Of a stretch of 64,000 nucleotides of DNA, positions 1-64,000 are shown piece after piece. The translations under genes were made by a program, and so were the position numbers. Source of the DNA: Pseudoclavibacter sp. CFCC 11306 (GTDB taxonomy: Bacteria > Actinomycetota > Actinomycetes > Actinomycetales > Microbacteriaceae). The DNA lies in NCBI RefSeq assembly GCF_008831235.1, contig NZ_WBKF01000001.1, forward strand, positions 802,529 to 866,528. Reading direction: 5' to 3'. How positions within the stretch are numbered: the first letter of the stretch is position 1; every line of letters begins with the position of its first letter. The notes under the pieces were generated by a model, which searched no databases, had not been told where the DNA came from, and saw only the letters and a program-made list of their open reading frames with translations.

Positions 1-37
1 CCCCCCACCAGCTTTCCTCGCGCCGCGCTCCGGCGCA

Positions 38-78
38 GAGAGGCGCCGCCAGGATTTCACATCCTGGCGGCGCCTCTC
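38..78 (-). terminator. Hairpin terminator after the FKBP gene
   Basis: A perfect 17-bp inverted repeat (arms 38-54 and 62-78, 7-nt loop) begins 33 nt downstream of the FKBP stop codon. There is no U-tract on the minus strand, which is common for intrinsic terminators in GC-rich actinobacteria. It could also act on transcripts arriving from the left. Confidence 0.7.
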
Positions 79-110
79 GACGACGGGCGTTGCCGTCTGG
101 GTTCATCGAC

Positions 111-479
111 TCACTTCACGTCGAGCAGATCGATCACGAAGATCAGGGTCTGCCCGCTCAGCGGGTGGCCGCTGCCGGCAGGCCCATAGGCGAGATGCGG
201 CGGAACGATCAGCTTGCGCCGACCGCCGACTTTCATGCCCGGGATGCCGACCTGCCAGCCTTTGATCAGGTTGCGCAGCGGGAAGGTGATCGATTCGCCG
301 CGCCCCCACGACGAGTCGAACTCCTCACCCGATTCGAAGCCGACACCGAGGTAGTGCACCTCGACGGTCGAGGCCGCGGTGGCCTCTGCACCGCTGCCGA
401 CGACGACGTCTTCGATCTCGAGGCTCTCAGGAGCCGGCCCGGTCGGAAAGTCGATCTCTGGTTTGCTGAGTTCTGTCAT
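111..479 (-). CDS. FKBP-type peptidyl-prolyl cis-trans isomerase
   Basis: A 122-residue cytoplasmic protein that consists almost entirely of one FKBP domain, catalysing cis-trans isomerisation of peptidyl-proline bonds during protein folding. Visible hallmarks are VHYLG near residue 37, the FDSSWGRG turn, the GWQVGIPGMKVGGRR core and the LAYGP segment followed by the final FVIDLLDV strand. No signal peptide or lipobox is seen, so it is probably cytosolic. I chose the ATG at 479 because an upstream in-frame extension adds only low-complexity residues and has no conserved content. The gene starts 10 nt after the stop of the permease, so it is probably the last gene of that transcript, closed by the hairpin at 38-78. 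No functional link between permease and isomerase is evident. Confidence 0.9.
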   Translation of the reverse strand: MTELSKPEIDFPTGPAPESLEIEDVVVGSGAEATAASTVEVHYLGVGFESGEEFDSSWGRGESITFPLRNLIKGWQVGIPGMKVGGRRKLIVPPHLAYGPAGSGHPLSGQTLIFVIDLLDVK

Positions 480-489
480 GGCAGCAACC

Positions 490-1992
490 TTACTTCGACT
501 CGGCGTCAGTGCTCTGCGCACTCGCCGGGGAGCCGTCGGACAGCAGCCCCAGACGCTTCTGGCGGCGCTGCACGATCAGACCGGCCACGACGCTCACTGC
601 GGCGACGACCAGGCTCACGTAGAGCTCGATGCGCGTCTGCAGACTCTTGTTGAACGTCATGTAGGCGAGCAGGGCGACCAGGGCGACGATCACGATCCAG
701 GTGATGTACGGGAAGCCCCACATCTTGATGGTGCCGTTGGCCTTGCCCGGGACGACACCCTGCTTCGCGAGCATGCGGCGGCTGCGCAGCTGAGAAACGG
801 CGATGACGAGCCAGACGAAGATGGCGGTCGCACCAGTCGAGTTCACCAGGAACGCGAAGACGTAGTCGGGCACCGTGTAGTTCAGGACCACCGAGATCAG
901 GCCGACGATGGCCGAAGCGAAAATGGCCACGTACGGGGTGTTGTGCCTGTTGACCTTGCGGAATGCCCGCGGCGCCTCACCACGACCGGCCAGCGAGTAG
1001 GCCATGCGTGATGCGGTGTACAGCGATGCGTTCAGCGTCGACAGCAGGGCCGTCAGCACGACGAAGTCCATGACCACGTCGACGCCTGGAATGCCGACGT
1101 ACTCCAGTGCGCTCACGAAGGGAGACTTGCCCGAAACGACCTGGTCGTGTGGCAGCAGCAGCACGATGATGGTGATCGATCCGATGTAGAACAGCAGGAT
1201 TCGCCAGATGACCGAGTTCACCGCTTTGCGCACAGCGTGTGCCGGGTGCTCCGACTCGCCTGCGGCCACGGTGGCCACTTCGGCGCCGAACATCGAGAAG
1301 ATGACCGGCAGCAGCGCGACGAAGATGCCAGAGATGCCGTTCGGCATGAATCCTCCCTGTGCACCGTAGTCGACGCCCTGGTGCGCACTCGGGATGATCC
1401 CGGTCACCAAGCCGATGCCGAAGAGGATAAACAGCGTGATCGCGACGATCTTGATGCCGGCGAACCAGAACTCCATCTCACCGAAGCTCTTGACCGAGAC
1501 CAGGTTGAGCCCGAGAAAGAGCACGGTGATCACGAGAGCGGGAATCCACTGATCCAGTCCGGGCAGGTACTTCGTGATGATCTTGGCTGCCGCTGTGGCC
1601 TCGATACCGACGACCACCACCCAGAACCACCAGTACAGCCAGCCGATCGACAGCCCCGCCCACGGCCCGATGAACTTCGTGGCGTAGGTCGAGAACGAGC
1701 CGGTGTCCGGACTCGCCGAGGCCATCTCTCCGAGCATCCGCATCACCAGGATGATCACGATGCCCGCGAGGGCATACGAGATGATGACGGCGGGGCCCGC
1801 CGAGATGATCGCGTTGCTGGACGCCACCAGCAGGCCGGCTCCGATGATGCCGCCCAGGGCGATCATCGAGAGGTGGCGAGGTTTCAGCGTGCCCGCCAGG
1901 CGTGGTTCCGGCTCGGCACGGTCAAGCTCGCCGACTGTGAACACCGCCTCCGTTGGCGGAGTCGTCGGCTTCTCGTTCTTCTCAGAACTCAT
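490..1992 (-). CDS. gabP: Amino-acid permease, probable GABA permease
   Basis: A 500-residue integral membrane transporter of the amino acid-polyamine-organocation superfamily, AAT type, with about 12 hydrophobic segments. The first helix carries GGIIGAGLL (residues 47-55), the substrate-binding glycine-rich bend of the family, followed by MLGEMA and a GSFSTYA segment typical of AAT members. It most likely imports gamma-aminobutyrate or a related amino acid by proton symport. The GABA assignment is inference from the neighbouring gabD and gabT genes on the same strand; the sequence alone supports only amino-acid permease. An AGAGGA ribosome-binding site lies 8 nt before the ATG. It is separated from gabD by a terminator and has its own intergenic region carrying a TGTACA pair that recurs near the regulator gene. 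Confidence 0.85.
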   Translation of the reverse strand: MSSEKNEKPTTPPTEAVFTVGELDRAEPEPRLAGTLKPRHLSMIALGGIIGAGLLVASSNAIISAGPAVIISYALAGIVIILVMRMLGEMASASPDTGSFSTYATKFIGPWAGLSIGWLYWWFWVVVVGIEATAAAKIITKYLPGLDQWIPALVITVLFLGLNLVSVKSFGEMEFWFAGIKIVAITLFILFGIGLVTGIIPSAHQGVDYGAQGGFMPNGISGIFVALLPVIFSMFGAEVATVAAGESEHPAHAVRKAVNSVIWRILLFYIGSITIIVLLLPHDQVVSGKSPFVSALEYVGIPGVDVVMDFVVLTALLSTLNASLYTASRMAYSLAGRGEAPRAFRKVNRHNTPYVAIFASAIVGLISVVLNYTVPDYVFAFLVNSTGATAIFVWLVIAVSQLRSRRMLAKQGVVPGKANGTIKMWGFPYITWIVIVALVALLAYMTFNKSLQTRIELYVSLVVAAVSVVAGLIVQRRQKRLGLLSDGSPASAQSTDAESK

Positions 1993-2182
1993 GATGTGGT
2001 TCCTCTATTCATTCCTCGCCGCACCGCGGCGAAGAGATTGTTTCTGGACAGGTTCTGCGAATGGCTGTGCACCGGCTCGAATCCCCTGTGTCCCCTCTGT
2101 GGAATCGTGCAAAAGTCTATGCAGCATCAACGTGAACGCTGGGTTACGCAAACTGGCCGAATCGTCCACTGATTGGCCGAAA

Positions 2183-2198
2183 TGTACAGCCCTGTACA
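2183..2198. promoter_or_regulatory. Paired TGTACA motif upstream of gabP
   Basis: Two TGTACA hexamers separated by GCCC form a symmetric 16-nt site about 190 nt before the gabP start. Related TGTAC motifs occur at 5264-5269 and 5294-5300 in the gabT/regulator intergenic region. A shared operator for the PucR-type regulator is an inference; no binding data are available here. Confidence 0.35.
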
Positions 2199-2226
2199 GG
2201 CGGCCTGATTCGTCCTGACACAGGAA

Positions 2227-2275
2227 AGAGGCTGCGGTGCCGCTGGAGTTCTCCTCCTGCGGCACCGCAGCCTCT
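2227..2275 (-). terminator. Terminator of the gabT-gabD transcript
   Basis: A perfect 17-bp inverted repeat (2227-2243 and 2259-2275, 15-nt loop) starts 31 nt after the gabD stop codon. On the minus strand it is followed by a short TTTC run. Confidence 0.75.
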
Positions 2276-2306
2276 CAACGCCGACCGGCGCTGTCAGACG
2301 AATGTC

Positions 2307-3767
2307 TCAGGCCCCGGGCCAAGCGACGCTGAAGTACTGCGTCTCCTGATACTCCTCAATGCCCTCGTGCCCGCCTTCACGCCCGACGCCGCTCTGTTTG
2401 AACCCACCGAACGGCACTGACGGATCGGAGACGAGCCCGCGGTTCACGCCGACCATACCGGCATCGATACGGTTGGCGATGTCGACGGCATGTCGCAGCT
2501 CACCTGCGAACACGTACGAAGCCAGCCCGTAATCGGTGTCGTTCACCGATTCGATGAGGGCATCCTCGTCAGACCAGGTCGCGATCGAGGCAACCGGCCC
2601 GAAGACCTCTTCGGCGAACACCGGGGATGCCGGAGTCACGTCGGTCAGCACCGTCACCGGGGCGTAGTACCCCGTCTCAGGAACCTCGGACTGATACGCG
2701 ACGGTCGCACCGTCACGCACCGCGGCGGCGACGAGCTCGGACACTTTGTCGACCGACTTGCGGTTGACCAGCGGGCCGATATCGGTGCCCTCGGCGAGTC
2801 CCGCCCCCACAGCGAGATCAGCCGCGCGCTCGATGAAACGACGAGTGAACCTCTCTGCGATGTCTGCGTGCACGAAGAATCGGTTCGCAGCGGTACAGGC
2901 CTGACCGCCGTTGCGGAACTTCGCAGTCAGCGCTCCCTCCACCGCCGCCTCGACGTCCGCATCCGCCGTCACCACGAAAGCGGCGTTGCCGCCCAGCTCC
3001 ATAGCCGTGTTGAGCACACGGTCGGCAGCCTTGCGCAGCAGCACCTTGCCGACCGGAGTCGAACCGGTGAACGAGATCACCCGAACGTGCTGGTCGTCGA
3101 GCAGATGATCGACGATCTCAGCCGTGTGCGATGAGGGCAGCACATTGACGAGCCCGGCAGGCAGTCCCGACTCAGCGAGGATCTGCGCGATCGCCAAAGC
3201 GGTCAGGGGTGTCTCACCGGCCGGCTTGAGCACGGTCGCGCATCCGGCGGCGAGCGCCGGTCCGATCTTGCGTGTGGCCATCGCGGCGGGAAAGTTCCAC
3301 GGTGTGACCAGCACCGCGACACCGGCGGGTCGGCGTGTGACCAGGTTGCGCACCCCACCTGCCGGCGCGGTGAGGTACTCCCCCTCGATGCGCACGGCCT
3401 CTTCGGCGAACCAGCGGAAGAACTCTGCCGCATAGGTCACCTCGCCGAGCGCGTCAGAGAGCGCTTTGCCGTTCTCAAGAGAGATCAGCTCGGCGAGCTG
3501 CTGACGGCGTTCGATCATGAGCTCGAACGCACGTCGCAGCACCTCGCCGCGCTGCCGCGGCGCCACCTTCGCCCAGGCGATCTGTGCCTCGTGCGCTGAC
3601 GCCAGCGCACGATCGGCGTCGGCCAGCCCGGCATCGGCCACCTCGACGAACGCATCCTCGGTGCTCGGGTCGATGACCGCGAAGGTCTCTCCCGATTTCG
3701 CATCGACGAACTCGTTGTCGATCCAGAGGCCGCTGACCGAGCGGGCGTAGTCGATGAGCTCGGTCAT
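2307..3767 (-). CDS. gabD: NAD(P)-dependent succinate-semialdehyde dehydrogenase
   Basis: A 486-residue aldehyde dehydrogenase that oxidises succinic semialdehyde, the product of GABA transamination, to succinate for the TCA cycle. The cofactor-binding segment TPWNFP is at about 155-160, FTGSTPVGK at 233-241, the catalytic glutamate is E257 in MELGGN and the catalytic cysteine is C291 in GGQACTA. The C-terminal PFGGFKQSG stretch is characteristic of this subgroup. Length matches the family. The gene starts 2 nt after the gabT stop and has an AGGAG site 8 nt before the ATG, so it is co-transcribed and probably translationally linked with gabT. Residues that decide NAD versus NADP preference cannot be judged safely by eye. 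Confidence 0.93.
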   Translation of the reverse strand: MTELIDYARSVSGLWIDNEFVDAKSGETFAVIDPSTEDAFVEVADAGLADADRALASAHEAQIAWAKVAPRQRGEVLRRAFELMIERRQQLAELISLENGKALSDALGEVTYAAEFFRWFAEEAVRIEGEYLTAPAGGVRNLVTRRPAGVAVLVTPWNFPAAMATRKIGPALAAGCATVLKPAGETPLTALAIAQILAESGLPAGLVNVLPSSHTAEIVDHLLDDQHVRVISFTGSTPVGKVLLRKAADRVLNTAMELGGNAAFVVTADADVEAAVEGALTAKFRNGGQACTAANRFFVHADIAERFTRRFIERAADLAVGAGLAEGTDIGPLVNRKSVDKVSELVAAAVRDGATVAYQSEVPETGYYAPVTVLTDVTPASPVFAEEVFGPVASIATWSDEDALIESVNDTDYGLASYVFAGELRHAVDIANRIDAGMVGVNRGLVSDPSVPFGGFKQSGVGREGGHEGIEEYQETQYFSVAWPGA

Positions 3768-3769
3768 GC

Positions 3770-5116
3770 TCAGTTCTCCTTGAACGCCTGGACGATGACG
3801 TCGAGGCCGTCGTTGAGCACCTCGTCAGAGATGACCAGCGGCGTCAGGAAGCGGATGACGTTGCCATAGGTGCCGGCGGTCAGCAGCACGACGCCGTTCT
3901 TGTGCGCGTACTCGGCGATCTTGTGCGTGAGCTCGGCGTCCGGCTCCTTGGTCTCTGGGTGCACCAGTTCGATGGCCTGCAGAGCGCCACGACCGCGCAC
4001 CTCGCCGATACGGGGATCGCTCTGCTGCAGCTCGTGCATACGGTTCGTGATGACCTCGCCGATGTGCAGGGCACGGTCGGCCAGTTTCTCGTCGACGACC
4101 TTGTCGAAGACGGCGAGCGCTGCCGCACAGGCTGCCGGGTTGCCACCGTAGGTACCGCCGATGCCGCCGGCCTGTGGGTGATCCATCACGTCGGCACGGC
4201 CGGTGACCGCCGAAAGCGGCAGGCCTCCGCCGATCGCCTTGGCGGTCGTGACGAGGTCGGGCTCGATGCCTTCGTACTCCGAGGCGAACAGCCGCCCCGT
4301 GCGTGCCAGACCGGTCTGGATCTCGTCAGAGATGAACAGCACGTCGTTCTCGTGCGCCCATTTGACCAGTGCTGCCATGAAGCCCTCGGCGGGAACGATG
4401 AAGCCGCCCTCTCCCTGAATCGGCTCAAGCAGAATCGCGGCGACCGAGTCGGCACCGATCTGCTTCTCGATGGCGCTGATCGTGCGCTTCGCAGCCTCTT
4501 CGCCGGTCAGTCCGTCACGATACGGGTATGAACCGGGAACCCGATAGAGCTCGTTCGCGAACGGGCCGAAGTGGCTCTTGTACGGCGCGGCCTTTGCAGT
4601 CAGGCCCATGGTGAGGTTGGTCCGCCCGTGGAAGGCATGGTCGAAGGCGACGATGCCGTCCTTTCCGGTGAAGCTGCGCGCGATCTTGACTGCGTTCTCG
4701 ACTGCTTCGGCACCCGAGTTGAACAGTGCGGTGCGCTTCTCGAAGCTGCCCGGGGTCAGCGCGTTCAGACGCTCTGAGACCTCGATGTACGACTCGTACG
4801 GAACCGTGGCGAACGACGTGTGCGTGAACTGTGCGACCTGGTGCTGCACGGCGTCGACGACTTCTGGAGCCGAGTTGCCGACACCGGTGACGGCGATGCC
4901 TGAGGCGAAGTCGATCAGGGTGTTGCCGTCGACATCGAGAATCACGCCTCCGCCCGCGGCGACGACGTAGGTCGGCAGCATGACGCCGACGCCGGCGCTC
5001 ACTGCGGCGACCTTGCGCTCGTGCAGCGCACGCGACTTCGGGCCGGGAATCTCGGTGACAAGGTTGCGGTGCTGGGCGAGGGTGGGCCCGCCGACGGGGA
5101 TGCTCTGTTCAGTCAT
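3770..5116 (-). CDS. gabT: 4-aminobutyrate--2-oxoglutarate transaminase
   Basis: A 448-residue class-III PLP-dependent aminotransferase that converts GABA and 2-oxoglutarate to succinic semialdehyde and glutamate. Diagnostic features are LFNSGAEAVENAVKIAR (about 131-147), FDHAFHGRTN, the cofactor aspartate D264 in FISDEIQTG, the Schiff-base lysine K293 in TTAKAIGGG, and GGTYGGNP further on. It is the first gene of the gabT-gabD unit. The ATG is preceded by GGAG at a spacing of 8 nt. The divergent PucR-type gene starts about 190 nt away, which suggests regulation by that protein. An ornithine or other omega-amino-acid transaminase is the alternative, but the adjacency to gabD makes GABA the best substrate. 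Confidence 0.93.
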   Translation of the reverse strand: MTEQSIPVGGPTLAQHRNLVTEIPGPKSRALHERKVAAVSAGVGVMLPTYVVAAGGGVILDVDGNTLIDFASGIAVTGVGNSAPEVVDAVQHQVAQFTHTSFATVPYESYIEVSERLNALTPGSFEKRTALFNSGAEAVENAVKIARSFTGKDGIVAFDHAFHGRTNLTMGLTAKAAPYKSHFGPFANELYRVPGSYPYRDGLTGEEAAKRTISAIEKQIGADSVAAILLEPIQGEGGFIVPAEGFMAALVKWAHENDVLFISDEIQTGLARTGRLFASEYEGIEPDLVTTAKAIGGGLPLSAVTGRADVMDHPQAGGIGGTYGGNPAACAAALAVFDKVVDEKLADRALHIGEVITNRMHELQQSDPRIGEVRGRGALQAIELVHPETKEPDAELTHKIAEYAHKNGVVLLTAGTYGNVIRFLTPLVISDEVLNDGLDVIVQAFKEN

Positions 5117-5230
5117 GAGACGTACTCCATTCGTTTGCGACAGATACCGATGTCGATGGCGCGCCGCAGACGTGGCGAGCCCGACGTTGGGCAGTTCGAG
5201 CTGAAGGTGCCGGAATGCACTTTTCTGACA

Positions 5231-5302
5231 TTGACATTACGGTCACAACGTCGCTATTTGGCATGTACGTTGCGGATATTCAACTAGTTTTCAATGTACA
5301 AT
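5231..5302 (+). promoter_or_regulatory. Promoter and possible operator of the PucR-type regulator
   Basis: A TTGACA hexamer is at 5231-5236. A TACAAT hexamer at 5297-5302 ends 6 nt before the ATG at 5309, which would give a leaderless transcript. A TGTACA motif (5295-5300) overlaps that -10 element and a TGTACG motif lies at 5264-5269, both resembling the site near gabP. Binding of the regulator here is inference. Confidence 0.4.
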
Positions 5303-5308
5303 TTGTCC

Positions 5309-6862
5309 ATGCCTGTCACCATACGTCGCCTGCTCGGCATCAGTGAGTTGGCATTGCGCCCCGTCGTCGGTGACGAGACGGGCGCCGAAACGGTCGAGCT
5401 GCTCGATGCTCCGCTCGAATGGGTGTACAGCTCCAACCTCGTGGACCCGATGCGTTTTCTTCCGGCCGGCCAGATGCTCCTGACCGACGGAGCACAGTTC
5501 GGCGTCGAGGGGTTCGACTACGACCAGTACGTGGCTCGACTGCGCGACGGCGGTCTCGTAGGCATGGGGCTGGGCACCGGCCTCACGTGGGCGGAACCCC
5601 CCGAGGGGTTGGTCGACGCCTGCCGCAGGTGCGGCCTGCCGCTTGTCGAGGTGCCGTATCACGTGCCGTTCCTCGCGGTGATCCGCAAGGCCGACGACCT
5701 GCTCGACAACGAACACCAGCAGCACATTCAGTGGGGGCTCGACGCTCAGCGCGCCATCTCCCGAGCAGCAATGCGGTCGAACCGGTTGGGCGACCTGCTG
5801 CAAGAGCTCGCCAAGCAGCTGAACTGCGGCGTGGCCATCTTCGACAGCTCCGGGCAGCTGATGGGCTCGGCCAGACAGCGTCCGCTTCCCCATTCTCAGC
5901 TGCAGGAGCTCACAGACGCCATGGAGCGTCTGACCAGAAGCGGCACGCGTTCGGCCGCGCGCATCAGCGCCGATGGCGCCGAGTTCATCGTGCAGACCAT
6001 CGGTGCGCCACCGAAACTCTCCGGCATGCTTGTGCTCAGCGGCGTGAGCCGACTCGACGGCGTACAGCTGGACGTCGTCGAGTCAGTTCTGGCGCTCACC
6101 GGCATCACCTTGGAGTTCAACCGAACGATCAATCGACAGCAGCATGTGCTGCGCGACGGCGTCATCGAGATCGCCGCGTCAGGAAGCATCGCCCTGGCCA
6201 ATCGACTCGCAGAACGGCTCTGGAACGAGGCCCTTCCGGCGGGCGAGCGCACAGTGATCGCTCTGAACGACACCACGACCGCTTTGGTCGACGCACTCGA
6301 TCGCATGCAGCGCGACTGCATGATCTTCTGGGGGCTGCGCGACGGCCGGGCCACCATCGTCTCACCGGCTGAGAACCTCGACGCGGTGCTGGACATCTGC
6401 CTGCGCGAACACGTCGGGGCCGGCATCTCACAGCTCAGCACGAATCTGCCGCTCAGCCAGCTCATTCAGCAGGCGCGGCGCGTCGTCGCAGACGCTGATC
6501 CGGGAGCGGTCGTCCGTTATGACGATCTGTCCGATGCCGGCTGGCCCACGCTGCTGCGCGGATCGATGCTCGAGGTCGTGGCAGCACAGCTCCTGGCACC
6601 CCTCGATCAGCGCCATGCGTCAGAGGGCGCCGAACTGCGCCGCACGCTGCGCGTCTGGCTCGAAGAGAACGGCCAGGCTGAGGCCGCCGCAGCGCGTCTC
6701 GGCGTGCACCGGCACACTGTGCGCAACAGAGTCGCTCGTGCAGCCTCTCTGCTCGATCTCGACCTCGACACCTTCGAGGCGCGCACAAAAGTCTGGCTGG
6801 CGCTCAGCGCAGCAGACGACCCGAACGACCTCTCCGCAGCAGCGGGAGAAGCCCAGAGATGA
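5309..6862 (+). CDS. PucR-family transcriptional regulator of the gab locus
   Basis: A 517-residue regulator with a PucR-type N-terminal ligand domain (about residues 1-120), a central GGDEF-like region and a C-terminal PucR helix-turn-helix, seen as RLGVHRHTVRNRVARA near the end. It lies divergently from gabT. In Corynebacterium glutamicum a PucR-type protein, GabR, activates the gabTDP genes, so this is probably its functional counterpart; that is family knowledge, not proof. An ATG at 5294 is also in frame, but the PucR domain normally begins near the sequence MPVTIRRLL, and a TACAAT element ends 6 nt before the ATG at 5309, so I prefer the shorter form. Its 3-prime end overlaps the convergent RarD-like gene by 59 bp. 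Confidence 0.85.
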   Translation: MPVTIRRLLGISELALRPVVGDETGAETVELLDAPLEWVYSSNLVDPMRFLPAGQMLLTDGAQFGVEGFDYDQYVARLRDGGLVGMGLGTGLTWAEPPEGLVDACRRCGLPLVEVPYHVPFLAVIRKADDLLDNEHQQHIQWGLDAQRAISRAAMRSNRLGDLLQELAKQLNCGVAIFDSSGQLMGSARQRPLPHSQLQELTDAMERLTRSGTRSAARISADGAEFIVQTIGAPPKLSGMLVLSGVSRLDGVQLDVVESVLALTGITLEFNRTINRQQHVLRDGVIEIAASGSIALANRLAERLWNEALPAGERTVIALNDTTTALVDALDRMQRDCMIFWGLRDGRATIVSPAENLDAVLDICLREHVGAGISQLSTNLPLSQLIQQARRVVADADPGAVVRYDDLSDAGWPTLLRGSMLEVVAAQLLAPLDQRHASEGAELRRTLRVWLEENGQAEAAAARLGVHRHTVRNRVARAASLLDLDLDTFEARTKVWLALSAADDPNDLSAAAGEAQR

Positions 6863-7712
6863 GCATGCACGCCAGGGCCGCCGCGATGACGGTGTAGACG
6901 AACAGATCAGCCGTCAGCAGCTGCTCCCCGAGCAGCAGCGCCGCGGCGAAGAGCAGCACCGGCTCGAGGTAGCTCAGCATGCCGAAGAGAGTGAGGTTCA
7001 GTCGGCCGCTGGCGAGAATGTACAGCATCATCGCCACGCCGCTGAGCACGCCGAGCATGACGAACGACCACCAGGCCGGGCCGGCCTGTCGCGCCAGCGT
7101 GCCTGCGACATCTCCCTGAGAGAGCAGCCAGAGTGCGAACGGAACAGCCAGCAGCATCTCGAGCCAGAACACGCGCACATCGTCCATACCTGCTGCGCGG
7201 CGCACCGCGAAGTAGACGGGATACCCGAAGCCCACCAGCGCGGTCGGCCACGAGAACCCGCCGACGATGAGCACTTCGATGATCACGGCGACGGCCGCGA
7301 GCGCGACGGCCACCCACTGCCAGCGGTCGAGACGATCTTTGAAGAGGAAGCGACCAGCGGCGACCACAACGAGCGGCATCAGAAAGTAGCCCAGCGAGAC
7401 GTCGAGCGCGTGCCCGTGCATCGGCCCCCAAATGAACACCCAAATCTGTGCGGTCACCATAGCCGAGCAGCCCAGCAGCACCACAATGCGGCGGGGGTCA
7501 TGGAGGATGCGGCGTATCAGGCGCCCGATGGCGTCCCAGTCCCGGTGCACCGTGAAGAAGACTGCCATCAGCACGACGATGCAGACGATCCGCCACGCAG
7601 TGACCTCTTCCGAGGTGAACGCCGACAGCTCGCTGGTCAGCAGCGAGATCAGACCGAACATCACCGATGCCGAGACCGACGCGCTCACGCCTGACTTCGT
7701 CGTCTGCGCCAT
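6804..7712 (-). CDS. rarD: RarD-like EamA-family permease
   Basis: A 302-residue membrane protein of the drug/metabolite transporter superfamily with about ten hydrophobic segments in two EamA repeats. The order and content, including SVMFGLISLLTSELSAFT near the N-terminus, WGPMHGHALDVSLGYFLMPL in the middle and GMLSYLEPVLLF in the second half, match RarD proteins. Substrate of RarD is not established; the historical name chloramphenicol-sensitive protein does not define its role. The ATG at 7712 has GGAG 6 nt upstream; a longer frame upstream is cysteine- and proline-rich and not conserved. The gene is convergent with the PucR-type gene and the two coding ends overlap by 59 bp. Confidence 0.85.
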   Translation of the reverse strand: MAQTTKSGVSASVSASVMFGLISLLTSELSAFTSEEVTAWRIVCIVVLMAVFFTVHRDWDAIGRLIRRILHDPRRIVVLLGCSAMVTAQIWVFIWGPMHGHALDVSLGYFLMPLVVVAAGRFLFKDRLDRWQWVAVALAAVAVIIEVLIVGGFSWPTALVGFGYPVYFAVRRAAGMDDVRVFWLEMLLAVPFALWLLSQGDVAGTLARQAGPAWWSFVMLGVLSGVAMMLYILASGRLNLTLFGMLSYLEPVLLFAAALLLGEQLLTADLFVYTVIAAALACMLISGLLPLLRRGRSGRLLR

Positions 7713-7796
7713 CGCAGCTCCATTTCTTCGTATCGGCCGGACACACAGACATTCGCCAGGCGAACATGTGCAGTCGGAAGGAGGGAAACGGCAATG

Positions 7797-7836
7797 CAAA
7801 AGGCCCGCATCAGCCGAGTGACTGAATACGAGCCTT
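7797..7836 (-). terminator. Terminator of tRNA-Glu
   Basis: Imperfect hairpin with an 8-bp outer stem (7800-7807 with 7829-7836, one G-U pair) and an inner stem, followed on the minus strand by a TTTT run. It lies just past the 3-prime end of tRNA-Glu. Confidence 0.7.
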
Positions 7837-7845
7837 GAGCTCTGG

Positions 7846-7918
7846 TGACCCCAGCGGGATTTGAACCCGCGTTACCGCCGTGAGAGGGCGATGTCCTAGG
7901 CCGCTAGACGATGGGGCC
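7846..7918 (-). tRNA. tRNA-Glu (anticodon CUC)
   Basis: A 73-nt cloverleaf with a 7-bp acceptor stem (GGCCCCA with TGGGGTC), discriminator A, anticodon loop CTCTCAC with CTC at positions 34-36, and a T arm with GGTTCAAATCC. No CCA is encoded. A terminator follows directly. Confidence 0.95.
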
Positions 7919-8010
7919 GTCTGTAAGCAACCAGATGATTATGCCACAGATTCGACCGTGCACACCAATTCCGGCGCATGTTTCGGGCGTGTCGTCTGCG
8001 CCCGCAGGGT

Positions 8011-8289
8011 TCAGTCGGCTCGACCTTTGATGCCGTAGAGACGAACCATCTCGTCGATGGCACGCTCGCGCTCGTCTCCCCCGGCCTGCAGCATATGCGG
8101 CACATGGGTGCGCAGATGGTTCTCGACGAGAAGCGAGTTCAACGAGGCGAGCGACCGCTGCACTGCAAGTGACTGCGTGACGATGTCGACGCAGTAGTCT
8201 TCGTCTTCGATCTGACGCTCGATGGCGCGCAGCTGCCCCTCGATGATGCGCACGCGATGCAGAGCACGCTTCTTGATGTCGTCGATCAT
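8011..8289 (-). CDS. CsoR/RcnR-family metal-sensing repressor
   Basis: A 92-residue all-helical DNA-binding protein of the CsoR/RcnR/FrmR family. The family signature HRVRIIEGQLRAIER is at residues 11-25 and the sensing cysteine is C33 in the DYCVDIVTQ segment. The second and third ligand positions are H58 and H62 in NHLRTHV, so the site is Cys-His-His rather than the Cys-His-Cys of copper-sensing CsoR. This is closer to the RcnR pattern and leaves the inducer open: copper, nickel or cobalt, or a reactive species. It begins 24 nt after the stop of a glycosyltransferase gene and probably shares its transcript. No metal-efflux gene is adjacent, although a VIT-type transporter lies just beyond the glycosyltransferase on the other strand. 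Confidence 0.85.
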   Translation of the reverse strand: MIDDIKKRALHRVRIIEGQLRAIERQIEDEDYCVDIVTQSLAVQRSLASLNSLLVENHLRTHVPHMLQAGGDERERAIDEMVRLYGIKGRAD

Positions 8290-8313
8290 GCTGCCCAGAC
8301 TACGCTGTCGCGC

Positions 8314-9186
8314 TCAACGACGGCTGAGCACAGGCACGCTCGGCAGGCTGCTGCGCTCGATGTCTTCTGCGCCGAGATGTCTGATCTGTCGCAGCCCGTG
8401 CAGAGACGGATAGATCATGTAGAGCACGGCCTGTGGAATGCGCTCAAGGCCGCGATTGAGGCTGTGCGCGCGGTAGGTGCGGCGAAAGCGCTGCACGTAG
8501 TCGCTGTAGTCGCGGAATTTGGAGTCCATTCGTCGCGCCGAGATCCCGCAGACCATGTTCGACTCGTAGCCCACGAACAGCCCGTTCTCGGCGAGATGAA
8601 TCGACAGGTCGATGTCTTCATGCAGCAGATCGCCCTCATCGGGGCACACCTCGTCGCGAATCAGGTTCCAGACATCGGCCCGCACCGCCATGTTGCTGCC
8701 GAAGACGAACCGGTATTCCCGGTTCAGTCGCATCAGCAGCTTGCGAAACCGATCGTCGGCGCGCAGGCCGAAACGACGGAAGGGCATGTCGTAGTACATG
8801 ACCGGGCCGGTGAGCGCGCTGATGTGCTGGTTGCGGAAGGCACGACGCACCTCGCGGCTCCATTCCGGAGCCAGCAGCGAGTCTGCGTCGATACGTCCGA
8901 GCACATCGCTGGTGGCGGCGTCGAACCCGGCGTCACGAGTCGGTATAAGCCCCTGGCGCTCGTTCTGAGCGATCAGACGGACGACCTGATTCGGGTGCTG
9001 TCGAGCCACGCGCCGCACCGTGTCTGCGGTGCCGTCGGTGCTGCGGTTGTCGACGACGATGATCTCGTCGAGCGGCACGGTCTGTGCGATCGCCGCCCGC
9101 AGGCACGCCTCGATGCGCTCTTCCTCGTTGTACGCCGGGATGATCAGCGAGACGCTAGGGAGCAAGCCGGTAACCTCTGCGGTCAC
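8314..9186 (-). CDS. Family 2 glycosyltransferase
   Basis: A 290-residue GT-A fold glycosyltransferase. It opens with SLIIPAYNEEERIEACL, has VVDNRSTDGTADTV in the nucleotide-sugar-binding half and IDADSLLAPEW as the DXD metal-binding motif. The later HEDIDLSIHLAENG segment holds the catalytic acidic residue typical of GT2 enzymes. No transmembrane helices are obvious. Donor and acceptor are not predictable from the sequence. I chose the GTG at 9186 since AAAGGA lies at proper distance upstream; the longer in-frame start at 9231 has no ribosome-binding site and adds a poorly conserved 15 residues. The CsoR-family gene follows after 24 nt, an unusual partner. Confidence 0.85.
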   Translation of the reverse strand: MTAEVTGLLPSVSLIIPAYNEEERIEACLRAAIAQTVPLDEIIVVDNRSTDGTADTVRRVARQHPNQVVRLIAQNERQGLIPTRDAGFDAATSDVLGRIDADSLLAPEWSREVRRAFRNQHISALTGPVMYYDMPFRRFGLRADDRFRKLLMRLNREYRFVFGSNMAVRADVWNLIRDEVCPDEGDLLHEDIDLSIHLAENGLFVGYESNMVCGISARRMDSKFRDYSDYVQRFRRTYRAHSLNRGLERIPQAVLYMIYPSLHGLRQIRHLGAEDIERSSLPSVPVLSRR

Positions 9187-9409
9187 TGCGGTTCCTTTCC
9201 AGTCTGTCGCCCTCCACCCTAGCCGCACCACCGCACCGTCGTCAGGATTCGACGTTGCAGATCGATAAAGTTCTCACCGCCGAACACCCAGATGACGGTG
9301 GTGTTGACCCGATCTCTCGTTCTACTGTGGCCTTCAGACGCGGCGATGGCACCCATTGCGAGCAGCATCCGCACCCAGAAGACCAGTTCTCACGAGGAGG
9401 CCTGACTCC

Positions 9410-10147
9410 ATGTCAGCAGCGGCAACGGTGATCGATCCGACCAATCCGCACACCTACGACCACACACACGCGAATGTGAGCGGCGGCTGGCTGCGTGCCT
9501 CGGTCTTCGGTGCGATGGATGGCCTGGTCTCGAACATCGGACTGATCACCGGCATCGGCGCAGCCGGTGCCTCGAACCACGTGGTGCTGCTGACCGGCAT
9601 CTCGGGCCTGCTGGCCGGTGCGTTCTCGATGGCTCTCGGGGAGTTCACCTCGGTGCGCAGCCAGAACGAGCAGCTGGACAAAGAGATTGCCATCGAGGTG
9701 GCCGCACAGAAGCGCAACCCGGTCGGCGAGCAGGCCGAACTCGCACGTGAGTTCCAGCAGATGGGCATGAGCGAGCAGACCGCACACACCGCCGCCGCCG
9801 AGATTCACAGCACGTCGGTCTCGACCCGCACTGTGCACGTGCATCTCATGCAGGAGCTCGGCATCGACCCGGATGATCGCCCGTCACCCGTCGCCGCGGG
9901 CCTGCTCTCGTTCCTGTTCTTCTCGATGGGAGCGATCGTGCCGATTCTGCCCTACCTCTTCGGCATCGGCTCGCTCATGACCGGCCTGATCGCCGGCTGC
10001 ATCGGCCTGCTGCTCGCCGGCGGCATCGCCGCCAAGGTCTCAGGGCGCAACTGGTTCAAAGGGGCGGCACGCCAGCTGTTGCTCGGCCTCATCGCCGTGG
10101 CCGTGACCTACGCCGTCGGCATGCTCATCGGCGTCGACGCGCACTGA
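9410..10147 (+). CDS. VIT1/CCC1-family iron/manganese transporter
   Basis: A 245-residue membrane protein of the vacuolar iron transporter family. It starts with a cytosolic segment containing YDHTH, followed by the first helix with FGAMDGLVSNIGLITG, the second with GAFSMALGEFTSVRSQNE, a hydrophilic middle part rich in Glu and Gln, then three more C-terminal helices. Bacterial members are thought to export or sequester Fe2+ or Mn2+. The ATG at 9410 has a clear GAGGAGG site. A CsoR-family regulator is nearby on the opposite strand, which might hint at metal control, but they are not divergent neighbours. The coding end overlaps the convergent gene by 23 bp. A second member of the family is at 18324. 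Confidence 0.88.
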   Translation: MSAAATVIDPTNPHTYDHTHANVSGGWLRASVFGAMDGLVSNIGLITGIGAAGASNHVVLLTGISGLLAGAFSMALGEFTSVRSQNEQLDKEIAIEVAAQKRNPVGEQAELAREFQQMGMSEQTAHTAAAEIHSTSVSTRTVHVHLMQELGIDPDDRPSPVAAGLLSFLFFSMGAIVPILPYLFGIGSLMTGLIAGCIGLLLAGGIAAKVSGRNWFKGAARQLLLGLIAVAVTYAVGMLIGVDAH

Positions 10148-11090
10148 TCGACTCCCCCGGCCCGAATGCTGCAGGCGGGCTCGCCACAGCATCCGCCGAC
10201 GCCGCCTGCCGCGCCCGCGCGATCGCCTGCAGCATGCGCTCTCGCAGCACGTTGGCTCGTGACGCGAAGCTCTGCTGTCGCACGGCGAACTCCCGCCGCC
10301 CCTGCTGCGTCTCTATGCGCACCGGTTCGAGGCCGAAACGGCGCACGTCATAGGGCGATGCCTGCATATCGAGATCTCGCACCTCGCGAGCGAGTTCGAA
10401 TGTGTCGATCAGCAGCTCGCCGGGAATGATCGGGCCCAGCTTCATGGCCCATTTGTAGAGATCCATGTTCGCGTGCAGGCAGCCCGGCTGTTCGAGTTCC
10501 GTCTGCGTCTCGCGCGTCGGCTGCAGTGCGTTCAGCGGTCGGGCGACGGGTGTGAAGAAGCGGAAGGCGTCGAAGTGCGTGCACTCGATGCGGCTCGACT
10601 CGACCACGGCATCGGTACCGGCATGACCCAAGCGCAGCGGCAGCTTCGTGTGCCGCTCCTGCCCGTCGCGCATGCCATAGACCATCGCCCACTCGTGCAG
10701 GCAGGAGCAGCCCAGCTTGGCGCGGCGTGCAGCGGTGCGGCGCAGCAGACCTTCGACGAAGCCGACCGTGTCGGCGCGTTCGGTGAGAAAGGCACCCGCA
10801 TCGACCAGCACGTCGGCCTTGTCTGTCGCGTACCAGCGCCACTGGGCTCGCGGTTCGGCGGATGCTCCTTCGAGTCTGATGCCTGCGCCTGGGTGCCAGC
10901 GCCGCAGCAGCGCAGGCCGATACGAGTAGTAGGTGAAGAGGAAGTCTTCGACCTCGTTGGCCTCGCCGGTCTGTCGACGCTTGCGCCAGCCAGCGGTGAG
11001 CTGATCTGCGCGCTGCCGGTGTCGAGCCTCGCGCACCCGCCACTGCTGCACCGAGAGGCGCTCGAAAACTGCAGGCTGAGTCGTGGTCAC
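10125..11090 (-). CDS. Conserved actinobacterial protein, often labelled 3-methyladenine DNA glycosylase
   Basis: A 321-residue soluble protein without a recognisable Tag, AlkA or MPG fold signature. It contains strongly conserved blocks such as VEDFLFTYYSYRPALLRRWHPG, CLHEWAMVYGMRDG, CTHFDAFRFFT, QPGCLHANMDLYKWAMKL and LDMQASPYD (the first quoted block is about residues 50-71). I recall close relatives in many Actinobacteria carrying the label 3-methyladenine DNA glycosylase, but the sequence shows nothing that proves it; the His/Cys-rich motifs could bind a metal. I chose the GTG at 11090; longer frames would run into tRNA-Gln. The GGGGGA directly before that GTG is too close to be a good ribosome-binding site, so the start is uncertain. 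Confidence 0.7.
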   Translation of the reverse strand: MTTTQPAVFERLSVQQWRVREARHRQRADQLTAGWRKRRQTGEANEVEDFLFTYYSYRPALLRRWHPGAGIRLEGASAEPRAQWRWYATDKADVLVDAGAFLTERADTVGFVEGLLRRTAARRAKLGCSCLHEWAMVYGMRDGQERHTKLPLRLGHAGTDAVVESSRIECTHFDAFRFFTPVARPLNALQPTRETQTELEQPGCLHANMDLYKWAMKLGPIIPGELLIDTFELAREVRDLDMQASPYDVRRFGLEPVRIETQQGRREFAVRQQSFASRANVLRERMLQAIARARQAASADAVASPPAAFGPGESISARRRR

Positions 11091-11206
11091 TCCCCCATCG
11101 TAAGGCGCTGAGCAGCACCTCTTCGAGCTCAAGTTGTGTTCTGGATGAGAATGTCCTATCGTTGACTCTCGGTTCGCAAACGTGCACACGAATGCGCAAC
11201 TGCCCT

Positions 11207-11278
11207 TGGGGTATGGTGTAATTGGCAACACGACGGTTTCTGGTACCGTTATTCTTGGTTCGAGTCCAGGTACCCCAG
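11207..11278 (+). tRNA. tRNA-Gln (anticodon CUG)
   Basis: A 72-nt cloverleaf with acceptor TGGGGTA/TACCCCA (the U1-A72 pair typical of tRNA-Gln), discriminator G, anticodon loop TTCTGGT with CTG, and T arm GGTTCGAGTCC. CCA is not encoded. No repeat of its 3-prime end was noticed nearby, so there is no sign of an integration site. Confidence 0.95.
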
Positions 11279-11409
11279 CACTAGAAATAACAAGGCAGAA
11301 TCGGGTTTCATCCGTTCACGCCGACCGACTGTCAGCCTTTCTTGCAGCCTTTCCTTTCGCAGACGCTCAAATGCCGCACCCTATTCGGAACCTTCTCGGC
11401 AGACTTCCG

Positions 11410-12630
11410 CTATCGCTCCGCCAAGCCACTTCCCGCGCTGAAGCATCCATAGGCCTGCATCGAGCGCTTGAGCGCTGCCGAAGCACGCGTACTCATCTTC
11501 TCGCCAGCGAACAGGCTGACTTCAGCGGTCTTGGTCTTCCACACGCCACGGATGCGACCGTCGCTCAGCACCGTGGGCTGCCCCAGACCGTTCTTCGACA
11601 TGACCAGCGGCCCGAACTTCGGGTCGAGCACGGTCGAACGGTCCTTGTAGCCGAGCAGAAGCTCGTCGAAGGCAGGCAGCGCCAAGGTCACCGCCAGAGC
11701 ATCAGTGCCGGTGCGCCCCGTCGACCCGTCTTCGCCCAGCGCTCTCTGCAGCTGCTTCTCGGTCGCCCACAGCCCCTCGTCATTGGGGCCGACGCATTCC
11801 ACGAGCGGCTGACCCGCATCGTCTGACGCGGCGAGGTGCAACGCCCTGGCGCTCTCTCGCATGGTCAGAGCCGTCCACCAGCTGAGATCTGCTGCAGTCG
11901 CAGGGCCATGACCGGCAATGTAGCGTCGGGCGAGCTCGGCCAACGCCTCGTCTCCTTCGTGCACCCGCGGCGAGACGATCCACTCGTCGGCCAGCACCAG
12001 ATCGAGATCACGCCCGTTGTCGCTCATCGGCCCGAACACCACTTCGCCGAGCTGATTGAGCGCCCACACCAGGTGGTACGACCAGCCCGCTCGCATCTCG
12101 ACCCCGGCATCCTGCCAGACCTGTATCAGGGCATCTCGATGCAGCCGTCGCCCGCCCGACAGAGCCTGGCGCGTGATTTCACGCACCTGATCGACGACGG
12201 CGAGATCGAGGTGCAGACGCGCACGGCGCTTGGGCCAGTCTTTGAGCACGCGGTGGTTCGTGACCTGCTGCATCCAGCCGATGTCTGCCGCCGCCACGAG
12301 GTGCACGGTCGAGCGCATCGGCCAAGAGCGCACGATCAGCCCCTGGTCGAAAGCCGCCCGAATCGTCTGCGCTGCAGCCCCCGTTCGCAGAGCCAGGGCC
12401 CATTGAGCGGCGAAGAAGTTCTGCCCCTGCAACGCGAGCAGATGCTCAGCAGCCTCGAGAACGTCATCTGCGCTCGCGGCGCAAGCCGTGGATGTGCCTT
12501 GTGCAGCCGCTGTCTCTGCCGACGCAGACACGCTGCATGGCGAATGCATCGGATCATCAGCGGCCGCATCGAGCAGCTGCGCAGAGATCCGGGCTGCTGC
12601 GATCTGCGACGTGCTGAGTGCGATGGCCAT
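11410..12630 (-). CDS. HTH_42 winged-helix protein, AlkZ/YcaQ-like DNA glycosylase candidate
   Basis: A 406-residue member of the winged-helix HTH_42 family, whose characterised members AlkZ and YcaQ excise alkylated or cross-linked bases. The N-terminal half holds LLALQGQNFFAAQWAL (about residues 67-82), in which QGQ matches the catalytic QxQ motif of AlkZ-type enzymes. SWPMRSTVHLV follows at about 102-112 and FDELLLGYKDR is near residue 315, both typical of the family. The N-terminus carries an unusual Ala/Ser-rich insert of about 30 residues. Start at 12630 is supported by a TAGAGT element ending 6 nt upstream, implying a leaderless message. It sits next to another protein annotated in relatives as DNA repair, but they are separate units either side of tRNA-Gln. 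Confidence 0.78.
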   Translation of the reverse strand: MAIALSTSQIAAARISAQLLDAAADDPMHSPCSVSASAETAAAQGTSTACAASADDVLEAAEHLLALQGQNFFAAQWALALRTGAAAQTIRAAFDQGLIVRSWPMRSTVHLVAAADIGWMQQVTNHRVLKDWPKRRARLHLDLAVVDQVREITRQALSGGRRLHRDALIQVWQDAGVEMRAGWSYHLVWALNQLGEVVFGPMSDNGRDLDLVLADEWIVSPRVHEGDEALAELARRYIAGHGPATAADLSWWTALTMRESARALHLAASDDAGQPLVECVGPNDEGLWATEKQLQRALGEDGSTGRTGTDALAVTLALPAFDELLLGYKDRSTVLDPKFGPLVMSKNGLGQPTVLSDGRIRGVWKTKTAEVSLFAGEKMSTRASAALKRSMQAYGCFSAGSGLAER

Positions 12631-12680
12631 GGCATCACTCTATTCGCCGCGCAGATCTGCCGCTGCGAGGGCCGATACGG

Positions 12681-13706
12681 CTACGGCAGCCAGGGATCGA
12701 GACCGAGCATGATGCACAGCGCCATGATCGACACGAGTGAGAACCCGAACATGCGGTGCGACCATGCGATCTTGTCTGAGCTCGTGAAGCCGAGCGCGCC
12801 GATCGCGATCCACACGACGCCGAGCAGCCCCAACACGCTGGTGGTGGTCAGGCTGGCGAACCCGAGCACGCCGAGCAGCACCACGCTGGCAACGTACAGC
12901 ACTGTGTAGACGAAGATGTGCACGATGGTCGTCGGCACGCCCTTCACCACGGTGATCACAGGAACGCCTGCGGCCGCGTACTCCTCGCGCCGATAGATCG
13001 CAATCGAGTAGAACTCGGGCATCTGCCAGAAGAACAGCGCGAGAAAGACCAGTACGGCCCCAACATCCACACGCCCTGTGGCCCCCACATAGCCCGCGAG
13101 AATGGGCACCGCGCCCGAGACCGACCCGACCAGAGTGCCGTGATACGACATGCGCTTCGAGGTCGCTCCATAGAGCCAGACGTAGCAGACGAAGCCGAAC
13201 ACTCCGAGGCCGAGCACCAGCGGCGTCGACCAGAGGCCCAGCACCGCAGCGCCGAGCATCCCCAGCACGATCGAGAAGATCGTCGCTCGTCTGGCCCGCA
13301 CTCCCCCGGTGACGGTCGCCCGCTTCTTGGTGCGTTCCATGCGCTGATCGATGTCGCGATCAAGCACGTTGTTGAGCACGGTCGCCGAGCCGACGATCAG
13401 CGTCGTGCCGACCGTGACGATCACGAGTGAGAAGAGATCGACGCCGTTCTGACTGCCGAAGAGAAAGCCTGCGACGGCGCTCAGCACGTTCGCATAGAGC
13501 ACCCCTGGCTTGGTCAGCGAGTAATAGCGCGCGATCACATCGCGCAGCGACTCCCCGGCATGCCGAGAGGCGATCGCGGCATCGGTGCCGGGCCGAGCCG
13601 CAGGTGTCGGCGAAGGCTGCGCAGCGGCGGCCTGTTCCGAGGTGCTCCGGTGACCTCCCGACGACGTCTGGGCGTCGTCGGCCGCACGCTCGGATGACAC
13701 ACTCAT
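12681..13706 (-). CDS. ctaB: Protoheme IX farnesyltransferase (heme O synthase)
   Basis: A 341-residue polytopic membrane prenyltransferase that joins farnesyl diphosphate to heme B, giving heme O for terminal oxidases. The Asp-rich substrate motif is NNVLDRDIDQRMERTKKRA (about 127-145), and YYSLTKPGVLYANV marks the first helix. A loop with YGATSKRMSYHGTLVGS follows in the middle. The N-terminal 60 residues are a disordered Ala/Pro/Ser-rich extension. Start at 13706 has GAGG about 9 nt upstream. That ribosome-binding site lies inside the last codons of a 16-codon leaderless upstream ORF that stops 4 nt before the ATG, so translation may be coupled. ctaA and oxidase subunit genes are not in the window. 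Confidence 0.92.
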   Translation of the reverse strand: MSVSSERAADDAQTSSGGHRSTSEQAAAAQPSPTPAARPGTDAAIASRHAGESLRDVIARYYSLTKPGVLYANVLSAVAGFLFGSQNGVDLFSLVIVTVGTTLIVGSATVLNNVLDRDIDQRMERTKKRATVTGGVRARRATIFSIVLGMLGAAVLGLWSTPLVLGLGVFGFVCYVWLYGATSKRMSYHGTLVGSVSGAVPILAGYVGATGRVDVGAVLVFLALFFWQMPEFYSIAIYRREEYAAAGVPVITVVKGVPTTIVHIFVYTVLYVASVVLLGVLGFASLTTTSVLGLLGVVWIAIGALGFTSSDKIAWSHRMFGFSLVSIMALCIMLGLDPWLP

Positions 13707-13710
13707 GCCC

Positions 13711-13761
13711 TTATACCTCGTTCGCTCTCACCCTCGACAACGAGAAGTCGAAGGCAGACAT
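13711..13761 (-). CDS. Possible leaderless 16-codon upstream ORF of ctaB
   Basis: A short frame, MSAFDFSLSRVRANEV, ends with TAA 4 nt before the ctaB ATG. A TACAAC hexamer at 13768-13773 ends 6 nt before its ATG, matching the leaderless promoter pattern seen at many genes here. Its last codons include the GAGG used by ctaB. It may serve translation coupling rather than make a functional peptide. No run of one amino acid suggests attenuation. Confidence 0.45.
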   Translation of the reverse strand: MSAFDFSLSRVRANEV

Positions 13762-13837
13762 TCCAAAGTTGTAGGCTAACACGCTCGTGCCGTCTCTCTG
13801 ATCACTCACCCGATCGAGGCGACGCGGCGAGCACCCG

Positions 13838-14950
13838 CTACCGGGGTGACGGCGAAGCACTCTCAGGCGCAGACGCGGAACCGCCTGACGACTGCATCGG
13901 GTAGGACCTCCCCTCGACGGTGGCGTCAAGGGTGTAAACGCCTCCGTGCTTCGCGAACACCTGCTCGATGGCAGCGATCGTCTGCTGCCAGAATTCGTCG
14001 GCGTCAAGACCTCTCACCCCCGTCTGCCCGTCGCTGGAGTAGAACTCGAAGCGGCACTCCGTCGCCGGCTCTGTTGTCTGCCCGGTCGCCGGCTTCGACG
14101 CCTGCCCTGACGTCAGCGTGCACGACGGGCGCCGAACGATGCCCGCTGGCAGCCCCTCGAGCACGGCGTCAAGGTCGCCGAAGAGCTGCACGTAGCCGTC
14201 ATTCCACAGACCGGGCTCGTCTGCTCTGATGTCTGCGATCAGGCCCTCTTGCTGATACGTCTCGTAGCCCGGACGCATCACGGTGATGGCGGCATCGCGC
14301 ACGTCGACGTGCTGCAGCTGCAATGCGCTGAAGGTCGATGTCAGCTGCGGAACAGCCTGACCGAGCGTGTCGGCGCGCAGCGTCTGACTGAAATCTGCAA
14401 TGGGCCGATCGCTGCGATATCGCGATGAGTGCAGACGCGACAGATCGACTCTGGCCTCTGGCCGCCCGCTCATCGTCTGCACGAGCTCACGCATGCCGGC
14501 CTCGTCGACCTCGATCGGCAGCGAGAACCTCATGGTCGAATCGACGTCACCGAGTTCGACCGAGAGACTGCCGTACATGACGTCGTGCAGCGACGAGTCA
14601 TCGATCGCCTGCTGCACTTGGGCGACTGCCTGCTGCGTCTGCTCAGGTGTCGCCGTCGCGTCGAAGGCAAGGTCGACCTGAAGACTGCTGCCGGAGTCGA
14701 TGCCCGAGTTGAACCTCACATCGCTCTTCTCTCTGTTGACGCCCGGCAGCCCGGTGATCAGCTGGTCGATGCTTCGGGCGTCGTTGACTCGTTGCTGCCC
14801 GACGCACCCGCTGAGGGCGAGCACCGTGCACAGCAGTGCGCCCAGCGCGGCGGTGCGCCGGCTGCGACGCCGCAACGTCATCGTGCGTGCGTCGGGTGCC
14901 TCGCTGTGGTCGCGCTCTGCTGTCGGCGGATGCTCTGGTCGCGTCGGCAT
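13838..14950 (-). CDS. Putative secreted lipoprotein of unknown function
   Basis: A 370-residue protein with a lipoprotein signal: RRRSRR (27-32), a hydrophobic stretch, and the lipobox LALSGC with the acylated cysteine at C49. An extra 23 residues precede the usual signal peptide start; AGGAG at 6-7 nt before the ATG at 14950 supports the long form, whereas the internal ATG at 14881 lacks a site. The mature part has Gln-rich helical segments (TPEQTQQAVAQVQQAIDD) and a C-terminal Ser/Pro/Ala-rich tail. I do not recognise a known domain. It starts 28 nt after the reductase gene and so is probably the third gene of a folP-like operon. Confidence 0.75.
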   Translation of the reverse strand: MPTRPEHPPTAERDHSEAPDARTMTLRRRSRRTAALGALLCTVLALSGCVGQQRVNDARSIDQLITGLPGVNREKSDVRFNSGIDSGSSLQVDLAFDATATPEQTQQAVAQVQQAIDDSSLHDVMYGSLSVELGDVDSTMRFSLPIEVDEAGMRELVQTMSGRPEARVDLSRLHSSRYRSDRPIADFSQTLRADTLGQAVPQLTSTFSALQLQHVDVRDAAITVMRPGYETYQQEGLIADIRADEPGLWNDGYVQLFGDLDAVLEGLPAGIVRRPSCTLTSGQASKPATGQTTEPATECRFEFYSSDGQTGVRGLDADEFWQQTIAAIEQVFAKHGGVYTLDATVEGRSYPMQSSGGSASAPESASPSPR

Positions 14951-14978
14951 GATGGGCTCCTATCGATCGATTGCGAGG

Positions 14979-15734
14979 TCAGTCTCGGGCCCGGCGATAT
15001 CTGAGCAGCAGCAGATCGTCTGAACGCAGTGCATCGCAGAGACGAAAGCGCCGGGAGAACTCTGCGACGCCGTGCGTCAGACGCGGGCCGTCGCCGCCGA
15101 CGACGAGGGCGTCGAGCGACAGACACAGTTCGGTGACCGCATCGGCGTCGAAAAGCGCCGATGCCAGATGAGGGCCACCCTCGCACAGCACGTCGCAGAG
15201 CCCTCGTGTGTGCAGCGCGGCGACGAGCCGCGTCATGTCGACCTCTGTCTCGCCCACGACGACGACCTCGGCCACCTCGGCGAGCGCAGCGCGACGATCG
15301 GCGTCGGCACTCGCCAGCGTGAAGACGATCGGTCGTGTCGGCGCGTTCACGAAGACGTCACTGCCCGGGTCGAGATCGGCCCGGCCCGAGACCAGTGCGA
15401 AGGCAGGATGCCGAGACAGGCCGTGTGCCTCGCGCCACGCGGCCGAGGCGTCGTCGACGCGCATCCCCCCGTAGCCTTCGTCACGTGCGGTGCCGGCACC
15501 GAGCAGAACCACGTGCGCCCGGCGACGCAGCAGGTCGAAGACCCTGTGGTCGGCCTCGCCGCCCAGCGGCCCTGAGACGCCCCCGACCGTGACCGCGCCG
15601 TCGAGGCTGCTCACGAAGTTCAGTCGGATGCGCACGCCGTCACCGGCTGGCCAGGCGTAGCGCCGCAGCAGGTCGTCGTCGCTCAGCGATGTCGCCGCAT
15701 CGCTCGTCGTGATGAGTTCGGTGATCTCGCTCAT
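14979..15734 (-). CDS. RibD C-terminal-domain (pyrimidine reductase-like) protein
   Basis: A 251-residue protein of the dihydrofolate reductase/RibD-C fold. NFVSSLDGAVTVGG at about 39-52 and LLGAGTARDEGYGGMR at about 77-92 are the cofactor and substrate loops, and LCEGGPHLASALF at about 183-195 is the glycine-rich family motif. In riboflavin synthesis such domains reduce the ribosyl-amino pyrimidine; stand-alone versions are widespread in Actinobacteria and have no fixed role. The neighbour is a dihydropteroate-synthase-like gene 32 nt upstream, so both enzymes may act on pterin or flavin precursors, which is inference. A TAGGGT element ends 6 nt before the ATG, so it may also have its own leaderless start. 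Confidence 0.82.
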   Translation of the reverse strand: MSEITELITTSDAATSLSDDDLLRRYAWPAGDGVRIRLNFVSSLDGAVTVGGVSGPLGGEADHRVFDLLRRRAHVVLLGAGTARDEGYGGMRVDDASAAWREAHGLSRHPAFALVSGRADLDPGSDVFVNAPTRPIVFTLASADADRRAALAEVAEVVVVGETEVDMTRLVAALHTRGLCDVLCEGGPHLASALFDADAVTELCLSLDALVVGGDGPRLTHGVAEFSRRFRLCDALRSDDLLLLRYRRARD

Positions 15735-15766
15735 GCTTCGACCCTACCGGCAGCAGGTGACAGAGC

Positions 15767-16678
15767 TCAGATGTTGTGCCGCTCGTAGGCCGGTTCGCGC
15801 CACCCGAGCACGGCTTCGACGAGCCGCATCGCATCGACCGACTCCCGCGCGGCGTGCATGCGCACGATGCGGGCTCCCTGCATCGCGCAGATCGTCGCCG
15901 CGGCGAGCGACCCGGCCAGCCGGTCGGGCTTGTCCCGATCGAGTGTCTCGCCGATGAAGTCTTTGTTCGACACCGCCGCGAGCGCGGGCAGACCGATCTC
16001 GGCGATCTCTGCGAAGCGACGGGTGAGCTCGAGCGTCTGCCGGGTGCTCTTGTTGAGGTCGTGCCCGGGATCGATCACGATGCGCTCGATCGGCACGCCG
16101 AGTTCGACCGCCCGGTCGACGCGACGGCGCAGAAAAGTCGTCACCTCGGCCACGACGTCGTCGTAGTGCGGATGCGGAAACGGCGTGCGAGGCTGGGCCA
16201 GACTGTGCGTGATCACGAGCGTCGCATCGCTGTCGGCGACCACTCGTGCGACGTCGGGATCGTGCAGCCCGGTGGTGTCGTTGACCACCGCCGCACCGGC
16301 CTCGATGCACGCTTCGGCCACTTCGTGCCGAAAGGTGTCGACCGAGATCACCACGTCGCTGCTCTGCGCCACCGCCTGAACCACGGGCAGCACCCGTGCA
16401 ACCTCGTCGTCTGCCGGCAGCTCTGGCCCGGGGGCGAACTTGACCCCGCCGATGTCGACCCAGTCGGCACCGGCCCGCGCCGCATCCATCGCCGCCTCGA
16501 CGGCCGCATCGAGTGCGAAGGTGCGCCCCTCGTCGAAGAACGAGTCGGGTGTGCGGTTGACGATCGCCATCACCGCGATCTGGCGAGAGAAATCGAAGCT
16601 GCGCCGACCGATGGTGCGACGAGAGTGCTGCAGCGGGGGCAGATAGAGGTGACCCGAAGTCGGTTCGCTGATGCGCAT
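15767..16678 (-). CDS. Dihydropteroate synthase homologue, FolP2-like
   Basis: A 303-residue TIM-barrel protein of the pterin-binding family. The first motif MAIVNRTPDSFFDEG is complete, and DPGHDLNKSTRQTLELTRRF matches the pterin/pABA end of the barrel. The diphosphate loop reads DIGGVKFAPG instead of the DxGGESTRPG of classical FolP, so residues that contact sulfonamides and pABA differ. This is the pattern of mycobacterial FolP2, which I recall as lacking dihydropteroate synthase activity. Start at 16678 is supported by GACAAT ending 6 nt upstream, giving a leaderless message; longer frames would run across the Trp leader on the other strand. It heads a probable operon with the RibD-C protein and lipoprotein. 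Confidence 0.8.
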   Translation of the reverse strand: MRISEPTSGHLYLPPLQHSRRTIGRRSFDFSRQIAVMAIVNRTPDSFFDEGRTFALDAAVEAAMDAARAGADWVDIGGVKFAPGPELPADDEVARVLPVVQAVAQSSDVVISVDTFRHEVAEACIEAGAAVVNDTTGLHDPDVARVVADSDATLVITHSLAQPRTPFPHPHYDDVVAEVTTFLRRRVDRAVELGVPIERIVIDPGHDLNKSTRQTLELTRRFAEIAEIGLPALAAVSNKDFIGETLDRDKPDRLAGSLAAATICAMQGARIVRMHAARESVDAMRLVEAVLGWREPAYERHNI

Positions 16679-16747
16679 GCGCCCATTGTCTCGCAGACGT
16701 CTGCCCGACGACAGCGCACCGGAGGCTGCGGCGCGTTCGGCCGGGTG

Positions 16748-16753
16748 TATAGT
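16748..16753 (+). promoter_or_regulatory. -10 element of the Trp-leader promoter
   Basis: TATAGT ends 7 nt before the ATG at 16761, so transcription would start at or next to that ATG. No convincing -35 hexamer is seen at 16725-16730. Confidence 0.6.
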
Positions 16754-16760
16754 CATGGCC

Positions 16761-16811
16761 ATGCAGTTCTCGCGCAGCGCTTGGTGGTGGCCGTCCTTCC
16801 GACGGCACTGA
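16761..16811 (+). CDS. Trp-codon leader peptide
   Basis: A 16-residue leader peptide, MQFSRSAWWWPSFRRH, with three consecutive TGG codons at 16782-16790 and a TGA at 16809-16811. An in-frame ATG at 16755 would add two residues but lies only 2 nt from the -10 hexamer. Position, size and codon content match tryptophan leader peptides that control ribosome-mediated attenuation. The peptide itself probably has no function; ribosome stalling at the Trp codons under low charged tRNA-Trp is the signal. The gene it precedes is an MFS transporter, not a trp biosynthetic gene. Confidence 0.85.
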   Translation: MQFSRSAWWWPSFRRH

Positions 16812-16857
16812 CCCGCGCACCGCGCACACATTCAGGCCGCCGATCGAGCGGCCTTTC
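16789..16857 (+). promoter_or_regulatory. Tryptophan attenuator (pause, antiterminator and terminator hairpins)
   Basis: Three mutually exclusive structures can be drawn. The pause stem pairs 16790-16795 with 16801-16806 (6 bp). The antiterminator pairs 16803-16811 with 16832-16839 (8 bp with one bulged A). The terminator pairs 16834-16840 with 16848-16854 (7 bp) and is followed by a T run at 16854-16856. A ribosome stalled at the Trp codons (16782-16790) would cover the first strand and favour the antiterminator; one that reaches the TGA covers the second strand and lets the terminator form. Confidence 0.8.
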
Positions 16858-16937
16858 GCATCTGTGCGATTCTCTCTCATCGGCGGCACGGCCCCGAATC
16901 CGATCAGAAGATCGGCCCCATGCACAGAGAGATCACA

Positions 16938-18299
16938 GTGAATCAGCGAACAACCCACGAGCCATCACCGAAGCTGCACCTGCCCGATGACCCGCCTGCC
17001 GCGACGCAGCCTCGTCACGGCCTGCTCGGTCGCCTCGCCCTCGCCTCGGGAGTCGGCACGGCACTCGAGTTCTACGACTTCGCTCTCTACGCCACAGCCA
17101 CCTCGCTGGTGTTCAACAAGGTGTTCTTCGTCGTCGACGACCCGTGGTTCGGGGCGTTCCTCGGGTTCGTGACCTTCGCGGTCGGGTTCTTGATGGCGCC
17201 GATCGGCGCGCTGCTCTTCGGTCACTTCGGCGACCGGCTGGGCCGCCGAAACACCCTGATCGCCACGTTCACCCTGATGGGTGCTGCGACGTTTCTCATG
17301 GGTGTGCTGCCGAGCCACGCGACGATCGGCATCGCGGCCCCGCTGCTGCTGCTCTTTCTGCGTCTCGTGCACGGCATCGCCCGCGGCGGCGAGGTCAGCG
17401 GTGCGGCACTCATCGCGATCGAGCACGCACCGAAGGGCAGGCGCGGCCTGTACGGCAGCTTCGTGACCTTGGGGTCGCCCATCGGCGCAGGGCTTGCGAA
17501 CCTGTCATTTCTGCTGATTCTGCTGCTGCCGCAGGATGTCGTGGTGTCGTGGGCATGGAGAATCCCGTTCCTGCTCGGCGGCCTCGTGCTCGTCGTCGGC
17601 CTGGTCACGCGTCTGCACGTCGACGAGACGCCCGTGTTCAAACAGCTGCAGAGCGAACGCAAAGTCGCGAAACGGCCCATCGCCGAGACGCTGAGGCACA
17701 GCTGGGGTCGCGTGCTCGGAGCGGCGGGCGTGATGTTCGGCTTCAACGCGTTTCAGTATGTGCTCTTCACCTTTCTGCTCTCGTTCGGCACCGAGCCGGT
17801 CGCCCAGCACGGGCTCGGCCTCGAGCGCAGCGTGCTGGTGACCGGCACGCTGTTCGGCTGCCTCGGGCACGCCGTGACGATTCTGCTCAGCAGCGTGATC
17901 TCTGACCGGGTGGGCCGCAAGCCGGTGATCCTGACCGGAGCGGTGCTGCTCGCGCTCTACGCCTTTCCCATGTTCTCGCTGTTCACCGCTGGTTCGTCGG
18001 CTGACGCCGCCATGGCGATCGTGATCGGATTCATCATCGCCGGCATCATGTTCGGCCCGATGCTCACCTGGTTCTCACAGCTGTTCGCACCGGCGCAGCG
18101 CTACACAGGCATCGGCCTGGGCTTTCAGATCGGCGCGGCGCTCGGTGGCGGCTTCTCCCCGCTGATCGCGAACCGGCTCTTGGTCGCGACCGGCACCACC
18201 GTCTCGATCTCGATCTTTCTCGTGGCGGCGATGGCGCTGAGTCTGGTCTGCCTGATCGCCCTGCCCGAACGCCACCGTGAGGTTCCCGTCGATGCCTGA
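16938..18299 (+). CDS. MFS transporter, metabolite:H+ symporter family, under Trp attenuation
   Basis: A 453-residue 12-helix major-facilitator transporter. The first helix reads GTALEFYDFALYATA, the signature of the metabolite:H+ symporter (MHS) family of ShiA, KgtP and ProP, and FGDRLGRRN after helix 2 is the loop motif of the superfamily; SDRVGRKP repeats it in the second half. The GTG at 16938 has AGAGAG 7 nt upstream; the ATG at 16920 has no site. The attenuator upstream predicts more expression when charged tRNA-Trp is scarce, so uptake of tryptophan, or of an aromatic precursor such as shikimate, is the best hypothesis. A VIT-type gene follows after 24 nt and may be partly co-transcribed. 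Confidence 0.85.
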   Translation: MNQRTTHEPSPKLHLPDDPPAATQPRHGLLGRLALASGVGTALEFYDFALYATATSLVFNKVFFVVDDPWFGAFLGFVTFAVGFLMAPIGALLFGHFGDRLGRRNTLIATFTLMGAATFLMGVLPSHATIGIAAPLLLLFLRLVHGIARGGEVSGAALIAIEHAPKGRRGLYGSFVTLGSPIGAGLANLSFLLILLLPQDVVVSWAWRIPFLLGGLVLVVGLVTRLHVDETPVFKQLQSERKVAKRPIAETLRHSWGRVLGAAGVMFGFNAFQYVLFTFLLSFGTEPVAQHGLGLERSVLVTGTLFGCLGHAVTILLSSVISDRVGRKPVILTGAVLLALYAFPMFSLFTAGSSADAAMAIVIGFIIAGIMFGPMLTWFSQLFAPAQRYTGIGLGFQIGAALGGGFSPLIANRLLVATGTTVSISIFLVAAMALSLVCLIALPERHREVPVDA

Positions 18300-18323
18300 G
18301 GCAGTGGGAATAGAATCGCTGTC

Positions 18324-19022
18324 ATGATCCGTCTCGTTCTGAAGGGCGCACGGCCGGTGGGGCACACCGACGCCGAAGAGATTCGACGTCTGGCCGTCAG
18401 CGCCACCGACGGCATCGTCGCTGCAGCCGGCATCGCTCAGGGTCTCAACGTGACCGATCAGCCGCAGGATGTGATCATGGTCGCACTGGTCGGCAGCGTC
18501 GTGGCGGGCGGTCTCGGCGCCGCGAGCGCGATGTATCACGAATACGCTTGGGAGCGCGACGCGATTCGTGCGGCTCTGCACAAAGAGCGGCTGGAGCACG
18601 AGCTGCATCCCGAAGCCGAGCTGCAGGAGCTCGCCGCGATCTACGAGGAGCGCGGGCTCGAACCGGCGCTCGCCAGACGGGTCGCCGAGCAGCTGAGCCG
18701 TGACGATCCGGTGCGTGCACATGTGCGCGAAGAGCTGGGCTTCACCGAAGACGACCTGCATCTGAGCCCGCTGCGCATGAGCATCACCGGCGGTCTGGCC
18801 TTCGTCGTCGGGGCGTTCGTCCCGCTGCTGTCGGTGCTGCTCGTGCCCGACCAGGCGCACACGGTCGTCACGTTCGCCTCAGTGGTCATCGCGCTGCTCG
18901 TCACCTCTGCGGTGGTGGCCCGCAGTGGGCATGCCAGCGTGCTGCACACAGTCGTTCGCACGCTGGCCATCGGCATCGTCGCGATGTCACTTTCGATGAT
19001 CGGCGGCACCGTCATCGACTGA
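18324..19022 (+). CDS. VIT-family transporter, second copy
   Basis: A 232-residue membrane protein of the vacuolar iron transporter family, distinct from the copy at 9410. ISATDGIVAAAG-like residues in the first helix (LAVSATDGIVAAAGIAQG), then GGLGAASAMYHEYAWERD, a Glu/His-rich cytosolic middle of about 80 residues, and three C-terminal helices are visible. The family moves Fe2+ or Mn2+ out of the cytosol; substrate is not proven for this branch. TAGAAT at 18311-18316 ends 7 nt before the ATG, so it probably has its own leaderless promoter although it lies only 24 nt after the MFS gene. Its end overlaps the convergent EamA gene by 36 bp. Confidence 0.82.
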   Translation: MIRLVLKGARPVGHTDAEEIRRLAVSATDGIVAAAGIAQGLNVTDQPQDVIMVALVGSVVAGGLGAASAMYHEYAWERDAIRAALHKERLEHELHPEAELQELAAIYEERGLEPALARRVAEQLSRDDPVRAHVREELGFTEDDLHLSPLRMSITGGLAFVVGAFVPLLSVLLVPDQAHTVVTFASVVIALLVTSAVVARSGHASVLHTVVRTLAIGIVAMSLSMIGGTVID

Positions 19023-19937
19023 GGGCTGGGCTGTCTGGGCGAGCGTGCCACGACGGGCCGCGGCGAAGCTCGTGATGACGACACCGGCGATGATGAGGAT
19101 GCCGCCCAGCGCGGCTGAGACGGTGAGCGGTTGGCCGAGGGCGAGGCCGATCAGCACGACGAACACCGTGATCAGGTTGAGGTAGATCGCCGCCGTCGAC
19201 GAAGGCACCACGCTCACAGCGCTGTTCCAGAGCAGGTACGACGCGACCGAGGGCAGCAGCGCGATCACGATCAGCCCCCACAGTGTGCCGGGCGCCTCCA
19301 GAGGAAGCCCGGCCTGCTGCACCGCGGCGAAGGGGCCGAGCATCACGCAGACCAGCACGGCCTGCACCGCGGTCGACGTGATCGGCCGCACGCCGGGCAC
19401 GCGCCCGTAGATCGTGTAGAGGCTCCACACCAGAATGGCTCCCAGCATGATGAGCTGCCCGACGTTGAAGTCGAGCCCGGCGAGCGTCTGCCAGCTGCCG
19501 CGGGTGAGCACCACGACCACGCCCACCAGGCTCAGCCCGATGCCTAAGACACCGGCCTTCGACACCCGCTGCCCGACCAGCACCACAGACAGCAGCACCA
19601 TGAGCGCCGGGTTCGCCGCATTCACCAGCGACGCGCCGACCGGAGTGGTGAAGTGCAGCGCGGCATAGAGCAGCAGGTTGTAGCCGACCAGCCCCAGCAG
19701 GGCGAGTACGACCAGCCTCGGCAGCGCACGCACCACCGCTCGCCAGTCGGGGTGCTCGATGAGCTGGGCCAGTATCAGCAGAGGCACGGCGGCGATCGCC
19801 CAGCGCCAGAAAGTGAGCCCGACCGCCGACATGCCCTGCAGTACGAAGGCGCTCAGCTGATAGTGCACCGCCCAGAACAGGGTGGCTCCGATCATGGCTG
19901 CCGAGGCACGCAGGCTGCGTGCGGTCTGTGAGGTCAT
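18987..19937 (-). CDS. EamA-family DMT permease
   Basis: A 316-residue membrane protein with ten predicted helices in two EamA repeats, typical of drug/metabolite exporters. The first repeat contains GATLFWAVHYQLSAFVLQG and FTTPVGASLVNAANPALMVLLS, the second LWNSAVSVVPSSTAAIYLNL and ALGGILIIAGVVI near the C-terminus (each a helix). Members export amino acids, nucleotides or metabolites; nothing here fixes the substrate. TACAGT ends 6 nt before the ATG at 19937, so a leaderless start is likely. The 3-prime end overlaps the second VIT gene by 36 bp. It is divergent from the DUF2075 gene with 54 nt between starts. Confidence 0.85.
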   Translation of the reverse strand: MTSQTARSLRASAAMIGATLFWAVHYQLSAFVLQGMSAVGLTFWRWAIAAVPLLILAQLIEHPDWRAVVRALPRLVVLALLGLVGYNLLLYAALHFTTPVGASLVNAANPALMVLLSVVLVGQRVSKAGVLGIGLSLVGVVVVLTRGSWQTLAGLDFNVGQLIMLGAILVWSLYTIYGRVPGVRPITSTAVQAVLVCVMLGPFAAVQQAGLPLEAPGTLWGLIVIALLPSVASYLLWNSAVSVVPSSTAAIYLNLITVFVVLIGLALGQPLTVSAALGGILIIAGVVITSFAAARRGTLAQTAQPSVDDGAADHRK

Positions 19938-19991
19938 AGCGGCACTGTACTCGTTCGACGCCGATGCGGCACGGGGCTACACTCACCCAGT

Positions 19992-21224
19992 GTGACTCCC
20001 TCTTCTCTGCTGGCTCCGCTCGACGACGACCAGCAGCGGCTCTTCGATCGCATCATCGCTTTCACCGATCGCTGCCTGTCGACGTCGCAGCGTCCCGCAG
20101 TGTTCCTCGTGCAGGGCGCTGCCGGCACCGGCAAGAGCGTGCTGCTCTCACACCTGCTGATCGCGCTGACCGAACGCGCCCGCTCTGCGCAGGTGCCTGC
20201 CCTGCTGGCGCACGGGCGCATCCGCATGCTCGTCAATCATGCCGAGATGTGGCGACGCTACCGCGAGCTCGCCGAGCGCACTCCTGTGCTGCGGAAAGCC
20301 CAAGTGCTGCGGCCGACGCCCTTCATCAACGCTGCGGCCCGCGACGAAGCGAAGCAGGCCGACGTCGCTTTGGTCGATGAGGCACATCTGCTGCTCACCC
20401 GCCCCGATCCGTACACCCGTTTTCACGGGAGCAACCAGCTCGCCGATATCATCGCAGCGAGCCGCGTCACCATCGTGGTCTACGACGACGCTCAGGTGCT
20501 GCGCATGCGCGCACAGTGGACGCCGAAGCTGCTCGACGAGGTGCTCGGCAGTGCCGCCGTCGAACGCGGCGAGCTGAAACGCCAGCACCGCATGGGAGCC
20601 TCACTGGCGGTGCGCGACTGGATCGACCGCACGGTCTCGGGGCAAGCACCCGTCGAACCGCCGCCCGCAGGCGACGGCGACTTCGGCATCCGTGTCTTCG
20701 ACGACGCCGGGGCGCTCTACCGTGCGATCCGCAGCCACGATGGCGAGGGCTCAGCCCGCATGCTCTCGACCTATGACTACCCGTACACGCTCGACGGCGG
20801 CGATCACTTCATCGATGAGCCGGGCCTGCACATTCGCTGGGACCGCTACCGCCCAGATGAGCCGGAGCCCTGGACGACACGAGCCGACACCGTCGATGAG
20901 GTCGGCTCGGTCTACACGGTGCAGGGCCTCGATCTCGACTGGGCCGGCGTGCTGCTCGGCCCGTCTGTGGCGCTGTCGTCAGACGGGCGTCTGCGGATGC
21001 TGCCCGAGCGCTACGAAGATCGCGCAGCCCTGAACGGGGTGACCGCGCTGCGTGCCCGAGGCTGGTCTGATGGCGACGTCGAGCAGGCTCGCGAACGCAT
21101 TCTGCGAGATGCCCTGCTCACACTGCTGACGCGTGCGCGGCGAGGGCTGGGCCTCTACGCGCACGATCAGGCCCTGGCAGCGGCGCTCGGGGCTCGGCCG
21201 CGTGCCAGGGTCGAACGGCTCTGA
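19992..21224 (+). CDS. DUF2075 P-loop ATPase/helicase-like protein
   Basis: A 410-residue P-loop NTPase of the DUF2075 type, related to superfamily 1 helicases. Walker A is GAAGTGKS near residue 43, the Walker B-like VALVDEAH near 125, and the later QHRMGASLAVRDW segment and YTVQGLDLDWAGVLLG (motif resembling SF1 motif V) near 300 are conserved. LLTRARRGLGLY is the usual C-terminal motif VI-like end. Homologues occur alone or fused to nucleases in mobile and defence-like loci, but here the neighbours are transporters. The GTG start has TACACT at 19978-19983 upstream, suggesting a leaderless message. Target nucleic acid and role are unknown. Confidence 0.8.
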   Translation: MTPSSLLAPLDDDQQRLFDRIIAFTDRCLSTSQRPAVFLVQGAAGTGKSVLLSHLLIALTERARSAQVPALLAHGRIRMLVNHAEMWRRYRELAERTPVLRKAQVLRPTPFINAAARDEAKQADVALVDEAHLLLTRPDPYTRFHGSNQLADIIAASRVTIVVYDDAQVLRMRAQWTPKLLDEVLGSAAVERGELKRQHRMGASLAVRDWIDRTVSGQAPVEPPPAGDGDFGIRVFDDAGALYRAIRSHDGEGSARMLSTYDYPYTLDGGDHFIDEPGLHIRWDRYRPDEPEPWTTRADTVDEVGSVYTVQGLDLDWAGVLLGPSVALSSDGRLRMLPERYEDRAALNGVTALRARGWSDGDVEQARERILRDALLTLLTRARRGLGLYAHDQALAAALGARPRARVERL

Positions 21225-21258
21225 TCACGCACCGGCAGGCGCGGCGGCCGGGTTCAGA

Positions 21259-22803
21259 TCAACTCTGAGAGGTCTTCTCGTGCGAAGCTGATCCGTCGAC
21301 GACCTGCAGGGGCATCGTGCGGGTGTCGATGTACGGGTTCTCTTTCTGGTCTCGCACCAGGCGTCGTGCCTCGGCCTCGGTCTCGACCGTCGGCATGGAG
21401 CCCAGCAGCGGGCGCTTCGCGCTTTCACGCATGCAGAGCATCGCGATGCCGCCGAGCAGGCCGAAGAACATGATGTAGAACGCTGGCATGTAGTGGTTGC
21501 CGGTCAGCGCGATGAGCCCCTGCGAGAACACCGGGGTGGTGCCGCCGAAGAGCGCCACGGCGACGTTGTACGAGATGGCCATCGCGCCGAAGCGTGAGGC
21601 GGTCGGAAAGAGTGCCGGCAGCGTGGCCGCAGAGATCGCGACGTAGAACGCGACGGGAATCGCGACCAGGACGAGCGCGCCCTGAATGGCCCAGAAAGTG
21701 CCCACGTGCATGAGCATGAATGCGGGCACCATCAGCACCAGCGTCGAGATCACGGCCATGCCATAGACCGGTCGGCGACCGATGCGATCTGAGAGACGAC
21801 CGATCAGGGGAAGGCACAGCGACATGACCACGAGCACGGGAACGGTCGCAGCCGCTGCCATCGTCGGGGTGGTTCCCACCTCGGTCTCCAGGTAGGAGGG
21901 CATATAGCTGGTCAGCGCGTAGCCTGCGGTGTTGGTCGCCGCGACGATCGCGATGCCGATCAGCACCTCGCGCCAGTAGTTGCGCATGATGCCGACGATG
22001 CCCAGCCGCTGGAACATGGGATCGTTGGTCGTCGATTCGCTCTCTTGCGACTGCTCGTCTTCGAAGTGCGGCGTCTCGGGAATCCTCGTGCGCAGATAGA
22101 TCGCGACGGCTCCCAGCGGAATCGCGACGAGATACGGAATGCGCCAGCCGCCGTTGACCATGGCCTGCTCACCCCACGCCGATTCGGCGATGACAGTGGT
22201 GATCGCGACCGTGGCCGCGCCTGCGGCGAACCCCAGGTACGAACCGACGTCAAGCCACGAGGCGAAGTATCCCCGTCGTTTGTCTGGCGAGAACTCCGAG
22301 ACGTAGGTGGTCGCACCTGCGTATTCGCCGCCGGTCGAGAAGCCCTGCACCATTTTCAGCAGGTACAGCGGCACCGTCGCCCACAGGCCGATCTGCGCCG
22401 CGGTGGGCAGCAGACCGATCAGAGCGGTGGCCAGAGCCATCATGCCCATCGTGATGAAGAGCACCTTCTGACGACCGATGCGGTCGCCCAGCGGCCCGAG
22501 CACGAGCCCGCCGAGGGGGCGAACCAGAAAGCTCACGGCGAAGCCCAAGAGCATGATGATCAGACCGGTCTGCTGAGGCAGCCCCTCGGTGAAGACGTGC
22601 GTCATCACGACGGCCAGATAGCCGTATATGCCGAAGTCGAACCATTCCATGAAGTTACCGACCACAGTGCCGCCGATAGCCTGTTTCATCGGCCGTTTCT
22701 CGACGATCACCACGTCGTCTTTGCGCAGCGGTCGTCTTCTCACCTGCTGCTGAGCGGGCTCGTTTGAGCCCTGATTCTGCGAAGTACTGTCTTTTGTCTG
22801 CAT
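21259..22803 (-). CDS. MFS transporter, MHS family (ProP-like)
   Basis: A 514-residue 12-helix transporter. After a polar N-terminal segment of about 40 residues, GGTVVGNFMEWFDFGIYGYLA is the MHS signature region (first 20 residues from about 44), LGDRIGRQK the loop 2-3 motif, and GRLSDRIGRRPVYG its repeat. This resembles proline/glycine-betaine symporters such as ProP, with osmolyte or organic-acid uptake as plausible roles. A C-terminal tail of about 50 residues is cytosolic and Glu/Arg-rich but no coiled coil is evident. The ATG at 22803 has GAGG 5 nt upstream. A TATACT box about 270 nt further upstream implies a long untranslated leader. The 3-prime end is 34 nt from the convergent DUF2075 gene. 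Confidence 0.85.
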   Translation of the reverse strand: MQTKDSTSQNQGSNEPAQQQVRRRPLRKDDVVIVEKRPMKQAIGGTVVGNFMEWFDFGIYGYLAVVMTHVFTEGLPQQTGLIIMLLGFAVSFLVRPLGGLVLGPLGDRIGRQKVLFITMGMMALATALIGLLPTAAQIGLWATVPLYLLKMVQGFSTGGEYAGATTYVSEFSPDKRRGYFASWLDVGSYLGFAAGAATVAITTVIAESAWGEQAMVNGGWRIPYLVAIPLGAVAIYLRTRIPETPHFEDEQSQESESTTNDPMFQRLGIVGIMRNYWREVLIGIAIVAATNTAGYALTSYMPSYLETEVGTTPTMAAAATVPVLVVMSLCLPLIGRLSDRIGRRPVYGMAVISTLVLMVPAFMLMHVGTFWAIQGALVLVAIPVAFYVAISAATLPALFPTASRFGAMAISYNVAVALFGGTTPVFSQGLIALTGNHYMPAFYIMFFGLLGGIAMLCMRESAKRPLLGSMPTVETEAEARRLVRDQKENPYIDTRTMPLQVVDGSASHEKTSQS

Positions 22804-23146
22804 CTCGACCTCTGTTCGTATCGTGAACGCGGGAACGGAACGGCATCGCGAACGTGGCCCGGATGATCGCTCACCCAGACATCTGCCCTGAGGATCTCTC
22901 AGCGCAGCACGGACATCTTGCACAGCCCTGCCAGCCGCGCATCGGGCGCGGGGCTTGGGCTACGGTGCCGCGGAACAGTCATCTCGACCGTCTTCCGCCG
23001 CCTGTCGACAGGGCGCTGACGCAGCTCTTCACGGGTCACTAGGACCCGACCGTTACAGGCAATAACGCACGAGTATACCAGATGGGTGTCTTTCGCCTTC
23101 GTGCCGTGGTGTTGTCACATATCTGCAGTCACAACGGAGGGCCCGC
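22804..23146 (-). other. Long leader and promoter region of the ProP-like gene
   Basis: No gene is supported in these 343 nt. A minus-strand TATACT (23072-23077) suggests transcription from about 23065 and a leader of about 260 nt. The leader contains several inverted repeats: 23032-23048 (6-bp arms), the 12-bp palindrome 23011-23022, and 22888-22902 (5-bp arms). It matches no riboswitch class that I recognise. Confidence 0.4.
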
Positions 23147-23896
23147 TCAGATCTGCGCCCCGAAGATGTCGAGCAGCCCGCGCACCAGCGTGACCACGCC
23201 GCCCGCGTAGCTGATCACGAGCACGGCCATCCGCGCCGCACCCGCCGGCACTCTCTTCGCCACCAGGCTGCCGCAGGTCACCCCAAGCACCAGCGTCACG
23301 AAGATGCCGATCCAGACCAGCGCCGGCAGGCTGACCAGACGCCCAGGGTCGATCAGAAACTTCACCAGGAACGAGGCGACGCCGGTCATCATGAAGAACG
23401 GCTGCAGCGTCGCAGAGAACGACTTCTGCGGCCACTTCGAGAGCACCGCATAGACCGTCATCGCCGGCCCGCCGATGCCCGCCGCCGAGTTCATCGCACC
23501 TGCCGCGAACCCGCTGCCGGCGATCCAGCTCGGCCCCGCCGCGACGAACGAGGTGCGACCGATCAGCTGCGAGACGGTCAGCGCGATGATCAGCGTCGCG
23601 CCGATGATCGCTTCGAGCCACTCCCCCGGCAGCGCGTGCGCGAGCATGCCTCCGGCCACGATGCCAAGCAGCGTCGTAGGCACGAAGCCGATGAACCGCC
23701 GCCAGTCGACGTCTCGCCAGACGCGGCTGAGTACCAGCGAGGCAGAGACGATGGCCGCGAGGTTGAGAATCATCACCCCGCTGTAGGGGCCCAAGAGCAG
23801 CACGATGAAGGGCGACACGACCAGCCCGAAGCCCAGGCCGGTGATGCGTTGGGCGAACGAGCCGATGAAGACGAGAATGAGCAGCGCTGCGATCAC
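23147..23896 (-). CDS. TauE/SafE-family (sulfite exporter) permease
   Basis: A 249-residue protein with about eight hydrophobic segments, matching the TauE/SafE family of anion permeases that move sulfite, sulfonates or organic anions. RITGLGFGLVVSPFIVLLLG near the N-terminus and GFAAGAMNSAAGIGGPAMTV (about 129-148) are the paired glycine-rich motifs of the two repeats. No sulfur-metabolism gene is adjacent, so the substrate is open. The GTG start at 23896 is preceded by AGGAGG about 12 nt away, rather far, but an in-frame stop immediately upstream rules out a longer protein. The gene is divergent from the small zinc-protease gene. Confidence 0.8.
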   Translation of the reverse strand: MIAALLILVFIGSFAQRITGLGFGLVVSPFIVLLLGPYSGVMILNLAAIVSASLVLSRVWRDVDWRRFIGFVPTTLLGIVAGGMLAHALPGEWLEAIIGATLIIALTVSQLIGRTSFVAAGPSWIAGSGFAAGAMNSAAGIGGPAMTVYAVLSKWPQKSFSATLQPFFMMTGVASFLVKFLIDPGRLVSLPALVWIGIFVTLVLGVTCGSLVAKRVPAGAARMAVLVISYAGGVVTLVRGLLDIFGAQI

Positions 23897-23971
23897 CGGG
23901 GCAGGCTACCTCCTGCGACCCTGTTCTCCTACTTCACAGCGACAGATGTCGGCGATCGCTATGATGACCTC

Positions 23972-24325
23972 ATGCCGATCGAGATGGACGAATCCCGCTT
24001 CGCCGAGCTGGTCGACGACGTCTTCGACGAGATTCCGCAACAGGTCATCGACGAGCTCGACAACGTGGTCTTCGTCATCGAGAACCGGCCCGCCGACGGG
24101 TCGCTCGACCTGCTCGGCGAGTACGACGGGCTCGCGCTGACCGAGCGAGATGACTACGGCATGGTCGATCTGCCCGACCGCATCGTGCTGTATCGCGAGT
24201 CGCTGCTCGACGTCGTCGACGACGAGCAGGCCCTCGTCGAACAGGTGCACATCACCCTGATGCACGAGATCGCGCACTACTTCGGCATCGACGAAGAGAA
24301 GCTGCATGAGCTTGGCTGGGGCTGA
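23972..24325 (+). CDS. Small metallopeptidase-family (zincin-like) protein
   Basis: A 117-residue acidic protein with an extended zinc-binding motif HEIAHYFGIDEEKLHELG at 98-115: the HExxH histidines are H98 and H102 and E99 is the catalytic base. This is the DUF1025/metallopeptidase family common in bacteria, whose physiological substrate is unknown. It has no signal peptide, so it acts in the cytosol. TATGAT at 23960-23965 ends 6 nt before the ATG, favouring this start and a leaderless message; an upstream in-frame ATG-containing extension would be mostly antisense to the TauE gene. The stop overlaps the next gene by 20 nt, so the two are co-expressed. Confidence 0.85.
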   Translation: MPIEMDESRFAELVDDVFDEIPQQVIDELDNVVFVIENRPADGSLDLLGEYDGLALTERDDYGMVDLPDRIVLYRESLLDVVDDEQALVEQVHITLMHEIAHYFGIDEEKLHELGWG

Positions 24326-24917
24326 GCTCGTCGTCGGCTCCGATGGCCGGGCACGCCCGCCGTGGGCGGCCACAGACCCACTGCTGCGCGACTACTACGA
24401 CACCGAGTGGGGTCTGCCCGTCACTGATGAGCGCGGCGTCTTCGAGCGGCTCAGTCTCGAGGCGTTCCAGGCCGGCCTGTCGTGGCGCACGATCCTCGCC
24501 CGGCGACCGGGGTTTCGGGCCGCCTTCGCCGACTTCGAAGTGGATGCCGTGGCCGCCTTCGACGAATCGGACGTCTCCCGCCTGCTGGCCGACGAGCGCA
24601 TAATCCGCCAGCGCCGCAAGATCGAGGCGACCGTACGCAACGCGCGCGCAGCCGCCGCCATGCGCGACACCGGTGGGCTGGCGGCGTTCGTCTGGTCGTT
24701 CCGCCCATCGACGTGGGATGCGCCGCTCACGCTGCATGACATCCCCACGCAGACCGCCGAGTCACGCGCACTGGCCGACGGGCTGCGAGCGCAGGGGTTC
24801 TCGTTCGTCGGCCCCACGACCATGTTCGCCCTGATGGAGGCCATCGGCATCGTCGACACGCACCTGCCCGGGGCACACCGACCGGTCGCCGCAGGTGACG
24901 CTCTCGGGCCTCGATGA
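24306..24917 (+). CDS. Tag-like DNA-3-methyladenine glycosylase I with altered zinc site
   Basis: A 203-residue homologue of Tag, the helix-hairpin-helix glycosylase that removes 3-methyladenine from DNA. Conserved features are DTEWGLPV (32-39), LEAFQAGLSW with the catalytic-pocket glutamate E52, IIRQRRKI, and FSFVGPTTMFALMEAIGIVD near the C-terminus. In E. coli Tag a zinc snap uses Cys4, His17, His175 and Cys179. Here the corresponding positions read RPPW, YYD, DTHLP and GAH, so only the first C-terminal histidine is kept. The enzyme may still fold without zinc, or be a divergent paralogue with another substrate. It overlaps the upstream zincin gene by 20 nt. Confidence 0.82.
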   Translation: MSLAGAELVVGSDGRARPPWAATDPLLRDYYDTEWGLPVTDERGVFERLSLEAFQAGLSWRTILARRPGFRAAFADFEVDAVAAFDESDVSRLLADERIIRQRRKIEATVRNARAAAAMRDTGGLAAFVWSFRPSTWDAPLTLHDIPTQTAESRALADGLRAQGFSFVGPTTMFALMEAIGIVDTHLPGAHRPVAAGDALGPR

Positions 24918-25008
24918 GACTTCGCAAGATCGACACGCGACAAGCCGACACAGATCTGGAACGATAGAGACACCAATCCATCACAGTAGCTGGAGAGGAA
25001 GTGGTCTC

Positions 25009-25962
25009 ATGACCTGGACGATCAACCCGGAGTTTCGCGCCTTTCTGGAACGAGACGATTTGTATTCGAAGGTGCGCCCGGCCAAGCTGCCCGTCGGCGA
25101 CATCGAGGGGCGCAGGCGACGTGCGGCGCTGCGTCTCGGCTTCGTGACCGACCCGACGCGCACGCCCGAAGTGGTCACTCGCGACTACCCGATTCCGACG
25201 CCAGACGGCCACAAACTGCGCGCCAGGCTGTACCTGCCGCTCGACTGGACTCCCGGCCCGCTCGGCCTCTTTCTGCACGGCGGCGGCTGGTTCGTCGGCA
25301 CGCTCGATCAGGTCGACGCCTCGATCGCCGACTACGTGGCCCGCTCAGGGGTCGCGCTGCTGGCGCCCGAGTACCGTCTCGCGCCTGAGCATCCGCACCC
25401 CACCCCGCTCGAAGACGCCTACAGCACGCTGACCTGGGTGTTCGAGCATCTCGACGAGCTCGATGCCGACCCTCGCCGCATCTTCGTCATGGGCGACAGC
25501 GCCGGAGGCGGCATGGCCGCAGGTCTGACCCTGCTCAGCCGCGACCGTGGCGGTCCCTCCCCTGCAGCCCAGATTCTGATCGCGCCGATGCTCGACGACC
25601 GAACGGTGCTCTCAGACCCGCTGCTCGACGAGCACGTCACCTGGACGTACAACGACAACATCACCGCCTGGCAGGCGCTGCTCGGAGATCAGGCTGCAGC
25701 CGACGAGCCTGCCTCGGTCTATGCGACACCGGTGCGCGCCGACGACCTCTCGGGCCTGCCCGACACCTTCATCGACACCAGCACGCTCGACATCTTCCGC
25801 GACGAAGACATCGCCTTCGCGAGTCGGCTGCTGCAGGCCGGTGTGCAGACCGAGCTGCATGTGTATCCCGGAGTGCCGCACAGATGGGATCGCATCGCCC
25901 CTGAGATCGAGATCTCTCGTCAGGCGATTCTCGCCCGCATACGCGCGATGCACGCGATCTGA
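25009..25962 (+). CDS. Alpha/beta hydrolase, hormone-sensitive-lipase family
   Basis: A 317-residue cytosolic esterase of the HSL (family IV) type. The oxyanion-hole motif is LFLHGGGWFVG at about 92-102 and the nucleophile elbow is GDSAGGGMA with the catalytic serine near residue 165. The aspartate is likely in STLDIFRDED and the catalytic histidine in YPGVPHRWD near the end. YRLAPEHPHP is also diagnostic. Such enzymes hydrolyse short-chain esters; the natural substrate is not predictable. The ATG at 25009 is preceded by GGAGAGGAAG. A hairpin at 26017-26039 between it and the convergent Lrp gene may terminate both. Confidence 0.87.
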   Translation: MTWTINPEFRAFLERDDLYSKVRPAKLPVGDIEGRRRRAALRLGFVTDPTRTPEVVTRDYPIPTPDGHKLRARLYLPLDWTPGPLGLFLHGGGWFVGTLDQVDASIADYVARSGVALLAPEYRLAPEHPHPTPLEDAYSTLTWVFEHLDELDADPRRIFVMGDSAGGGMAAGLTLLSRDRGGPSPAAQILIAPMLDDRTVLSDPLLDEHVTWTYNDNITAWQALLGDQAAADEPASVYATPVRADDLSGLPDTFIDTSTLDIFRDEDIAFASRLLQAGVQTELHVYPGVPHRWDRIAPEIEISRQAILARIRAMHAI

Positions 25963-26016
25963 TCGACGGGACGCACGACAGAGGCGGTCAGGTGCCATGC
26001 GCGGCTTCGCTCTGCA

Positions 26017-26039
26017 TCCGAGATCGCAGCGGTCTCGGA
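26017..26039. terminator. Candidate bidirectional terminator
   Basis: 7-bp inverted repeat (26017-26023 with 26033-26039, 9-nt loop) between two convergent genes. No U-tract is visible on either strand, so the call is tentative. Confidence 0.4.
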
Positions 26040-26042
26040 GGC

Positions 26043-26495
26043 CTACAGCGCGATCGGCCGACTCACCACGACCGAACGCATGACGAGAGTCGAACGGATG
26101 CGCTCGATGCCGGGGATGACCGAGATGCGCTGATCATAGAGCTCTTGGTAGTCGGCCAGAGTTCGCGTGAGCGCCTTGACCAGAAAGTCTGGTTCGCCGA
26201 AAAGCCGTTGGCACTCGATGATTTCGTCGATATCTGCCAACGACCGTTCTATTGACGCCATGGTCCCGGCATCGCTGCGACTCACCGTGATGAAGAGCAG
26301 CGCCTGGAACTCGAGTCCGGCCTTTCGCGGGTCGATGCTGGCGTGATAGCCGGTGATGATCCCGGTTCGTTCGAGCTGACGCACACGCCGCAGACACGGC
26401 GAGACGCTCAGCTGCACCTTTTCGGCAAGCTCGGTGACGGTCTGCCGACCATCTTTCTGAAGCTGCGCAAGAATCTTCCGGTCAATTGCATCCAT
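26043..26495 (-). CDS. Lrp/AsnC-family transcriptional regulator
   Basis: A 150-residue regulator with an N-terminal winged HTH (DAIDRKILAQLQKDGRQTVT, residues 2-21, then LSVSPCLRRVRQLE) and a C-terminal RAM ligand-binding domain starting around residue 65. Such proteins sense amino acids and form octamers. It is divergent from a LysE-family exporter 82 nt away, the typical arrangement for a regulator that induces export when its amino-acid ligand accumulates. I take the ATG at 26495 because TAAGAT ends 7 nt before it and the family usually begins at this point; the ATG at 26513 would add six residues. Confidence 0.87.
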   Translation of the reverse strand: MDAIDRKILAQLQKDGRQTVTELAEKVQLSVSPCLRRVRQLERTGIITGYHASIDPRKAGLEFQALLFITVSRSDAGTMASIERSLADIDEIIECQRLFGEPDFLVKALTRTLADYQELYDQRISVIPGIERIRSTLVMRSVVVSRPIAL

Positions 26496-26577
26496 ACGCA
26501 AGATCTTACCCATAGTGACGCTTTCGACAACCAGACTTGGCACCACATGCGAAAGCTGTGCACATACCATTCACTCT

Positions 26578-27300
26578 ATGGATACCGCATTGCTTCCGGC
26601 GTTCTTCGCCGTGAGTCTCATCGTCATCATCACCCCGGGTGCAGACTGGGCGTACATCCTCTCGCATGCACGCGGCACGCGTGAGGCGATGGCCTCGATC
26701 GGCGGGCTCCTGATCGGTTATGCCGGCCACACGATCCTTGCGACCGCCGGCCTCACTGTCGCACTGGCACTGCTGCCCGGTGCGCTCACGACCCTCACCT
26801 TCGTGGGTGCGGCCTATCTCTGCTGGCTCGGGGTGCAGTCCCTGCGGCGTCCCAGCGGCTTCGCACTGTCGGCTCCGGCACAGGCGACTCCAGTGCAGGC
26901 ACAGGCGATCTCGACGACGACAGGCGCGATGCCGGTGGTGACCAGGTCGATCACGCTGCCGGTGCTGCCTGCCCCGCCGGAGCATCCGCTCGGACGCGTC
27001 GTCGCCAAGGGCGCCGGCGTCAGCGGGCTCAACCCCAAGGTCGTGCTGCTGTATCTGTCGATTCTGCCGCAGTTCATCAGCCCTGACGCCGCATGGTCGC
27101 TGAGCGCGCAGACGGCGATGCTGGGCGGTGTTCACGTGCTGGCCACGATGTGCTTCTACACGCTGCTGGCGCTCACCGCAGTGCGCGTGCTCGACCGGCA
27201 CCCTGGTGTCTTCAAGCCGATCTCGATCGTCTCGGGCATTCTGATGCTCTGCTTCGGGGTGGCGCTGATCGCAGACCAAGTCGTGACGCTGCTGCGCTGA
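26578..27300 (+). CDS. LysE/RhtB-family amino-acid exporter
   Basis: A 240-residue membrane protein with about six helices. The N-terminal motif VIITPGADWAYILSHARG and the GLLIGYAGHTIL segment are typical of LysE/RhtB exporters, as is GVSGLNPKVVLLYLSILPQF at about 149-168. The central loop between helices 3 and 4 is unusually long, roughly 50 residues, rich in Ala, Thr and Pro. The ATG at 26578 follows TACCAT (26565-26570) by 7 nt, suggesting a leaderless transcript. With the divergent Lrp gene it probably forms a self-contained export module for an amino acid that cannot be named from sequence. Confidence 0.87.
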   Translation: MDTALLPAFFAVSLIVIITPGADWAYILSHARGTREAMASIGGLLIGYAGHTILATAGLTVALALLPGALTTLTFVGAAYLCWLGVQSLRRPSGFALSAPAQATPVQAQAISTTTGAMPVVTRSITLPVLPAPPEHPLGRVVAKGAGVSGLNPKVVLLYLSILPQFISPDAAWSLSAQTAMLGGVHVLATMCFYTLLALTAVRVLDRHPGVFKPISIVSGILMLCFGVALIADQVVTLLR

Positions 27301-27643
27301 GTAGGTGGTGCCGTGGGCTGCGCAAACGGCGGGCCAGACCGGCGGCGAGCTGCGGCAAATGGCAGACGCCTGCGGCGATTGGTCAAAATCCGCTGATTTT
27401 GCGCGAACGATGGCTACTCCATCCAAACCGTGGTGGCGGCGCACGTGCGAAGCGTGGTGGCGGCGCACGTGCGAAGGGTGGCAACAGCACCCACCCGCAG
27501 AGCGCAAGCGAGCCCCGGCACCAGAAGTTGGGCCGAGGCTCGCTGCAGTCGCTACGCTGTCAGCGCGACTGCACGCTGAGATCAGAAAGACGCGCGCTGA
27601 CCGATCAGCGCAACGCCTGCTCTGACCAGCATGCACAGACCGA
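27301..27643. other. Intergenic region with hairpin and tandem repeat
   Basis: 343 nt with no supported gene. It contains an AT-rich perfect hairpin at 27384-27401 (7-bp arms, 4-nt loop), two tandem 24-bp repeats at 27430-27477, and a weaker inverted repeat with 7-bp arms at 27508-27514 and 27537-27543. A 106-codon plus-strand frame crosses all of these but has no recognisable content. Confidence 0.5.
27430..27477. repeat. Two tandem copies of a 24-bp repeat
   Basis: The unit begins GTGGTGGCGGCGCACGTGCG and occurs at 27430-27453 and 27454-27477. The second copy differs only at the last base. It contains a GCACGTGC palindrome. Position downstream of lysE and downstream of the convergent SSADH gene suggests a duplication or a protein-binding site rather than a promoter. 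Confidence 0.75.
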
Positions 27644-29041
27644 TCAGAACGGCGTGTTGATGTCCTGCACGTCGATCAGCTTCTTGTTCACGAACTCGTC
27701 GAAGCCGAGATCGATCAGCTCGTTGCCGAAGCCCGAGCGCTTGATGCCGCCGAACGGGATGTCTGCGAACACACCGGTGGGATGGTTCACGAACACCATG
27801 CCCGTGTCGATGCGCTTGGCCACCTCGACGCCACGCGCCTCGTCAGCGGTGAACACCGAGCCGCCGAGACCGTAGGGCGAGTCATTGGCGATGCTCACTG
27901 CGTCGTCTTCGTCCTTCGCACGGTAGAACGTGGCCACCGGGCCGAAGAGCTCCTGGTGGTAGGCCGGGTTCTCCGGGGTCACGCCGGTGAGCACGGCCGG
28001 CTGGTAGTAGGCGCCCTGAGCCGGGATCGGCGCGCCGACCTCGACCTTGGTGGCACCGGCAGCGACGGCGCCGTCGACCTGCGCGGTCAGCATCTCCTTG
28101 GCGCGCTGTGACGACAGCGGAGCCATCGTCGTCTCCGGATCCTTCGGATCGCCGGGCTTGATCGTCGCATTCGCCTCGGCGATGTACTTCTCGAGGAACT
28201 CGTCGTAGAGAGCATCCACGACGATGATGCGCTTGGCCGACACGCAGACCTGCCCTGCGTTCCAGTTACGACCGCGCACGGCGAGGTGCACAGCCTTGTC
28301 GAGGTCGGCGTCGTCGAGCACGATGAATGCGTCAGAGCCGCCGAGTTCGAGGGTCGCCTTCTTCATGGCTGCGCCGGCGACGGATGCGACGGCCGAGCCC
28401 GCCCGCTCGCTGCCGGTGAGTGCGACGCCGACGACTCGGTCGTCTTCGAGCACGAGCTTGGTGTGCTCATGCGTGGCGAACACGTTGGCGAACACCCCTT
28501 CAGGCGCACCGGCCTCGCGGAACAGATCGTCGAACGCCTGCGCAGCCTGCGGCACGATCTCGGCATGCTTGAGAATCACGGTGTTACCCGCGGCGATCTG
28601 CGGCGCCGCTGCGCGTGCGATCTGGTAGTACGGGAAGTTCCAGGGCTCGATCAGGTAGACCACACCGAGAGGCTGAGTCACGAGCTGTGCCTTGCCCTCT
28701 GCAGGGTCGGCGACGGGGAGCACGCGCGGTGCGAGCAGCTCGTCGATGTGATCGGCGAAGTACTGCAGAATGTCTGCCGACAGATCGACCTCGCCCAGTG
28801 CCTCTGCGGTCAGCTTGCCCATCTCAAGGGTGAGGATGTCGGCGTACTTCTGCTTGTCGGCGCGCAGCAGATCGGCTGCTTTGGCAAGCACCGCCGCACG
28901 ATCGGCAAGCGGAGTGTTTCGCCAGTCAAGGAAGGCATCGTGTGCCTTGGCGACCTTGTCGAGGATCTCCTCGTCAGTCGCGTTCGGAAAGGTGGCCACG
29001 ACTTCGTTCGTGGCCGGGTTCACAGTCTGATACTGCAGCAT
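27644..29041 (-). CDS. Second succinate-semialdehyde dehydrogenase-type aldehyde dehydrogenase
   Basis: A 465-residue aldehyde dehydrogenase closer to the GabD2/Sad subgroup than to the gabD at 2307. EPWNFPYYQ is at about 132-140, the catalytic glutamate is E232 in LELGGSDAF, and the catalytic cysteine is C266 in [26 protein letters not shown] near the end is typical. It oxidises succinic semialdehyde or a related short aldehyde with NAD(P). The ATG at 29041 has AAGGAG 5 nt upstream. It is not linked to transaminase genes, so its pathway is uncertain: it may be a backup for GABA degradation or serve another semialdehyde. Confidence 0.88.
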
Positions 29042-29419
29042 GGATCTCCTTGGTCCGGTTTCGCGTGGCGTTCGCCGCACCGATCGAGGCACTCCTCTGT
29101 CGGCCCCGAGAATCCTGACTGCTGATCGCGGTGCGGCACTTCGACGCCACATCGCGTGAGTGGGGCGACGTCTTGAGCGTCGACCCGAAGACCGAGTGTA
29201 GAACCGGATTGATCGCATGACAGTCCGCTGGCATAGGGATGTGCCAGAACAGGACATCTCACAGACTCAGTCGCAGACAACTGCTGCAGAACTCCGCGCG
29301 CATCGGCACACGCTGCAGACGAGGAATCCCCGTGTCGCGACAGATTCGTCGCAGGCACGGGGATTCGACTGCTCAGTCTTCATCTCAGCCGGTCAGATCC
29401 GACTGCGACTGGGCGTGGG
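29042..29419 (-). other. Intergenic region upstream of the second SSADH
   Basis: 378 nt without a supported gene. It holds the terminator of the upstream hpf gene (29324-29366) and presumably the promoter of the dehydrogenase, but I could not assign a convincing -10/-35 pair. Confidence 0.5.
29324..29366 (-). terminator. Terminator of hpf
   Basis: Long hairpin with 11-bp perfect outer arms (29324-29334 and 29356-29366) and a 5-bp inner stem, about 54 nt downstream of the hpf stop codon. No U-tract. Confidence 0.6.
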
Positions 29420-30022
29420 TCACTCGTCGACGGTCTCGTCTGCCTCGCCCAAGGCGATCACGCCGTAGTTGTAGCCCTTGCGTCGGTAGACGACGCTCGA
29501 CTTGCCGGTCTCGATGTCTTCGAAGAGGTAGAAGTCGTGGCCGACCAGCTCCATGCGATCGACGGCCTGCTCGGGAGACAGCCGCTCGGCTGGGAACTCT
29601 TTGCGGCGAATCACCAGCGGAGACTCCGGCTGCTCATCGACACCCGCGTCGGTCGCAGCAGACGCGTCAGGCACGACGACTCCGGCATCCACACTCACCT
29701 GGACACGATTGGGGCGACCCTTCGAGATCTTGCGACGATCTTTGCTGCGCCGCAGTCTCTCTGACAGCTTGCCCAAGGCCTGGTCGAACGCTGAGAAACG
29801 GTCGCCGCCTTCGGCCTCGGCACGAATCACCGGGCCGGGAGCGATGACTGTGAGTTCGACGCGTTCGCCGAGATCGGGAGTCTTGTCGCTGATGTTCGAG
29901 ACCTTCACCTCGAACCGCTGTGCGCGGTCAGAGAGCTGAGTGACTTTGTCGGCCTTCTGATCGACATAGTTCTCGAAACGATCGGAGTTTTTCACTCCCC
30001 GTGCCAGGACGCTGATCTGCAT
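29420..30022 (-). CDS. hpf: Long-form ribosome hibernation promoting factor
   Basis: A 200-residue protein made of an N-terminal S30AE/RaiA domain (MQISVLARGVKNSDRFENYV then VELTVIAPG) and a C-terminal dimerisation domain with VIRRKEFPAERLSPEQAVDR and HDFYLFEDIETG (about 140-175). The long form joins two 70S ribosomes into inactive 100S particles in stationary phase or stress. The linker between domains is Asp/Ala/Val-rich. The ATG at 30022 has AGGAGG at 6-nt spacing. A minus-strand TACAAT (30087-30092) about 65 nt upstream is a good -10 element. In relatives this gene often lies near secA; here it is followed by a second SSADH gene. Confidence 0.92.
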   Translation of the reverse strand: MQISVLARGVKNSDRFENYVDQKADKVTQLSDRAQRFEVKVSNISDKTPDLGERVELTVIAPGPVIRAEAEGGDRFSAFDQALGKLSERLRRSKDRRKISKGRPNRVQVSVDAGVVVPDASAATDAGVDEQPESPLVIRRKEFPAERLSPEQAVDRMELVGHDFYLFEDIETGKSSVVYRRKGYNYGVIALGEADETVDE

Positions 30023-30037
30023 GGCAGACCTCCTTCT

Positions 30038-30110
30038 GTCGTCGGCTGTGCCGAACACCGGCACCGCCGGGAATTAGGTTGCGACCATTGTACGGTACAC
30101 AGCCGGCGAC
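30038..30110 (-). promoter_or_regulatory. hpf promoter region with flanking inverted repeat
   Basis: TACAAT at 30087-30092 is the likely -10 for hpf. Thirteen-nt arms at 30038-30050 and 30098-30110 are complementary with a single mismatch and flank it. The structure could be a terminator for the flavoprotein gene on its right, an operator, or both. Confidence 0.4.
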
Positions 30111-30117
30111 GGAGGCC

Positions 30118-31047
30118 TCAGCGACCTGGCGCGTCGAACGTCGCGAAGATCAGATCGTTGTTCAGACCGATGCCGGCCCGAGCGCCCTCACCCGCGGCGA
30201 TGATCAGCTGCGAGGGCGTGATGCCGCGCACGTCACCGGCGGCGTAGACTCCGTCGACCCCCGAACGGCCGTACTCATCGGTCTTGACCCCGCCGAGATC
30301 GCCTGCCGTGGGCACGAGATCGGCCACGACCTGCGGCAGGCTCCACTCGGGCTGCACGAACCCGCCGGTCGCCGGCAGCACGCGGCCGTCGGCGAGTTCG
30401 ACCGATTCGAGACGGCCGCCGTCACCATGCAGCGCGGCGATCGGGGTGTCGTCGACCTCGATGCCCTGTCTGCCCAGCACCTCGGCCTGGTGTTCTTCGA
30501 TAATGCCCGAGCCGTTCGTGAGCACGATCTCGCGGTCGGCCCACTGCGATGCACGCTTTGCGGTGTTGACCAGTTCGGGGTTCTCTCCGATGACCACCAG
30601 CGACTGCTCGCGGCGTTCCCAGCCGTCGCAGTGCACACAGCTGAAGATGGTGGATCCGTAGTAGCTGATCAGGTCGGGCACCTGCGGCAGCGCCTCGAGC
30701 ACACCGGTGGCCAGCAGCACCTTACGGGCCTGCACCTCGCCGCTCGGCCCGCCGCGCACGCCCTTGATCGACGCGGTGAACGCACCGTCGACGCCCGTGA
30801 CGTGCTGCACTTCACCCCACTGGAAGTGCACGTTGGGATATTTCGCGAGATCTTCGCGCCCCAGTTCGCGCAGCGCCATCGGCGGGGTGCCGTCACGCGT
30901 GATGAAGCCATGCGACATATAGGTCGCACGGTTGCGAGGGCGATTGCCGTCAACGACGAGCACCTCGCGTCGGGCCCGGGCGAGCACCAATGCGGCGCTC
31001 AGACCGGCCGGTCCCCCACCGACCACGATGCAGTCGTAGTTGTTCAT
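30118..31047 (-). CDS. Thioredoxin-reductase-like FAD/NAD(P) oxidoreductase
   Basis: A 309-residue flavoprotein. The FAD-binding motif is VVGGGPAGLSAALVLARA (8-25), the redox-active pair is C137 and C140 in SCVHCDGWE, the second nucleotide site is LVVIGENPELVNTAKRA (about 150-166), and GVYAAGDVRGITPSQLIIAA the C-terminal FAD motif. The CxxC spacing and order match bacterial thioredoxin reductases, but the substrate may be another small redox protein or a non-thioredoxin partner, since no trxA follows and CVHC is not the canonical CATC. The ATG at 31047 has GAGGTGAG 7 nt upstream. It lies downstream of gltX on the same strand. Confidence 0.85.
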   Translation of the reverse strand: MNNYDCIVVGGGPAGLSAALVLARARREVLVVDGNRPRNRATYMSHGFITRDGTPPMALRELGREDLAKYPNVHFQWGEVQHVTGVDGAFTASIKGVRGGPSGEVQARKVLLATGVLEALPQVPDLISYYGSTIFSCVHCDGWERREQSLVVIGENPELVNTAKRASQWADREIVLTNGSGIIEEHQAEVLGRQGIEVDDTPIAALHGDGGRLESVELADGRVLPATGGFVQPEWSLPQVVADLVPTAGDLGGVKTDEYGRSGVDGVYAAGDVRGITPSQLIIAAGEGARAGIGLNNDLIFATFDAPGR

Positions 31048-31105
31048 CTGCAGCTCACCTCTCTGTGACCGTGCCTGTTCGACGGGGTTGGACGCCGCCC
31101 GTATG

Positions 31106-32623
31106 TCAGAGCCCGCGCTCGGCGAGCACCGTGGAGAAGCGATCGAACCGTGCGAACGTCTCGTCGCGGCCGAGAATCTCGAGTGACTCGAAGAGCGGCG
31201 GAGAGACGCGTCGCCCCGACACGAGTGTGCGGATCGGCCCGAACGCCAGGCGCGGCTTGACGCCGAGACCGTCGACCAGCGCCATCTGCAGTGCGGCGTG
31301 GATGGCATCGGTGTGCCAGCTGGTGGCTGGCAGCGCCTCGAGTGCAGCCCGCGCGGCCGAGACGACCACTGCGGGATCACCCTTGAGCTTCATCGCGTCG
31401 TCCTGGTATTCGACCTGGTCTGCGGTGATGAACAGGAAGCGCAGCATGTCGGGGGCTTCGCCCAACACGTTGAGACGCGGCTGCACCAGCGGCGACGCCT
31501 CGTGCAGGATCTCGGCTTCGCGCTCGGTCAGCGGCGTGCTGACGAGCCCGCCGTGCTGCAGAAACTCAGTGAGTCGCGCTTCGAAGTCTGCGGGATCGAG
31601 AGCGCGCAGATGATCGCCGTTGATGGCAGTGGCCTTCTTCAGGTCGAAGCGTGCCGGGTTCGGGTTCACATCGACGATGTCGAAGTGCTCGACCAGCTCG
31701 GCCGGGCTGAACACGTCGCGATCTGGAGCGATGGACCACCCCAGCAGAGCCAGGTAGTTGACCAGGCCCTCTGGGATGAACCCGTTGTCGCGGTGGTTGA
31801 ACAGGTTCGACTCGGGGTCGCGCTTGCTGAGCTTCTTGTTGCCCTCGCCCATCACGAAGGGCAGGTGACCGAAGCGCGGGATGAACGTGGTCAGCCCGAT
31901 CTCGATCAGTGCGTGGTACAGAGCGATCTGGCGGGGCGTCGACGACAGCAGGTCTTCGCCGCGCAGCACGTGGGTGATGCCCATCAGCGCATCGTCGACC
32001 GGGTTGACCAGCGTATAGAGCGGCTGCCCGTTGGGGCGAACCACGACGAAGTCGGTGAACGAGCCGGCCGGGAACACGATCTCGCCGCGCACCAAGTCGT
32101 CGTACGAGAGGTCGGTGTCGGGCACGCGCAGACGCAGAGCAGGCTGACGCCCCTCAGCGCGGTAGGCGGCGCGCTGCTCGTCGGTGAGGTCGCGCTCGAA
32201 GTTGTCGTAGCCCTGCTTGGGGTTGCGCCCCTGTGCGACGTTGCGGGCTTCCATCTCTTCACCCGTGACGTAGCTCTCGTAGAGAAAGCCGGCGGCCTTC
32301 AGCTTCTCGATGACGTCTTGATAGATGTCACCGCGCTGCGACTGCCGGTATGGGCCGTGCGGGCCGCCCACGTCGATGCCTTCGTCCCAATCGAGGTGCA
32401 GCCAGCGCAGAGCCTCGACGATCTGCGCGTAGCTCTCTTCGCTGTCACGCTCGGCGTCGGTGTCTTCGATGCGGAAGACGAACGTGCCGCCGACGTGGCG
32501 CGCATACGCCCAGTTGAAGAGTGCAGTGCGAGCCATGCCGACATGGGGTGTGCCGGTGGGTGACGGGCAGAAACGCACGCGGATGTCAGAACCGGTCGCG
32601 TGAGAGAAAAGGTCTGTGGTCAT
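31106..32623 (-). CDS. gltX: Glutamyl-tRNA synthetase
   Basis: A 505-residue class I aminoacyl-tRNA synthetase that charges tRNA-Glu (and, in most Actinobacteria, also tRNA-Gln for later amidation). The first catalytic motif is [19 protein letters not shown] (HVGM in place of HIGH) near residue 21, and the KMSKS-type loop is KKLSKRDP near residue 265. The catalytic Rossmann domain is N-terminal and an all-helical anticodon-binding half follows. Length matches the family. TAGACT about 8 nt before the ATG at 32623 allows a leaderless start; no ribosome-binding site is clear. It is separated from the sufC/D-like unit by a strong terminator. Confidence 0.95.
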
Positions 32624-32665
32624 GATGGCTCAGTCTACCCCGACAGGTGTCGGGGAGCACAGCGC

Positions 32666-32699
32666 GGCGCGCGGAACCAGCCTAGTGGTTCCGCGCGCC
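32666..32699 (-). terminator. Terminator of the SufC-SufB/D-like operon
   Basis: Perfect 14-bp hairpin (arms 32666-32679 and 32686-32699, 6-nt loop) that ends 20 nt past the stop of the SufB/D-like gene. No U-tract. Confidence 0.75.
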
Positions 32700-32719
32700 C
32701 ACTGTCTTGTCAGAATGGC

Positions 32720-33835
32720 TCAGAGTGCGCCGGTCTTCGCCTGCGCAACCATCTCGACGACCTGCGAACGGATCGACTCAGGCAGCTGCTGACTGTCGAA
32801 GTCGAGGAAGCCCTGCACGATCAGCTCACGGGCCTGGTCTTCTTCGAGACCGCTCGCCATCAGATACGACAGCTTCTCTTCGCTGATCATGCCGATCGAC
32901 GCCTCGTGCGAGAGCTGGGCGTCGGTCGTGTTGGCGCGCAGCGACGGAGACGAGTCGATGAAGCCGCCCTCAGAAAGCTTGAGCCCGTCACACCCCAGGT
33001 ATCCCTTGGTGTCGTGGCCGTCACCAGTGAGATGGGAACGGTTCGTGATCTCGCCACCGGCCGAAACCATGCGCGCAATGCTCTCGGCGCTGGAGCGATC
33101 GCCCCGCAGATCAATGCGCGTGTCGCTGATGCGCTGCGTGCCTTCGGGCGCGAAGACGATGGACTGTTCGCTATAAACCGCGTCTTCTTCGATGTCGACC
33201 TGCGACACCGACTCGTGCCGACCGATCGGCGCGAGCGCGATCGAGCTGTCGGTCACGTGCGCGCCCTTCTCGATGTGTGTGCGTGAGTAGGACTTCACAT
33301 GCATGTCTTCGCCCCATCGTTCGATGCTGAGCGAACGGCATCTGGCACCCTCGCGCACATATTTCTCAGAGATCGAGACGTGCTCTCCGGCGCGCAGGCC
33401 GTCGGAGACGGCGTCGCCGGAGATCATTTCGACCTCGGCGTTCGGCTCGATGACCGTGATGTCGTGTACGTACTGCCTGGCCTGCGGGGTCTCGAGCAGA
33501 GTGAACGTCTGCACTGGCAGCTTGACCTTGGCGCCCTCTTTGACGTGCACGAGGTAGCCGACAGGCTCGAGTGCCAGCTCGGTCACGCGACGCACGTCGT
33601 CACTGGCGTCAGGAGCGATCAGCCCGAACATGAGATCCTGCACCCAGTCGTACTTGCGCAGAGCCTCGGCGATCGGCAGCACCTCGACGTCGGGGTCGGT
33701 CATGCTGATGTGCTGCACCTTGTTGTCGACGACGATCGCGGTGGCTGCGCGCTCGGTCTCGTCGGCGAATCCGACCATATCGAGATTGGTGCGTTCGACG
33801 GTGCTCAGTGGCCCATGCTTGATGATCTCAATCAT
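32720..33835 (-). CDS. SufB/SufD-like Fe-S cluster scaffold protein
   Basis: A 371-residue beta-helix protein of the SufBD family. It is shorter than a typical SufB (about 470 residues). Residues needed for cluster assembly in SufB are nevertheless present: a cysteine C282 in GYLGCDGL, and the His-Glu pair H310-E311 in LSHEASIG, followed by YLMASGLEEDQARELIVQGFL, the conserved C-terminal motif. It starts 5 nt after its ATPase partner. A two-gene sufC plus sufB/D unit without sufS, sufU or a second scaffold is the layout of the minimal SMS (SmsC-SmsB) system described from archaea and some bacteria. Whether it supplements a full SUF operon elsewhere cannot be told from this window. Confidence 0.82.
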   Translation of the reverse strand: MIEIIKHGPLSTVERTNLDMVGFADETERAATAIVVDNKVQHISMTDPDVEVLPIAEALRKYDWVQDLMFGLIAPDASDDVRRVTELALEPVGYLVHVKEGAKVKLPVQTFTLLETPQARQYVHDITVIEPNAEVEMISGDAVSDGLRAGEHVSISEKYVREGARCRSLSIERWGEDMHVKSYSRTHIEKGAHVTDSSIALAPIGRHESVSQVDIEEDAVYSEQSIVFAPEGTQRISDTRIDLRGDRSSAESIARMVSAGGEITNRSHLTGDGHDTKGYLGCDGLKLSEGGFIDSSPSLRANTTDAQLSHEASIGMISEEKLSYLMASGLEEDQARELIVQGFLDFDSQQLPESIRSQVVEMVAQAKTGAL

Positions 33836-33840
33836 GACGA

Positions 33841-34617
33841 TCAGCCTTCTTTCTTGGCAGTGGATGATGTGGTGCTCGCCTCGTCAGGGGCGCGATAGCC
33901 GTTCTGACGGATGGCGGCGAAGAGTTTCAGCGGATCTCCCGAGTACACGATGCGCCCGTCGACCATCAGGTGGCCCACGTCGGCCTTGACATAGTCAAGG
34001 ATGAACCCCGTGTGCGTGATGATCAGAGCTGACGGCAGCTCGCCGTCTGGCCGCGGCGTGCGCACCAGACGCTCGATCGACTCGCCCACCGCGGCGATGT
34101 GCTCAAGATCCACGCCGCTCTCGGGTTCGTCGAAGAGGCTGACCAACGGGCGCTGCAGCAGCAGCTTGAGAGTCTCCCAGCGTTTGATCTCACCACCGGA
34201 GAAGCCGGAGTTGATGTCGCGAGACCCGAAGCCCTCGAGATTCAGCTCGCGCTCTTCGCGAGCCAGCGCGTCTTGGGCGTGCATCGATCGCGCAAGCGCG
34301 CCGACGGTCACGCCTTCGAAGCTCGGCGGTCGCTGGAACGCCATGCCCAGACCAAGCCGGGCACGAGCATCCAGAGTCAGCGGCACCAGCGAGCGATCGT
34401 CGAGACGGATGTCGCCACCGGTCACCTGGTAACCAGGGAGCCCCATGATCGCCGAGAGCAGTGATGACTTTCCAGAGCCGTTCTGCCCGAAGAGCACGTG
34501 GACTTCTCCGTGTTGGATGTCGAAAGAGACGTCGTGGCAGACTGCTTTGCCCGCGATCGACACATTCACTCCGTGCAGAGCCAGCGCCGCAGGCTGCCTC
34601 AGCTCGTTCACCGTCAT
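33841..34617 (-). CDS. SufC-like ATPase of an Fe-S cluster assembly system
   Basis: A 258-residue ABC-type ATPase. Walker A is GQNGSGKSS (about 44-52), the Q-loop region reads GMAFQRPPSFEGV (about 91-103), the signature is FSGGEIKR (about 138-145) and Walker B is VSLFDEPESGVD (about 159-170). The FQRPP segment and the SGVD ending are characteristic of SufC/SmsC and not of transporter ATPases; no membrane component is near. It works with the adjacent SufB/D-like scaffold to build Fe-S clusters. The ATG at 34617 has AGAGGGG upstream. A 13-nt palindrome lies at 34650-34662 in its leader. Confidence 0.85.
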   Translation of the reverse strand: MTVNELRQPAALALHGVNVSIAGKAVCHDVSFDIQHGEVHVLFGQNGSGKSSLLSAIMGLPGYQVTGGDIRLDDRSLVPLTLDARARLGLGMAFQRPPSFEGVTVGALARSMHAQDALAREERELNLEGFGSRDINSGFSGGEIKRWETLKLLLQRPLVSLFDEPESGVDLEHIAAVGESIERLVRTPRPDGELPSALIITHTGFILDYVKADVGHLMVDGRIVYSGDPLKLFAAIRQNGYRAPDEASTTSSTAKKEG

Positions 34618-34649
34618 AGCCAGACCCCTCTTTTCAGACTGCCCTCGTT

Positions 34650-34662
34650 AACATCTGATGTT
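34650..34662. promoter_or_regulatory. Palindrome in the sufC leader
   Basis: AACATCTGATGTT is a perfect 6-1-6 palindrome between a minus-strand TAGGCT (-10 candidate, about 34668-34673) and the sufC ATG. It may be an operator. The regulator is not known. Confidence 0.3.
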
Positions 34663-34776
34663 TCATTAGCCTATCGGTTCAGGCCGCGGCCGCGGGTCTT
34701 TCACAGACACGATGTATCATCGGCACCAATCTCCACCGCGACTCGGTCGAACGCCACACAGCTGAAGAGGGAACCA

Positions 34777-36564
34777 ATGAATCATCTGCTGCTCTTCACT
34801 CTGCTCACGATGTCTGTGCTCATCACCGCCTTCGCACGCAGACGTGGCTGGTCCTCTCCGCTGGTGATCGTGATCCTGACATCGGCGATCTCGTTCCTGC
34901 CCTTCGTTCCGCACTTCGACATCGACTCCGAGCTGATTCTGACGCTCGTGCTGCCGCCGCTGCTCTACTCCTCTGCGCTGAACGTCTCCGTGATCAGCTT
35001 TCGCAAGAATCTGCGCGACATCTCGATGCTGGGCGTCGTGCTGGTGATCGTCACGGCCGCAGTCGCCGGTTTCGTGGCCTACATGGTGATTCCGGATATG
35101 ACTTGGGCCGCGGCTCTGCTGCTCGGTGCGATCATCGCACCCCCTGACGCCGTCTCGGCGGCCTCGGTCGGCCGCAAGCTCAACCTGCCGAGACGTCTGA
35201 TGACCGTTCTGCTGGGTGAGAGCCTCATCAACGACGCCACCTCGCTGACCATGATGAAAGTGGCGCTGACACTGGTCGGCGGGGCGGCGCTCACCTTCGC
35301 AGACGACCTCGGCATCTTCGGCCTGGCCGTCGGCGTCGGCATCGGTCTGGGCGTGGTCATGGGTGTGGTCTACAACTGGCTGCGCCGTCGTCTGAACGAT
35401 CCGGTGATCGAATCGCTGCTCGGACTGCTGCTGCCGTTCTTCGCCTACACCGGAGCCGAGCACTTCGGCGGCTCGGGTGTGCTGGCCGTCGTGGCAGCCG
35501 GTCTCTTGGTCGGATATGCGTCGCCGACCTTCAACTACCGCACCCGTCTGCAGGACGAACCTCTCTGGAAAGCGATCGACGTGCTGCTCGAGGGCATGGT
35601 GTTCGCCCTCATCGGGCTGCAGCTGCACAGCGTCAGCACCAACCTGGTCGACGGCGGGCGTGGCATCCTGTGGAGCCTCAGCGTCGCCGCGCTGGTGCTC
35701 GTCGCCGTGATCCTGGTGCGACCGGCCTTCGTCTTCGCCACGTACGGCCTGCAGCTCTTGGGCATGCGCCTGCGCCGAAGCCGACACAGCGGATCGCCTG
35801 ACTCAGCCGATGCATCCGCCCCACCCGGTGAGCGAAGTGTCCCAAGTGATCCGAGTCTGCTCACCCGGTCGATCATGGTGCTGACTCCGGAGAACAGCTC
35901 GACCCGCCGCTTCGCGGTTCGAGCGAAGAACACGGTGAGAGCGTTCGGCAGCTCGCAGGATCCGCTGAAGTGGAATGAGCTGTTGGTGCTGTCCTGGACG
36001 GGGATGCGCGGCGTGGTCACCCTGGCCGCCTCACTGAGCATTCCGGTGGTGATGTCCGACGGGTCGCGCTTTCCCGGGCACGACATGCTGGTCTTCATCG
36101 CGTTCGTGGTCACGGTCGGCACGCTGCTGCTGCAGGGGCTGACTCTGCCCGCGCTCATCCGCGTGCTCAACGTCGAAGACAAAGAGCAGCCCAAGCGCGA
36201 CAGGGCCGCCCGGCAGCGGCTGCTGCGCACCAGCCTCGCCGAGGCCACCGACTTCGTCAAAAAGCGCGAGGGCAACTGGCGCAAGAAGTTCGGCGACGAA
36301 GCCGTCGACCGCGCGATCACGAACATCGAGTCACGGCTCAGCCGCATCGAGCATCAGCTCGACGCCGCCGAACATCAAGAGGTGACCGCGCTCGCGTCTC
36401 GGCACATCACCGAACTGCGCCGTCAGGTGCTGCGCACTCGACGCGAGATCCTGCTGCGCGAACGCAACGCCGGGCACATCGACGAAGAGCTGATGCGCGA
36501 GGTGATGGCCGGACTCGACGCCGAAGAGCTGGCGCTCGACGAGTCGGTCGTGGGGGCCCGCTGA
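34777..36564 (+). CDS. CPA1-type Na+/H+ antiporter (NhaP-like)
   Basis: A 595-residue membrane antiporter with about 12 helices in the first 400 residues. ALLLGAIIAPPDAVSAASVG (about 125-144) and LLGESLINDATSLTMMKVAL (about 152-171) are the conserved ion-binding motifs with the key acidic pair. The cytosolic part after about residue 470 is long and charged, with a heptad-like stretch (ITNIESRLSRIEHQLDAAEH) that may form a coiled coil. It probably exports Na+ or K+ in exchange for protons to maintain pH and ion balance. The ATG at 34777 has AGAGGGA 5 nt upstream, and an extended TATCAT element is at 34715-34720. The MazF-like gene follows after 13 nt. Confidence 0.88.
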   Translation: MNHLLLFTLLTMSVLITAFARRRGWSSPLVIVILTSAISFLPFVPHFDIDSELILTLVLPPLLYSSALNVSVISFRKNLRDISMLGVVLVIVTAAVAGFVAYMVIPDMTWAAALLLGAIIAPPDAVSAASVGRKLNLPRRLMTVLLGESLINDATSLTMMKVALTLVGGAALTFADDLGIFGLAVGVGIGLGVVMGVVYNWLRRRLNDPVIESLLGLLLPFFAYTGAEHFGGSGVLAVVAAGLLVGYASPTFNYRTRLQDEPLWKAIDVLLEGMVFALIGLQLHSVSTNLVDGGRGILWSLSVAALVLVAVILVRPAFVFATYGLQLLGMRLRRSRHSGSPDSADASAPPGERSVPSDPSLLTRSIMVLTPENSSTRRFAVRAKNTVRAFGSSQDPLKWNELLVLSWTGMRGVVTLAASLSIPVVMSDGSRFPGHDMLVFIAFVVTVGTLLLQGLTLPALIRVLNVEDKEQPKRDRAARQRLLRTSLAEATDFVKKREGNWRKKFGDEAVDRAITNIESRLSRIEHQLDAAEHQEVTALASRHITELRRQVLRTRREILLRERNAGHIDEELMREVMAGLDAEELALDESVVGAR

Positions 36565-36577
36565 TGGGCGGCCGCAG

Positions 36578-37006
36578 GTGAGCGGGTTCTGGTCTTCCTC
36601 GTCAGGCGGATGCGCCGAGGTCTCGCTGCGTGCGCTGCGGTCGGCTGACACCGAGTGGACGAACGTGCCCAACGCGTCCACTGGCTATGCCTTCGGCGAG
36701 ATCGTCTGGACGTGGGTGCCCTTCGGCGAGCGCGGCGGTCACGGCAAAGACCGCCCCTGCGTTGTGGTGGGGTCGGTCTCTGACCGCGGCGACCTGCTGA
36801 TGGTGTATCTGACCAGTCGAGATCATGATGACGACGTCGATCACCTGTTTCTGGGCTATGGCAGCTGGGATCGCAGCGATCGGGGCAGCTGGGCGCAGGT
36901 GCGCCGCCTCTTCCAGGTTCATCACACGGAGGTGCGAGACGGCGGCGCAGCGCTCGATCGTATGCAGGCGAGAGCGCTGCGCCGAACGCTGCGGCTGAGC
37001 GACTGA
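36578..37006 (+). CDS. Orphan PemK/MazF-family protein
   Basis: A 142-residue protein whose core matches the PemK/MazF endoribonuclease fold: GEIVWTWVPFGERGGHGKDR (about 40-59), then PCVVVG and VYLTSRDHD. No antitoxin-like small ORF precedes or follows it. MazF toxins cut mRNA at short motifs; the arginine of the GKDRPCVVVG motif is part of the catalytic site. Stand-alone actinobacterial members may be degenerate or regulatory rather than toxins. It starts with GTG 13 nt after the antiporter stop, so it is likely co-transcribed. The first 30 residues are not conserved and the start could be internal. Confidence 0.72.
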   Translation: MSGFWSSSSGGCAEVSLRALRSADTEWTNVPNASTGYAFGEIVWTWVPFGERGGHGKDRPCVVVGSVSDRGDLLMVYLTSRDHDDDVDHLFLGYGSWDRSDRGSWAQVRRLFQVHHTEVRDGGAALDRMQARALRRTLRLSD

Positions 37007-37048
37007 TCGATTTCTTCGTTCAGAGCTCAGCCGCAGACGGCCTGACGA

Positions 37049-38062
37049 TCAGCAGGGACGGGTCTGCGGAGCCCGTTCGGCCGTCTTAGCCGGATCGGTC
37101 TCGGCGAAGGGCAGAATCACCTCGTCGATCGCAGCGAGCGTCGCATCGTCGAGCTCGACCTCGGCGGCCTGCACGTTCGAGGTGACCTGCTCGGGGCGTG
37201 AGGCGCCGATGATCGCACCCGCGATGCCGTCGCGATGCAGCACCCAGGCCAGCGACAGCTGCGCGAGCGTGATGCCGTGGTCGTCGGCGATGGGGCGCAG
37301 TCGCTGCACGGCTGCGAGCAGATCGTCGTGCAGGAAGGGCGCGATCATCTGCGATCCCCCGTGCTCGTCGGTGGCACGGCTGCCGGCCGGCGGCTGCTCA
37401 CCTGGCAGGTACTTGCCGGTGAGCACGCCCTGCGCGAGCGGCGACCAGACGATCTGCGAGATGCCGAGCTCCTTCGACGCGGGCACGACCTCGCCCTCGA
37501 TGACTCGCCAGAGCATCGAGTACTGCGGCTGGTTCGAGATGATGCGGAAGCCTGCCTGACGCGCGAGCTCCTGCCCGGCGCGCAGCTGGTCGGCCGTCCA
37601 CTCTGACACGCCGATGTAGAGCGCCTTGCCGGCGCTGACGACGTCGGCGAAGGCCTGAATGGTCTCTTCGAGCGGAGTCTCGGTGTCGTAGCGGTGTGCC
37701 TGGTACAGATCGACGTAGTCGGTGTCGAGCCGTTCGAGCGAGCCGTTGATCGATTCGAGGATGTGCTTGCGACTCAGTCCGCAGTCGTTGTGCCCCTTCG
37801 GCCCGGTCGGCCAGTAGACCTTGGTGAAGATCTCGAGAGACTCCCGCCGCTGACCGTGCAGGGCTTCGCCGAGCACTGACTCGGCCTTCGTATTGGCATA
37901 CACGTCTGCCGTGTCGAACGAGGTCACTCCTGCGTCGAGCGCCGCGTGCACGCTGGCGATCGCAGCATCGTTCTCGATCTGTGAGCCGTGTGTGAGCCAG
38001 TTGCCGAAGATGAGGGATGAGATTTTGAGGCCGCTGTCGCCCAGATACCGAAATTCAGTCAT
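37049..38062 (-). CDS. Aldo/keto reductase
   Basis: A 337-residue NADPH-dependent oxidoreductase with a TIM barrel, resembling the voltage-gated K+ channel beta-subunit class. Catalytic residues are visible: D in FDTADVYANTK, Y in VYANT, K in FTKVYW and H in YQAHRYDTETP. ISNQPQYSMLWR and GIAGAIIGASRPEQV (cofactor site) are conserved family segments. It reduces aldehydes or ketones; physiological substrate is unknown. The start at 38062 has a possible GATAAC -10 element 8 nt upstream. It is convergent with the MazF-like gene, with only 42 nt between the stops. Confidence 0.9.
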   Translation of the reverse strand: MTEFRYLGDSGLKISSLIFGNWLTHGSQIENDAAIASVHAALDAGVTSFDTADVYANTKAESVLGEALHGQRRESLEIFTKVYWPTGPKGHNDCGLSRKHILESINGSLERLDTDYVDLYQAHRYDTETPLEETIQAFADVVSAGKALYIGVSEWTADQLRAGQELARQAGFRIISNQPQYSMLWRVIEGEVVPASKELGISQIVWSPLAQGVLTGKYLPGEQPPAGSRATDEHGGSQMIAPFLHDDLLAAVQRLRPIADDHGITLAQLSLAWVLHRDGIAGAIIGASRPEQVTSNVQAAEVELDDATLAAIDEVILPFAETDPAKTAERAPQTRPC

Positions 38063-38147
38063 GAGTGCACGTTATCGCATGCGTCGTGTCCGCCGCTGTG
38101 AACACGACATGAACCTCCGCCGACTTGGCCCGACGAGACTGGTGCTC

Positions 38148-39026
38148 TCACGCGAGCGTGAAAGACCCCTCGAACACCAGCTCGGCAGGCCCGCCCAAGG
38201 CGACGTGCTCACCGTCTTCGGCGGCGAACATGCGCACGGTGAGCGCTCCGCCCGGCACCTGCACACGCCACAGGTTCGGGGCGCTCTCCCCCATCCAGTG
38301 GCGAGTGGCCAGTGCAGCGGCAGCAGTGCCGGTGCCGCACGAAAGGGTCTCTCCGACGCCGCGTTCGAAGACGCGCATACTGATCTGGCCAACGCCGTCC
38401 ACGATCGGCTGCTCGCCCAGCGCCACGAACTCGACGTTCGCGCCCGCAGGCGGAGCAGGTCTCAGCACGGGCGGCTCGATCAGCTGCATCCGCTGCTGTG
38501 TGGCGCGATCCGGCAGCAGAACGACCACGTGCGGATTGCCGACGTCAATGCCGAGACCGGGCCGACTCGCGCCGCCGAGTTCGTCGTCGACCGTGACGTC
38601 TCCGGGCACCAGCGCCCAGCGTCCGAGGTCGACCTGAAAGCCACCCGCCGACGCCTGCACGTCTTTGATGCCGGCACGCGTGGCGACCGGCAACGTGCTG
38701 CCCGGCATGATCTCGGCCAGACCTCGAGAGGTCAGATAACGACTGAAGACGCGCACGCCGTTGCCACACATCTCGGCGACGCTGCCGTCGGCGTTGCGGT
38801 AGTCCATGAACCACTCCGCACGAGGCTCTTCGGCCAGCAGCGGGCGGCCTTCGGGCAGATGTTCAGAGCGCACCACACGGATCAGCCCGTCTGCTCCCAC
38901 GCCGAAGTGTCTGTGGCAGATCTGCGCGATCTGTTCCTGGGTCAGCTCGAGCGTGCCGTCGGCGTCTTCGACGAGCACGAAGTCGTTGCCGGTGCCCTGC
39001 CCCTTGGTGAACGCAATCGTGGTCAT
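38148..39026 (-). CDS. dapF: Diaminopimelate epimerase
   Basis: A 292-residue cofactor-independent racemase that converts LL-diaminopimelate to meso-diaminopimelate, the lysine and peptidoglycan precursor. The two active-site cysteines are in AEMCGNGVR (near residue 88) and [11 protein letters not shown] (near 230), each in its half of the pseudo-symmetric fold. [11 protein letters not shown] near the N-terminus is characteristic. I chose the ATG at 39026, since GGAG at 5 nt spacing lies across the miaA stop; a GTG six nt further upstream is possible. It is the last gene of miaB-miaA-dapF and shows tight translational coupling. dapA and dapB lie 14-17 kb away. Confidence 0.94.
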
Positions 39027-39028
39027 CG

Positions 39029-39988
39029 TCACTCCGTTTCGTGATCTGGCCGGGCATCGACGTCATGTGCGAGGTCGTCAGCCACAGCGTCGGCGATGCA
39101 TCGGATGTTCCCAGGGTCTCCGGTGTGCAGCCGCACAGCATCATGGTATCGCCGAAACCAGGTGCGCTGCTTCTTGACGAGTCTCGTCGTGGCGAGCACG
39201 GTGTCTTCGACGGCCTGGGTCTCGGAGCAGCGGCCGTGCAGCTGTTCGAGCGCCTCACGATACCCCGTGGCGTGTATCGCCGTCGGGCTGGTGGCGAGCC
39301 CCTGCCGATCCAGGGTGCGAACCTCGTCGAGCATTCCGCCGCGCCACATCGCCTGGGTGCGCTCGGCGATGCGCGCGTTCAACACGGCGCGCTCGTCTTC
39401 GAGCACGAAGAGCCTCGTGGGCTGCCACAGCTCGGCGGCATCCGCGCGGAACGAACTGAATGGTCTGCCGGTGAGCTCATACACTTCGATGGCTCTGATG
39501 ACGCGACGTCTGTTGCGCTGGTCGATGCGATCCGCCGCGATCGGATCGACTTCACACAGCAGATCGTGCAGCTGTTCGTCGGTGAGATCTGCTGTCTGCT
39601 GCTCGAGTCGCGATCGAATGGCCGGGTCGGTTCCTGGCATCTGCTGCTGATGGATGACAGCCTCGATGTAGAACCCCGACCCGCCCACCATGATGGGATG
39701 AACGCCGCGCTGCTGCATCTCGGAGATGACGGCTCTGGCACGTTCGCGGAACCAGGCCGCTGTCGCCTCTTCTGTGATGTCGAGCTCATCGAACAGATGG
39801 TGCGGCACGCCACGACGTTCGAGCCCCGTGATCTTCGCCGTGCCGATGTCCATACCACGGTAGACCTGCATCGCATCGGCGTTGACGATCTCACTGGGGA
39901 TGCCCTGCTCGCGCAGTGCGAGGGCGACGTCGACGGCCAGCGCGCTCTTTCCTGTGGCGGTGGCGCCTGCGATGACGGTCAGCGCCAT
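39029..39988 (-). CDS. miaA: tRNA dimethylallyltransferase
   Basis: A 319-residue enzyme that adds a dimethylallyl group to N6 of A37 in tRNAs that read codons starting with U. The nucleotide-binding loop is [11 protein letters not shown] (8-18), followed by [18 protein letters not shown], a conserved substrate-binding segment, and [12 protein letters not shown] in the middle. [18 protein letters not shown] and KKQRTWFRR complete the family pattern. Its ATG overlaps the miaB stop by one base (TGATG), so the two tRNA-modification enzymes acting on the same nucleotide are translated together. MiaA acts first, MiaB second. Confidence 0.95.
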
Positions 39989-41490
39989 CAGGATGCGGTG
40001 GTCGCTCTGATCGGAATGCTCGGCATGCCGAGACTGACTCGCCCGTCGTCGACGGCGCAGGCGTCGGCTTCGGCGGCCTCCCAGGCATCGCCGGATACGG
40101 TGCGGCGCACCCGATACTGGTCTTCTCGCGGATCGGCCAGCAGGTGGAAAGGCGCAGCGTCGGTCACTGGAACCGTCACGAAATCGCCGGGACGAGGCGC
40201 ATCTGCACCGGCCGGCACGCTGAAGTGGACGAGGCGGTTGTCTGCGGCGCGACCGCTGAGACGATGATTCGCGTGATCTTTGCGTCCCTCGGCGGGCGCG
40301 ACCAGCACCTCGACGCTGCGGCCGACCTGGTGGCGGTTCTCTTCGAGCGAGATCTGGTTCTGCACTTCGACCAGTCGTTCATAGCGCTCTTGGACCACAG
40401 CCTTGGGCACCTGATCTGGCATAGTGGCTGCCGGAGTACCGGGACGAATCGAGTACTGGAAGGTGAACGCGCTGGCGAAGCGCGACTTGCGCACCACGTC
40501 GAGAGTCTGTTCGAAGTCTTCGTCGGTCTCGCCGGGAAACCCGACGATGATGTCTGTGCTGATGGCGGCGTCAGGCATACGGTCGCGAACATCGTCGAGG
40601 ATGCGCAGGAACTTGGCGCTGCGGTACGAGCGGCGCATGGCTTTGAGAACTCTGTCTGAGCCCGACTGCAGTGGCATGTGCAGCTGCGGCATGACTGAGG
40701 GAGTGTCAGCCATCGCATCGATGACGTCGGCGGTGAACATGGCCGGATGCGGGCTGGTGAACCGCAGACGCTCAAGCCCGTCGATCGCACCGGCGGTGCG
40801 CAGCAGCTTGCCGAAGGCCTTGCGGTCTCCGAAGCCGACGCCATATGAGTTCACGTTCTGCCCGAGCAGCGTGACCTCGATCACGCCCTGATCGACAAGA
40901 GCTCCGACCTCGCTCAACACGTCGCCCGGCCGACGGTCTCTCTCTTTGCCACGCAGTGACGGCACGATGCAGAACGTGCATGTGTTGTTGCACCCCACTG
41001 AGATAGAGACCCACCCGGACGCATGAGACTCCCGCTTGCTCGGCAGCGTCGATGGAAAGACCTCAAGCGATTCCAGAATCTCGACCTGCGCCTCATGATT
41101 GTGTCGCGCGCGTTCGAGCAGCACCGGCAGCGAGCCCATGTTGTGAGTGCCGAAGACCACGTCGACCCAAGGGGCCTTCTCGATGATGCGCCCCTGATCT
41201 TTCTGAGCGAGACAGCCCCCGACGGCGATCTGCATGCCCTCGTGCTCCCGTTTCACCGAGGCCAGGTAACCGAGATTGCCGTAAAGGCGATTGTCGGCGT
41301 TCTCACGCACAGCGCAGGTGTTGAGCACGATGACGTCGGGTTCCTGCCCGTCTGCCTCGACATAGCCGGCAGCCTCGAGTGATCCACGCAGGTGCTCGGA
41401 ATCGTGCACGTTCATCTGGCAGCCGAACGAGCGCACCTCGTAGGTGCGGGGCTGGTCGGTGTGTGGTGCGCTCTGTTCGATGGTGCTCAT
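39988..41490 (-). CDS. miaB: tRNA-2-methylthio-N6-dimethylallyladenosine synthase
   Basis: A 500-residue radical-SAM methylthiotransferase that adds a methylthio group at C2 of i6A37 in tRNA. The N-terminal UPF0004 domain has its three cluster cysteines in [18 protein letters not shown] and GGCLAQKD; the radical-SAM motif is [11 protein letters not shown] near residue 170. A TRAM domain at the C-terminus precedes an extra 50-residue tail not seen in most relatives. Two 4Fe-4S clusters are expected. It heads the miaB-miaA-dapF unit, about 100 nt downstream of recX. Start at 41490 has no clear ribosome-binding site. Confidence 0.95.
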
Positions 41491-41592
41491 GATGAAGTCA
41501 TTCTAGGCGACGTCGGTGATACGGCAGAACGCCTCCGTTCTGCGCGGCTCGTACGCCACGAAACGCTCTGCAGAGGTGCCGCCTCGGCGAAC

Positions 41593-42351
41593 CTAGCCAA
41601 GCACCCTGGCGATGGCAAGATGAACCGTCTCAGAGTCGAAGCCTTTGCGCTGCAGCGTCGCCGAAAGCCGCTGGCGTTGAGCCGAGGGGGTCTGGGCGCC
41701 CAGACTGCGCAGTCGCTTGCGAGCCAGGGCCTCAGCTCGATCGACCTGCTGATCGCCGTCGAGGTCGGCGAGTGTGTCGTCGATGACCGAGCGGTCGAGC
41801 CCGCGCTCTTCGAGTGCACGTCGGATGACGATCGTGCCCTGGCCTCGACGACGCAGAATCTGCTCTGCGATGTCCTGAGCGATCTGATGATCGTCGATGT
41901 CGCCACGTTGCTGTGCTTCTGCGATCACGGCGTCGACCGCTGCCGGGGAGATCTCGTGTGCGTACAGCGCACCGCGGAGTTCTGACTCCGTTCGGTCTCG
42001 ACGCGTCAGCAGACGGTCGAGCTCGGCTCGGGCCTGCAGCAGTTCAGGATCAGCTCCGAGCATTTCGCCGAGGGCTGTCGCCGCATCGGCTGCGCCGGCC
42101 AGCGCACCCTCAGCGTCGAGCTCGTCGGTGTGATGCTCGGTTTCGCCTGTCGGGCCTGCAGCTGGTGTCTGCGTCTGGGCCTCTGCGTGAGCCTGACCCT
42201 GGCCCTGCACAGCGCGAACTCGAGGTGAAAGCGAGATCACCGAGGCGTCAGCACTCTGCTGCCGATGGTTGGAAGCAGTCGCAGTCTGTTCAGACCGGTC
42301 GTCGGCATCTCTGCGCCAGGCCCCCAGACTGACGACGTTGTCGTCGCTCAT
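41593..42351 (-). CDS. recX: Regulatory protein RecX
   Basis: A 252-residue RecX protein that inhibits RecA filament extension. The C-terminal 150 residues contain the helical repeats of the family (LLTRRDRTESELRGALYAH then RRGQGTIVIRRALEERGLD). The first 90 residues are a poorly conserved, Gln/Ala/Thr-rich extension, as in many actinobacterial RecX proteins. Its ATG overlaps the recA stop by one base (TGATG), so recX is translated only behind recA. This coupling is well known in Actinobacteria. A weak hairpin (7-bp arms at 41524-41530 and 41537-41543) follows the stop. Confidence 0.9.
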   Translation of the reverse strand: MSDDNVVSLGAWRRDADDRSEQTATASNHRQQSADASVISLSPRVRAVQGQGQAHAEAQTQTPAAGPTGETEHHTDELDAEGALAGAADAATALGEMLGADPELLQARAELDRLLTRRDRTESELRGALYAHEISPAAVDAVIAEAQQRGDIDDHQIAQDIAEQILRRRGQGTIVIRRALEERGLDRSVIDDTLADLDGDQQVDRAEALARKRLRSLGAQTPSAQRQRLSATLQRKGFDSETVHLAIARVLG

Positions 42352-43415
42352 CAGGCCTCTTTTGCCACACGCTTGTCGTCGAGCGATTCGACATTCGACT
42401 CTTCTGCGGATTCGGGAGCTGCGATGATGCCCAGACTGACCTTGATCTTGGTCTCGATCTCGTTGGCGATCTCGGCGTGGTCTTTGAGAAACTGTCGAGC
42501 GTTCTCTTTGCCCTGACCGAGCTGCTCACCTTCGTAGGTGTACCACGCCCCAGACTTGCGCACGAAGCCGTTGTCGACACCGTAGTCGATCAGACCGCCC
42601 TCACGTGAGATGCCTTCGCCGTAGAGAATGTCGAACTCGGCCTGCTTGAACGGCGGAGCCATCTTGTTCTTGACGACTTTGACACGTGTGCGGTTGCCCA
42701 CTGCGCTGCCGCTGTCTTTCAGAGTCTCGATGCGACGGATGTCAAGACGCACCGATGCATAGAATTTCAGTGCCTTTCCGCCTGAGGTGGTCTCAGGGCT
42801 GCCGAAGAACACACCGACTTTTTCACGCAGCTGGTTGATGAAGATCGCCGTGGTCTTCGAATGCGAAAGCGCACCGGTCAGCTTTCGCAGGGCCTGGCTC
42901 ATCAGTCGTGCCTGCAGACCCACATGCGAGTCGCCCATGTCGCCCTCGAGCTCGGCTCGCGGAACCAACGCAGCCACCGAGTCGATGACGATGACGTCGA
43001 TCGACCCCGAGCGGATCAGCATGTCGGCGATCTCAAGCGCTTGCTCACCGGTGTCGGGCTGAGAGACGAGCAGCTGGTCGATATCGACGCCAAGCTTGTG
43101 AGCGTAGTCAGGATCGAGCGCATGCTCGGCGTCGATGAACGCAGCGATGCCGCCGTTCTTCTGTGCATTGGCGAGTGCGTGCAGAGCCACTGTGGTCTTA
43201 CCCGAGGACTCAGGGCCGTAGATCTCGACGATTCGGCCTCTCGGCAGCCCGCCGATGCCGAGCGCGGCGTCAAGTGCGATCGACCCCGTGGGAATCACCT
43301 CGACAGGTGCACGCTCGTCGCTGCCCAACCGCATGACCGACCCCTTGCCAAATTGGCGGTCGATCTGTGCCAGCGCCGTGTCAAGCGCTTTATGACGATC
43401 ATTTGCTGCAGCCAT
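42351..43415 (-). CDS. recA: Recombinase RecA
   Basis: A 354-residue RecA that pairs homologous DNA and triggers LexA self-cleavage in the SOS response. Walker A is GPESSGKTT (67-75), Walker B lies at [10 protein letters not shown], and [20 protein letters not shown] covers loop L2 region features. The start at 43415 has GAGGAAG upstream; longer in-frame starts at 43427 or 43484 lack a site. A near-consensus SOS box lies at 43560-43575. The protein is free of inteins. It is followed by recX with a one-base overlap. Confidence 0.97.
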
Positions 43416-43559
43416 GTGCTTCCTCATCTCTGGTCGACGTTCACATTCTGTGATGAAGATCACGTTAGAGCCGACCACTGACATTCCTGTACGACGTCGA
43501 CTGTCTGTGGAGAAGCAGACTGGCGACGACGCGCTCTGCAGAGAACGTTAGCAGAAGAT

Positions 43560-43575
43560 TCGAAGATATGTTCGA
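43560..43575. promoter_or_regulatory. SOS (LexA) box upstream of recA
   Basis: TCGAAGATATGTTCGA matches the actinobacterial consensus TCGAAC-N4-GTTCGA with one mismatch (G at position 6). It lies 145 nt upstream of the recA start, and 74 nt after the stop of the DUF3046 gene on the same strand. Confidence 0.75.
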
Positions 43576-43648
43576 AGAGCAAGCTGCGTGTCTCCAGCGT
43601 TCGACTCCTCGTCACGGACCTGAGGATTCGACACGAGACGGCAGTGCG

Positions 43649-43885
43649 TCAGGAGCGCATCCGATTCTTGGCCGCTTTGGGGTCGACGCCATGCCACCGA
43701 CTTTTGGGCACGTCTGCTGCTGCGCACAGCGCCAGCCAGACCTCACGAGGCTCATCGCCTCTGGCCAATGCGACTCTGCCGGTCACGTCGCCGCAGGCAC
43801 CCAGCACAAGGTCATCGACCAGCACCTGCCCGTACGCGCTGCCGAACTCGTTCTCGACGAACTCCCAGAACTGGCTGTTGCGCAT
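43649..43885 (-). CDS. DUF3046 protein
   Basis: A 78-residue protein of the DUF3046 family, which is commonly encoded between clgR and recA in Actinobacteria. WEFVENEFGSAYGQVLVDDL near the N-terminus and VPKSRWHGVDPKAAK near the C-terminus are family hallmarks. Function is unknown. It begins 9 nt after the clgR stop, so both genes are probably co-transcribed. No ribosome-binding site is clear. Confidence 0.85.
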   Translation of the reverse strand: MRNSQFWEFVENEFGSAYGQVLVDDLVLGACGDVTGRVALARGDEPREVWLALCAAADVPKSRWHGVDPKAAKNRMRS

Positions 43886-43894
43886 CGGCTGGGC

Positions 43895-44230
43895 TCAGCG
43901 CGCTGAAGGAACGTAGCGGTCGACGTCGTCGAGCAGCTCGTCAGGAATCGTGTCGGGAATGCCCGACATATCGTCGAAGGGATGCGCAGTGATGCCCTCG
44001 AGCGTGGCCATGCGATCACTCACCTGACGCATGATCTGCGAGACCGGCACATCAAGCGCGTCGGCAACCGACGCGAGAATCTCGCTCGACGCCTCTTTCT
44101 GCCCGCGTTCGACCTCGCTGAGGTACCCGAGCGCAACGCTTGCCCGACCGGCCACCTGGCGAAGCGTGTGGCCGCGTTCCTGTCGCAGATCCCGGAGCAC
44201 ATCACCGAGCTCCTGGCGAAGCAATACCAT
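43895..44230 (-). CDS. clgR: ClgR-like XRE-family regulator
   Basis: A 111-residue DNA-binding protein with an XRE helix-turn-helix: RQERGHTLRQVAGRASVALG and YLSEVERGQKEASSEIL (about 15-50). It matches ClgR, which activates Clp protease and chaperone genes in Corynebacterium, Streptomyces and mycobacteria and is itself degraded by Clp. The C-terminal tail is short and acidic as expected. The ATG at 44230 has GGAGAGGAG 5 nt upstream. In most relatives cinA lies directly upstream; here an amino-acid permease and a rhodanese gene intervene. Confidence 0.88.
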   Translation of the reverse strand: MVLLRQELGDVLRDLRQERGHTLRQVAGRASVALGYLSEVERGQKEASSEILASVADALDVPVSQIMRQVSDRMATLEGITAHPFDDMSGIPDTIPDELLDDVDRYVPSAR

Positions 44231-44635
44231 CGGTTCTCCTCTCCGGCCCGCTTGAGCCTGGCTGTTGCGGCTACGAACCAGAGTAGCCCACCCCTGTGAC
44301 AAGGTATGCAGAGTGACAGCTCATGCACAATTACTGAAGGCCATGGGGTTCTGTTGGTACAACGAAGGTGCACCACACGCTATTCCCGCAATGTGACACA
44401 CACGATTCACACGGTTCGGCACACACGATTCCCACGGTGCGGTACACACGATTTCGCGAGAGCTGTGCACCCCTGAGGCGGCGAACACGACGACCCTGGC
44501 CCCGTCGCGCGCAGCTGCCCCGGCACTAGACTCGTCCAAGATCCATGCGGCGCACCGAGGAGCGGAACCTCTCGTTCCCAGCTTCACCGCGGCCTCCGAC
44601 AGCCCAGCTGCGCCGACCGAGAGATGAGGAATCCC
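44231..44635. other. Intergenic region between clgR and the permease
   Basis: 405 nt. It contains the divergent promoters and a 23-bp tandem repeat at 44398-44458. A 129-codon minus-strand frame across the region overlaps the permease start and has no recognisable content. Confidence 0.5.
44398..44458. repeat. 23-bp tandem repeat upstream of the permease
   Basis: Units of ACACACGATTCACACGGTTC type start at 44398, 44421 and 44444: two full copies with three differences, and a third partial copy. They lie 178-240 nt upstream of the permease start. The two-turn spacing is suited to a multimeric regulator, but this is inference. Confidence 0.7.
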
Positions 44636-46102
44636 ATGCAGGACGGGCAGACGAGCAGAGAGACGAGCTCGAGCACGACGAAGGCGAGAAGCGGCTTTCG
44701 CACGAGACACCTGACCATGATGGGTCTGGGCTCGGCCATCGGCGCCGGCCTTTTTCTCGGCAGCGGGGCAGGCATCGCGATGGCGGGGCCCGCGATCATC
44801 GTCTCCTACGCCGTAGCCGGCGCTCTCGTGCTCATCGTGATGCGCGCCGTCGCCGAGATGGTCTCGGCACGCCCCTCGACAGGCTCGTTCGCCACCTACG
44901 CGTCACAGGCGTTCAACAAGAAGGCCGGGTTCACCCTCGGCTGGCTGTACTGGTTTCTGCTGATCATGGTGCTCATCGCCGAGATCAGCGGAGCCGCCGG
45001 CATTCTCCACTCGCTGGTTCCCACAGTGCCGCAGTGGGGCTGGGCGCTGATCTTCGTGGTCTCGTTCGCGGCGGTCAATCTCTGGGGCGTTCGCAACTTC
45101 GGCGAGTTCGAATTCTGGCTCTCGGGGGTCAAGGTCGTCACCGTCGTGGTCTTCCTGATCATCGGCGTCGCACTGATCGTCGGCATTGTGGGCGACGGCC
45201 CGGTGGGCTTCTCGAACTTGGTCGAACACGGCGGCTTCGCTCCGCAGGGCTTCAGCGGTGTCGCGGCCGGGCTGCTCGCCGTGATGTTCAGCTTCGGCGG
45301 CATCGAGATCATCACGATCGCCGCGGCCGAGGCCGATCGCCCGCGTGAGGCGATCCGCGCGGCGACCAAGAGCATCTTCTGGCGCATCCTCATCTTCTAC
45401 ATCGGCAGCATGCTCGTCATCGCCACGCTGCTGCCGTGGAACGACCCGGCGGTCAGCGGCCCGAACGGCCCGTTCGTCGCAGTGCTGCAGCTGGCTCACA
45501 TACCGGCCATTGCGACGGTCATGCAGATCATCGCCGCCCTCGCGCTGCTGTCGGCGTTCAACGCGAACATCTACGCGACCTCGCGCATGGCCTATTCGCT
45601 GACAGCGCAGGGTGAGGGGTTCGCTCCCCTGCTGCATCTGTCGAAACGCAAAGTGCCGACCAATGCCGTCTTGGCCTCGATCGTGCTCTCGTTGGTCGGG
45701 GTGTTCCTCAACTGGTGGATTCCCGGTCAGGTCTTCACTGTGCTGCTCGACCTCGTCGGCGCTGCGCTGCTGGTCGTCTGGGCGGGCATGCTCGCGTCAC
45801 AGCTGCGTCTGCACCGCGAGCTCGAGCGCGAGGGGTCGATCAGTCTGCGCATGTGGTGGCACCCGTGGCTGTCGTGGATCGGGCTCATCGGGCTCGCCGC
45901 GTTCGCCGGGCTGATGCTCTGGAACGAACAGACTCGCTGGCAGCTGCTCGGCACGATCGCCATCACGCTGGTGATCTGGCTCATCGGCCTCGTCAGAGGC
46001 GTCGATCGACACCGTTCGACGATGCCCGGCGACCTGTCGCCTGAGGCTGGTCAGGGCAGCGGGCCAGTCGTGACGGGGCGTCCGGGCGTCGACGACCACT
46101 GA
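44636..46102 (+). CDS. APC-superfamily amino-acid permease
   Basis: A 488-residue transporter of the same AAT group as the one at 490, with about 12 helices. GLGSAIGAGLFLGSGAGIAM is the first helix, GSFATYASQAFNKKAG the second, FSFGGIEIITIAAAEADRPR the segment around helices 6-7. Such proteins import aromatic amino acids, GABA, Asp/Asn or lysine; nothing pins the substrate. The ATG at 44636 has AGGAA 7 nt upstream; the ATG at 44624 has poor spacing. The gene sits as an insertion, with its convergent rhodanese neighbour, between clgR and cinA. The 3-prime end overlaps the rhodanese gene by 52 bp. Confidence 0.87.
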   Translation: MQDGQTSRETSSSTTKARSGFRTRHLTMMGLGSAIGAGLFLGSGAGIAMAGPAIIVSYAVAGALVLIVMRAVAEMVSARPSTGSFATYASQAFNKKAGFTLGWLYWFLLIMVLIAEISGAAGILHSLVPTVPQWGWALIFVVSFAAVNLWGVRNFGEFEFWLSGVKVVTVVVFLIIGVALIVGIVGDGPVGFSNLVEHGGFAPQGFSGVAAGLLAVMFSFGGIEIITIAAAEADRPREAIRAATKSIFWRILIFYIGSMLVIATLLPWNDPAVSGPNGPFVAVLQLAHIPAIATVMQIIAALALLSAFNANIYATSRMAYSLTAQGEGFAPLLHLSKRKVPTNAVLASIVLSLVGVFLNWWIPGQVFTVLLDLVGAALLVVWAGMLASQLRLHRELEREGSISLRMWWHPWLSWIGLIGLAAFAGLMLWNEQTRWQLLGTIAITLVIWLIGLVRGVDRHRSTMPGDLSPEAGQGSGPVVTGRPGVDDH

Positions 46103-46911
46103 CTCCACGAGCCGGGATAGAGCGCCGCATCGATTCCAGCAAGGCTGAGCGCCAGAATCGTGTGTGTCGCTGACACGCCTGATCCGCAGTGCACCGCCAC
46201 GGAGGTCGTGCCGTCGATGCCGAGACCGGCAAAGCGCTCGCGCAGCTCGTTCGGCGAACGGAACGTGCCGTCGTCTGCGAGGTTCTCATCGGTCGGTGCG
46301 TTCACCGCACCCGGAATGTGCCCCGCCTGCGGATCGACCGGCTCGCTCTCGCCGCGGTAGCGTTCGAGCGCACGGATGTCGACCAGAGTGCCATGCTGTG
46401 GCAGACGGCCCGCCTCGTCCATAGTGACGGTCGGCAGATGGCCGAAGCGCACGGTCACCGTGCCGTCGTCGCCGGCGACGACGTCGCCTGCCTGCAGCGG
46501 CCGACCCTCGGCTCTCCATTTGGCGAGCACTCCGTCGAGCAGTCGAACGTTCTCGAAACCGGCGTCTCGCAGCAGCCACCAGGCGCGCGTCGCGGCGATG
46601 CCTCCGACGTCGTCATAGACGACCACCAAGTCTTCGGGGCGCAGCCCCCACCTCCGCACAGCTCGCTGAAAGCGTGCGGTTGAGGGCAGTGGATGCCGCC
46701 CGAGCTCTGGTGCAGCAGGATCGGCGAGCTCGACGTCGAGGTCGACGTAGATCGCTCCGGGCAGATGCCCTGCCAGATACTCGTCATGGGTGCGATCATT
46801 GCCAAGCTGCCAGCGCACGTCGAGCAGCACCAGACGGGGAGCATCCGCCTGCCCGCGCTGGTCGATGAGCGCCGCGACCTCGTCAGTCGAGATGAGCGGA
46901 TCGATGACCAT
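46051..46911 (-). CDS. Sulfurtransferase with two rhodanese domains (SseA-like)
   Basis: A 286-residue thiosulfate/3-mercaptopyruvate sulfurtransferase. The inactive first rhodanese domain covers about 1-140 (DEYLAGHLPGAIYVDLD, GVLAKW). The catalytic domain follows with the persulfide cysteine in VAVHCGSGVSATH (about residue 238). HCGSGV is the rhodanese loop type of thiosulfate:cyanide or mercaptopyruvate sulfurtransferases. The ATG at 46911 has AAAGGAG 5 nt upstream. It overlaps the convergent permease gene by 52 bp and lies 53 nt downstream of cinA, whose transcript it may extend. No sulfur-assimilation gene is adjacent. Confidence 0.88.
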   Translation of the reverse strand: MVIDPLISTDEVAALIDQRGQADAPRLVLLDVRWQLGNDRTHDEYLAGHLPGAIYVDLDVELADPAAPELGRHPLPSTARFQRAVRRWGLRPEDLVVVYDDVGGIAATRAWWLLRDAGFENVRLLDGVLAKWRAEGRPLQAGDVVAGDDGTVTVRFGHLPTVTMDEAGRLPQHGTLVDIRALERYRGESEPVDPQAGHIPGAVNAPTDENLADDGTFRSPNELRERFAGLGIDGTTSVAVHCGSGVSATHTILALSLAGIDAALYPGSWSQWSSTPGRPVTTGPLP

Positions 46912-46964
46912 ATGACTCCTTTGTCGGTGAGTTGTGCAGCAGGCGTCGAGCAGGGCGACGCCGA

Positions 46965-47474
46965 TCAACGCATGCCGAGATCGATGTGCTCCCAGAGATG
47001 ATCGAGGGCGGCCGAGACCGTTGCCTCGCGAATCGCCTGACGGCTGCCACCGAAATGATGTGCGAAATGAGTCACACCGGACTGTGACGCCAGGCCGATA
47101 AAGACCGTGCCCGGAGGCTGGTCGTCTTGCCAGTCGGGGCCGGCGACTCCCGTGGTCGAGATGCCCACGGTCGAGACCAGCGGCCCCTGGGCCAGCCGCT
47201 CACGCACGCCGAGCGCCATCTCTTCGGCCACCTGCGGGTCGACCGCGCCGCGTTCTTCGAGCAGCTGTTTGTCGACGCCGAGCAGACGGTGCTTGAGCGG
47301 AGTCTGGTAGGCCGTGATGCCTCCGGCGAGCACCTTCGATGCACCGGGCACATCGGCCAGCGCCGCACTGACGAGACCTGCGGTGAGCGACTCTGCGACA
47401 GCGATGGTGAGCCCGAGCCGCGTGTAGTGCTGAATGATGAATCCCTGCCGGCTGATCGGCTGTTCTGCCATCAT
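46965..47474 (-). CDS. cinA: Nicotinamide-nucleotide amidohydrolase (CinA C-terminal domain)
   Basis: A 169-residue single-domain CinA/PncC protein that deamidates NMN to nicotinic acid mononucleotide in the NAD salvage cycle. TIAVAESLTAGLVSAALADV (about 22-41) and GITAYQTPLKHRLLGV, then STTGVAGPDWQDDQPPGTV are family hallmarks, including the Ser-Lys-Thr-type active site. It lacks the N-terminal COG1058 domain of full-length CinA. The ATG overlaps the pgsA stop (ATGA), with AGGAGG 6 nt upstream, so it is translated in a chain with pgsA and ftsK. Confidence 0.92.
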   Translation of the reverse strand: MMAEQPISRQGFIIQHYTRLGLTIAVAESLTAGLVSAALADVPGASKVLAGGITAYQTPLKHRLLGVDKQLLEERGAVDPQVAEEMALGVRERLAQGPLVSTVGISTTGVAGPDWQDDQPPGTVFIGLASQSGVTHFAHHFGGSRQAIREATVSAALDHLWEHIDLGMR

Positions 47475-48121
47475 CGGGTGCCTCCTGGCTGTGTTGTGTC
47501 GTCGGCAGACGAGCGCGCTCGGTGCCCGCGAACGGCATCGACGGCATAGGCGACGCCGCTGTACAGAGTGAGCAGCACTGCCGCTGCCAGCAGCGCCCAT
47601 GTGATCCACTGGAACCAGGCGACGTGGAGCGCGAAGGGTGCGAGGGCACAGGCGATGGCGACCGACTGCACTACCGTCTTGAGTTTGCCTGCTCGCGAGG
47701 CGGGAATCACCAGGTGCGACCGCAGAGCGATGACGCGATAGATCGTGATGCCGATCTCACGCAGCAGGATGACGATTGTCACGGCCCACCACACATCGCC
47801 GACGATGCTGAGGCCGATGAGTGTCAGGCCGGTCATGCCTTTGTCTGCGATCGGATCGGCGATCTTGCCGAAGTCGGTGATCTGCCCCCAGCTGCGCGCG
47901 AGATGACCGTCGACGCCGTCTGAGGCCATCGCCACGATGAACAGCACGGTTGCCCACCAGCGCAGACCGCCGCCGTGCACCCCGGCCGCGTCGACCAGCA
48001 GCAGCACGAAGACGACGGGTGCGAAGAGGATGCGTACGACCGTGATCGCATTCGGCAGGTTCCAGGGTGAGGGCTGAGCGTCGCTCGAGCGCGCCGGGGT
48101 GGGTGTGGTCATCTGGGTCAT
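47471..48121 (-). CDS. pgsA: CDP-diacylglycerol--glycerol-3-phosphate 3-phosphatidyltransferase
   Basis: A 216-residue membrane enzyme of the CDP-alcohol phosphatidyltransferase family. The catalytic motif is complete: [20 protein letters not shown] with its continuation ADPIAD (about 67-94), which holds the metal-binding aspartates. About five or six helices are predicted. It makes phosphatidylglycerol phosphate for phosphatidylglycerol and cardiolipin. The start overlaps the ftsK stop (ATGA), and its stop overlaps the cinA start. Confidence 0.93.
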
Positions 48122-50991
48122 CTTCCTGTCAGCTGCCAGGCGTCCTGACTCGAGCCGCCATGCCGACGGCCGTCGTCCAAGTCGTCAAGATCGTTCGAGA
48201 GCACCGGTTTGCTGGGATCGACACCTCGGGCGTCGGGTCCCGTCGGTGCGTGGTTGTCGGGACCGCCATAACCGGCGACGTGCCCGCGCGCTGCGGCCGA
48301 CTCAGCCTCGTGTTGGGCGTTGCGGCTCTCATGAGACTGCCCGGCCGCGCTGCCGGCCGAGCCCGTCGGATACCCGCCGCTGGGTGCGTCGCCGCCCGCG
48401 GCTGGCGTCGCACCGTCGGCTCCGTCGTCATCGGCGTCGTAGATGCTGTCGCGCTCGCCTCGGAGGTAGGCCAAGACGTTCGGCAGATACTCTGACGTCA
48501 CCAGCACATCGCGCGCCTTCGACCCCTCAGAGGGACCGACGATGTCACGCGACTCGAGCAGGTCCATCAGACGCCCGGCTTTGGCGAAGCCGACGCGCAG
48601 CTTGCGCTGCAGCATCGATGTCGAGCCGAACTGGTTCGAGACGATCAGCTCGGCCGCAGCCAGCAGATCTTCGAGATCGTTGCCGATGTCGGCGTCGATG
48701 TGCTTCTTCTCAGCCTCTGGTGCAGCGGTGACGTCTTCGCGGTAGTCCGGGTTGGCCTGCTGTCGAACATGATCGACGATCGCATGGATCTCGCCCTCTT
48801 CTACCCAGGCGCCCTGGACACGAGCCGGTTTGTTGGCACCCATCGGCAGGAAGAGCGCGTCACCCTGCCCGATCAGCTTGTCTGCGCCGGCCTGGTCGAG
48901 GATCACGCGGGAGTCGGTGACGCTGGTCACGGCGAACGCGAGACGGCTCGGAACGTTGGCCTTGATGAGACCGGTGACCACGTCAACGCTCGGTCGCTGC
49001 GTCGCGAGCACCAAGTGGATGCCGCTGGCACGGGCGAGCTGAGTGATGCGCACGATCGAGTCTTCGACGTCTTTGGGCGCGACCATCATCAGGTCGGCGA
49101 GCTCGTCAACGACGACCAGCAGGTAGGGATACGGCCTGAGCACGCGCTTCGAGCCTGTAGGAGGCTGCACCTCTCCGTTGACGACGGCCTTGTTGAAGTC
49201 GTCGATGTGTTTGAAGCCGTAGTTGGCCAGATCGTCGTAGCGGTGATCCATCTCTTTGACCACCCACTGCAGCGCGTCTGCCGCCCGCTTGGGGTTGGTG
49301 ATGATCGGGGTGATCAGGTGAGGCACTCCGGCGTAGTTCGACAGTTCCACACGCTTCGGGTCGACCAGGACGAGTCGCACCTGTGCCGGCGTGGACCGCA
49401 GCAGGATCGAGGTGATCATCGAGTTCACGAAACTCGACTTGCCCGACCCGGTCGAGCCTGCCACCAGCAGATGCGGCATCTTGGCGAGGTTCGCCAGCAC
49501 GAAGCCGCCTTCGACGTCTTTGCCGACGCCGATGGTCAGCGGATGGTGGCTCTTCTGCGCCGCCGGCGACCGCAGGATGTCTCCCAGATGCACCGTCTCG
49601 CGGTCGCGGTTCGGAATCTCGACGCCGATGGCCGATTTTCCGGGAATCGGCGACAGAATGCGCACATCGGCGCTGGCAACCTGGTACGCGATGTTCTTGC
49701 TGAGTGCAGTGAATCGCTCGACCTTGACGCCCGGACCGAGTTCGACCTCGTAGCGGGTCACCGTCGGGCCTCGGCTGAATCCGGTGACTTTGCCGTCGAC
49801 GCCGAACTGCTGCATGACGTCGGTCAGCTGTGCGATGACTTCGTCATTGACCTTGGTGCGTGCCTGTGCGGGTGCCCCCTTGCTCAGCAGGTCGATCTCG
49901 GGCAGCTGATAGGGATGCTCTGGGTCGTCAAACGAGGCAGGCTCAGGTTCGAAGGTGTCTGGTTCGTCACTGGGAGCAGCACCGTGCTCCCCCTCACTGA
50001 GCACCTCGGTGTGGGTGTTGTCAGCGGCGTGCACGGTCGCGGCGGGTTCGTCGGGAATGTCGAAGAGTGCGGCGACTTCGTCTGCGGCAGGCGTCTCGGC
50101 GCTTTCGATCGCCTCGTGCTCGGCTGCCTCTGCGGCCTTCTTCGCACGGCGTTCGGCCCGGCTCGGGCGACTGCGCCGACCGGGCTGCTGCGGGCTCTCT
50201 TCGGAGCGGTCGCTCGCCAGCAGCGGACGTGTCGGCGGAAGCTGTTCGCCCGGCACTCTCTTGGCCTCGTCGGCCTCGCGGGAAGCACTGTGATCGAGGC
50301 CGAACATGTAGGCATAGGCCTCGCGCAGCCGACTCATGATGCGGTTCGGCGGCGTCTTGGTGAGAATGAGCAGTGAGAGCAGCAGCAGAACGGTGAGCAC
50401 CGGCACAGCGAACCAGACCGTGAGGCGGATCGGCAGGAAGGCGACGGTGAAGCCGATGATGCCGCCGGCCTGGGCGACGTGTTCGAGGCCGTCGTCAGCT
50501 GGAACGGGGTTGCCTGCCGCAACCTGCCAGAGCCCGGCGAGCATAGCGACGAAGAGTCCCAGACCGATGCCGATGCGACCGGTCTCAGCGGCCTTGACCG
50601 GGTGGTGGAACAGCCAGAGACACAGCAGAAAGAAGAGCACTGGCAGCAGCGTGGCAGACCCCCCGAAGAGCGCCCCGAACGTTGCGGTGTGCAGCGCGTG
50701 CCCGACGGCTGAGGTGGGCAGGAACCACTCGACGACGACACCGAGAACCGCCAGCACGAAGAGAGCGAAGGGAAACCCGTCGCGGCGTTCGTCTGCTGGC
50801 ACCTTGTCTGGAGCGAATGCGCGTGCGGCGGCGCCCACGCCATGCGCGCACGCCATGTAGGCACGCCTTACAAACGGCCCGAACCCCTCGCCTTCGGTCT
50901 GCACGCGCTTGGCCTGGCCCTTCTGCGCGTCTTGGAGCACGCGGGTCTTCGCCGTCTTCGCGGCGGGTTTCGTTCGGGGTTGTCGAGCCAT
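48118..50991 (-). CDS. ftsK: DNA translocase FtsK/SpoIIIE
   Basis: A 957-residue septal DNA translocase that pumps chromosome termini and couples dimer resolution to division. Four or five N-terminal membrane helices (about 60-210) are followed by an Ala/Glu/Pro-rich linker, then the motor with Walker [15 protein letters not shown] and Walker [15 protein letters not shown], and the gamma winged helix with [20 protein letters not shown] near residue 830. About 100 residues of Gly/Ser/Asp-rich tail follow the gamma domain. The ATG at 50991 has GAGG only 2 nt away, so a GTG at 51027 is an equally possible start (969 residues). ftsK, pgsA and cinA overlap end to end. Confidence 0.93.
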
Positions 50992-51075
50992 GGCCTCAAC
51001 GGTACCGCCAGCCGCAGACGCTTGCACGCATACACGCTGGCGGCACCGGGAAGAGTCCGAGCTGCAAAGCCGAGA

Positions 51076-52797
51076 TCAGTCGCTCTCTGTGACGATCTCG
51101 ACGTCGTCGATCGACTCGGCCGGGAGCACGATCGGCACGATCATCGGCTTGCGGCGAAGCCTCTGGCTGACCCACCGGCCGACAGTGCGGCGCACGACCT
51201 GCTGCATGACGTGCGGGTTGCGCTCGCCCTCTGCGTAGACGTCTGCGATCGCACGTTCGACACGTGGCACGACGTCGTCGAAGACCTTGTCGTCTTCGGC
51301 AAGACCGCGCGCCTGAATCTCAGGCCCGACGACCAGGTGGCCGTCGTTCATGTTGATGCCGATGATCACCGTGATGAAGCCCTCGGCGCTCAGCGTGCGC
51401 CGATCCCGCAGGTCGGCCTCGGTGATCTCTCCCACCGACGAGCCGTCGACGAAGATGTGGTCGTTGCGGTACTGACCGGTGATCTTCGCTCGTCCCTTCG
51501 CCAGATCGATGACCGACCCCGAGTGCGCGACGACGATGCCCTTGGGGTTCACACCGGTCGAAGCCGCCAGCCCAGCGTTGGCGTGCAGATGGCGGACCTC
51601 GCCGTGAACCGGCATCGCCATGTGGGGACGCACCACGTTGTACCACTGCAGCAGCTCGCCCGAGTTGCCGTGACCCGAGACGTGCACCTTGGCGTTGCCC
51701 TTGTGGATGACGTCGGCACCCTTCTCGATCAAGTTGTTGATCAGACCAGAGACCGCAGTCTCGTTGCCCGGGATCAGCGACGATGCCAGCAGAACGGTAT
51801 CGCCCTTCTCGACAGTGATCGAAGGGTGTGAGCCATTGGCGATGCGAGACAGCGCGGCCAGCGATTCGCCCTGCGAGCCGGTGCAGATGTAGACCAGCTT
51901 CTCGCGCGGCATCTTGCCGGCCTTCTTCAGATCGACCAGGGCGTTGTCGGGAATGTTGAGGTATCCCAGTTCGCGGGCGATCGTCAGGTTGCGCAGCATG
52001 GAACGGCCGACCAGCACGATCTTGCGTCTCGCCTTGATGGCGGCGTCGGCGATCTGCTGCACGCGGTGCACATGCGACGAGAACGTCGACACGATCACCT
52101 GCTGCTTCGCCTCGCTGATCACACGGCGGATCGCCGGGCCGACGCTGCGCTCAGAGTCGGAGTGCCCCGGCACCTCGGCGTTGGTCGAGTCCATCAGCAG
52201 CAGATCGACGCCTTCGGCGCCGAGACGTCCCAGGCCCTGGAAGTCGGTGACGCGACCGTCGATGGGGGTCTGGTCGACCTTGATGTCACCGGTGTGCAGC
52301 AGCGTGCCGGCCGGTGTGTGCATGGCGACGGCGAGACAGTCGGGAATCGAATGGGTCACCGTGAAGAACTCGAGCACGAACTCGCCGACGGTCAGTTTGT
52401 CTCGTGCCTCGACGACGATCGACTCGGGGGTGATGTGGTGCTCTTTGAGCTTCGCCTCGGTGAGCCCCAGCGTCAGACGTGAGCCGATCAGAGGAATGTC
52501 GTCGCGCAGTTTGAGCAGGTACGGCACAGCACCGATGTGGTCTTCGTGGCCGTGAGTGAGCACGAGCGCGTCGATGTCGTCGAGACGATCGGCGATCGGT
52601 GCGAAGTCAGGCAGGATGAGATCGACGCCGGGCTGTGAGTCTTCGGGGAAGAGCACGCCGCAGTCGACGATGAGCAGACGTCCGTTGAGCTCGAACGCCG
52701 TCATGTTGCGTCCGACCTCGCCGAGGCCGCCCAATGGGATGATGCGCAGAGTGTCTTTGCGCAGTTTCGGTGGCTGATTGATTACTACAGCGGACAA
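51076..52797 (-). CDS. rnj: Ribonuclease J
   Basis: A 573-residue metallo-beta-lactamase/beta-CASP nuclease that matures and degrades RNA, combining 5-prime exonuclease and endonuclease activities. The metal motif is LTHGHEDHIGA (about 78-88), with further His/Asp motifs HTGDIKVDQTP and the beta-CASP region HVSGHGNSGELL. Length matches RNase J of Actinobacteria. The start is TTG at 52797, preceded by GGAAGG at 6-nt spacing. It stands between dapA and ftsK, the common actinobacterial order. Confidence 0.93.
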   Translation of the reverse strand: MSAVVINQPPKLRKDTLRIIPLGGLGEVGRNMTAFELNGRLLIVDCGVLFPEDSQPGVDLILPDFAPIADRLDDIDALVLTHGHEDHIGAVPYLLKLRDDIPLIGSRLTLGLTEAKLKEHHITPESIVVEARDKLTVGEFVLEFFTVTHSIPDCLAVAMHTPAGTLLHTGDIKVDQTPIDGRVTDFQGLGRLGAEGVDLLLMDSTNAEVPGHSDSERSVGPAIRRVISEAKQQVIVSTFSSHVHRVQQIADAAIKARRKIVLVGRSMLRNLTIARELGYLNIPDNALVDLKKAGKMPREKLVYICTGSQGESLAALSRIANGSHPSITVEKGDTVLLASSLIPGNETAVSGLINNLIEKGADVIHKGNAKVHVSGHGNSGELLQWYNVVRPHMAMPVHGEVRHLHANAGLAASTGVNPKGIVVAHSGSVIDLAKGRAKITGQYRNDHIFVDGSSVGEITEADLRDRRTLSAEGFITVIIGINMNDGHLVVGPEIQARGLAEDDKVFDDVVPRVERAIADVYAEGERNPHVMQQVVRRTVGRWVSQRLRRKPMIVPIVLPAESIDDVEIVTESD

Positions 52798-52977
52798 ATC
52801 CGACCTTCCGTGGGCACACTCGTGCCCGTGCTTCGTGCGGCTCCAACGTGGAGACTCGCGTCTTCATGGCCGTGCCTCCTGCACGACATGTACATCTCTT
52901 CTCGTCACCGGAGCAGGCGAACGTCGCGCGATCAGCCTGCGCTGGTCACGCTGCGCAGTGCGCGGACGGCGTGCCGC

Positions 52978-53973
52978 TCAGGCGTTGCGCCGCGCCGCGC
53001 CGGGGATGCGCGGCAGTGCTCCTCCGGCCGCAGCGTTGCGGTCGGGGCGGAAATCTGTGAAGTCGACGCCGGGAATGCTCTCGACCGCGTCGATGTCGGC
53101 CTCGATGAGCGCGGCTTCGGCGTCTTCTGGACCGACCAGCGGCAGTCGCACGCGCGGGCTGCCGATGCGGCCGAGACCGTGCAGGATGTACTTCGTCGAC
53201 ACCGTGCCAGGAATGTGCGTCATGGTCGCCCGCACCAGTGGTTCGAGCTGACGGTGCACGTCGAGCGCCGTCGCGAAATCGTTGGCGTTGACGGCGTCGA
53301 ACATCTTGCGGTATGCGGCCGACACGATGTTGGCGGTCACGCTCACCACGCCGACCGCACCGAGCGCGGCGTGCGCCAGCGCATGCGTGTCGTCACCGGA
53401 GTAGTAGGCCAGGCCGGTCTCGTTCAGCACCCGCGAAACCTGTGCGAAGTCGCCCTTGGCGTCTTTGACCGCGACCACGTTGGGATGCTTCGCGGCGCGC
53501 GAGATGGTCTCGTACGTCAGCGGAATGCCAGCACGCCCAGGGATGTCATAGAGGATCACTGGAAGATCGGTGGCGTCTGCGACCATGCGGATGTGTGTGA
53601 GCACGCCCGCCTGCGTCGGCTTCAGGTAGTACGGGGTCACGAGCAGAATGCCGTCGGCCCCGGCGGCCTCGGATTCGCGGGCCAGCTGGATAGCGTGTGC
53701 CGTCTCGTTGGAGGGTCCGCCTGAGATGATGCGGGCACGGCCTGAGGCCACCTGTTTCGCAGTGCGAACCAGCTGGATCTTCTCGGCGTCAGTGAGCGTC
53801 GAGGTCTCACCGGTTGTGCCGCTGACGACGATTCCATCGGCGCCTTGAGTGACGCAGTCATCGATCAGCGCTTCGACTCCGGCCCAGTCGACTTCACCGT
53901 CGGCGCGCATGGGAGTGACGACTGCGACCAGCACCTGGCCGAGCTGCTTGATGATCTCTGTCTCTGGCATCAC
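52978..53973 (-). CDS. dapA: 4-hydroxy-tetrahydrodipicolinate synthase
   Basis: A 331-residue TIM-barrel aldolase, the first enzyme of the diaminopimelate branch, condensing pyruvate with aspartate semialdehyde. The Schiff-base lysine is K170 in VVAVKDAKGD, the catalytic tyrosine Y142 in LYDIPGR, and the GTTGE motif lies at 52-56. GVDFTDF and the Pro/Ala-rich tail after about residue 300 extend slightly beyond the family length. Start is GTG at 53973 or the ATG directly after it (GAGGTGATG); the spacing does not decide. It is the first gene of the dapA-rnj-ftsK order. dapB is about 1.3 kb upstream on the same strand. Confidence 0.94.
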   Translation of the reverse strand: MMPETEIIKQLGQVLVAVVTPMRADGEVDWAGVEALIDDCVTQGADGIVVSGTTGETSTLTDAEKIQLVRTAKQVASGRARIISGGPSNETAHAIQLARESEAAGADGILLVTPYYLKPTQAGVLTHIRMVADATDLPVILYDIPGRAGIPLTYETISRAAKHPNVVAVKDAKGDFAQVSRVLNETGLAYYSGDDTHALAHAALGAVGVVSVTANIVSAAYRKMFDAVNANDFATALDVHRQLEPLVRATMTHIPGTVSTKYILHGLGRIGSPRVRLPLVGPEDAEAALIEADIDAVESIPGVDFTDFRPDRNAAAGGALPRIPGAARRNA

Positions 53974-54124
53974 CTCAGTTTACCCCGCAGGCAGGCGGCT
54001 GGCCACATTTCGCGCGTGCCCGGTGCCGAAGCATGCCGCAGGCCTCTGCTGCGCGGCGGCGTCTCTGCTGACAGAATGGGCGAACGCAATGCGACCGGAG
54101 CAGGGCCAGACCGAAGGAGCCACC

Positions 54125-54829
54125 ATGTCGACCATCGCCATCGTCGGAGGGCACGGCAAGATCGCGCTGCTGCTCACGGAGCGTCTCTCGTCGGCCGGGC
54201 ACACGGTGCTCAACGTCGTTCGCGACGCCCGCCATGAGCCCGATGTGCTGGAGCGCGGCGGAACCCCGCTGCTCGCCGACCTCGAAGCGGCGAACGCCGT
54301 CGAACATCTCACCGAGAGGTTTCAGAATGCGGATGCCGTGGTCTTCGCCGCTGGGGCGGGCGGCGGTTCCGGTGTGGCTCGCAAGCACACCGTCGACTAC
54401 CTCGGTTCTGTTCGCAGTGCGGACGCAGCCGTCGCGGCCGGGGTGCGCCGCTTCGTCCAGATCTCGTTCATCGGCGCCGAGCAGGACGAGCTCGGCCTCG
54501 ATGACGAGGTCTTCACCGCGTACCACCACGCCAAACGAGACGCGGATCGTGCGCTGCAGAGCCGCGACGACCTGGACTGGACGATCGTGCGACCCGGCCG
54601 CCTGACCGACGACCCGGCCTGCGGTTCGGTTGCTCTCGGCACCGGGTTCGCCCGGCGAACGGCCGAGGGCGGTGCGTCCGACAGCATCACACGCGCCGAT
54701 GTCGCGGCGCTGCTGCAGGCGGTGCTCGACGAGCCGGGCACCGTCGGCCGTGCGATCGACGCGCTCGAGGGAACCGCAGCGATCGCAGCAGCCGTCGCCC
54801 AGCTCTTCGGCGTGCCTCAGTCTCGCTGA
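54125..54829 (+). CDS. NAD(P)-binding SDR-like protein
   Basis: A 234-residue atypical short-chain dehydrogenase (NmrA-like). The nucleotide-binding motif is IAIVGGHGKIALLLTERL (4-21) and the YHHAKRDADRALQ segment around residue 138 holds the YxxxK-type pair in shifted context. WTIVRPGRLTD is typical of the family. It may act as a redox sensor or an oxidoreductase of unknown substrate. The ATG at 54125 has AAGGAGCC at good spacing. It is convergent with the membrane protein gene, overlapping by 13 bp, and divergent from dapA. Confidence 0.83.
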   Translation: MSTIAIVGGHGKIALLLTERLSSAGHTVLNVVRDARHEPDVLERGGTPLLADLEAANAVEHLTERFQNADAVVFAAGAGGGSGVARKHTVDYLGSVRSADAAVAAGVRRFVQISFIGAEQDELGLDDEVFTAYHHAKRDADRALQSRDDLDWTIVRPGRLTDDPACGSVALGTGFARRTAEGGASDSITRADVAALLQAVLDEPGTVGRAIDALEGTAAIAAAVAQLFGVPQSR

Positions 54830-55308
54830 GCCGATTCTGCCTGCGGCGCCTTGCGCTCGACGCGAATCGCCTGCACGATGGTGCGTCGGCCGTCGGATCG
54901 ACGCCCTGCGGCATCCTGCATGAGCCCCAGACGCAGAAGATCCTGCCAGGTCGCCCGGTCCCCTGCCTGTTCGACTGCCGCAGCCAGGTCGTCGACGCGC
55001 TGCGTGGCGACCTCGCGATCGGCTTTTCCGCTCGGTCGCAGCGGCAGGTCGTCGGTGGGCAAGGCGCCCTCTCGCGACAGCCTCGCGATGAGTCGGTTGG
55101 CACGCACGGCGAATCGCATCTCGGCATAGATCACATAGACGCCGAGCAGCGGAAAGATCAGCAGGAACGCGCCCATCGTCTTCGCAATCGGATCATGCAG
55201 GCCGATCAGCACGAAGGCGCGCTCGAACACGGTGAAGATGTACAGGGCCAGAAAGACGATCATGACGATCGCCAGGGTCAGTGCCCGAGACTGAGCGCGG
55301 CGGTCCAT
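54817..55308 (-). CDS. Small membrane protein between dapB and dapA
   Basis: A 163-residue protein with two N-terminal helices (about 10-30 and 43-62) and a charged cytosolic C-terminus containing Asp/Ala/Glu-rich segments. I do not recognise the family; a protein of this kind is found near dapB in other Actinobacteria. It begins 1 nt after the dapB stop, so it is translationally linked to dapB. It ends 13 bp inside the convergent SDR gene. No catalytic motif is visible. Confidence 0.7.
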   Translation of the reverse strand: MDRRAQSRALTLAIVMIVFLALYIFTVFERAFVLIGLHDPIAKTMGAFLLIFPLLGVYVIYAEMRFAVRANRLIARLSREGALPTDDLPLRPSGKADREVATQRVDDLAAAVEQAGDRATWQDLLRLGLMQDAAGRRSDGRRTIVQAIRVERKAPQAESAQRD

Positions 55309-55309
55309 C

Positions 55310-56020
55310 TCAGAGCCCGATGACGTCGGCGAGCCCGACGGTCGTACCGGTCTGCTCGTGTGCGAAGACGATGCTGCGTGCGATGCCGTCTCGGTAGGCG
55401 TCGATGCTCAGGGTGTCATGCCGCAGCGTCAGCGTCTCAGCGGTACCGCCGAAGATGACCTGCTGCACGGCGTCGACTCCCTGCAGACGCAGCGAGTGCA
55501 CCGGAATTCCCTCGACCAGCTGGCCGCGAGCGGTCTGGTCGGTGTTCGGCTGCGCGTAGGGACCGTGTGCGGCCGCAATGAGCTCGGCCGTGCGCACCGC
55601 GGTGCCCGAAGGGGAATCCTTCTTGCGGGCAGGGTGCGCCTCGACCACCTCGACCGAATCGTAGAGCGGTGCGGCGAGCTGCGCGAGTTTGGTGGCCAGT
55701 GCTGAGCTGACCGAGAAGTTCGGCACGATCACCAGCGAGCTGCGATCTGCCCGATCGGCGACCTCGGCGATGCGCTCGGCGTTCCAGCCCGACGTGCCGA
55801 CGACCACGTCGATGCCGTGGTCAAGCGCGTGGTCGACGATCTTTCGGCTGGCGTCATAGATCGTGAAGTCGACCACGACGTCGGCTCCCTCCATCTTGCT
55901 CAGCGAGCTGTGCGAATCGAGTGTCGAGTGCAGCGCGAAACGGTCGTCGTGTTCGATGATGTCTTCGACGAGCCGCCCCATGCGCCCGGTGGCGCCGGTG
56001 ACAGAGATGTTGAGAGTCAT
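55310..56020 (-). CDS. dapB: 4-hydroxy-tetrahydrodipicolinate reductase
   Basis: A 236-residue reductase that makes tetrahydrodipicolinate in the lysine/peptidoglycan branch, slightly short for the family. The nucleotide-binding motif is VTGATGRMGRLVEDII (7-22). The catalytic region reads VVEAHPARKKDSPSGTA (about 125-141): the catalytic His (AHP) and Lys (KK) and the SGT motif are kept, though the second His of the usual HH pair is Pro. A TACACT element ends 6 nt before the ATG, so a leaderless message is likely. It precedes the small membrane protein and lies 14 kb from dapF. Confidence 0.92.
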   Translation of the reverse strand: MTLNISVTGATGRMGRLVEDIIEHDDRFALHSTLDSHSSLSKMEGADVVVDFTIYDASRKIVDHALDHGIDVVVGTSGWNAERIAEVADRADRSSLVIVPNFSVSSALATKLAQLAAPLYDSVEVVEAHPARKKDSPSGTAVRTAELIAAAHGPYAQPNTDQTARGQLVEGIPVHSLRLQGVDAVQQVIFGGTAETLTLRHDTLSIDAYRDGIARSIVFAHEQTGTTVGLADVIGL

Positions 56021-56062
56021 GCGTTCAGTGTAGTGCGGGCGGTCTACGCCCCGGCGATGAGG

Positions 56063-57022
56063 TCAGCGAAGCGGCTCGAAGGTGCGCAGCACGTCGTCGA
56101 GCAGTGCCGATGCGCCGAAGCGCATCGACGCCGGGGCCACGAACGAGTCGCCGCAGATCACGCGCGCCAGACGCAGATAACCCATGGCCTGATCCACGGT
56201 GCGCACGCCTCCGGCGACCTTCACCCCGATGGTCTCACCGGTCTCTTCACGCCAGTGTGCGCTGGCCTGCAGCAGCACGGCGGCTGCCTCGGGAGTCGCA
56301 CCTGCGCGCCCCTTGCCCGTCGACGTCTTGACGAAGTCGGCACCGGCGAGCAACGCGATGATCGCAGCATGGAACATGGCGTCGTAGTCGGGCAGCTCCC
56401 CCGTCTCGAGAATGACCTTGAGGTGTGCGCGGGTGCCGTCGCCTCGTTCCACCAGGCGCCGCGCGACCAGCACCCAGTCGTAGACCTGCGCGTAGCGTTC
56501 GCTGAGCAGCGCACCGCGGTCGATGACGATGTCGATCTCGTCTGCTCCGGCAGCCACGGCGTATTCGATCTCGGCGGCCTTCGCAGCGAACGGCGACCGA
56601 CCATGCGGAAAGCCGCCGGCCACCGCGGCGAGCGCGACCGGAGCATCCGCCGCCTCGTCGAGCGCGACCCGAGCCGGCACGACGAGGTCTGCGTGCACAC
56701 AGACCGCAGCCGTCGCGGGCAGCACTGCCGGGTGCATGAGATCCGATTCGGGTGCGAGTGCTCGCCATACCAACGCCGCGACGCTCTCTGGGGTGTCGTC
56801 AGCAGACAGACTGGTCAGATCGATGAGCGACGTGATCAGCCGCAGGTCGTCGGGGGTCGCCGCATCGCGCGTCGCGATCTGGGTCTGCTGCCCCACCCAC
56901 GGCGTGAGCTGGGCAGGATCGATATGCGGCAGCGAACGCAGCAGCGTCGTGATGCGCGCGTCGGTGGCCGGCCCGTCGAGCAGCTGCGCCGAGCGCTCCA
57001 GGATGCGATCGAAGTCTGACAT
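56063..57022 (-). CDS. deoC: Deoxyribose-phosphate aldolase
   Basis: A 319-residue TIM-barrel aldolase that cleaves 2-deoxyribose-5-phosphate to glyceraldehyde-3-phosphate and acetaldehyde in deoxynucleoside salvage. The Schiff-base lysine is in DFVKTSTGKGRAGAT (near residue 225), and EIDIVIDRGALLS holds the conserved aspartate. It is the long form with an N-terminal helical extension, as in eukaryotic DERA. TAGAAT at 7 nt before the ATG at 57022 favours a leaderless start. The divergent GntR gene 59 nt away may regulate it; no deoA or deoD is adjacent. Confidence 0.9.
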   Translation of the reverse strand: MSDFDRILERSAQLLDGPATDARITTLLRSLPHIDPAQLTPWVGQQTQIATRDAATPDDLRLITSLIDLTSLSADDTPESVAALVWRALAPESDLMHPAVLPATAAVCVHADLVVPARVALDEAADAPVALAAVAGGFPHGRSPFAAKAAEIEYAVAAGADEIDIVIDRGALLSERYAQVYDWVLVARRLVERGDGTRAHLKVILETGELPDYDAMFHAAIIALLAGADFVKTSTGKGRAGATPEAAAVLLQASAHWREETGETIGVKVAGGVRTVDQAMGYLRLARVICGDSFVAPASMRFGASALLDDVLRTFEPLR

Positions 57023-57081
57023 GCACCTCATTCTAAGCGGGCGGCGCGGCGTGAGAGACGTCGCCGGGTACGATGATGGGC

Positions 57082-57804
57082 ATGCAGAGACCCCGTACCG
57101 TTCCGCTGAAACACGAGCGCATCGCAGACGCGCTCGCAGCCGACATCCAGGCCGGGACCTTCGCTGCAGACGAGCCGCTGCCCAGCGAGGCCGCCCTCGG
57201 TCGGCGTTTTGCGGCGAGTCGCAACACCGTGCGTCAGGCGCTGGCCGCGCTCACCGAGCAGGGTCTGATCATGACACGGCCGGGCGTCGGCTCGTTCGTG
57301 ACGTTCCATCCGGTGGATGCCGAGCCCGCGCTGGGCTGGGCGAGCGCGATTCAGCAGAAGGGTGCGGTCGGTCACGTACGAACGCTCTCGATTCGAGAGG
57401 TGGCGGCCGCAGAGCTGCCGACCGGCCTGCTCGGTTCGATTGTGGCACCGGCCGAGCGGCTGCTGCGCATCGAACGCGTCCGACAGGTGGTCGGTGCGCG
57501 CACGATCTCGCTGGAACGTTCGCTGGTTCCGGCCGTCGCCGAGCTCGACGGGCTGCCCGAGCAGGGCTTGGTCGACGACTCGATCATCGCGACGCTGCGC
57601 GAGGCAGGGTTGGTCGCGGCCTCTGGAGAGCAGTGGGTCGACGTCGGCACACTCGGCGAGCGCGATGCTCAGCTGTTCGAACGCACGGCGGGATCAAGCG
57701 TTCTGGTGTCACGATGCGTCACTCGCGCAGCCGACGGCACGCTGGTCGAATATGCCGAGTCGCTGATGGATCCAGACTATTTTCGCCTGCATCTGACTTT
57801 CTGA
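57082..57804 (+). CDS. GntR-family regulator (HutC/UTRA type)
   Basis: A 240-residue regulator. The N-terminal winged HTH reads LPSEAALGRRFAASRNTVRQ (about 33-52) followed by LTEQGLIMTRPGVGSFV, and the UTRA ligand domain makes up the rest. HutC-type proteins sense sugars, amino-acid catabolites or nucleosides. Divergence from deoC suggests the target and a deoxynucleoside-derived ligand, which is inference. TACGAT at 57069-57074 ends 7 nt before the ATG at 57082, hence this start rather than the ATG at 57073. The TM2 gene follows. Confidence 0.87.
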   Translation: MQRPRTVPLKHERIADALAADIQAGTFAADEPLPSEAALGRRFAASRNTVRQALAALTEQGLIMTRPGVGSFVTFHPVDAEPALGWASAIQQKGAVGHVRTLSIREVAAAELPTGLLGSIVAPAERLLRIERVRQVVGARTISLERSLVPAVAELDGLPEQGLVDDSIIATLREAGLVAASGEQWVDVGTLGERDAQLFERTAGSSVLVSRCVTRAADGTLVEYAESLMDPDYFRLHLTF

Positions 57805-57839
57805 CGCACCACGGCTGCGTGCTCTCCTACGCTAGAGGC

Positions 57840-58205
57840 ATGACCAATCCGGATCTGCCCAAATTCGCCCCGCCCGCCTACCCGCCGACGCCGACTCCCC
57901 CGCCCTACGGAGGCCAGGGACAGGCCCCGTATCAGCCTTACCAGCAGGTCACCCCGTACAAGAGTCGCATCGCCGCCGGCCTGTTCGGCATCTTCTTCGG
58001 GACTGTGGGCGTGCACAACTTCTACCTCGGCAAGACGGGCCTCGGCGTCGCACAGCTGCTGATCACGGTGCTGTCGCTCGGCATGCTGGCCATCGTCTCC
58101 TCGATCTGGGGCTTGGTCGAGGGCATTCTCATCCTGGCGAAGGCACCGAACTACCGCACCGACGGCACCGGCCAGCCGCTGCACGACTATATGACCGAAG
58201 ACTGA
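57840..58205 (+). CDS. TM2-domain membrane protein
   Basis: A 121-residue protein with a Pro/Gln/Tyr-rich N-terminus (about 1-40) and two helices forming a TM2 domain: AAGLFGIFFGTVGVHNFYLG (about 45-64) and LSLGMLAIVSSIWGLVEGI. TM2 proteins are small, of unknown function, and widespread. TACGCT at 57828-57833 ends 6 nt before the ATG, so it is probably leaderless with its own promoter. The end of the gene contains a 13-bp tandem duplication across the stop codon. Confidence 0.83.
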   Translation: MTNPDLPKFAPPAYPPTPTPPPYGGQGQAPYQPYQQVTPYKSRIAAGLFGIFFGTVGVHNFYLGKTGLGVAQLLITVLSLGMLAIVSSIWGLVEGILILAKAPNYRTDGTGQPLHDYMTED

Positions 58206-58240
58206 ATGACCGAAGACTCACGCTGGCCTCCCGCCGCACG

Positions 58241-59740
58241 TCAGTGCTGGTGAGCGGCGGGCAGGCGCGGTGAGACGCCCCCTTCGGTTCCCGGTTCGAC
58301 GACGACGAACTGTCCCATCATGCCCTCGTCCTCATGCCGCAGCAGGTGGCAGTGATACATGTAGGGAGTCACAGGATCGGTGTCGGAGCCGAACTGCACG
58401 GCCAGGCGCACTTTGGTGGCGTGCGGCACGAAGACCGTGTCTTTCGGCCCGCGCATCCATTCGGGAGGTTCGGCGCCGTCATATTCGACGATGCGGAACG
58501 AACAGGCGTGGATGTGAAAGTTGTGCGGGTCGACGGTGTTCGCCACCCGCCATTCCTCGAGCGCTGACGCAGGCACGACTTCGTCGATGCGGTTCATGTC
58601 CATCGACAGCCCGTTGATGCGGTTGGCATTGTCGAACGAGAAGTCGCGCGCCTTGCTGCCGGCGGCCGGAGTCGCGGCGACTCGGGCACCGGGAAGATCC
58701 GCCGCGAGAGGTGGCGAGGGCAGCAGCTGCTCGGCGGCGTCGAGACGCAGCAGGTTGAACTCGGCGTTGTCGAGCACGTCGTTGGTGCCTTTGGCGCTGC
58801 GCAGCATCACCCGTTCGCCGGGCTGCAGCTCGACGACGATCTCGACGCGCTCTGCCGGGCTGAGCAGCACCTGCGTCGTGCTCACCGGGTGCTCGAGCAG
58901 CCCGGTGTCTGTGGCGATCACAGAGAACGGGCGCTGGTCGTCGCATTCGACGTGATAGACGCGTGCGTTCGACCCGTTGACGACGCGCAGGCGCACGAGC
59001 GTGGTCGTAGCGGTGAACTGCGGCAGCAGCGTTCCATTGACCAGGATGCTGTCGCCGAGCAGGCCGAACGCGGAGTCGGCGCCGGAGGTCGAGAGATCCC
59101 CGTCTCTCATGAACGAGCGATCCTGCAGAATCACCGGGACGTCGTCGACGCCATAGGTGCTCGGCACGCCGGCCCGGCTCACGGCGGGGTCGTCGATCAG
59201 AAAGAGCCCCGCCAGCCCCCGGTACACCTGCTGTGCGGTCTCGCCATGCGGGTGCGGGTGGTACCACAGTGTCGCTGCAGGCTGAGCGATCGTCCAGTCG
59301 GGGTGCCATTCGCCGCCTGCGTCGACCATCTGGTGCGGGCCGCCGTCCATCCGAGCCGGCAGCATCATGCCGTGCCAGTGCACGGTCGTCGCCTCGTCGA
59401 GGCCGTTGACGAAGTCGACGGCGACGTGCTCACCCGGCTTCGCTCGCAGCGTCGGCCCCAAGTAGTCGCCGTTGTAGCCAGCGGTGTGCGCGGTCTTTCC
59501 CGAGACGAACTCTGTGCTGCCGGATTGGGCCCGCAGAGCGAATCGACGGATGCCTGCCGCGTCGACGGTCGCCGGCGCCTCTGCCGGGATGTGCAGCGCA
59601 TTGACGAAGGCTTCGGCGTCGGCCGTCGACACGCTCTGCGAGCAGCCGGCGAGAGCCGACCCCGTGGCACCGATGCCCAACGCGCCGACGGCGATCAGAC
59701 CGGTGCGCTCGAGAAAGCCTCGACGGCTGACTTCGGTCAT
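58241..59740 (-). CDS. Exported multicopper oxidase
   Basis: A 499-residue exported copper oxidase. The N-terminus has a twin-arginine signal, SRRGFLERTG (5-14), and a lipobox ending at C33, so it is probably a Tat-exported lipoprotein. Copper ligands are in HWHGMM, YHPHPHGE, DPHNFHIHACSF and MYHCHLLRHEDEGMMG, covering the T1, T2 and T3 sites. This pattern fits CueO/bilirubin-oxidase-like enzymes that oxidise Cu(I), metal ions or phenolics. Its ATG comes 2 nt after the M16 peptidase stop, with no ribosome-binding site, so it must be translated by coupling. Nothing else in the neighbourhood is copper-related. Confidence 0.9.
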   Translation of the reverse strand: MTEVSRRGFLERTGLIAVGALGIGATGSALAGCSQSVSTADAEAFVNALHIPAEAPATVDAAGIRRFALRAQSGSTEFVSGKTAHTAGYNGDYLGPTLRAKPGEHVAVDFVNGLDEATTVHWHGMMLPARMDGGPHQMVDAGGEWHPDWTIAQPAATLWYHPHPHGETAQQVYRGLAGLFLIDDPAVSRAGVPSTYGVDDVPVILQDRSFMRDGDLSTSGADSAFGLLGDSILVNGTLLPQFTATTTLVRLRVVNGSNARVYHVECDDQRPFSVIATDTGLLEHPVSTTQVLLSPAERVEIVVELQPGERVMLRSAKGTNDVLDNAEFNLLRLDAAEQLLPSPPLAADLPGARVAATPAAGSKARDFSFDNANRINGLSMDMNRIDEVVPASALEEWRVANTVDPHNFHIHACSFRIVEYDGAEPPEWMRGPKDTVFVPHATKVRLAVQFGSDTDPVTPYMYHCHLLRHEDEGMMGQFVVVEPGTEGGVSPRLPAAHQH

Positions 59741-59742
59741 CG

Positions 59743-61119
59743 TCAGTGCGCCTGTGCTGCCGAGACCGTCGACTGGAGCTCGCTCACCCGCAGTCGATCG
59801 GCGTCGATCGGACCGACCGCGGCGATCTGCAGCGGCCCGGCGACGAGTTCGGCGGTGAGATCGCGCACCTGCTCGGCGGTGACGTCGCGAATGCGCGCGA
59901 TCGTCGCAGGCAGATCCCAGAGCTCTCCGAGCCCGATCTCCGATTTGCCCAGGCGCGTCATATGATGCGAGCTGTCTTCGAATCCGAGCGTGATGCCGCC
60001 CGAGAGCTGGCCTTTGACTCGCGCGAGCTCCGTCGCGGTCGGCCCTTCCTCGGCGAACCTGGCCACGACATCCTGCATCAGATGTGCGACTTCGGGAGCC
60101 GAGTCCGGGCGGGTGCCGGCATACACGCCGAACGAACCGGCGTCGGCGTATGTGCCCGAGAACGAATAGACCGAATAGGCGAGGCCGCGCTGCTCGCGCA
60201 CCTCCTGAAAGAGGCGCGAGCTCATGCCGCCGCCGAGCACGCCGTTGAGCACGCTGAGCGTGAACCGGCGCTCGTCCCACCCGGGGATGCCGCGTGTGCC
60301 CATGATCAGGTTGACCTGCTCGGCGTCACGCTGACGCACCTCGAAGCTCGGCCCGACGAGTGCCGGCAGCGCGCCGCGGGTGCGCCGCGGGTGCAGCGCA
60401 CCGTGCGTGGATGCGCCCATGCCTCCGGCTGCGAGCGCCTCGCCGAGTCGGGCGAGCAGATCGCCGTGATCGATGGCCCCTGCTGCGGTGACGACGATGT
60501 CTTCAGGGCGATAGTTCGCACGGTAGTGCGCCCAGACGGCGTCACGACCGACGGCGTTGATCGACTCGGGTGTGCCGCCGATCGGGCGCCCCAGACTCTC
60601 GCCGCGGTACACCAGCGACGAGAAGAGCTCGTGTGCGACGTCGGTGGGGTCGTCTTCGCTCATCGCGAGCTCTTCGAGAATGACCTTGCGTTCGCGTTCG
60701 AACTCGTCAGGGTCGATGACAGAGCTGATCACCATGTCGGTGAGCACGTCGACGGCCACACCCAGGTCGGCGTCGCGCACCTTCGCGTAGTAACAGGTGT
60801 GCTCTTTGCCGGTCAGCGCATTCGACTCGCCGCCGATCTCGTCGAAGGCCACGGCGATGTCCATCGCCGTGCGCGTGGGCGTGCCTTTGAACAGCAGATG
60901 CTCGAGAAAATGCGTCGAGCCGAACTGGCCTTCGTGCTCGTCACGTGAGCCGACCGGCACCCAGATTCCCAAAGTCACCGAGTGCGCACCGGGCATGTTC
61001 TCGGTGAGAACACGCACACCGTTGGGCAGCACCGTTCGACGAACGGTCGCGCCGCCGTCGAGTTCGAACGAGGAGTCGTCCACGTCAAGTGGAAGAGGGA
61101 AAGGAGAGGTAGTAGCCAT
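59743..61119 (-). CDS. M16-family zinc peptidase
   Basis: A 458-residue processing-peptidase-like metalloprotease. The inverted zinc motif is HFLEH at 70-74 with the downstream acidic ligand about 75 residues later in FERERKVILEELAM. The second, inactive half includes GGGMSSRLFQEVREQRGLAY (about 273-292), with SRLF and RGLAYSV as the usual substrate-binding motif. It resembles the peptidase encoded near pnp in Actinobacteria. TAGACT ends 7 nt before the ATG at 61119, which favours this start. It is directly coupled to the multicopper oxidase gene, an unusual partnership. Confidence 0.88.
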   Translation of the reverse strand: MATTSPFPLPLDVDDSSFELDGGATVRRTVLPNGVRVLTENMPGAHSVTLGIWVPVGSRDEHEGQFGSTHFLEHLLFKGTPTRTAMDIAVAFDEIGGESNALTGKEHTCYYAKVRDADLGVAVDVLTDMVISSVIDPDEFERERKVILEELAMSEDDPTDVAHELFSSLVYRGESLGRPIGGTPESINAVGRDAVWAHYRANYRPEDIVVTAAGAIDHGDLLARLGEALAAGGMGASTHGALHPRRTRGALPALVGPSFEVRQRDAEQVNLIMGTRGIPGWDERRFTLSVLNGVLGGGMSSRLFQEVREQRGLAYSVYSFSGTYADAGSFGVYAGTRPDSAPEVAHLMQDVVARFAEEGPTATELARVKGQLSGGITLGFEDSSHHMTRLGKSEIGLGELWDLPATIARIRDVTAEQVRDLTAELVAGPLQIAAVGPIDADRLRVSELQSTVSAAQAH

Positions 61120-61205
61120 CTGGCTGAGTCTAGTTGGTCGTCCGGTCTCCCGGCTCGACGATCCGGCCCGGAATGAAACGGCGGCCTTCGTTGCTGAGAT
61201 GAACT

Positions 61206-62366
61206 GTGTCCGACTTCGCTTCCTCCGCACCGCCGACTCGCCTGCCCTCGCGCGCGCCGGTCGTGATCATCGGGGCCGGTCAGGCCGGGCTCTCGACCGC
61301 CTACTGGCTGCTGCGTCGTGGGCTGCGCCCGAACGTCGACATGGTGATCGTCGATCGTGATGCGGATGCCGGCGGAGCCTGGCAGCATCGCTGGTCAGCC
61401 ATGCGCCTCGGCGACGCACATCGGGTGCACGATCTGCCGGGCATGCATGACCTCGGGCTGAGCTTCGAGACCGCCGAACGTCATCGCCCCGCATACGAGA
61501 TCGTCGTCGAGTACTACCGCGCCTACGAAGCACACTTCGGCCTGCAGGTGCATCACGGGCACGGGGTCGACCACGTCGTGCGCCCGTCCCCTGCCGAAGG
61601 ATTCGGGACCGATCGCTTCGAGGTCGTCGGCACGAGCGCGACGGGAGGGTTCAGCATCCGCGCGCAGGTCGTCGTGAGCGCGACGGGCACGTGGGGTGCG
61701 CCGTTTCTGCCGTGGTATCCGGGGCAGAACGTCTTCGCAGGGCGACAGCTGCACACCCACGGCTACCGCTCAGCCGAGGAGTTTCGCGGCCAGCGAGTCG
61801 GCGTCGTCGGCGGGGGCACCTCTGCGGTCGAGCATCTCGCCGAACTCGACGGCGTCGCAGCCCAGACGCACTGGTTCACCAGACGCCCGGTTCGCATCGT
61901 GCCCACGCGAGGTCTCACCGACCAGGCCGGCCGAGCATCCGTCGCCGCCGCCGATGCGGCCGCACGCGCCGGCCGAGCGCTGCCCAGCATCGTGAGCACG
62001 ACCGATGTGCCGATCACGCCGTATATGAGCGACCTGCACGAGCGGGGCGGGCTGCGCCGACAGCCGATGTTCCGCAGTCTCGACGAGCAGGGCGCGGTAC
62101 TGGCCGACGGCACGCACGTCGACCTGGACGCCATCATCTGGGACACCGGGTTTCGCGCCGATCTCAGACACCTCGCGGGTCTGGGGCTGCGCGAGGAGGC
62201 CGGCGGCATCCGTGTGATCGACGGCGTCGCACAGCGTGACCCAGCCCTGATTCTGGCGGGGTACGGCCCGCAGGCCAGTACCATCACGGCGGAGCGAGCG
62301 GGGCGGCTCAATGCGCGATCGACGCTGGATGCGCTGGATGCGCTGGGCGGTATCCTCCGCAGCTGA
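61206..62366 (+). CDS. FAD-dependent oxidoreductase, flavin monooxygenase-like
   Basis: A 386-residue flavoprotein. The FAD motif VVIIGAGQAGLSTAYWLLRR is at 19-38 and the NADPH motif VGVVGGGTSAVEHLAEL at about 198-214. The pattern matches flavin-containing monooxygenase-like or thioredoxin-reductase-superfamily enzymes. WDTGFRADL in the C-terminal half is common in this group. The substrate is unknown. It starts with GTG at 61206, close to the M16 gene start on the other strand; no ribosome-binding site is clear. It is followed after 82 nt by a TetR gene. Confidence 0.78.
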   Translation: MSDFASSAPPTRLPSRAPVVIIGAGQAGLSTAYWLLRRGLRPNVDMVIVDRDADAGGAWQHRWSAMRLGDAHRVHDLPGMHDLGLSFETAERHRPAYEIVVEYYRAYEAHFGLQVHHGHGVDHVVRPSPAEGFGTDRFEVVGTSATGGFSIRAQVVVSATGTWGAPFLPWYPGQNVFAGRQLHTHGYRSAEEFRGQRVGVVGGGTSAVEHLAELDGVAAQTHWFTRRPVRIVPTRGLTDQAGRASVAAADAAARAGRALPSIVSTTDVPITPYMSDLHERGGLRRQPMFRSLDEQGAVLADGTHVDLDAIIWDTGFRADLRHLAGLGLREEAGGIRVIDGVAQRDPALILAGYGPQASTITAERAGRLNARSTLDALDALGGILRS

Positions 62367-62448
62367 GGCGGCCACGAGGCTGACCGCGCACGCGTCCGGA
62401 AAGGTCAGTCCTTTACAATGGGGGCAGCTCGAATCCGGAAGGCATGAG

Positions 62449-63168
62449 ATGACACCTCGCACCTATCGACGGGTCGAAACGCACAGCGCCCGCCCCACCG
62501 CCGCTGCCTCACACCGCAGCGTCCAAGCCGCTCGAACGCGTGCCGAGCTGCTGCACGCCGCTGCCACTGCCATCGGAGAGCGCGGCTACGAGGCAACCTC
62601 TCTGGCCGACATCACGGCAGTGCTGCACAAGCCGAAGACCGCACTGCGCTATCACTTCGACACGAAGGCAGACATCGCGACCGCACTGCTCGAGACCGAG
62701 TTCGAGCGGTGGGAGACGATGCACGAGCTCGTCGATGACACCAACCGCACCGGACTCGCCGGTCTCATCACGATGATGCGCACTTTTCTCGCAGACCGCG
62801 GCACCGGCCCGTATCAGCGGGCCGCCATCTCACTGCTGCTCGACGCGCCGGTGCTCGATGTGACGCTGCCCACCCCGCCGTTCAGCGCGCGACAGCTCGT
62901 GGCCGAGTATCTCATCGAGGCCCTCGAAGACCGGGAGATCGACAGTGCGATCGAGGTGCAGACGGCGAGCGAAGGCATCGTCGACGCCACGCTCGGTGTC
63001 GTGTTGCGCTACCGGCTCGAGCCGATGGTCGACCTCGAAGACAAGGCCGAATCGATCTGGAGCTGGTCGCTCATGGGGTTGGGCGTCAAGCGCCCGCACG
63101 CGCTGCTCGAGAAGTATCGAGCCATCGCGCTGCCGCCGCACGACATCGAGACGAAGCGTCTGCTGTGA
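62449..63168 (+). CDS. TetR-family transcriptional regulator
   Basis: A 239-residue regulator with an N-terminal HTH (ATAIGERGYEATSLADITAV, about 39-58, then KTALRYHFDTKADI) and a large ligand-binding domain. The ATG at 62449 has GGAAGG 7 nt upstream. A TACAAT element is at 62414-62419. Its likely target is either the flavin oxidoreductase before it or the heme oxygenase gene, which is convergent with a 9-nt gap; neither is proven. Confidence 0.85.
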   Translation: MTPRTYRRVETHSARPTAAASHRSVQAARTRAELLHAAATAIGERGYEATSLADITAVLHKPKTALRYHFDTKADIATALLETEFERWETMHELVDDTNRTGLAGLITMMRTFLADRGTGPYQRAAISLLLDAPVLDVTLPTPPFSARQLVAEYLIEALEDREIDSAIEVQTASEGIVDATLGVVLRYRLEPMVDLEDKAESIWSWSLMGLGVKRPHALLEKYRAIALPPHDIETKRLL

Positions 63169-63177
63169 CCGCAGCGG

Positions 63178-63837
63178 TCAGCGTGTGCGAGCGAGCTCGT
63201 CGAACAGATCTGCGTTCAGCTGGTATGCACGCTTCGACTCTGCGATGAGCTGGTCGATCTGGGCGGCGTCAAGACCGAGATGGTCGATGTGCTCGCGGTA
63301 GGCCCGTTTGTAGCCCACCAGTTTGTCGATCTGGTCGAAGCGGTAGAACGTGAGCTGGTCTTCGGTGGCGCCGTAGTGCCGCGAGATCATCGTGGCGATG
63401 ACCTGCCCGCCTGAGAGATCGCCGAGGTAGCGGGTGTAGTGCTGGGCCAGGTAGGAGACCATGTCTTCGTCTGCCGCAACGGTGCGCAGATGTTCGACGT
63501 ATCGACGAGTGGCCGCGAGCGCGGGATGCTCAGCGCGCCAGTCCTGAACGCCCAGCTCTGTGAGATCGTGCCTGGCTGCCGCGAATCTGGCCAGACGGGG
63601 ATCGTGCAGAAACTCAGGTTCCTCGGGCCTCGGCGGACGGTTCTCCAGCGCCTCGTAGACGTAGGCGATCTGAGCCAGATACCTCGTGTAGTCGGCGAGG
63701 GTGAGACGGCCTTCGATCAGGTCGGCGATGAAGGTCTTCGTCTCGGCTGCGGAATGCTCGGCGACCGTCGCCTCACGAAGTCGCGCTGAAGGAGTCGCAG
63801 CCGCCGGTCGTTCCCTGCTCGTCGCTGTCATGGTCAT
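63178..63837 (-). CDS. hmuO: Heme oxygenase (biliverdin-producing)
   Basis: A 219-residue HmuO-type heme oxygenase that opens heme to biliverdin, CO and Fe2+. The proximal His is in LREATVAEHSAAETK (near residue 28), and the distal helix glycine motif is YLGDLSGGQVIATM (about 137-150). It probably recovers iron from exogenous heme. The start at 63837 has GAGG 4 nt upstream; ATG at 63831 is also possible. A weak match to an iron-box half site was seen upstream but is not called. No heme-uptake transporter gene is in the window. Confidence 0.92.
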   Translation of the reverse strand: MTMTATSRERPAAATPSARLREATVAEHSAAETKTFIADLIEGRLTLADYTRYLAQIAYVYEALENRPPRPEEPEFLHDPRLARFAAARHDLTELGVQDWRAEHPALAATRRYVEHLRTVAADEDMVSYLAQHYTRYLGDLSGGQVIATMISRHYGATEDQLTFYRFDQIDKLVGYKRAYREHIDHLGLDAAQIDQLIAESKRAYQLNADLFDELARTR

Positions 63838-64000
63838 GGCACCTCGTCTGTCTCTTTGTGTGGTGTGGCTGCTCGCACCGCGAGCGCCTGCCCGCTCTAT
63901 TGAGCAACGCTCGTGTGTGTGTTCTACCTTAGTCGCAATGTGGTCATCTTCCATCACTGCGTCTGAGCATCAGCAGACTGGTTCCGCCGGCGACCACGAT
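63838..64000. other. Window end, upstream of heme oxygenase
   Basis: 163 nt of 5-prime region. It should contain the heme oxygenase promoter. No complete gene or clear promoter is seen; the right edge may hold the start or end of another gene cut off by the window. Confidence 0.5.

Follow-up and report, generated by a model that had tools for sequence, protein, structure and literature searches.

A probable tryptophan attenuator precedes an MHS-type transporter gene in Pseudoclavibacter

A tryptophan attenuator was found in front of the gene for an MHS-type transporter in a stretch of 64,000 nucleotides from Pseudoclavibacter sp. CFCC 11306 (hereafter the window), and comparison with related genomes marks it as a real element. 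Very probably it acts as a ribosome-mediated transcription attenuator that senses charged tRNA-Trp and controls a single gene, that of an MHS-family proton symporter. The mechanism is classical; the target, a transporter, appears to be new. The features of the unit, all on the forward strand, are the following:

16748-16753 (+), -10 promoter element TATAGT, read from the sequence
16761-16811 (+), leader ORF, predicted to be leaderless, encoding MQFSRSAWWWPSFRRH and a stop; WWWPS.RR conserved, N-terminal part variable
16791-16805 (+), 1:2 (pause) hairpin CCGUC-CUUCC-GACGG within the leader ORF; stems 16791-16795 and 16801-16805
16803-16839 (+), 2:3 antiterminator, CGGC-A-CUGA (16803-16811) with UCAG-GCCG (16832-16839)
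16834-16856 (+), 3:4 terminator-like hairpin AGGCCGC-CGATCGA-GCGGCCT; stems 16834-16840 and 16848-16854; conserved in four species
16938-18299 (+), MHS-type MFS transporter of 453 aa with a conserved GTG start and the Shine-Dalgarno sequence AGAGAGA; Pfam MFS_1

The preliminary description of this DNA had named a TATAGT promoter element and a leaderless ORF of 16 residues with three adjacent Trp codons, and both were borne out: the hexamer lies 7 nt before the leader ATG, and the ORF, which is conserved in relatives, reads ATG CAG TTC TCG CGC AGC GCT TGG TGG TGG CCG TCC TTC CGA CGG CAC TGA, with the codons TGG TGG TGG at 16782-16790 and the stop TGA at 16809-16811. In this it matches a classical ribosome-mediated Trp attenuator, whose leader ORF is short and holds Trp codons in tandem. 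The spacing from the TANNNT hexamer to the leader ATG is exactly 7 nt in all five leader-bearing genomes, namely four of Pseudoclavibacter and one, G065, of another genus. From this spacing transcription is predicted to start on the ATG at 16761, so that the mRNA would be leaderless for the leader ORF, and the conserved frame together with such a start suggests that the leader is translated. A second in-frame ATG is found at 16755, where Pseudoclavibacter sp. 13-3 has GTG.

As in other classical Trp attenuators, a 1:2 hairpin follows the Trp codons toward the stop. This is the pause stem read earlier at this place. Its stem is identical in all four Pseudoclavibacter species, is longer in G065, and shows one G-U change at L103, one of several related loci before a second tryptophanyl-tRNA synthetase gene (trpS2). 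The antiterminator takes in the final codon of the leader together with its stop, which also agrees with the first reading. Of the 7-bp terminator with a T run that had been described, the stem stood but the T run was overstated, since only TTT (16854-16856) is present and a standard terminator scan gives the hairpin no score. Three U are found in the window and in Pseudoclavibacter sp. 13-3, and the U-tract is absent in P. soli, P. caeni and the trpS2 leaders. To have called the attenuator complete was therefore generous: leader and hairpins are in place, but the terminator is weak in the window and U-less in relatives.

Folding was computed for the part of each transcript that lies beyond the ribosome, in two states: one with the ribosome stalled while the first Trp codon occupies the A site, the other with it at the stop. 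For the window, the 3:4 hairpin had a probability of 0.07 in the stalled state vs 0.99 in the stop state, so the two pairings 2:3 and 3:4 exclude each other as in a classical attenuator. The stalled-state equilibrium values were 0.60 for Pseudoclavibacter sp. 13-3, 0.97 for P. soli and 1.00 for P. caeni; because the last two keep 3:4 when the ribosome is stalled and 13-3 is intermediate, a switch in these species would need co-transcriptional kinetics. When the transcript was cut before segment 4 with the ribosome stalled, as if RNA polymerase had only now passed segment 3, the fold of lowest energy was the antiterminator in each of the seven sequences tested, three of which are trpS2 leaders, and in P. 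soli and P. caeni the mutual exclusion was found in such truncated transcripts only. The 2:3 duplex of the window has an energy of -12.4 kcal/mol, which 2% of shuffles equalled; the scores for P. soli and P. caeni, 0.08 and 0.26, are not significant alone. Segment 2 varies as CGGCACUGA, CGGUC and GACGGCCC, and segment 3 differs in step as UCAGGCCG, GGCCG and GGGCUGUC, a covariation that is thin because only three or four independent sequences are available. Taken from these folding results, the classical model fits the window well, and the relatives too if folding is co-transcriptional.

Under this model, when Trp-tRNA is plentiful the ribosome would pass WWW to the stop and cover segment 2, the 3:4 hairpin would form, and transcription would mostly end. 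When Trp-tRNA is short, the ribosome would stall on WWW and cover segment 1, segments 2 and 3 would pair, 3:4 would be blocked, and the transporter would be made. Both the termination at the 3:4 hairpin and the response to tryptophan are predictions drawn from the arrangement of these segments.

The leader and the transporter have been kept together. The preliminary description had staked its reading on conservation of the leader and hairpins upstream of orthologous transporters, and all four Pseudoclavibacter genomes examined carry the leader before the orthologous gene, with the C-termini SAWWWPSFRRH in Pseudoclavibacter sp. 13-3, GAWWWPSARRS in P. soli and RAWWWPSSRRS in P. caeni. In the N-terminal part only the window and 13-3 agree; otherwise both its length and its sequence vary. 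Invariant among the four species are TGGTGGTGGCCGTC, CGACGG and CAGGCCGCCG-TCGAGCGG, and only the leader ORF is better conserved than the 3:4 hairpin. Three genomic settings were observed, the upstream divergent gene being the same in the window and 13-3 and two different ones in P. soli and P. caeni; thus leader and transporter stay together while their surroundings change. The covariance model R1 was found in all four Pseudoclavibacter genomes (E 7.6e-14 to 1e-15). The source genome holds one confident match (E 1.2e-15; next best E 0.8), and no other leader copies were found in it. On both strands of the window the attenuator leader is the sole short ORF with WWW, and among 32 sites with a -10 element and a start codon 6-8 nt beyond it is the only one that opens a WW mini-ORF. 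Several candidates were rejected: a weak second R1 match in P. caeni (L145, E 0.097) lacks a short Trp leader at that position, another R1 match (L105, E 0.002) looks like coding sequence, and exact-pattern scans of the family and class gave mostly chance matches in coding sequence, with L062, L068 and L078 discarded on inspection.

Beyond Pseudoclavibacter, among the 300 genomes of the family that were searched, an orthologous transporter (at least 60% identity) was present only in G065, an 83% complete assembly. A reduced leader, MTSNRIGWWPSN and stop (ending WWPSN), stands there at the same 7-nt spacing from the -10 element before a 60%-identical transporter, and a hairpin GGCCGUC / GACGGCC extends across the leader stop codon. 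Inspection of about 35 further MHS loci, most of them near 40% identity, showed no comparable leader close upstream. In the protein tree the transporters with the leader group together in a single clade of five, with support of 100/100; about a dozen distant rows of that tree are probably wrong-frame, judging from their odd composition and long branches, and the five-member clade is independent of them. Every member of this clade has the leader, and the other MHS relatives inspected are without it; the reading has thus survived the refutation proposed for it in the preliminary description. At the G065 locus (L087, reverse strand) a perfect hairpin CCTTTCAGTG/CACTGAAAGG was also observed to cover the transporter Shine-Dalgarno sequence, with an upstream CCGCTGAAAG that can compete; this hairpin may represent another kind of output device than the Pseudoclavibacter 3:4 hairpin.

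Attenuators of this type had been said to stand normally before trp or tryptophanyl-tRNA synthetase genes, and the nearest other use encountered here is indeed a second trpS gene. A search with R1 across 396 genomes of the order added five convincing loci, each from the same other family (f8). In these a leader ending RTGWWPSSRRP-stop or close to it, with a GTG start 6 nt after TANNNT, is followed by a tryptophanyl-tRNA synthetase gene. In genome G481 the leader-bearing trpS is the second one, and the other trpS is without such a leader. From these matches, the nearest sequence relative of the window element is a trpS2 attenuator, a class also represented in S. avermitilis (PMC1262725). The C-terminus GWWPSSRRP-stop is near-identical to WWWPSFRRH-stop of the window, and the 1:2 hairpin sequence, the leaderless start and a U-poor terminator-like hairpin are common to both; the trpS2 elements differ in the GTG start 6 nt from the -10 element, in two Trp codons instead of three, in another 3:4 stem and in an enzyme as target. 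The likeness may reflect descent or convergence, the sequence being too short to tell. The five trpS2 leaders were further seen to hold a strong GACGGCCC/GGGCUGUC antiterminator and a U-less terminator-like hairpin, and the trpS Shine-Dalgarno sequence, judged by eye, also lies within a hairpin.

The gene thus controlled had been placed 80 nt beyond the attenuator and assigned to the MHS family. Its GTG at 16938 begins 81 nt after the end of the T run (16856), and this start was chosen because Pseudoclavibacter sp. 13-3, whose protein is 85% identical, shares the GTG and the Shine-Dalgarno sequence but not the ATG at 16920. The family assignment holds in kind, TIGR00883 (MHS) being the best of all models, but the score of 352 bits lies under the curated cut-off of 443; since the match (46-441) is full-length and best yet sub-cut-off, the protein is a divergent MHS relative. 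The ShiA equivalog model gave 258 bits against a cut-off of 538, TcuC 202 and ProP 185 bits, and identity to the E. coli proteins is 36% for ShiA, 30% for ProP and 30% for KgtP. The next gene (VIT family, 18324) was not seen downstream in relatives by inspection, and the unit is therefore taken as leader plus transporter.

In the 2.35 Mb source genome the attenuator is the only trp-type leader found. The host trpE, trpC, trpB and trpA, in one run after hisF-hisI (L085 5532-12300, outside the window), have no recognisable Trp/WW leader, and its one trpS is likewise without a Trp leader; hence uptake, rather than synthesis or charging, would be under Trp-leader control in this host, and therefore the substrate points to tryptophan or a precursor. 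The transporter probably imports tryptophan or an aromatic precursor. Since its expression is predicted to rise as tryptophan runs short, its most likely function is the import of tryptophan or of a source of it, such as shikimate, anthranilate or indole compounds. The genome contains nine AA_permease (PF00324) genes, so the host could take up amino acids without this transporter; two amino-acid permease genes of PF00324 were noted within the window itself, at 556-1875 (-) and 44708-45982 (+). No T-box match was obtained in the 64 kb window.

An origin by chance, from a random WWW mini-ORF and hairpins in a GC-rich intergenic stretch, would draw some comfort from the ordinary folding energy of the locus (z -1.2), and because of that energy the case beyond chance rests on conservation. 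Conservation contradicts it: five genomes keep the frame and the spacing, the leader is restricted to a single transporter clade, and the source genome gives a single confident covariance-model match, which leaves a chance origin a negligible probability. It is unlikely, though less so than chance, that the leader works through translation initiation or Rho-dependent termination, with a ribosome on WWW altering downstream structure or Rho access. The U-tracts missing from P. soli, P. caeni and the trpS2 leaders fit such an action, as do the G065 hairpin CCUUUCAGUG/CACUGAAAGG that covers the Shine-Dalgarno region and the pairing of UCUCUCU with the Shine-Dalgarno AGAGAGA in the predicted fold of the window, and actinobacterial leaders without obvious terminators have been published (PMC1262725). 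However, the computed accessibility of the Shine-Dalgarno sequence did not change between the stalled and stop states in any of five sequences, so that its sequestration was rejected as the switch, and this independence from ribosome position argues against translational control. Moreover, the 3:4 hairpin is strongly conserved, and transcription attenuation needs just such a 2:3 pairing across the stop of the leader.

A different doubt concerns the transporter, which could export a TrpRS inhibitor or a tryptophan analogue, low charged tRNA-Trp then signalling poisoning and not hunger. Auxiliary TrpRS genes confer resistance to TrpRS inhibitors such as indolmycin, and the nearest matching leader precedes a second trpS gene. 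Nevertheless, the protein fits best with metabolite/H+ symporter models (TIGR00883, ShiA, TcuC, ProP) and very weakly with efflux models, and to our knowledge the characterised members of that symporter group are importers, so export appears highly improbable and transcription attenuation of an importer is the preferred reading.

In Actinobacteria, Trp attenuators of the same plan were described for trp operons and trpS, those of S. avermitilis having been predicted by comparison (PMC1262725), and the trp operon of C. glutamicum is reported to be attenuated (PMC11802643). The trpL elements of Corynebacterium and Streptomyces (PMC1262725, PMC11802643) share with the window a short leader carrying two or three Trp codons in a row, the same logic, and alternative 2:3 and 3:4 hairpins with common GGCC-type blocks; they differ in having biosynthesis targets and a clear poly-U, in contrast to the transporter target and the short or missing U tract of the window and its relatives. 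In Firmicutes, transporters are placed under tRNA-Trp control by T-boxes (PMC2494555), so that charging of tRNA-Trp likewise controls a transporter, but through direct binding of the tRNA and not leader translation, and in the ABC and NSS families instead of MHS. E. coli ShiA belongs to the same MFS subgroup (MHS) and is the nearest of the three E. coli members compared, with the window transporter in a separate clade. In the open-access papers that were searched, no report was found of a leader-peptide Trp attenuator before any transporter, nor of tryptophan transport by an MHS protein or of a tryptophan-attenuated MHS member.

It is tentatively proposed, as a suggestion we hold at somewhat less than even confidence, that the MHS clade of Pseudoclavibacter and the sister genus is induced by starvation and dedicated to importing tryptophan, which would make it the first such MHS protein and the first transporter known under a leader-peptide Trp attenuator, and that the attenuator was perhaps recruited from a trpS2-type leader, the trp operon having lost or never had one. 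MFS substrates are hard to predict, and a conserved leader that counts an amino acid offers a sharp and cheap prediction for this MHS clade. Here, Trp attenuation would serve uptake in place of biosynthesis or the charging of tRNA, and would do so in a lineage that shows no such leader before its trp operon; a leaderless, U-poor actinobacterial attenuator also becomes open to dissection. Elsewhere in the source genome, beyond the window, another trpB-like gene, a distant one (G000:C1:585084-586130, L097), was observed beside the trpB of the trp operon; it scores 134 bits, below the cut-off.
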